64,000 nt of DNA from Siniperca chuatsi (taxonomy: Eukaryota; Chordata; Actinopteri; Centrarchiformes; Sinipercidae), in the NCBI RefSeq assembly GCF_020085105.1, contig NC_058053.1, positions 17,258,388 through 17,322,387 of the forward strand, written 5' to 3'. Below the pieces are notes generated by a model. That model did no database searches and was not told where the DNA came from. It worked only from the letters and a program-made list of their open reading frames with translations. A program made the position numbers and the translations under genes. The first letter of the stretch is position 1; every line of letters begins with the position of its first letter. This document shows positions 1 through 64,000 of the stretch, piece after piece.

Positions 1-844
1 CCTTCTTCCATGACAGCGGAGCAATCCCTGTAACCCGTTACGGAAATAGCGTAGCTAACGTGCGCAACGACAAAGACAGCGAGCCTGAAACCTATGGGGA
101 AGGAATAAAAAAAGAAATTCAGTACCGTCGCACTCTGTACCTAAAGACCATCATTTTCTGAAGAGGTCGCTGCCCCGGAACCTCGGTAAAGACACCGAAA
201 TTTGACGGCGACGAGGGCGGATTTTGAGGCAGCGCAGAGCCAGTGAATTCGTTGAAGAAGACTGTGTCAACTGGCAGATTTTCCGTTGGACTATCTGTAG
301 GCTAGGGTATAGCGAGGGAGCCGCCATGGCAGTCGGATCATTGAGCCTCCACATCGGGATATGAAGAGGAACTGCATGTGCCCCGAATTGTCAAGAAAAC
401 GCCGCATTTACCTTTGATCCGCACCGGATCGGCACTCTTCACATCTGATATCACCCTTCTTCATCTTTGTGAAATTGATTCTGCTCCCAGAAAGAAATCT
501 CAGTTGGTTTTAATCGGGGGGCCACAGGGAGAGGCCAGATTCATGACTATTTTAGTCGGAGAAGTGTCTTCAAAGGCCCGCTGAAAGAAAACCTGGAATA
601 TAAGGAAGAAATGCTGCTCTGATTGACCGTTGGTGGGAAAGAAAGGGTAGTTTATTAGGTGATACGAACTAGAGTGAAGGATCGTGGGATAAAGGGGTCG
701 CTTTCTGCCCGTCTTCCCTGTGAATTATAGTGTTATTAATTTACTGTCATCCTTTTTTGGATGAGAAGGTTCGGCGAAGCGACCAGCCCTGCCGTTTAGC
801 AAGTCACAGTCTCCGAGTCGAGAGAGAATCAAAGGGATTGGATC
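1..844 (+). promoter_or_regulatory. gsk3b: gsk3b promoter / 5' UTR region
   Basis: This is the sequence upstream of the gsk3b start codon (ATG 845-847). It has more CpG than the introns and holds no convincing coding exon on either strand. The transcription start cannot be placed from sequence alone. Known GSK3B transcripts have 5' UTRs of hundreds of bases, so much of this stretch is probably transcribed leader. Confidence 0.55.
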
Positions 845-30555
<29,711 letters not shown>

Positions 30556-31216
30556 GCCCACAGACCACCCGCCCTGCTCCGGTCTCAGCCCCAGCCCACG
30601 GCCTCTCCATTGCCCCGGCCAGGGGGTGAGCTCCACTCAGCTCTGCTCTGCTCCTCCTCCCTGACAGCAGCGGAGCGATGCTGACGCAGTCCGGATTCAA
30701 CAGCTAGCCAACAGCCCCGTGCCACAACCACAAACCAAGCATCCCTAATCTGCCTCTTTTATCCCTGACTTGGCCCCTCATCCAGCTGTTTGAACTCTAC
30801 TCCATCCTCCATCAAAGACATCTCTCCGTTCCCTTTCAACGGGGAAGCAAAGTGCAGGGCCAGAGGTGTTGTCGACTGTACAATTGATAAAAGTACACTG
30901 TACATGTATACACAAAGCTAGCCTGCTAATGTTTTTAAGAGGACAATCTGTAGAAAAAGTCCTAAGCTGTTCCCCTTGGCCCGCCCGCTCCCTATCTGGC
31001 CTCCCCCCTTTGTCCTCCTCCACATTGTCCCATTTTTCTGCATCCTCATCCTTTGACGTATGACCCCTGTGTCCCCTGGCCGATCCCCCCCTTTGGTTCC
31101 TCCTGTAGTGCATGGCCTGAGTATGGTTAGGATCACCTGTGGGGTCACCCTGCTCTCTCACTTCTCACCTCCACTTCCGCAGACAAGGCATGAGGCTTGC
31201 GCACGGGTATACACAC

Positions 31217-31228
<12 letters not shown>

Positions 31229-31282
<54 letters not shown>
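31229..31282. repeat. (CA)n microsatellite in gsk3b 3' UTR
   Basis: Pure CA array flanked by further imperfect CA units. It would lie within the mature gsk3b mRNA. Confidence 0.95.
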
Positions 31283-31284
<2 letters not shown>

Positions 31285-33351
31285 ATAAACACACACCCAC
31301 ATCATCACACACACACATGGATGCATGATGATCCTGATGTATGTGGAAACAAGCGGTCCACTTGCGGGCGTAGTGTTTGGACAGGTTTTTTTGTTTCTTT
31401 GCCTGGGGTTGTTTTTAAATGGTTAGAAAGCCGTTTTACTCAACCTTGTTTTTAATTTTTGTTTTTTACTCCTGGGCAGATGTTTTTGGATTGCCATGTG
31501 CGATGGATGTGACATGTATCTGGTCCTGTGTGCTTGTAAAATATATACATACAAATACAAAACAAACATGCATACATACACAGTTTATATATTACTTTTC
31601 CTTATGTATAAAAAGTATATATAGATATATGTATATTAACTACAATGGTTCAGAAATCATTTATGGTGAGCTCATATCTGGCAGAGCAGCGGCAATATTT
31701 GCTGCTGCCTAAAGACAATAGATTTAGATATGGTGGTGTTTTGTTTCTTTTGCTGGAGTGTGGTTAGATTCCAGCAGTCTCTTCCCTGTTCTCCCGTGTT
31801 GTCTGTATTAAGGCTGTAGATGGGTTTAGGGCATTGCTCTATTCCCTGTCTTTGTACCGACTCTGTCTGTAACAGTGTTTCTGTGACAGTGCAGTGTCTA
31901 GACAAACATCTTCCCCTGCCTATCTCTTCCTCTTTCTCTCCGTCTCTGTGAAGAATTCAAGATGTTTCTAAACTATTTTCTTTCCGCGACTCCTTGAGAA
32001 GTCTCTGCAGTGGTCTTTGGCTCACCGCCAACTGTCTCCTGTGTTGTGACCACTGACTTAAGTGTTACCCTAGCATTTTTTCTCCTCCACCGCACATAGA
32101 GCCACTCGGTACAGTCTGTCAAAGCGTCTTATTTACAGAGAATATTCACTACATTGAGGGGGAAAAAAGAAAGAAAGAAAAGAGAAAAGCAGAATTTGTA
32201 TATACAGTATAAATGCTCCTCACCAAAATTCTGACTTGTATGACTTGTATGTTGTTCTTTATGTTATGTTGATTATTTTTTCCATGTTGTGTTCAAGGTA
32301 TGTATATATGCAGACCCATGTACTGTTTATGAGCAAAAACAAAGATGACAAAGGGTAGGGGAAGAAATTAAAAAGATTAAAAAAACAAACAAAAAAAAAT
32401 CACAGAATCAGGGCAAAACTGATGTTGTTTATGGATATTGTAGATGATGATCAGCTTTATCCAGCCATATGTTCAATCTTACCTGTACAGTAGATGACAG
32501 CTGTATTATTGTAACAAGAACTAGTCATGTATAGTGTAACTATAGTTTGGAGTGCCTTTGCTTTCATACACCTTCGCCTTGTTTCCCCCTCACCAGGCCC
32601 CCTAACAACCCGCCCACCCCCACCCCAATATTGTGACTCTCCCTTTGGTGCTGTTGAATGTCCTGCTATCCTGCAACACACTCACACATGCACACACACA
32701 ATCACACTCTTCCACTTGATTTTCAGTCCCCTCCACCTGCACCGCTTTCCCTTTTTCATTGCACACTTACTGTAATATACAGACATTGTTAATTGTAAGG
32801 ATATTTTCCTTAACTGAAAATACAGTAGACAAGTGTTTATTTTAATAGATGTTTTATCTTGGACACACATGCACGCACAAACATGTATACTACAGTCCTA
32901 GCATGGACTCCGGGCATGAAGTGGGTTCGGGGGTGGGGTGGGGGGCGTTGTGGATGGCAGCAGGGGTTCAAAAAGGCCTCATATACTGTATATATACAGT
33001 ACAGTTTCTGTATTGCTCACAGTGTTGGTTCTGTTACCAAAGCCAAACTAAGATGTAGTTGTGATGAGCCATCCTTAGAGGCAGTCATGTATTCTGTCTC
33101 TCTTCTTCTCTCTCTGGATATTTTGTTGTTTCTCTGTCCTCTTGCTTGTTCTCCTCCCCTGTCTGCATATTCGGGGGGAATTCAGTAGCACCTAAGGGGT
33201 CGAGTCATGTAGCCTCTCTCCTGTCTCCTGCTTGCTGTAATTTTGCATTCATGAACGTGTTGCTACCACCAGAAAGTTTGACCACCTCACCCTACCCCTA
33301 ACTCCAGTTCAATAAAAACACCACAAAGGTTACCAAAAAAGAAGACAACCA

Positions 33352-33393
33352 AGTATATATGCTAGTATAATATAGTATACGAGCATATATACT
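33352..33393 (+). repeat. Hairpin near the gsk3b 3' end
   Basis: AGTATATATGCT at 33352-33363 pairs exactly with AGCATATATACT at 33382-33393 around an 18-nt loop, itself rich in TATA. It lies about 250 nt upstream of the poly(A) signal. Confidence 0.85.
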
Positions 33394-33641
33394 AGTTTAC
33401 TATGCTAACTGGGTTTAACTGGGGTTAAAGAAAAGAAAAATCATAGAAAATACTACAAAAACATCCTGTATAACAGTACTACTACTTGAATGCCTCTGTT
33501 TGTGACTGAAATTTTTATTTCATTTGTTAGTTTGTTTTTTTGTTTTCTTTTGTTCTGTGAAGGTATGCTAAATGTGCACCTCTGTAAATATTCCCTCTGC
33601 GTGCTCTGAGGAATAGTTCCCTGGTACTGTAATTTGCATTA

Positions 33642-33647
33642 AATAAA
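33642..33647 (+). promoter_or_regulatory. gsk3b: gsk3b polyadenylation signal
   Basis: Canonical AATAAA, followed 35-70 nt later by T/GT-rich sequence (GTCTGTTCCGTCTTCTTTTAG). It is the last good signal before the convergent nr1i2 gene. Confidence 0.75.
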
Positions 33648-34059
33648 GAGTAGGATAGCCTGGAAATGATCAAGCTCATTGTCTGTTCCGTCTTCTTTTA
33701 GTGAGTGCGCTGTTGTCTCTTCACATAGCCAAAACTTTTTTAACTTTGGAAAGCAAAATGGATGTGAGAGCCAGTATGTATGAAGCCGCTCTGAGTTTTG
33801 GTCTTAAATCATCAATATTTTAAGAATGATGTAATTTTTAGAAACAAATGCATAAAGGAATGCAATGCATAAATGTTCCTGAGTGTTAAGACTTGGTCTC
33901 AGCTGCCAAATTGCAGAGGCTGCAGCTACACACAACATATTTTGAAAAATTGTGAAAAGTTGATAAAAGATACAAATACTCTCACTACTTATACAACATG
34001 AAAAAGTTCATGAGATCATGGCTCCAGCATGAGTGTGATTCTTCCAAATGTTCACATTA

Positions 34060-34320
34060 AAAAATATATTTATTTGCCTGGGGATCTCTGGCAGGCAAAC
34101 TCAGTATCCTTTTCTTTTAAATCTTTTCTTAAAACTCACTTTTACCTCATGGGTTTTTCTTAACTGGTTTTCTTTGTTGTAATTATTTAAATTATTGTTG
34201 TATATCTTGAGTTTTGGATTTTATTTACTTTTTTTATTTGTTTTTATTGTAAATCACTGTAACTTTGATTTGAAAGGTGCTACATAAATAAAGTTATTAT
34301 CATTATTATTATTATTATTA
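34060..34320 (+). mobile_element. 3' tail of a non-LTR retroposon
   Basis: A diverged stretch ends in GGTGCTACATAAATAAAG followed by a (TTA)n run, the usual 3' end of teleost L2/SINE-type retroposons. The upstream part carries no intact reading frame. The family is not certain. Confidence 0.5.
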
Positions 34321-34339
34321 ATATTATATATTATAACAA

Positions 34340-34680
34340 GACGAAGAGTTTACAGCCATGCTAGTAGCTCTGTGAGGCTGTACTTAGGGACATCAGTGCT
34401 TTGAGCTAAATGCTAACCCCAGCATGCTAACATGCCGATGTTTAGCCGGTATAATGTTTACCATGTTCACCATCTTAGTTTAGCATCTTAGCATGCTAAC
34501 ATTTGCTGATTAGCAACACAAAATACAGCTTGATGGTAATGCCATTACAAATAAAGTGATTTTGACCTGATGATGGCACAGAATTTTATGGCAATCCATC
34601 TAATAGTTGTGGAGACATTCACTCAAAACCACAAATACTAACCACATGGTGGCACTAGAGGAAAGGTCAGGGGAACACAA
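34340..34680. mobile_element. Percomorph AGCATGCTAACATG-type interspersed repeat
   Basis: It contains CAGCATGCTAACATGC, ATGTTTAGCCGGTATAATG, TTTACCATGTTCACCATC and TTGACCTGATGATGGC, ending in CACATGGTGGCACTAGAGG. I recognise this ordered set of blocks as a high-copy repeat of spiny-rayed fish. No coding capacity is seen. Confidence 0.6.
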
Positions 34681-35125
34681 ACAAATTAAAATGATTCTAA
34701 ATATATAAACTTGCTAGTAAACATTTTATGGAACGTTTTAGGTTGATGCCTATGTTCTCTGGGGAGGAATCACTTAAAACATATCTATGATTAACATACA
34801 AACATTTTACAAGACCTCCACAGATAGTTCTCTCTGAACTGCTTACTATATCCTTAAACATGAATTCCATTAAACTCATTTAACAATGTTATAAATAGTA
34901 TCCCATATAGCATGTATTGATATTGCCAGCATAACTGAAGGGGAAATATCTTATATAAACTGTTCTCTTGCATGTTTCAATATATTGAAACTTATATAAT
35001 GTTGGATATAATGAAAGAGGGTTAGTCTTAATTATGACAGGCTGTGATGCAGCTCTGACACATCACTCCTGGAGGCCTGCTATTGGCTGATTCAGTGCTT
35101 TTATTGTGGGTAGACATATGCTGTA

Positions 35126-35262
35126 GCCCAAATCCATACTACATATTACTTCTATACAGAATGTACTGCACACTAATCATCATGTCACTTTTCTAGTGTG
35201 AACACACTACATACTAAAAACCTGCTTAGAATCAGTATGTAGTATGGAATTCAGACACGGCT
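35126..35262. mobile_element. Short TIR element (TCCATACTACATA)
   Basis: TCCATACTACATA at 35133-35145 has an exact reverse complement at 35236-35248, with weaker pairing continuing outward. About 140 bp in all and non-coding, it is consistent with a small hAT-type MITE. Confidence 0.55.
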
Positions 35263-35598
35263 ATAATGGTAATCCTTATTTTACATTTTACACTTAGAAG
35301 TCACTGCAGTCTGCCTTAAAAAAAGTCACACTTATTAAACTTTGCTAAAAGTTAGTTTCACCTTTTTTATACAAAGCCTATGAGTCCTACTTTTTGGCCT
35401 ATAGGTCAAATGTTAAGACCATTTCTTAAACGTCTACATACCACACAAGATTTTAGCATTTGCACCAAGAGATCATTCTCTTTACAGCTATCCTTTGTCT
35501 TAATATGACCACAGTGGGGCAGTGTTTGTCCTATTTTGCTGTTAATGACCCTAGAAGCACAATCACACACTTCAATCTAAGGAGTACTTTTAGTCAGT

Positions 35599-35604
35599 TT
35601 TATT
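35599..35604 (-). promoter_or_regulatory. nr1i2: Candidate nr1i2 polyadenylation signal
   Basis: TTTATT on the plus strand is AATAAA on the minus strand, 650 nt downstream of the nr1i2 stop codon. Confidence 0.5.
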
Positions 35605-35775
35605 CAAAAGTAGTGTAGAGTATTTTTGTTTCACATGATGGCATCAAAACACAAAACTAAACACAACTTGAGGCAACATATACAAAACCCAAAGACTGTC
35701 TTTGCAACTATAGCTCTTTCCATTCTCTGAGAAAACACATCATGGTCTCTGACAATTCTGTGTGCAACGTTTTGT

Positions 35776-35818
35776 GTTGTGAGGTTTAACGTTTTTGAAA
35801 AACGTTAAACCTCACAAC
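35776..35818. repeat. 43-bp near-perfect palindrome, 21-bp arms
   Basis: The 21-bp arm at 35776-35796 (GTTGTGAGGTTTAACG then T5) is followed by a single G and then its exact reverse complement at 35798-35818. Within the inferred nr1i2 3' UTR it would form a very stable hairpin. Confidence 0.95.
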
Positions 35819-36255
35819 TTTACCTCAACATTCATTCATAGACACAATATGTACTTAATGTAAGCAAAACAATTAACATGTGAAATACACCATAATCCAC
35901 CAGTATTGTAACCTGTTAACAAAACAAACTTTGTAAAACTTAATGCTGTCTTACTCATGGCTTCTTTGACTTGCAGGCAGTGTGCAGAGAACAGACATTT
36001 GAGCAGGACTTCAATGACTCAGACTGTGAGGTTTACAATCATCTTCATCTGATCAGGTTTTTGTGCGGTCTATGCTCAAGACTATTACATGACAGAAATG
36101 CATTCTTTAGTATTTTGACACACTTGTAAACAACAAAAACTGAATACTTTGCTTTAAATCAATGAGTACATCCAGCTGGTTTTCAGTTTAGGATCTCTGT
36201 TATTAATTAACAAAGCTGGACCCAGAGCGCTTGAGTTGTCCATTTACAGTCAGTA

Positions 36256-39200
36256 TTAGAAGTCATTACAGGGGTTTTTACTGACCACCTCCATTATGAG
36301 AGGAGAGAGAACATCAGGCTGGATGTCCTGGATCTGCAGAACCTGTTTGGTGTACTCCTCAGTCATTGTTCTCATCTCGGTGAGACAGGCCATCACTTTG
36401 GGGTACAGCAAGCTGGAGGCACAAAGGAAACAAAGGAGGTTCAATCTGTGAAAGGTTTCAGACTGAATGTACAGAGAGTGGTACTCACTGTTTTTTTGGT
36501 CCTGTTCTCTTGCAGTCAATCCAAGTTTTTAGTGTCAGCGCCAAGTTTTCATGAAGTTCGTCAATCATGCTGTGTTGCTGTACACCTTGACGGTCTGATA
36601 GATCGAAAAAAAATAAATCTCTACTAATCCAAAGCAACCTGTACCTGAGAACTTCTGAAAATGCATTTTTATATTTGGCTGGGTACAAATGCACACTGTT
36701 TTCTAGGGTTTAAATATTAACAGGGTTCATAAATGATTGATTAGCAAGAACTGGGATGAACTGATGAAGACCTGCTGCTACCTGGAGAAAATAGGGACAT
36801 GGCTTGCATGAGAACATACTCTTCCTCCTGCAGGCCCAATTTGCGCAGTGTGTGATGAAATTTGAGCAGAGGCTCCAGCAGGAGCGGCTGGAAGCCCGCT
36901 ACAAAACACAGGTGAACAGAGATCAATGACATGACAGCGATGGTAAGACTAGGAAAACAATAATTGGTGAACCAGAGATATCGTCCTTTTTATTCCACAC
37001 ATTCTTCCCAGAAGGCTTTTATTGTGAAACATCTTAAAGAAATGTGGAAATATTTCATTAACACAAAAACACCAAAGTGGAGTCAATTTGATTGAGTGAG
37101 AACAGCCTTTTTGGCATGACTGTGTTGTTGAACTTAATTCTGTGGAAATGTACATCATGCTAAATTTACCAAGACAGTCATTACAGGTCATTTGTTTTCT
37201 TTTTTCCAGCCTGTATATGTTTCAACAGTCTGCAGCCTCAGCTATTATGTGAATGCAGGCTTTTCTTAGAACATTTCAGGATGTTTAATCCTTTTAAAAG
37301 TTTTATAAATATTTACTATAAATAAAGGCTGGATAATATAGATAAAAGTATTATCAGGATTATTATCACAACACATCAATGTTTCCTTAAGATCAGTATT
37401 CACAAAAGTATCAAAAATCACAGTGTTATCTTATGCAAACCTAGTAGACAGGTGCATAGGAAGATAGAATCATGTGAAAGAAAAGGTTGACGTTTTTTAA
37501 AGATGAAACATTTTGGTCATGAACATTTCATTTAAAAAATAAAAAAACATGCCCTTGGTTTTCTCAAGCTATGACATGCTTAAACCACGATATCTCAATG
37601 TGAAAACTTTGTCTTGATAAGATAAGATTTCATTGAGAAGATATGGTGAGTGGTAAGTAAGCTCAACTGAACAAGATAATATAATGCAGAGTACCTGTAT
37701 CCTCTGCCAGTCAATTACTTCATATCGCAGGATATCTTGGAGTGCATCATCATCATCATTATACCAGGACTATTTACAAAAAGAAAAAATAAGAGGCTGT
37801 ATTTACATCATCATCCATTTTTCTAAGTTTGTTTGTTGTCAGTTTATCCCATGGTTAGGTTATTTTGACTAGTGAGTTCATTGGTAATGTAGCAAGAAGA
37901 ACAAGCATTGTTGCTATGGTTACATGCAGTATAATATACCTTGCACTCTATTTGAAGTGTCCTAATATGAATTTTTAACAGACACCTGCCGGCCAATCAG
38001 AATAATATTCTGTGTGGCCTGAATTATTTCCTAATCCTACTGTAAATATCCCATAAACATTTTGAGAGACACAGTGTTAAAGACTGTCTGCCAGCCAAAG
38101 GCAGTGAGTAGAAAGCTGGAAGACAATAAATGAATGCCAACTGAATTTTGCTCGATCTTTAGAAAAGGAGCAAACAACACCAGTTTGACAACATTCTGGC
38201 GAGTCACGTTACACCTCTGAGAACATGAGCCATTTTATTACGTCTGACAGCTCACAAATAAAAGATACAATACCTATAAACATGTTTAGAGCTGCTGACT
38301 CTTTAATCAGCATCAGATCATATTTGTGCCTTTGAAACACTTAACTATCCTGTCTCACAAATTCCATCCATCCAATGCTTTTGTATTTCCAGTCCATGCT
38401 AGTTAAGCTACAACCATCACTGAATGAATTTTGTATTAATCAAGTACAGTACTGTAGACTGGATTATAATTATGCACTGACAAATCCAGTGCCACCATAT
38501 GATCCCACCCCTTTCCTTAAAGCTGCTATAATGAATATTTTTATATCAACAACGGATCAAATGACTACTTGTATGTGAAATTAGTTTCTTGTATTGACGA
38601 ACCCACAGAGAATTGTCACCCGACTCTACAGTTCCCCTCAGCTCTATGGAGCATTGTAGCCCCTTTCAGCACCTTGTTTTGGTTTAACAGCCCCCAACTT
38701 TACTGTTGCAGTTCAGTCTTGCAGCTCCCATCAGCGACTAGCTGGTGAACATAGCAGAGCATTTAGCAGCTAAAATGCAGGATAGTTCCCTCAGGGGTTT
38801 GGGGTTTCAATATGACTTGTCTGTCATTCTCATAAACACAAGACATGCAACCTTCCCTCAAAGGTTAGTAGATAAATAGATATTAGTAAAATTTGCACAG
38901 GATGTTATTTATCTGTATCCGTGCAAATGATGTGATGTGTATGTACTCATCTGTACATTTTCACACTGTACAGTAAAAACAGCCAAGCATCTCCCTTTGC
39001 AAAGCATGCTTTGGCATTTGTTTGTGTAACTGGTCTCACCTCGTACAGCGTCATCTATGCAGTATGTAATATGGCCGCATTCCCAGATGCTTGTTTTTGC
39101 GTTGAACACCATGTTGAAGCGGATCTGCATAACTTCAAATGTGGCTCCCTTCAACAGAGCAATTTGGTCCTCCATGGTTAGAGACCTTAAGAGACCGGTG

Positions 39201-41315
39201 TGACACACACACTCAATGGTGAATAAGTTCTTCCGAATAGATATTAGTCATAAAGAACATACCCACTGAGACATATTTGAATATGCATTAAGGCACACAT
39301 TTACCGGAAGTCCTGGAGATTTTTGGAGAAACTAATGATGTCCTGGATCATGTAAGTTGTGAGGTCAGTCACGTGTGGAAGAGCAGTGAAAACACTGGTA
39401 CCACAGAGACTGGAGGATGACGAGGAGAGGGAGCAGGCATCCGAGGGCTTGCTTGCAGACTGGTTGTACTCACTCACAGGAAGGATGTTTCTGTCCATAG
39501 GCTGAAAAAAAGATAGTCAGACAAGCTATAACAATGACAATACCTCAAACATGCTTGCAGGCATTCACGCACCCTAAAGCCACTGAAGCGGTAAAATGCT
39601 GAGTCAAATGTGCTGCGGTGGCCACAGAGTAGCTCCTGAATGGTCTCCTCTTGTTGGGATGAAAGCTGTACTGGTGCGTCGAGCATCTTCTTCTTCTTGA
39701 TTCGGATCCTCCTCTCTAATACCTCCTTCTCAGACATGACCACTACAAGGACACAAAAAATACCTGTACATACTGTATGTCACCATGGAAATACTGATTT
39801 AACTTCTAATGCTGGATTGTGTTGAAATAGAATGGTCTCAAAGCAAACATAAATTTAATATAATATATTATATTAATTCAATTATTATTATAATTAATCA
39901 AATATAATATGAATTCCATATCAATATGCACATTTAATAATGTATGGCCAGCACCTTAGCAATTGAATGATGAGCTCCTCACATCACATACTTCTTTCTA
40001 TCACTTTTATGTAAAAATAAACAGTATAAAGGAGTAAAGAAAATAATAAGGGATCATTTGTTGTATCTTTATGTTACTTACTTTCTTTGCGCATGCCTAT
40101 GGCCTGGCATTTACGGAAGCGGCAGGCTTGACACGACCGCCGGTTGTTTTTGGTTATACTGCATTTATTCAGGAACGGACAGTGAAGCTGCGTTGTCCTC
40201 TTTATGGCACGTCTGAATTTATTTAAAAATCCACTAAGTAACAGCTTACAAACATCAATCTGAAGTTAGAAATCGCATGCACTGAAACACACATTATATT
40301 ATAGTATTACTGTGTGACAAGTATGTATGTGACAGCAATGCACCAGCCCAGAAATAATTCAGGAGACAGTAACTGAGTGGAAAACCAGATACCCAAACCA
40401 GATAATGTGAAACTGGGCTGTTTGTAGTAACAAACCAAACTCTGCAATTCTACAAATAGCATATTGATCCTAACTGAGCACATATTAGCAGGTGCACCAT
40501 CACTGTTGCCTTCAGTGATCGTTACTCTAAGTCCTTTATCCCCACTGATATCCGTCAATTCCTTATAGGTAATTTTTTCTGCTTTTGTATGGCTTCATTA
40601 CTTTGTGTATTTTTTTGATATTTACATTTATACATTAATGTACTTATTAACAATTCCACATATAGCTTTTACGCTTACAACCTTTGATTGTTTGGAGCTT
40701 TGTGATTAACCGTGTTTTTTCTTTCTTCTCCTAACTACTGTGTGTGTATCTGCTGATCTGGGTGGCAAACTGCATACATTTAAACTGTATTGAATTGGAT
40801 TAAATGGAATTGATGAATTGATTTACTTTTCAAACATGAATGAGTGTTTGGAGCGAGAGAAGGCTTTACAGGACAAATGAAGTGTTGTGCGGCACAGTAT
40901 AAATATAAATTCATGTGACAATTATACTTGTTTTTTGGTAACAGTGTTTCAGAAAAAGGTGCTTAAGCAACTATTATATTTATTTTTTTTATTATATTTA
41001 CAAAAAGTGAGGAGCATTTTGTCACCTCTCTCCTATATCACAGATGTCCATGTTGTTTGTTATAAATGTCACAACTAGGAAGTAGAAATAGAGCATTGAC
41101 GAGGGGATGAGGGAGTGAGTGAAACAACCTCACCTGAAGAAGCCCTTGCAGCCTTCGCATGTCAAGGCGTTGAAGTGGTAACCCTTGGCCAGATCTCCAC
41201 ACACACCGCAGGCTCTGGGCTCTTCCTCTTCTGTCACCTTTCCTTCCTCGTCCTCTTCAATTTGCCTTGTGAGCGCTTCTCGGATGGTCTGCACTCCACT
41301 GGCCTTCTTGCTCAT
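36256..41315 (-). CDS. nr1i2: Pregnane X receptor, nuclear receptor NR1I2 (8 coding exons)
   Basis: Ligand-activated nuclear receptor that senses xenobiotics and bile salts and, as an RXR heterodimer, induces cytochrome P450 and transporter genes. Exons in transcript order: 41315-41134, 40212-40082, 39742-39573, 39501-39305, 39185-39040, 36898-36782, 36594-36489, 36412-36256. They total 1206 nt, 401 residues plus stop, with every junction in frame. The two-zinc-finger DNA-binding domain (residues about 36-105) has [19 protein letters not shown]-box EGCKG, and CPFLNKC...[10 protein letters not shown] basic hinge follows (RRIRIKKKK). The ligand-binding domain has [26 protein letters not shown] and SLFSPDRQG, and ends with the AF-2 helix SPLIMEVVS. 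The first coding exon has an acidic run before the DBD. The ATG at 41315 is 7 nt inside exon (acceptor at 41322-41323). PXR rather than VDR is supported by LBD motifs and by lying tail-to-tail with gsk3b, as in mammals. Shorter than human (434) mainly at the N terminus and hinge. Confidence 0.95.
36899..39039 (-). other. nr1i2: nr1i2 intron between LBD exons 5 and 6
   Basis: A 2.1 kb phase-1 intron. A repeat occupies about 38505-38800; the remainder is AT-rich with no further exon. Confidence 0.8.
38505..38800. mobile_element. Percomorph interspersed repeat (AAAGCTGCTATAATGAATAT type)
   Basis: It starts AAAGCTGCTATAATGAATAT and includes GGATCAAATGACTACTTGTA and AGCGACTAGCTGGTGAACAT. I recognise this ordered block set as a high-copy repeat of percomorph fish. 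No TIR partner was found here, so it may be truncated. Confidence 0.5.
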
Positions 41316-43788
41316 TCTCACCTGAGGGATGGTTAGATGATTCTGGCATCACTAACTTCATCTTGATTCATTTCAAGCACAATATTGTTTTTTGTAAGAA
41401 GTGGCAGGGTTTGAAGGAAGTGAGGTTTTAGTGCTGACGACCACAAGCACAAACAACAGTGTGAGATCAAGTGAGGTCTCAGTGTTTTTTTTTTTTTTTT
41501 TTTTTACTATATCACAGCTAATTAACAGAAGATCTGCAATACTGTGCTGTGATGATCTTGCCTTCAAATATAAGACAAAAATCTTGTGGCTGACTCACTT
41601 TCTTCTATTATATTTTTTTAATAAAGGTGCAGTGAGGCATAACTCTGTATGAATAAAGGCTCAGTGGAGTCCTTTAAGTCTATTAAAAGCCTTTAATTCT
41701 AATCCATTCCCTGTGACTAAATGGCCACCGCGAGGAACTATTTCAAACTCCATCAAAGAGTATAAAACGACATAGTGCTCTGAAGTGTCCGGAAATTGCA
41801 GCGAAGCAGGACAGAGAACAGTTTTCAGCCTCCAACAGGACTCAGCACCACTATAGGGACTCTTATTACTTATACAACAACACTTAATTATAAAATTGCC
41901 CCATGCTCTCACACTGTTGTCATTTTTACTGAAAGGCTTTTATCAACCACTGAAAACTTGTGTAGAAATATGACAATTAATAGAGGTTTGGATTAATCAT
42001 TTAGTAGCCTATAACTGTAATATTGTTTCAAATCTTCAAGCCAATAAAAGAAAGTTATCACAAAGACATGTATTTTCAGTGTCAATAAATATATCAATCA
42101 AATCAGGAATCCTCTACACTGCACACTATTTATGACATAATTCTGAAACCATAGTCATAATGTGTATTTTATGTACTACTGTATGTGTCTTTAAACCGTG
42201 CACAACTACCACAGTAGCCTACCCATTTCTTTCACTTCCACAGCCGTGTGACAGTAATTGGACACCGGGGAAAACATTATGTTGATTCCCAAGCCTGTAA
42301 AACAAATTTACGTTTGGGCAACGCACCTCTACCGTCATGCCTTTGACTTGGCAGGCAGCAGTAACTTCATGACACAGCAAACTGTCATTTTTAATAAATT
42401 CAAAACGTGTAATAAACTCTGTCAACTTCAAAATAATCTGAAAAGACATACTTTTCCTACCTCTCCTTTACCTGGTTAAAGGTCAAGTTTTAATCAAACA
42501 CCGGTGATCGAGATGATTCAACTCACTGATTTGGTGATTCCAGATGTCCAAACAGATGTCTGTAATCTACAAGGTTTCGCTTCGCAGCGATTAATCCTGG
42601 TGGATTTTTGATTTAACACTCAACAGGTGAGAACGAGTATCGCATTAGCCTTCCTGCTGGACGTGTCGCTGCTCGTTGCTACAGGTATTTCTGGCTGCAG
42701 TCCGTAGCCGTGTGTGTGTGTGTGTGTGTGTGCAATGCCCGCCCATGGCGCATTGCACAACTTTCACTTTAAAAGTAAAAAGAAAAATATAGATTGTCAC
42801 CTGCATTGCATTGTGTGAAAATTCATTGAGTATTAAGGAAAGTTTTCACTATACTGTTGATTCATGCGCCTTGCGTGCACGGCGGAAAGGAGAGGTGCTG
42901 CAGCAGGTGAGGTATGTTGTGCAAATTGCTTTTTGTTTTTTTCTCCGGGTCCCTGTCACCCGGGACATCTTTCCTTTTAATTATTGAGGAACTTTCCAGA
43001 TGGTTTCCTATAACATTCTGTATGGTGGCCTGTATTAATTTGTCTGCAGGCCTGTTGTAGCAGGAATGTTTACTGCGGTGGGTTCAAATGTGAACCGTCG
43101 ATTGCAAAATCCAGGTAAAACCAGCCGCCTTTGGATTTTGCGCGTCTATTCATGCATTTACGTTACCGGTGCTGGGAGTGGCCGAAAATGACGTTTAAAG
43201 ACTCTCCTGAAGCTTTGATGCAAACTGCAATGAGTTCTTACATTTCACAATCACATAGGCCCTACCTAATGAAATGATACAACACATCATTTGATGAAAT
43301 ATGTCTATATTCACCTCCACTGTAAATACGCATTGTAGTATATAGAAAATTCCATATTTTTTAACTATTATAAAACTGCTCCCACAAGTTTGCTGAGAAC
43401 CCCAGTAGATTTCTTTTCAGAATGCCCTTCGCAGAAATATAAAAAAAAATAAAATTCCACAAGTCATTCTAGTGTACAGTTTTTGAGAAAATTAGAGGGA
43501 AAGTCACATCCAAAGTCAACATGGATTGTAACACATAGGATATTCCTTCATATATTAACTTTCCTTAGGAGGTTTTCTGAAAATCAATTAATGGAATTTA
43601 AGAATCACACTGACTATATACAATTTGAAGCAGTTTTACTGAGACCCTATGTAAGTAGCAATAATCAAAAGGCTATAATTAACCCATAAACCCACAATGA
43701 TGATTATGAAACTTATACTTTACTAATAGGAGTGAACAACAAGTTTAGACATCAGAGTGCATCTCAGTACACTTATATTTTTAGTCCT
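41316..43788 (-). other. nr1i2 upstream region / spacer to cfap91
   Basis: It holds the 5' UTR start of nr1i2 (exon begins at 41321), at least one unlocated upstream nr1i2 exon or promoter, and the 3' UTR of cfap91. A T17 tract lies at 41488-41505 and a (GT)11 array at 42711-42732. GC content rises near 42600-43150, the best candidate for the nr1i2 promoter, but no transcription start can be fixed. No other coding exon is seen. Confidence 0.55.
42711..42732. repeat. (GT)n microsatellite
   Basis: Short pure GT array in the probable nr1i2 promoter region. Confidence 0.93.
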
Positions 43789-49657
<5,869 letters not shown>

Positions 49658-49741
49658 TTTATTTATTTCAGTTAAAATTAATGTTCCAACGAATTTCTCC
49701 CACAGACAGCAATATCAATGGCCTCTGCGGTATTTAGTAAT

Positions 49742-49755
49742 GTAACCATGGAAAC
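49742..49755. promoter_or_regulatory. RFX X-box-like site upstream of cfap91
   Basis: GTAACCATGGAAAC fits the X-box half-site arrangement (GTNNYC-AT-RRNAAC), one mismatch per half from the ideal GTTRCCATGGYAAC. It lies 85-98 bp upstream of the cfap91 ATG. RFX factors bind such sites in promoters of ciliary genes, so position and gene function agree. Confidence 0.6.
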
Positions 49756-50151
49756 GGTAAACTGACTGTTTGAAAGTGGGAGGGGTTATTTCGGAGCCCC
49801 ACTCCGTTCCTTTCCTGCATAGAACGTTAGGCGACCTGCAGTTGGAAAATCTAAGGCTTGATGGAAATGAAACTCTACAGATGATGAGCAGCTGTGTTTG
49901 AATATATGCGGTTCTTTAATAAAACGTCAAAGTTACACGCTGTACCGAACGACGCAAGGGGAGAAGTCAATTACGACTCTCAATGATCATTTCGGTAAGA
50001 TCCATCCAATCACTAAAGTTACAATTCAGTCGCGTGCGCCGCTAACGGCAAGTTGAAGCTAAAAATTCTGTTTTGTAGAAACGGTAGAAACTTGATAACA
50101 CACATCAATTTTAGCATCTTTTCCGTTGCTACAGCTCTGATTCGTGCCTCT

Positions 50152-50516
50152 TAGTGATGTGTCGGCTGCGAACGAGTCGGCTCCCATCGTTCATTTCAAG
50201 GAGCCGACTGAAAGCCGATTGGAGCAGAAGTATTTTTTTGTTTCATATTATATCATAGAAATGAAATTGAAATATACTGTATGTGTCTGTATAGAGTTGT
50301 GTAATGATTTATTAACATACTATGTCATTAGTAGGGTTATACAACTAGGATAGTTATTTTTGACATACATTTCAATGTACTGCAGATGAAGAATCTTGCG
50401 TATTTATTTCATGCAACAAATATGAAAGTAATTTAGGCAGTGACCAGCAGAAGTGATACTAAATGAAGAGCCGTTTGGGAGTCGGCTCTCGGAAAGATCC
50501 GGAATTCCCATCACTA
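50152..50516. mobile_element. Complete 365-bp hAT-type MITE with 8-bp TSD
   Basis: The termini TAGTGATG (left) and CATCACTA (right) are perfect inverted repeats. Both subterminal regions carry GAGTCGGCTC words, several times and in both orientations. GTGCCTCT flanks it on both sides (50144-50151 and 50517-50524), an intact 8-bp target-site duplication of the length made by hAT transposases. There is no transposase, so it is non-autonomous. The undamaged TSD suggests a fairly recent insertion. Confidence 0.88.
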
Positions 50517-52951
50517 GTGCCTCTGACTGACTTTTTCCCCATAGCAACGGTGTCTGAGGCTCATGGGTATCGTAGTTTTCAAGCCATTCTGCGCATCAAA
50601 CTGACGGGGAAAAAACACAGTTATTTCTCAGACACAAAGAGGAGATTATTAACATCAATGGTCTTAACGTTTATGGGAAAAGGAAAAGAAACTTTCAAAT
50701 GAGGATTACAGTGGGAAAAGTATACTTCCGGAACCAGCGGTTCCTCCCATGGATGGTTCTAATAATACATCCATGATGGTTCCTCCCCCTTCCGAATTCG
50801 CCTTAATTTTTAGGGATGCTATACTATACTGTATTATTATGTTATTACAATATAATTATAACTCTAGAGCAATAAAAGAAAATGTCAGGAATTTGTTACA
50901 TGTTATATTTGTACATCCAGTTGACATTTATTAGTACTTGCAGAGAGTCACAACATTTTAGTAGCCTACAGTACCCCCAAATTCATCAACTACATACAAA
51001 TTTTGAATCATGTAGGCTAACATAGTTTTGCAGTTAGACCAGAGGGCAGAATATTGTGTTTCTTTGTATATGTGAAAATTAATCCTACTTTTATTAACGT
51101 ACTAATCAGGTGTCGATTTTAATGGTAAAGTAACATTTTTTTTATTTATTTTCACAAATTTTCAGCAGGTACTTTATTCTTGAGGAATACTTAAAATCAT
51201 TGCTCCACTAGGTACAAATGTAGATCATTAAATTTTTTGGCTGTTATTAATTCCCAGAAGACATATTCATTATTTCACTTCATACATCTCGTGTTTTTCT
51301 TTACCCTTCAGAGCATATTTCTGGGTAAAGCCAAAAACGTTGATTTTGACATCAACAGGAAGTCTGTGTTATCAAAAGGAAACAGCACACACACACACAC
51401 ATATATACTCACACAAAAAGGGCACAGAGAGTATTTTTCTCCTCTTGAAAGTCTTCAGAGTTATTAAATTATTTTGCTGCATGTCAGGTTTTCTGGATTT
51501 GAGGAACACAGCTGACCAAAGCAACATTACTTCACAGCTGGAAGGTTTTGCAATTCTGTGCAAAAGCTAGTTTTAGTGCCAACTGTGCCAGCTCATAGTC
51601 AGCTGAATTTCTGCTGCCTATATGTTAAATAAACACTGTCTAATATTAGTTCTCAGAAAAAAGCCTAATGGCCTTGTGCCTGGTTAAAGCCTAGATTACT
51701 CACATTAAGTCAGTACAGTTTTTGACAGCCTAAAACCATCAGCTGTAGATTTTATGAAGACATGCAAATAAGTCAGTGTGTTCTAGTTGTGGGTTCATTT
51801 ATATCAGTGTATAACCAGAAGATTTTATGTAATTTTCACAAGTTGTGTATGTGCATTTTCATAGTTTTTTTGTGGCATACACAGGCAGAGTGACAGTGCA
51901 GACAAGAAAAGGAAAAGCAGACTTTATATGGTTCATCCGCCCTATCTCATCTTATGTGGGACAGTTAATATCAAGATGTCTCATTGCAAGATGTACTCAT
52001 GAACCACAAACTCCCCATAGAGCCTGCAGATCTAACCACATGTACACGCGAAAACTACCAAATACCTTGGTGTCAGCTAATCTATGCAAACTGGGGATGA
52101 AGTCAGTAATAACACCCGCACCCACATTAGCACTTCATAAGCAGTGCATGTAAGCAACTGTGTAACCTTCAGACATCAAAAAGTTCTTATACCAGCAGAT
52201 ATGAGACCATAAACAATGGCTTACTCAGCATGAAAGATTTCTTCTGAAACCTATAATAACTATGTACTTAGTGACCAGTTTATTATCTAAAAACTAGCTA
52301 AAACTAATGCACTCTAATAAACAACCTTGCAATAAATCCTACTCTGGTTATAAACTATTTTAGAGAGGTGTTGATTAAACTGTATGGTCATTTTGGAGGC
52401 TGGAAAGTTTGTGCTGCTGTTACATTTTTATTGTCATGAAAGGTGTTTCTGATGTGTCTAATGTGTCTGCTTTATAATGCTGTCTAGCTCTGAGTGTTCC
52501 AACATACAGTTTAAAAAAAAGAGGGTGATCAGGTGACTAGCAAGAAAGGAAACTGGTGTCTTGACTTATCAGACGTCATTCTGTGTAGGAGAAAGAGGCA
52601 GATGTTTGGGTGGAAAGCGGTTTGGAGAGGGGGAAGAGAAAGAAGAAGGGAGGGATTTATTAGTCACATGTCTTTTATATTTCTTTATCATGAGGGGTGT
52701 CAAGGATTTTCATTTTGTCTGGATGGGGTGGAGAACCTGCTTTATGCAAACCCTGCCTTATTGGGCATAAACAGGAAAAGTGAAATTGCTAAACTAGGGT
52801 AAAAAACATGATAACCCAGGCAAAACTCAGTTTGACGTTAATGTAGACAACGTTCAGGACTGAGGATTAGAGACTAGACTTGATGTTTTTCTTACTGGTG
52901 TGAGAGGCATTGTGGTAGTCAGTTTACAGAGGGACCTGAAGACAACTGGAG

Positions 52952-55900
52952 ATGAGGGACATGATGGTGATTTATGCCGCTATTATCCTCTTTTTGCCTG
53001 AAGCATGGAGCCATCCAGGTTTGAGCATTAACACATTTTACTCGCATGTGGTTTTAGTACTTAATATTTTTTAGTCTTGGTGAGATACAGTTTTTAGATA
53101 TGAACATGTTTTTTTAGAGGTGCACAAAACCTCCACAAAGATGACCTCGTAAGGAGTTGTCTTCATAGATACTAAGCAAAATTGTATATGTTACTACTAC
53201 AAATGGAGTAATTTTTATACTGTCACTTGTGATACTTTATACTGTATGTAAATATGTTTTGTGAATGTATTGCTATTAGCATGCATTGTAACTCAAATAT
53301 CATGCAGCCATAATAATATAGTTCATTACTGTGTAATCTGTGACATGTTGGTAATATTTGGTTTACAGTAGTGAACTGTAAATGTAAGTGGTTAGCCACT
53401 CTGAGATATCAGTTAAATTGTTGTGGTGTGACTCACGGTGTAGACAGTCAGTGGAAAGAACATGCATGGAGGTGGGGTAATGCAGAAGCTGACAATGGAG
53501 AAAATTGTTCCATAAAAGATGTATGAAAATATGGCCCCATACTTTCTGAATGAACAAGCAGCACGCTGCCTCTTGTTTCTGCAGTGGAAATCATGATTTC
53601 AGATCAGGGTAACACTATAATGCAGCTGTTTTCCACTGGGGGGTCACTGAAAGATGGAAGAGAAACTTCTATTTGAGGTCTATGGTTTTACTATCCCACT
53701 CCATGCGTGGTGTTTGTTTACACCTGTCAGAAGTAAAAAAGCCTCAGGCCCCCATAATACTTAGCAGTGAAAGCACCAGCACCTGAACCCTGAATCTTCC
53801 GATTCATTCCTCTGAAATGACAATACTGAAGTCATGAGCTTCTTCTACAGTGTAGACTATATACAGTCTATGGTCTACATTGTCTACATAGTCTATGGTG
53901 TAGACAAGTAAATGGGGGAGATTATGACAATAACATTTGCCTGTTTTATATGTTTAGGTTTTGCCGTCAGTGATTTCCTTACTTCATATAAGTTTTTTGT
54001 CGTACAGAAGCTCAAGAAACTATTTTCTTCAGCAAGTAATGCAGTTTCTGTCACAAACATCTGTTTTAATCGTATATACCTTTAAAACACACTTTAACTA
54101 ACTAACTTAACTAACAAAACTATATAACGAATAACAGATAAACCACCTTGATTGTTGCTCTGCTGATTAAACACTTCAGAATGAATTACTAACTGCTTTC
54201 TGACTGAAAACAATCTGACTGTTACTAATGTTTTCCTTACATCCACCTCCATCTTTCTCAGGAACTAATCAAAGCACCTCTGACAACTCCACCACTTCTC
54301 CTCCTCCTAAAGTTTATGGTAAACTCATTTTCCCCTTTTTCTCTCCAGCTATTAGAATGAGTAAAATATTAAATAAGATTATTAATATTAAGTAAGATGA
54401 GTGAAGGCACAGGAAGTTGAACACAACAATATACATTTCTTTCCCTCCTTTCCTTATTAATCCTTATTTCAGACATGCAAGCACTTTTTTTGTTGAAATT
54501 AATTGAAAGAATATAAAAAAAATGCTTTTAAACAAGTTATTTCTGAAGAAGAAAGGTTTAGTCATTATTTTTAGTTTATTTTGAAATGTAATTGTGAATT
54601 ATTAAGAGGCTATACCAAATGTTTGCCACTTTAAAAAAATTAATACAAAGCTTATCATTCAGTAGATCTTAAAATACATGTTTAGATTTTGTTAGCCTTG
54701 CATTGTTGTTCTTAAAGATCATAGTTTATTGGGTTTCAGTTTATTTCAAATGAAACCTAATTATTATCATTTAAGACTGATAGTTATCAAATGTTTAATC
54801 CAAAATAATTGATGAGAAGATTTCCTCATGGGACAAATTTTGCATAACATCTTTCTATATGGGCATATTTTGTTGTAATAAACATGAAGCAAACTATTTA
54901 TAGTTAGTTTTATTTTGTTTTATTTCATTAATTTTTAGTTTTTGTCTTTGCATGTCCATATCCCATGCAGAATTGAATCTTTTTTTTCATTTGGTTTTGC
55001 ATGTTTTTTTGTGTATATTACGTTTGTGTATATTACTGTGTATATTGTTTTATAACAGAATAAACCCAAACCATTTCATCAGCGCAATCATTGCACCATA
55101 AAGTGCAAAAATAATGCAACTATTCTTTCCTTTTTTTCAGTTGTCAGAAATTTAGCTTTCAACGTGGGGAGTGATGTTAACCTGACATGCAGCGATAAAA
55201 CATGGAATGACACAATATTTGTTATCTGGACAATAGCCTTGAAGATTATGAAAGCAAATGAAACCTGTAAGATAGCTTTTAGCAATGATGGCCAAAGTAA
55301 GGACTCCTGCAATGATGGGAAGGCACTCCGAAACACATCCAGCGCTCAGTCATACCTGCACATCCCAAACTTCTCAAATTATGATGTGGGGGTCTACAAG
55401 TGTGAGTCGGTTTACACAGGAGGAAACGAAGACTATGAGATCCATGTGGCTATCACAGGTAGGACCTTTCTCCTCACAAGGATAGCTGATTTATAAAAAC
55501 ATGTGATCACTAAGGTTAACTTCTTAAAGGGTCAGTTCACCCAAATCACACTTGCAAAAAATTAATAAAACAGCTAAATCTGCTTACCTCTAGTGACATA
55601 TGTTACTGTGGATAGTTTTTGTTTTACTTGCCTAGATTTTGAAATATCTACTACTTTCCCTTTTATCTCCACTACACAGTGGGGGATATTTTCTGTTCTG
55701 TTTTATGTCCCTGTTACTCTGGATAATATACCAACCTTTACTGTTTTCATCTGGACCTATTTCATACTAAATATAAGAAATTGTGAAGCTGTGAAAAAGT
55801 AAAGCGTAGGCAAGCAATTAAAACTACTTTATCTGCATGGTACTACTATGTGTAAGTGCCAATACATTTTGGGGGTGATTTGGTTGAACTTACCTTTTAA

Positions 55901-56886
55901 TACAGCAAGCTCAAGTATTCAGCGAGTCTCATTTCTCCTTTTCTGTCTTCCCTGGCTCAGTTCCTCCCAGTATATCAGCCTGGTTAGAGCGTAAGGACAA
56001 CAAGATGGTGGCAGTGTGCAAAGCTGAAAGAGGAAAACCTGCTGCCAACATCAGCTGGAGTCATAGAGGAAACTCATCATCTGTGGAAACACTACTTGAC
56101 TCACATGGGTTTTTTACAGTAGAGAGTCTTCTGGAGCTTCCAGAGGGAATGGATACAGTAAATCTGAGCTGTGCTATCAGGCACCCGTACTGGAAAAGGG
56201 AGAAGACTTTGGTACCAGAGCCCAAAAAAGGTCAGGCTTTTGCAGAGTAGACAGCACAAGGGAAAAGATTTAAGATCTGGGGTTAGTGCAGAAGCAATAT
56301 ATTTAAATAAAAAATAAAAAATAAAGTAAAGTTTTATGTTTTTTGGGTAAACATTGACAAGGTGTTTTATATTATAGTGGTAGCTATAACTTTGTAAATA
56401 GACGTGTTGTATTGATGTCCAGCAGATTATTAACAAACATTTAATCTTCACTCTCTCTCTGCAGGTTATATTCCTTGGCTGCGCGTCGTCCTTATTGTTG
56501 TGGTGATCATTGTGTTTCTGGCAGGAGTGTTATTTTTTGCACAAAAGAAATTAATAACGTTGAGGTAAGAATTTTAATTTCATGAAAAATGTATTACAAT
56601 GCGTACTAGCAAGTTTTTTGTTGAGTCACAGAGCTGGTTTGTGCATCCACCTTTTGTCAGGCGATGCCAGCAGTCAGACAGCTCCCCATCCAAATCTCCA
56701 CCGGTAGGCAATCTTTCTGTAACTCTGCAGTTTATAGTTCTGTGTTTTACTGCACACTGTTAAGTTTTGTTCACGACACCTCTCTGTTTTATTCAGACAG
56801 AGGATGTGGAGGAAGTGGAGCCCTATGCCAGCTATGTTCAACGTGTGAACTCTATCTATAACTCATCTGCAGATCTGTTCACATAA
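52952..56886 (+). CDS. cd200r1: CD200 receptor 1-like, copy 1 (intact, 7 coding exons)
   Basis: Type I membrane receptor of the Ig superfamily; in mammals CD200R1 on myeloid cells binds CD200 and inhibits activation. Exons: 52952-53018, 54262-54318, 55141-55458, 55961-56230, 56465-56564, 56661-56703, 56797-56886; 945 nt, 314 residues plus stop, all in frame. Exon 1 is a signal peptide (MRDMMVIYAAIILFLPEAWS). Exon 2 is a 19-residue Ser/Thr/Pro linker. Exon 3 is a V-type Ig domain with NLTC and VYKC cysteines plus the extra TCKIAF...SC pair typical of CD200R. Exon 4 is a C2-type domain with AVCKAERGKPAANISW, very close to human CD200R1 AVCKAVAGKPAA. Exon 5 holds the membrane span. The tail VEEVEPYASYVQRVNSIY parallels the human EPYASY-like and NPLY region that recruits Dok proteins. 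Many N-glycosylation sequons. The symbol follows family resemblance; strict orthology is not proved. Confidence 0.88.
53019..54261 (+). other. CD200R-like copy 1, intron 1
   Basis: A 1.2 kb phase-1 intron. Homology to the second copy begins inside it, at about 53770. Near 53845-53905 there are overlapping direct and inverted copies of GTCTATGG/GTAGAC words that copy 2 lacks. Confidence 0.8.
55524..55850. mobile_element. MITE (TTAAAGGGTCAGTTCACCC) present only in unit 1
   Basis: It begins TTAAAGGGTCAGTTCACCCA in intron 3 of CD200R-like copy 1. The corresponding place in copy 2 (62685-62695) reads straight through. Its internal CTTACCTCTAGTGACAT and AGATTTTGAAATATCTACT blocks match a percomorph MITE related to that at 46527-46854. 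The far terminus is not clearly preserved. Confidence 0.65.
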
Positions 56887-57475
56887 AATCCTGCACATGC
56901 ATCACACATGCACACTTAAATGCACATGGCTCTTTGTGAGAAACTGAAGGCTGTGAAACTGAGAACTAGTGATATAGTAAAGACAGAAGCGTGTGAGATG
57001 AAAGACTTCCGATAAGAGAGGGAAACCTCTCTGTCCTAAACTCTTGACTGATGGAACAGGGGATGTACCTAATGTCACACACTGGCTCCCATGCACCGTA
57101 CATGCAGCCCACTACTCTGTGTGTGAGTTTCATGGAGAAAATTTATGATAACTACAAATGCGGTGAACAGCTGAATTTGGAAAGAATACTGCCTTCAGCT
57201 TCACACAGCACGCCAAAACAACAGAACTAAAGACTTTCATGCTGTCATGAAATACATGGGCTGCAATTATATAATGATGATGATGAGGATGATTATTATT
57301 AGTAGTAGTATTACACATATTTATAGATTAACTGTAAAGAGATGCTCACCTCCTAATGGATACTTGCTGCAGTCAACCCAGCAAAAGTGCCAAGTAGAGA
57401 ACACAGGTGTAATGTGGACAATATTATGTGAAGTATTCATGTTTTGTCTTAATGTATAATTATGTTATTGCATGT

Positions 57476-57481
57476 ATTAAA
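57476..57481 (+). promoter_or_regulatory. cd200r1: CD200R-like copy 1 polyadenylation signal
   Basis: ATTAAA 590 nt after the stop codon, followed about 20 nt later by a GT-rich stretch (TTCTCATTGTTTGTAAGC). It implies a 3' UTR of about 0.6 kb. Confidence 0.55.
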
Positions 57482-59610
57482 CATACATCTCTGCACAAAA
57501 TGTTCTCATTGTTTGTAAGCTCTACAAAAAAACCCTAAAATAAAATTGATCACAAGAACAGGTGATTAGATTCAATTGGAATATTTCAATACTGAATATG
57601 TGCCAGTAGTTAGAGTGACACAAAGTGGGAAAAGCAGTTGTTTACATTACATCGTTTTTCACTCTGGTTAACGTTTAAAAAGCTGAAGTCTCGAGATGAA
57701 TTTTACATCCTTTGTAGACATGTAGCAGAAAGGTAACCAATACTTACTTGAACACCCACATTTTTTGGGGGTGGAAAGGAAATGGAAACTGGAAAGAAGG
57801 ACTGTACTGCCATCTACTAGTGGAGTGGAGACTGTGTTGTATCACAGTCCATGATAAGATGTTTGAACAATGCTAATGATACGTACTTAAATCTAGAACT
57901 GCTGAAAGGATTTTTTAAGTCTGTCTTAAAACAATAGTCAGGTGCCCACATTTACATTGAAACAACTTTTGCTTGCTGTAATAATTCCTCCTGTCCATCC
58001 TGGCCATCAAGAGATGCCTTCCAGTTCTGCATCTGTTCCCCAGTCCTATGTTTTTCCAGTGCCTCCATGTCCTCCCTGTGTTCCTGCGTTCTTGGGGTCC
58101 CTATGGATTACTCTTTGTCAGACTCTTACCTGGACTTCTCAGCCGCCCTCAGTTGTTTCGTGTTTCTCCGTAGTAAGTAATAAAGGTAATCTTTTGTTTA
58201 TTTAACCAGTCCCCGTGCGTCTTGTCTGCTTTTGGGTCCACCTCCTGAACTGAACCATAATAGATAAAGGCATAGACAAAAATGTTTTTTTGGATACACA
58301 TACAAAATACAAATTCTTAAGCTTAAATATCTATTTGTAGTATACTTGGGTGGTGTGCAGCATTTCTCAGGAGCACTATGTTGCAAAATGAGCACAAACT
58401 CTGAAATGCAGATTTAGACATGAATTGTGGACACAATTATATGAACATTACATTCTTCTTTCATGGATTGGATGATGTGGCAATGGCATAAATTGCACAC
58501 ACAATTTAGCCATTTTATTATGCAAACATTTGTGCTAGATTTTAAGTTTGGGCACATAAATGTTGTTAGTAAAGGCTGGCTGAGACAGCTCAATGTGGGG
58601 TTAAATTTCGGCACATCAAACATACTTTGGTTTAAGGTGAAGCAAAGCTTTGGCTCTGTTTCAACAAAAACAGACTATAGATAAACATCAAACTTTTATC
58701 TGCAGTAGAAAATCATAGAGTGACAGCAGATGTACTCACAATAACCAGCCTGACTACAAAGTCACTTCAGTGTTGACTTTCCGTTTACATGGTTACAGAA
58801 CTGTTCTTTTCCTTTCATGGTGGAAAAAAAAAAATCCTCCCACTTTTGAATCACATACACCCCTTGTGTGAAAGCTGAAAGTAACACACTGAATACATTT
58901 TGAAGACAAATTTTTCTACAAACAAAAACGTATGCCATCAAAATAATTACAAAATTTGACACATAGTGGCTTTAATGAACAAAAATAGACTCAACATTGA
59001 TATGGGCAGGTCTACCTTATTATCTGTGCAGCTTTTACCATCTGGTGCCGACTCCCCTGAAAGAGAAAATGTAAATATATAACATATTAATCTTTACAAT
59101 ATGTAGATTTAATCCCCTTGTCATCACTCATTGGAATGATATGCACCCAAGTTTTCAGTCTGACTTTGAAGCCAGGATGTCACAACTTCCTGCTGGGCTG
59201 CTGGGCTCCTGAGTCACTTTAGAACAACGTTGGAGTGTTGTTGGTTGAGATGATAAATCTGTGCAAATTACAAAGGTGAACCCCAGCCCCCTGACAAGAA
59301 GTGACAAGCCCACTTAATAACCTTAATAACTATGTCTCTCAGATTTGTTTTGAGGATGACCTACATCTGTGAAAATAAGTGTTTCTGTAAGGGTGTATTA
59401 CAGAATTAAATTGCAAAGATAATACACAATATGCAATTTTCAAAACCTTAATATAGTGTGCATTTTCACATGGGTGGACATTGTAAACTGTGTTATTTCA
59501 TGACATTGAAATACACATGTGCAGGAAGGTCAGGAAGTGGTGAGCTTGTCATGCGCGGAATGAGCCCATGCAGTTGCTACAGTTTTAGATCATCTGTAAA
59601 GTCTTAGGTA
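57482..59610. other. Spacer between the two CD200R-like copies
   Basis: The first 0.5 kb is the 3' end of duplication unit 1. A stretch at about 58018-58258 resembles the terminal part of an LTR retroelement (AATAAAGG... TTTGGGTCCACCTCCTGAAC). The rest is AT-rich with no exon recognised. Confidence 0.6.
58018..58258 (+). mobile_element. Possible LTR-element terminal fragment
   Basis: A C/T-rich stretch leads to TAATAAAGGTAATC and then GTCTGCTTTTGGGTCCACC, the order of poly(A) signal and R-U5-like end seen in teleost Ty3/Gypsy-type LTRs. Unit 2 homology stops at its left edge (after GAGATG), consistent with an insertion. The evidence is weak. Confidence 0.3.
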
Positions 59611-60436
59611 ATGAACACGTCAAGCCTAATGGATAGACTGTCGTACATCTATCTGCTGATATTCATGTGTTTTACATTTGTCTGCACCTATGGAAGTGCT
59701 CAAGGTAAGCCTTAACACTCTTTTATTTTGTGATTTGACTTTCAACAGAGCATGAGGGAACATTTTGAATAGATTGGAGTCATTGACTGGACAAGAGTAA
59801 ACAATAAGGCTTAAGATTACAGCCCGTAACTTACATTGCAATTATTTAATCTATACGAGGTATAAATAAAATACACATTGGGTACCCTCTGCAGTAAATG
59901 CCAGCCAATGAACCCTCAATTTTTTGATTTATTTCTCTGAAATAACAACGCTAATGTCATGCGCTTCTTCCACAGAGTCGACAAGTAAATGGGGGAGATG
60001 ACAATAACATTTGCCTGTTTTATGTGTTTATGTTTTATTGTCAGTAAGTTCCTTACTCCAGTTTTGCAAGAAAAAATAAACTATTTTTGTCAGCAAATAA
60101 TGCAGTTTCTGTCACAGCCGTCTGTGATTTAGCCCTGCTGTAGTTGGTCATGTGAGACTAGTTTTAATCGCATAAACTTTTAAAACACAACTTAAATAAC
60201 TAACTCAACTAACTAATTTAAACAATGAATAACAGTTAAATCACCTTGATTGCTGCTCTGCTGATTGAACACTTCACAATAAATCACTGACTGCTGCTTT
60301 GTGACTGAAAAAAAATCTGACTCTGAATCTGTTTTACTAACGCTTTCCTTACATCCATCTCCATCGTTCTTAGGAACTAATCAAAGCAGTTACACCTCTG
60401 ACAACTCTACCACTTCTCCTCCTCCTAAAGTTTATG

Positions 60437-62385
60437 GTAAACTCATTTCCCCCTTTTTCTCTCCAGCTATTAGAATGAGTAAAATATGAAATAAGATTAT
60501 TTATATTAAGTAAGATGAGTGAAGGCACAGGAAGTTGAACACAACAATTTACATTTCTATCCTTCCTTTCCTTATTTCAGACATGCAAGCACTTTTTTGT
60601 TGAAATGAATTGAAAGAATATAAAAATATGCTTTAAAACAAGTTATTTCTGAAGAAGAAAGGTTTAGTCATTATTTTTAGTTTATTTTGAAATGTAATTG
60701 TGAATTATTAAGAGGCTATACCAAATTCAAAGTTTGCCACTTTAAAAATTATTACAAAACTTTTTTCATTCAGTATATCTTAAAATACATGTTTGGATTT
60801 TGTTAGCTTTGCATTGTTGTTCTTGGTAATTTTATTTTGAAAGGTCATAGTTTATTTCAAATGAAATTTTATTATTATAATTTTAGACTGTTATCACATA
60901 TTTAATCCAAAATAATTGCTAAGAAGGTTTCCTCATGGAACAAATCTTACATTACATCTTTCTGTATGGGCATATTTACAGTTATAAACATAAAGCAACT
61001 ATATAATTTATTTTAGAACTGTGTTTTTATACTGTATCATGCTTTGGGGCAAGGGCTAACCTGCATAATAAACTGTAAAGCAACACAAAACGGCATAATG
61101 TAAAGCTTCCAAGTTTAACGTTGATAACATTATCGATCCATCCTTGAGCTTAAGTTTTAATCCTAGTTTCAAGAATCCTAGTTTGTAAATTAACATTACC
61201 GGCCCTCATCGAGAATACAATCCGAAGCAAAATGGTTATCGCACACATTTATAAGTTTTACAGTTGTTGTCAGGACGTTTCCATCAAAAATAAAGTTTAT
61301 CCACTCTGTCTTCGCTTCCTCTGGTGGTGGGAGTAGATGAAGATGTTTGTGTTGATAATGCAGCCAACAACAGAGAAACTGGCATGCTTTGCTCGTTTCC
61401 TTTGTGTTACCGGAGTCGGCGTTAGCAAGAAAATAACCATGGCAGACAGCGAGGTGGAGTCACTATGTATTCACTCTTTGATTGGATTAAATGTTGGAGG
61501 GATTTGTTTTTGCCTGCTTTATTTAACCTAATGTCTTAGAGTGGATGGGAATGATTGAAATGTCTTTTTACTGTAAGGGGCCGTTCAGATGTTGCGTCTT
61601 TTGCTCGCACAAATTCGTCATTTTCAATGGAGAGGCGCGACAATGGTGCTCAAAGAGACACCATTACGGCACACATGCGTCGCGACACTCTTGTATTTGG
61701 GGCGTGGTGCACCGAGATGGAAAATCTCAACTTTTTCGAATACAGCTGGCACACCGCAGGTCTTGAGACAAGAATTAACCAATCAGCTTCACATTACTTG
61801 CTTCACCCTCCGTCCAAGCACGTCACAACATCCAGTTGAAAGGTCAGCCAAACTGAAGTAACTGAAGATGGAAGAGCGACTGATGTACTTATTCAGACTG
61901 ACTATGATTTGGACTTGTTGCTTAGTAACAGCAGGTGCGACCGTAGCGCAACCTCCCAAGCACCTTGGATAAAAGCATGAAAGCGTTGCGGATGCTGTTT
62001 TCCATGTGATTTTAGACGCGACATCTGAATGGCCTCTAAGTGTTGCAATATAAGGGCATTTGTGGGGATACAGTAAATCGTGACTTGGGACAAGGGGTGT
62101 AAAGTGGGGGGGGCCAATAGCCCCTTGGCCCCCCTACTTCCAGCGCCCATGCTTCATGCCTAGTTATATCTGTGTTATGCGCTATTTATAGTTTGTTTTA
62201 TTATATTTTATTAATTTTTTAGTTTTCGTCTTCGCATGTCTTTTTGCCATGCAGAATTGAATCTTTTTTTTCATTTGGTTTTGCATGTTTTTCTGTGTAT
62301 ATATATTATTTTATAACAGAATAAACCCAAACCATTTCATCAGCGCAATCATTGCACCACTAAGTGCAAAAATAATGCAACAATA
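60437..62385 (+). other. CD200R-like copy 2, intron 2 with inserted segment
   Basis: Aligned with copy 1 to about 60996 and again from about 62170. The 1.17 kb between is absent from copy 1 and includes the Harbinger-type MITE at 61577-62036. The rest of the insertion (61000-61576) is unassigned, with no convincing gene. Confidence 0.75.
61577..62036. mobile_element. 460-bp PIF/Harbinger-type MITE with TAA target duplication
   Basis: GGGGCCGTTCAGATGTTGCG at the left end and, in reverse complement, GAGGCCATTCAGATGTCGCG at the right end are 22-bp TIRs with a few mismatches. TAA flanks both sides (61574-61576 and 62037-62039), the 3-bp target duplication of PIF/Harbinger elements. GC-rich and CpG-containing in an AT-rich setting. 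It has no transposase. Confidence 0.75.
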
Positions 62386-63679
62386 TTTTGTTATCTGGAC
62401 AATAGCCTTGAAGATTATGAAAGCAAATGAAACCTGTAAGATAGCTTTTAGCAATGATGGCCAAAGTAAGGACTCCTGCAATGATGGGAAGGCACTCCGA
62501 AACACATCCAGCACTCATACCTGCACATCCCAAACTTCTCAAATTATGATGTGGGGGTCTACAAGTGTGAGTCCGTTTACACTGGAGGAAACGAAGACTA
62601 TGAGATCCACGTGGCTATCACAGGTAGGACCTTTCTCCTCACAAGGATAGCTGATTTATAAAAACATGTGATCACTAAGGTTAACTTAAAACTGCCAATA
62701 CATTTTTGGGGGTGATTTTGTTGAAACTAACCTTTTAATACAGTAAGCTCAAGTATTCAGCGAGTCTCATTTCTCCTTTTCTGTCTTCCCTGGCTCAGTT
62801 CCTCCCAGTATATCAGCCTGGTTAGAGCGTAAGGACAACAAGATGGTGGCAGTGTGCAAAGCTGAAAGAGGAAAACCTGCTGCCAACATCAGCTGGAGTC
62901 ATAGAGGAAACTCATCATCTGTGGAAACACTACTTGACTCACATGGGTTTTTTACAGTAGAGAGTCTTCTGGAGCTTCCAGAGGGAATGGATACAGTAAA
63001 CCTGAGCTGTGCTATCAGGCACCCGTACTGGAAAAGGGAGAAGACTTTGGTACCAGAGCCCAAAAAAGGTCAGGCTTTTGCAGAGTAGACAGCACAAGGG
63101 AAAAGATTTAAGATCTGGGGTTAGTGCAGAAGCAATATATTTAAATAAAAAATAAAAAATAAAGTAAAGTTTTATGTTTTTTGGGTAAACATTGACAAGG
63201 TGTTTTATATTATAGTGGTAGCTATAACTTTGTAAATAGATGTGTTGTATTGATGTCCAGCAGATTATTAACAAACATTTAATCTTCACTCTCTCTCTGC
63301 AGGTTATATTCCTTGGCTGCGCGTCGTCCTTATTGTTGTGGTGATCATTGTGTTTTTGGCAGGAGTGTTATTTTTTGCACAAAAGAAATTAATAACGTTG
63401 AGGTAAGAATTTTAATTTCATGAAAAATGTATTACAATGCGTACTAGCAAGTTTTTTGTTGAGTCACAGAGCTGGTTTGTGCATCCACCTTTTGTCAGGC
63501 GATGCCAGCAGTCAGACAGCTCCCCATCCAAATCTCCACCGGTAGGCAATCTTTCTGTAACTCTGCAGTTTATAGTTCTGTGTTTTACTGCACACTGTTA
63601 AGTTTTGTTCACGACACCTCTCTGTTTTATTCAGACAGAGGATGTGGAGGAAGTGGAGCCCTACCCTAACCCTACCTGA

Positions 63680-64000
63680 GGAACTGTTCTGCCATCTACT
63701 GGTGGAAATCAGAATATAATCCATCATCATCATAATCATCATCATCTGTATATGATAAAATGTCTGAATGCTAATAATACATACTTCTAGAACTGCTGAA
63801 AGGTTAGTTTGTTTTCAAGTCCCTCTTAAAACAATAGTCAGATGTTGCTGTAATAATTCCTCCTGTTCACACTGGCCATCAAGAGATGTCTCCCTAATAT
63901 GCTTCAAATGTAACCGATTGGGGACAAAATCTACAGTCCACTAACACACAGCCGGGGTCTAGACTTTCTGTTTGAATTCTGCTATTAAATTGTAGGCTGC
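63680..64000. other. 3' flank of CD200R-like copy 2
   Basis: Matches the 3' flank of copy 1 (57807 onward) to about 63890, including CTGCCATCTACT and CTTAAAACAATAGTCAG. It contains a short (ATC)n-like run at 63720-63747. After 63890 the sequence is unique and non-coding to the window end. Confidence 0.7.

Follow-up and report, generated by a model that had tools for sequence, protein, structure and literature searches.

A probable chimeric tandem duplicate of CD200R and a BTLA-like gene in Siniperca chuatsi

The V-type domain is the ligand-binding domain of mammalian CD200R (excerpts of PMC3664923 and PMC8104416). For CD200R1L, the short-tailed neighbour of CD200R1, a gained lysine in the transmembrane segment is reported (PMC8104416, excerpt). 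The pig splice form CD200R1X2 lacks the V-type domain and is reported on B cells (same excerpt). Two further systems are relevant. Human FCGR2C is a hybrid of FCGR2B and FCGR2A, formed at the joint of a duplication over neighbouring immune receptor genes (PMC6563257, excerpt). In the paired receptors SIGLEC11 and SIGLEC16 gene conversion occurs, and one of the pair is often nonfunctional (PMC5701461, excerpt).

The window, i.e. the whole stretch of 64,000 nucleotides analysed here, contains two tandem CD200R-like genes on the + strand, copy 1 and copy 2. As in the mammalian pair, the genes are neighbours, one is assigned to CD200R by its sequence and tail motif, and one is short-tailed. Copy 2 departs from CD200R1L in three respects: its V exon is unusable, its transmembrane segment has acquired no lysine, and its first exon is of BTLA origin. 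It shares with CD200R1X2 a product without V-type domain. The pig form, however, arises from the inhibitory receptor gene by splicing (PMC8104416, excerpt), whereas copy 2 is a separate gene with broken V-exon DNA and most of the tail motif lost. Like FCGR2C, copy 2 is a hybrid at the joint of a duplication. FCGR2C arose by recombination of similar paralogues and joins an ectodomain to a tail (PMC6563257, excerpt), whereas in copy 2 unlike genes are joined within an intron after the signal exon. Conversion in SIGLEC11/SIGLEC16 keeps ligand binding similar (PMC5701461, excerpt), whereas the V exon of the damaged fish copy stayed unrestored. Copy 2 is likely a chimeric tandem duplicate of CD200R and a BTLA-like gene that has been partly homogenised with copy 1 and is most likely a pseudogene.

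The two CD200R-like genes

The tandem CD200R-like pair of the original prediction is real. In sequence alignments, exons 2 to 7 are homologous between two collinear units. The similarity reaches 99.1% over 974 bp and 96.5% over 318 bp, far above chance. The closest PDB relatives of copy 1 are CD200R chains (E-values of 8.6e-15, 6.3e-11 and 2e-10 for the best three of 156 matches), with the matching regions inside residues 25–224. The Pfam models Ig_3, ig and C2-set_2 score above their cut-offs and V-set slightly below (25.1 versus 26 bits). The ectodomain thus comprises a V-type and a C2-type Ig domain related to those of CD200R.

Copy 1 is intact, with the two Ig domains and the signalling tail that had been predicted. 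Its seven exons, with splice sites present and matching phases, encode 314 amino acids. Exon 1 (52952–53018) encodes the signal peptide MRDMMVIYAAIILFLPEAWSHP (assigned by eye), has a weak-looking donor (cag/gtttga) and lies outside the duplicated unit, which starts further downstream. Exon 2 (54262–54318) encodes an N-terminal Ser/Thr/Pro-rich stretch, exon 3 (55141–55458) the V-type domain, exon 4 (55961–56230) the C2-type domain and exon 5 (56465–56564) the transmembrane segment. Exons 6 (56661–56703) and 7 (56797–56886) are cytoplasmic, and exon 7 carries the CD200R signalling motif EDVEEVEPYASYVQRVNSIY followed by the stop codon. This tail agrees with the published motif, which consists of an acidic stretch, PYxxYxx(K/R)xNxxY, and S, R and I at fish-typical places (PMC8007030). 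Judged by these features, copy 1 is a CD200R of the ordinary inhibitory type. The extra V-domain disulphide of mouse CD200R (C' strand to C''D loop) is predicted for copy 1 as well: Cys 84 is aligned to a mouse cysteine and Cys 98 is one place off a mouse cysteine. The D-E cysteines of the mouse C2 domain were not found in copy 1, whose C2 domain holds only Cys 167 and Cys 218.

Copy 2 is damaged in its V-type exon, in agreement with the prediction. Exon 2 (60374–60436) has a 6-bp in-frame insertion relative to copy 1, and both of its ends are phase 1. The following intron contains a dispersed repeat (61055–62150, no strand assigned), an insertion without counterpart in copy 1. Scoring of 40 out of 337 candidates gave at least 56 matches for this repeat within the genome, its own locus among them. 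The V-exon remnant (62380–62623) lacks the splice acceptor and the first 71 of 318 bp, including the B-strand (first V) cysteine. It carries a 1-bp insertion and a 4-bp deletion, and two frameshifts result. Sixteen AG sites at 62182–62560 were tried as acceptor, and 15 of these reach an early stop. The sole open site (exon start 62492) lies behind a stretch that appears purine-rich by eye and yields only a partial V; use of the remnant via a cryptic acceptor was therefore rejected.

The remaining exons of copy 2 are exon 4 (62799–63068, C2-type domain), exon 5 (63303–63402, transmembrane segment with a protein sequence identical to copy 1), exon 6 (63499–63541) and a truncated exon 7 (63635–63679). 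The latter encodes the tail TEDVEEVEPYPNPT followed by a stop; copy-1-like sequence stops at 63663 and is followed by CCCTAACCCTA. The original 3' end is gone. A short tail without tyrosines had been predicted. The tail is indeed shortened, but it ends in EPYPNPT and keeps one of the three tyrosines.

These exons bear on the idea that the locus is comparable to mammalian CD200R1/CD200R1L, with copy 2 serving copy 1 as an activating partner or a decoy. The C2 domain is shared, the shortened tail lacks the full signalling motif as in CD200R1L, an inhibitory gene adjoins, and mammals provide the precedent (excerpts of PMC8104416 and PMC3664923). However, an intact V domain and a transmembrane lysine, both marks of CD200R1L, were looked for in copy 2 and not found. 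The transmembrane sequence IPWLRVVLIVVVIIVFLAGVLFFAQKK is common to both copies. Its single arginine near the outer edge is present in the inhibitory copy 1 too, and no charge has been gained. The shortening of the tail coincides with the loss of the original 3' end and resembles a deletion. The V exon and the transmembrane exon thus lead us to reject a mammal-style activating partner, which is highly improbable, and the proposed likeness to the mammalian pair is not supported.

The BTLA-like neighbour and the tandem junction

The exon order had been predicted to be shared; this holds for exons 2 to 7 but not for exon 1. Exon 1 of copy 2 (59629–59704, ATG at 59629) encodes the signal peptide MDRLSYIYLLIFMCFTFVCTYGSAQ (assigned by eye). 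Its likeness to exon 1 of copy 1 does not exceed that of shuffled sequence (191 of 500 shuffles score equally high). Instead, the exon agrees at 74 of 76 bases with the first exon of a BTLA-like gene that lies some 10 kb further downstream (69949–70024, outside the window). The BTLA-derived upstream DNA and exon 1 of copy 2 occupy 59525–59704. Between 59525–59800 and 69845–70120, 6 of 276 columns differ. The match to the BTLA-like region carries on further upstream, interrupted by gaps: at 59444–59640, 5 mismatches fall in 177 aligned columns. A genome search with 59400–59885 yields four matches. Two are the segment itself and its BTLA counterpart; the other two are short (76 and 64 bp) and confined to the intron end. 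Leader-like open reading frames starting at 53912 and 59989 were rejected as first exons, as their possible donors are out of phase with exon 2 (by eye).

The downstream gene has a single V-type domain that is nearest to BTLA. Five BTLA chains are the top PDB matches of its V exon (9.8e-8 to 4.1e-7, the five best of 49), and the next match follows at 0.0012. A transmembrane exon is located at 71069–71197, and a separate open reading frame for a putative tail (72193–72501) contains VYAVI and TEYAAI, candidate tyrosine-based inhibitory motifs. Modest E-values together with position suggest the name BTLA, which is given here with modest confidence.

Unit 1 of the duplication (53764–59885, edges set by eye) contains CD200R from intron 1 to exon 7, intergenic DNA and the duplicate BTLA upstream DNA with exon 1 and part of intron 1. 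Unit 2 runs from 59891 to 64000 within the window and continues to about 70205. The pair had been predicted to end at 63890 and actually extends past the window. At the novel tandem-duplication junction (59885–59891, no strand assigned), alignments and the letters themselves place the stop of BTLA intron 1 at 59885 and the beginning of CD200R intron 1 at 59891. The duplicated unit spans CD200R intron 1 to BTLA intron 1.

This arrangement points to one tandem duplication from CD200R intron 1 to BTLA-like intron 1, the direction being suggested by the order of the units. CD200R exons 2–7 would thereby have come to lie behind a duplicate of the BTLA upstream region with its signal-peptide exon. 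Because the joins are phase 1, the newborn hybrid may have had coding capacity for the entire CD200R body, with BTLA upstream DNA driving it. More generally, adjacent immune checkpoint genes could swap promoters and signal exons through one tandem duplication, since their exons share phase 1 joins.

The exon at 59629 joins in phase 1 both CD200R exon 2 and the BTLA V exon. The duplicated region might hence provide BTLA with an additional promoter and first exon further upstream, with the CD200R exons skipped and a near-identical signal peptide encoded. Its place among the less diverged regions (6 of 276 columns, see above) would fit. Such a transcript needs, however, a splice of about 10.8 kb across intact CD200R acceptors, and intergenic DNA is also low in divergence (58441–58821, 1 of 381 columns). 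This role is improbable.

Divergence between the units

The aligned units mismatch at 214 of 4139 columns, corresponding to a mean divergence of 5.2% (the unit edges used for these statistics are 1–2 bases off those quoted above). Identity along the unit is strongly mosaic, with mismatch ranging from 0 to about 19%. Blocks of 100 columns are over-dispersed in divergence (41 blocks, chi-square 208.8, p about 1e-24). The longest identical run comprises 378 columns; none of 10000 shuffles, which take no account of uneven mutation rates, reached this length (largest 262). Divergence falls with distance from indels, from 8.9% within 25 columns to 1.2% at 250 columns or more (gap threshold 25). There is some circularity in this trend, since indels accumulate in older stretches as well.

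The core (55212–56826) has 12 mismatches in 1278 columns, of which 7 are found in 686 coding and 5 in 592 noncoding columns. Noncoding DNA of the core is as little diverged as coding DNA, and the low divergence is therefore not due to coding constraint. Selection behind the clean exons 4–7 was ruled out on the same grounds: the introns between them are equally clean, so that these exons are uninformative on selection. The flank at 57796–58022, on the other hand, is 12.4% different (22 of 177 columns). This rules out a simple unequal crossover giving a wholly copy-1-like 3' end; conversion, or a crossover followed by deletion, is needed. From the divergence pattern we infer that both units were later partly homogenised through gene conversion. 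Conversion rather than selection is the simpler cause of the well-kept exons of copy 2. Good-looking exons are a poor gauge of a duplicate, as here the introns and some of the intergenic DNA have been kept equally well. The sites around the V lesion are too few to place a conversion junction right there.

Two alleles may be about 99% identical. The core of the units, with about 99% identity, would thus be compatible with an assembly artefact in which an alternative allele or a collapsed repeat was placed in tandem. The mean divergence of 5.2%, the stretches of 10–19% and the indels that occur in just one of the units argue against this. Furthermore, the BTLA/CD200R junction is not expected in a single allele of either gene, and a 132 kb stretch checked for Ns contains none. 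An artefact is very unlikely.

Coding capacity of copy 2

Lesions that conversion did not erase would have taken the V-exon acceptor, part of the V exon, the end of the tail and the original 3' end. At best, copy 2 in its present form would give a V-less, almost tail-less protein by splicing of exon 2 to exon 4. The frame via exons 1-2-4-5-6-7 is open (198 amino acids), and candidate poly-A signals are found at 63984 and 64306. Copy 2 is thus predicted to have coding capacity for a short membrane protein that lacks the V domain and would be under BTLA control.

Copy 2 could accordingly be a working gene, a V-less short-tailed CD200R of BTLA-type lymphocytes. GT/AG splice sites are there, exons 1, 2 and 4 are phase 1, and the open frame and possible poly-A signals agree with this reading, as does the expression of a pig CD200R1 splice form without V domain on B cells (PMC8104416, excerpt). 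However, two of the three tail tyrosines are lost together with the V domain, which binds CD200 in mammals, and homogenisation accounts for the integrity of the exons. The pig form is moreover a splice variant termed inhibitory in that excerpt, not a separate short-tailed gene. A working gene of this kind is unlikely. It is likewise doubtful that conversion from the neighbours preserves the promoter, C2 and membrane exons of a promoter-swapped, V-less and nearly tail-less CD200R in lymphocytes. If true, this would be a promoter-swapped checkpoint receptor born of two adjacent checkpoint genes.

Copy 2 is probably a pseudogene whose young look is kept by gene conversion. The suggestion that the locus is mid-way to losing one copy is supported. 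Exons 4–5 of copy 2 differ from copy 1 at two positions, both synonymous, and two changes are too few for a test. The open frame and the synonymous-only differences would fit a kept protein too.

A full-text search of the open-licence literature found no paper on CD200R, BTLA and synteny in fish. Judged by title, the listed open-licence matches for CD200R, BTLA, chimeric and fish concern cancer, atherosclerosis and general immunology. Among the listed titles, none is about a CD200R locus for CD200R and teleost, and none names BTLA for BTLA and teleost. In the wider neighbourhood, the C2-type exon at 80898–81335 has no CD200 match among the 60 best listed of 2949 PDB matches. The V exon at 85640–86158 matches OX-2 (4bfi_B, 3.8e-9), with nectin-3 close behind (6e-9 and 7.1e-9). 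The second V exon (87419–87826) is ambiguous, with CD276 first at 5.4e-6 and OX-2 at 0.0073.

The intact receptor gene

Copy 1 (exon 1 at 52952–53018, exon 7 ending at 56886, + strand) is modelled with seven exons encoding a receptor of 314 amino acids. The protein comprises a signal peptide, a short Ser/Thr/Pro-rich stretch, V-type and C2-type Ig domains, a transmembrane segment and a tail (EDVEEVEPYASYVQRVNSIY). The three best matches among PDB chains are two CD200R1 sequences and one CD200R4 sequence (8.6e-15, 6.3e-11 and 2e-10; next match 7.6e-7). PMC8007030 gives the mammalian CD200R tail motif EEDExxPYxxYxxKxNxxY and, for bony fish, conserved Ser288, Arg292 and Ile296 with variable Pro295; the copy 1 tail agrees with all of these, which also suits the fish origin named in the original prediction. 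Gene model, PDB matches and tail motif bear out the original prediction of an intact two-Ig receptor with a signalling-type tail.

Searches covered the source genome (719 Mb; the window lies on contig C12). Exons 3–7 gave 13 exon matches (21 candidates, all scored), 10 of them in this locus and distributed over both copies. The other three, located elsewhere, are weak (E 0.017 to 0.21). Hence copy 1 and the damaged copy 2 are the only CD200R-like genes found in the genome.

Origin of copy 2 exon 1 and the duplication junction

Copy 2 (ATG at 59629, tail exon ending at 63679, + strand) had been predicted to pair with copy 1 exon by exon. This pairing fails for exon 1, where the similarity between the two copies does not exceed that of shuffled sequence: their score was reached by 191 of 500 shuffles, and by 144 of 500 with 150 bases of flank included. 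The self-comparison of the region was repeated with the DNA of both flanks added (coordinates above 64000 lie in the downstream flank). Here, 59444–59885 recurs downstream of the window at 69733–70205. Exon 69949–70024 is identical to copy 2 exon 1 in 74/76 bases and joins the following V-type exon (70525–70854) in phase 1, yielding MDRLSYIYLLIFMCFTLVCTYGSAQDLFPSCEVGLMV. The five best PDB matches of this V-type exon are all BTLA (9.8e-8 to 4.1e-7; next 0.0012). Most likely, judged from sequence, exon 69949–70024 belongs to a BTLA-like gene, and copy 2 exon 1 would be a duplicate of its first exon.

A genome search with 59400–59885 returned four matches. Besides the query and the BTLA copy, there were two short ones (76 and 64 bp), both confined to the intron end. 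The search thus gave no sign of the exon as a common repeat; the BTLA-derived intron end may be a repeat.

The comparison places unit 1 of the duplication at about 53764–59885 and unit 2 at about 59891–70205. Neither unit includes CD200R exon 1, which lies on their left, or the V exon of BTLA, which lies on their right. A single tandem duplication from CD200R intron 1 into BTLA intron 1 would account for this order, with the new joint found at 59885–59891. The intron end beside the junction (59809–59885) has two short matches of about 80%, on contigs C14 and C17; the breakpoint may therefore coincide with a repeat.

Mosaic divergence of the units

The units mismatch in 214 of 4139 aligned columns (5.2%), very unevenly spread. 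Mismatch is 14.6% (62/425) at the 5' edge and 18.8% (16/85) at the 3' edge, which lies in the BTLA intron in a stretch with repeat-like matches elsewhere. It is 12.4% in 57796–58022, 10.2% in both 54651–54875 and 54894–55015, and 3.2% (12/374) in 54263–54650. The BTLA exon 1 region has 6/276 mismatches, 58441–58821 has 1/381 and the core (55212–56826) 12/1278. Core mismatches are alike in coding (7/686) and noncoding (5/592) columns. The longest run of identity, 378 columns, was equalled in 0/10000 shuffles.

The simplest reading of these alignments is an older duplication with gene conversion afterwards; a crossover followed by deletion would be an alternative to conversion. Mismatch drops the farther columns lie from an indel or a unit end, from 8.9% (9.5% at 25–50 columns) to 1.2% at a gap threshold of 25, and similarly at thresholds of 10 and 15, in a test that is partly circular. 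Such a drop would arise if conversion is hindered by mismatched ends.

Intergenic block 58441–58821 is nearly identical to its match near 64.5–64.9 kb, with more diverged surroundings. Either a conversion tract or a retained regulatory element may explain it.

Coding capacity of copy 2 and neighbouring genes

The predicted damage to the V-type exon of copy 2 was confirmed. Compared to copy 1, the acceptor and the first 71 of 318 bp are gone, including the first domain cysteine; furthermore, 1 bp is gained and 4 bp are lost. Exon 7 breaks after EPY and continues with PNPT and a stop; copy 2 lacks the copy 1 sequence beyond this break, up to and including the 3' end of copy 1 (about 970 bp). Telomere-like CCCTAACCCTA (63664–63674) lies exactly at the break. 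Noticed after the fact, it occurs a single time in the window when both strands are counted (0.02 expected by base composition) and may mark a repaired double-strand break.

GT/AG splice sites are retained in the remaining exons. Skipping exon 3 leaves an open frame of 198 amino acids, since exons 2, 3 and 4 share phase 1, and CD200R is still the top PDB match of the predicted protein (9.2e-6).

In mammals, CD200 and CD200R contact each other via their N-terminal V-type domains (PMC3664923 and PMC8104416). In CD200R1L, a lysine for DAP12 lies in the transmembrane segment (PMC8104416). In contrast to CD200R1L, copy 2 has neither a usable V-type domain nor the lysine. It is therefore not a comparable partner, and the proposed likeness to the mammalian receptor pair is not supported. 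The leading view is that copy 2 is a pseudogene. BTLA is mainly a lymphocyte gene, and a V-less copy 2 protein produced in BTLA-type cells is a live alternative. A loose parallel exists in pigs, where the splice form CD200R1X2, which lacks the V domain, has been reported on B cells (PMC8104416). As a second live alternative, the exon 1 region of copy 2 is a candidate additional BTLA promoter.

Intron 2 of copy 2 contains a dispersed repeat (61055–62150) with 56 matches genome-wide including itself, among 40 of 337 candidates scored. A leader-like ORF start is present in intron 1 of both copies (53912–53965, MGEIMTITFACFICLGFAVS; 59989–60040, MGEMTITFACFMCLCFIVS). As an exon it was rejected by eye for a phase mismatch with exon 2.

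Upstream in the window, single ORFs match GSK3B (1.6e-33) and NR1I2 (7.3e-17). About 15 kb past the BTLA V exon, on the opposite (−) strand, lies a CD200-like V exon (85640–86158; top PDB match mouse CD200, 3.8e-9, with nectin-3 close at 6e-9). The names BTLA and CD200 are of modest strength, based on modest matches and position. The CD200 ligand gene may adjoin its receptor gene; if the exon is CD200, both lie within about 35 kb. The human relatives of these neighbouring genes are located on chromosome 3q13. Also on the − strand are a second V exon similar to the CD200-like one (87419–87826; candidate family ambiguous) and a C2-type exon (80898–81335).
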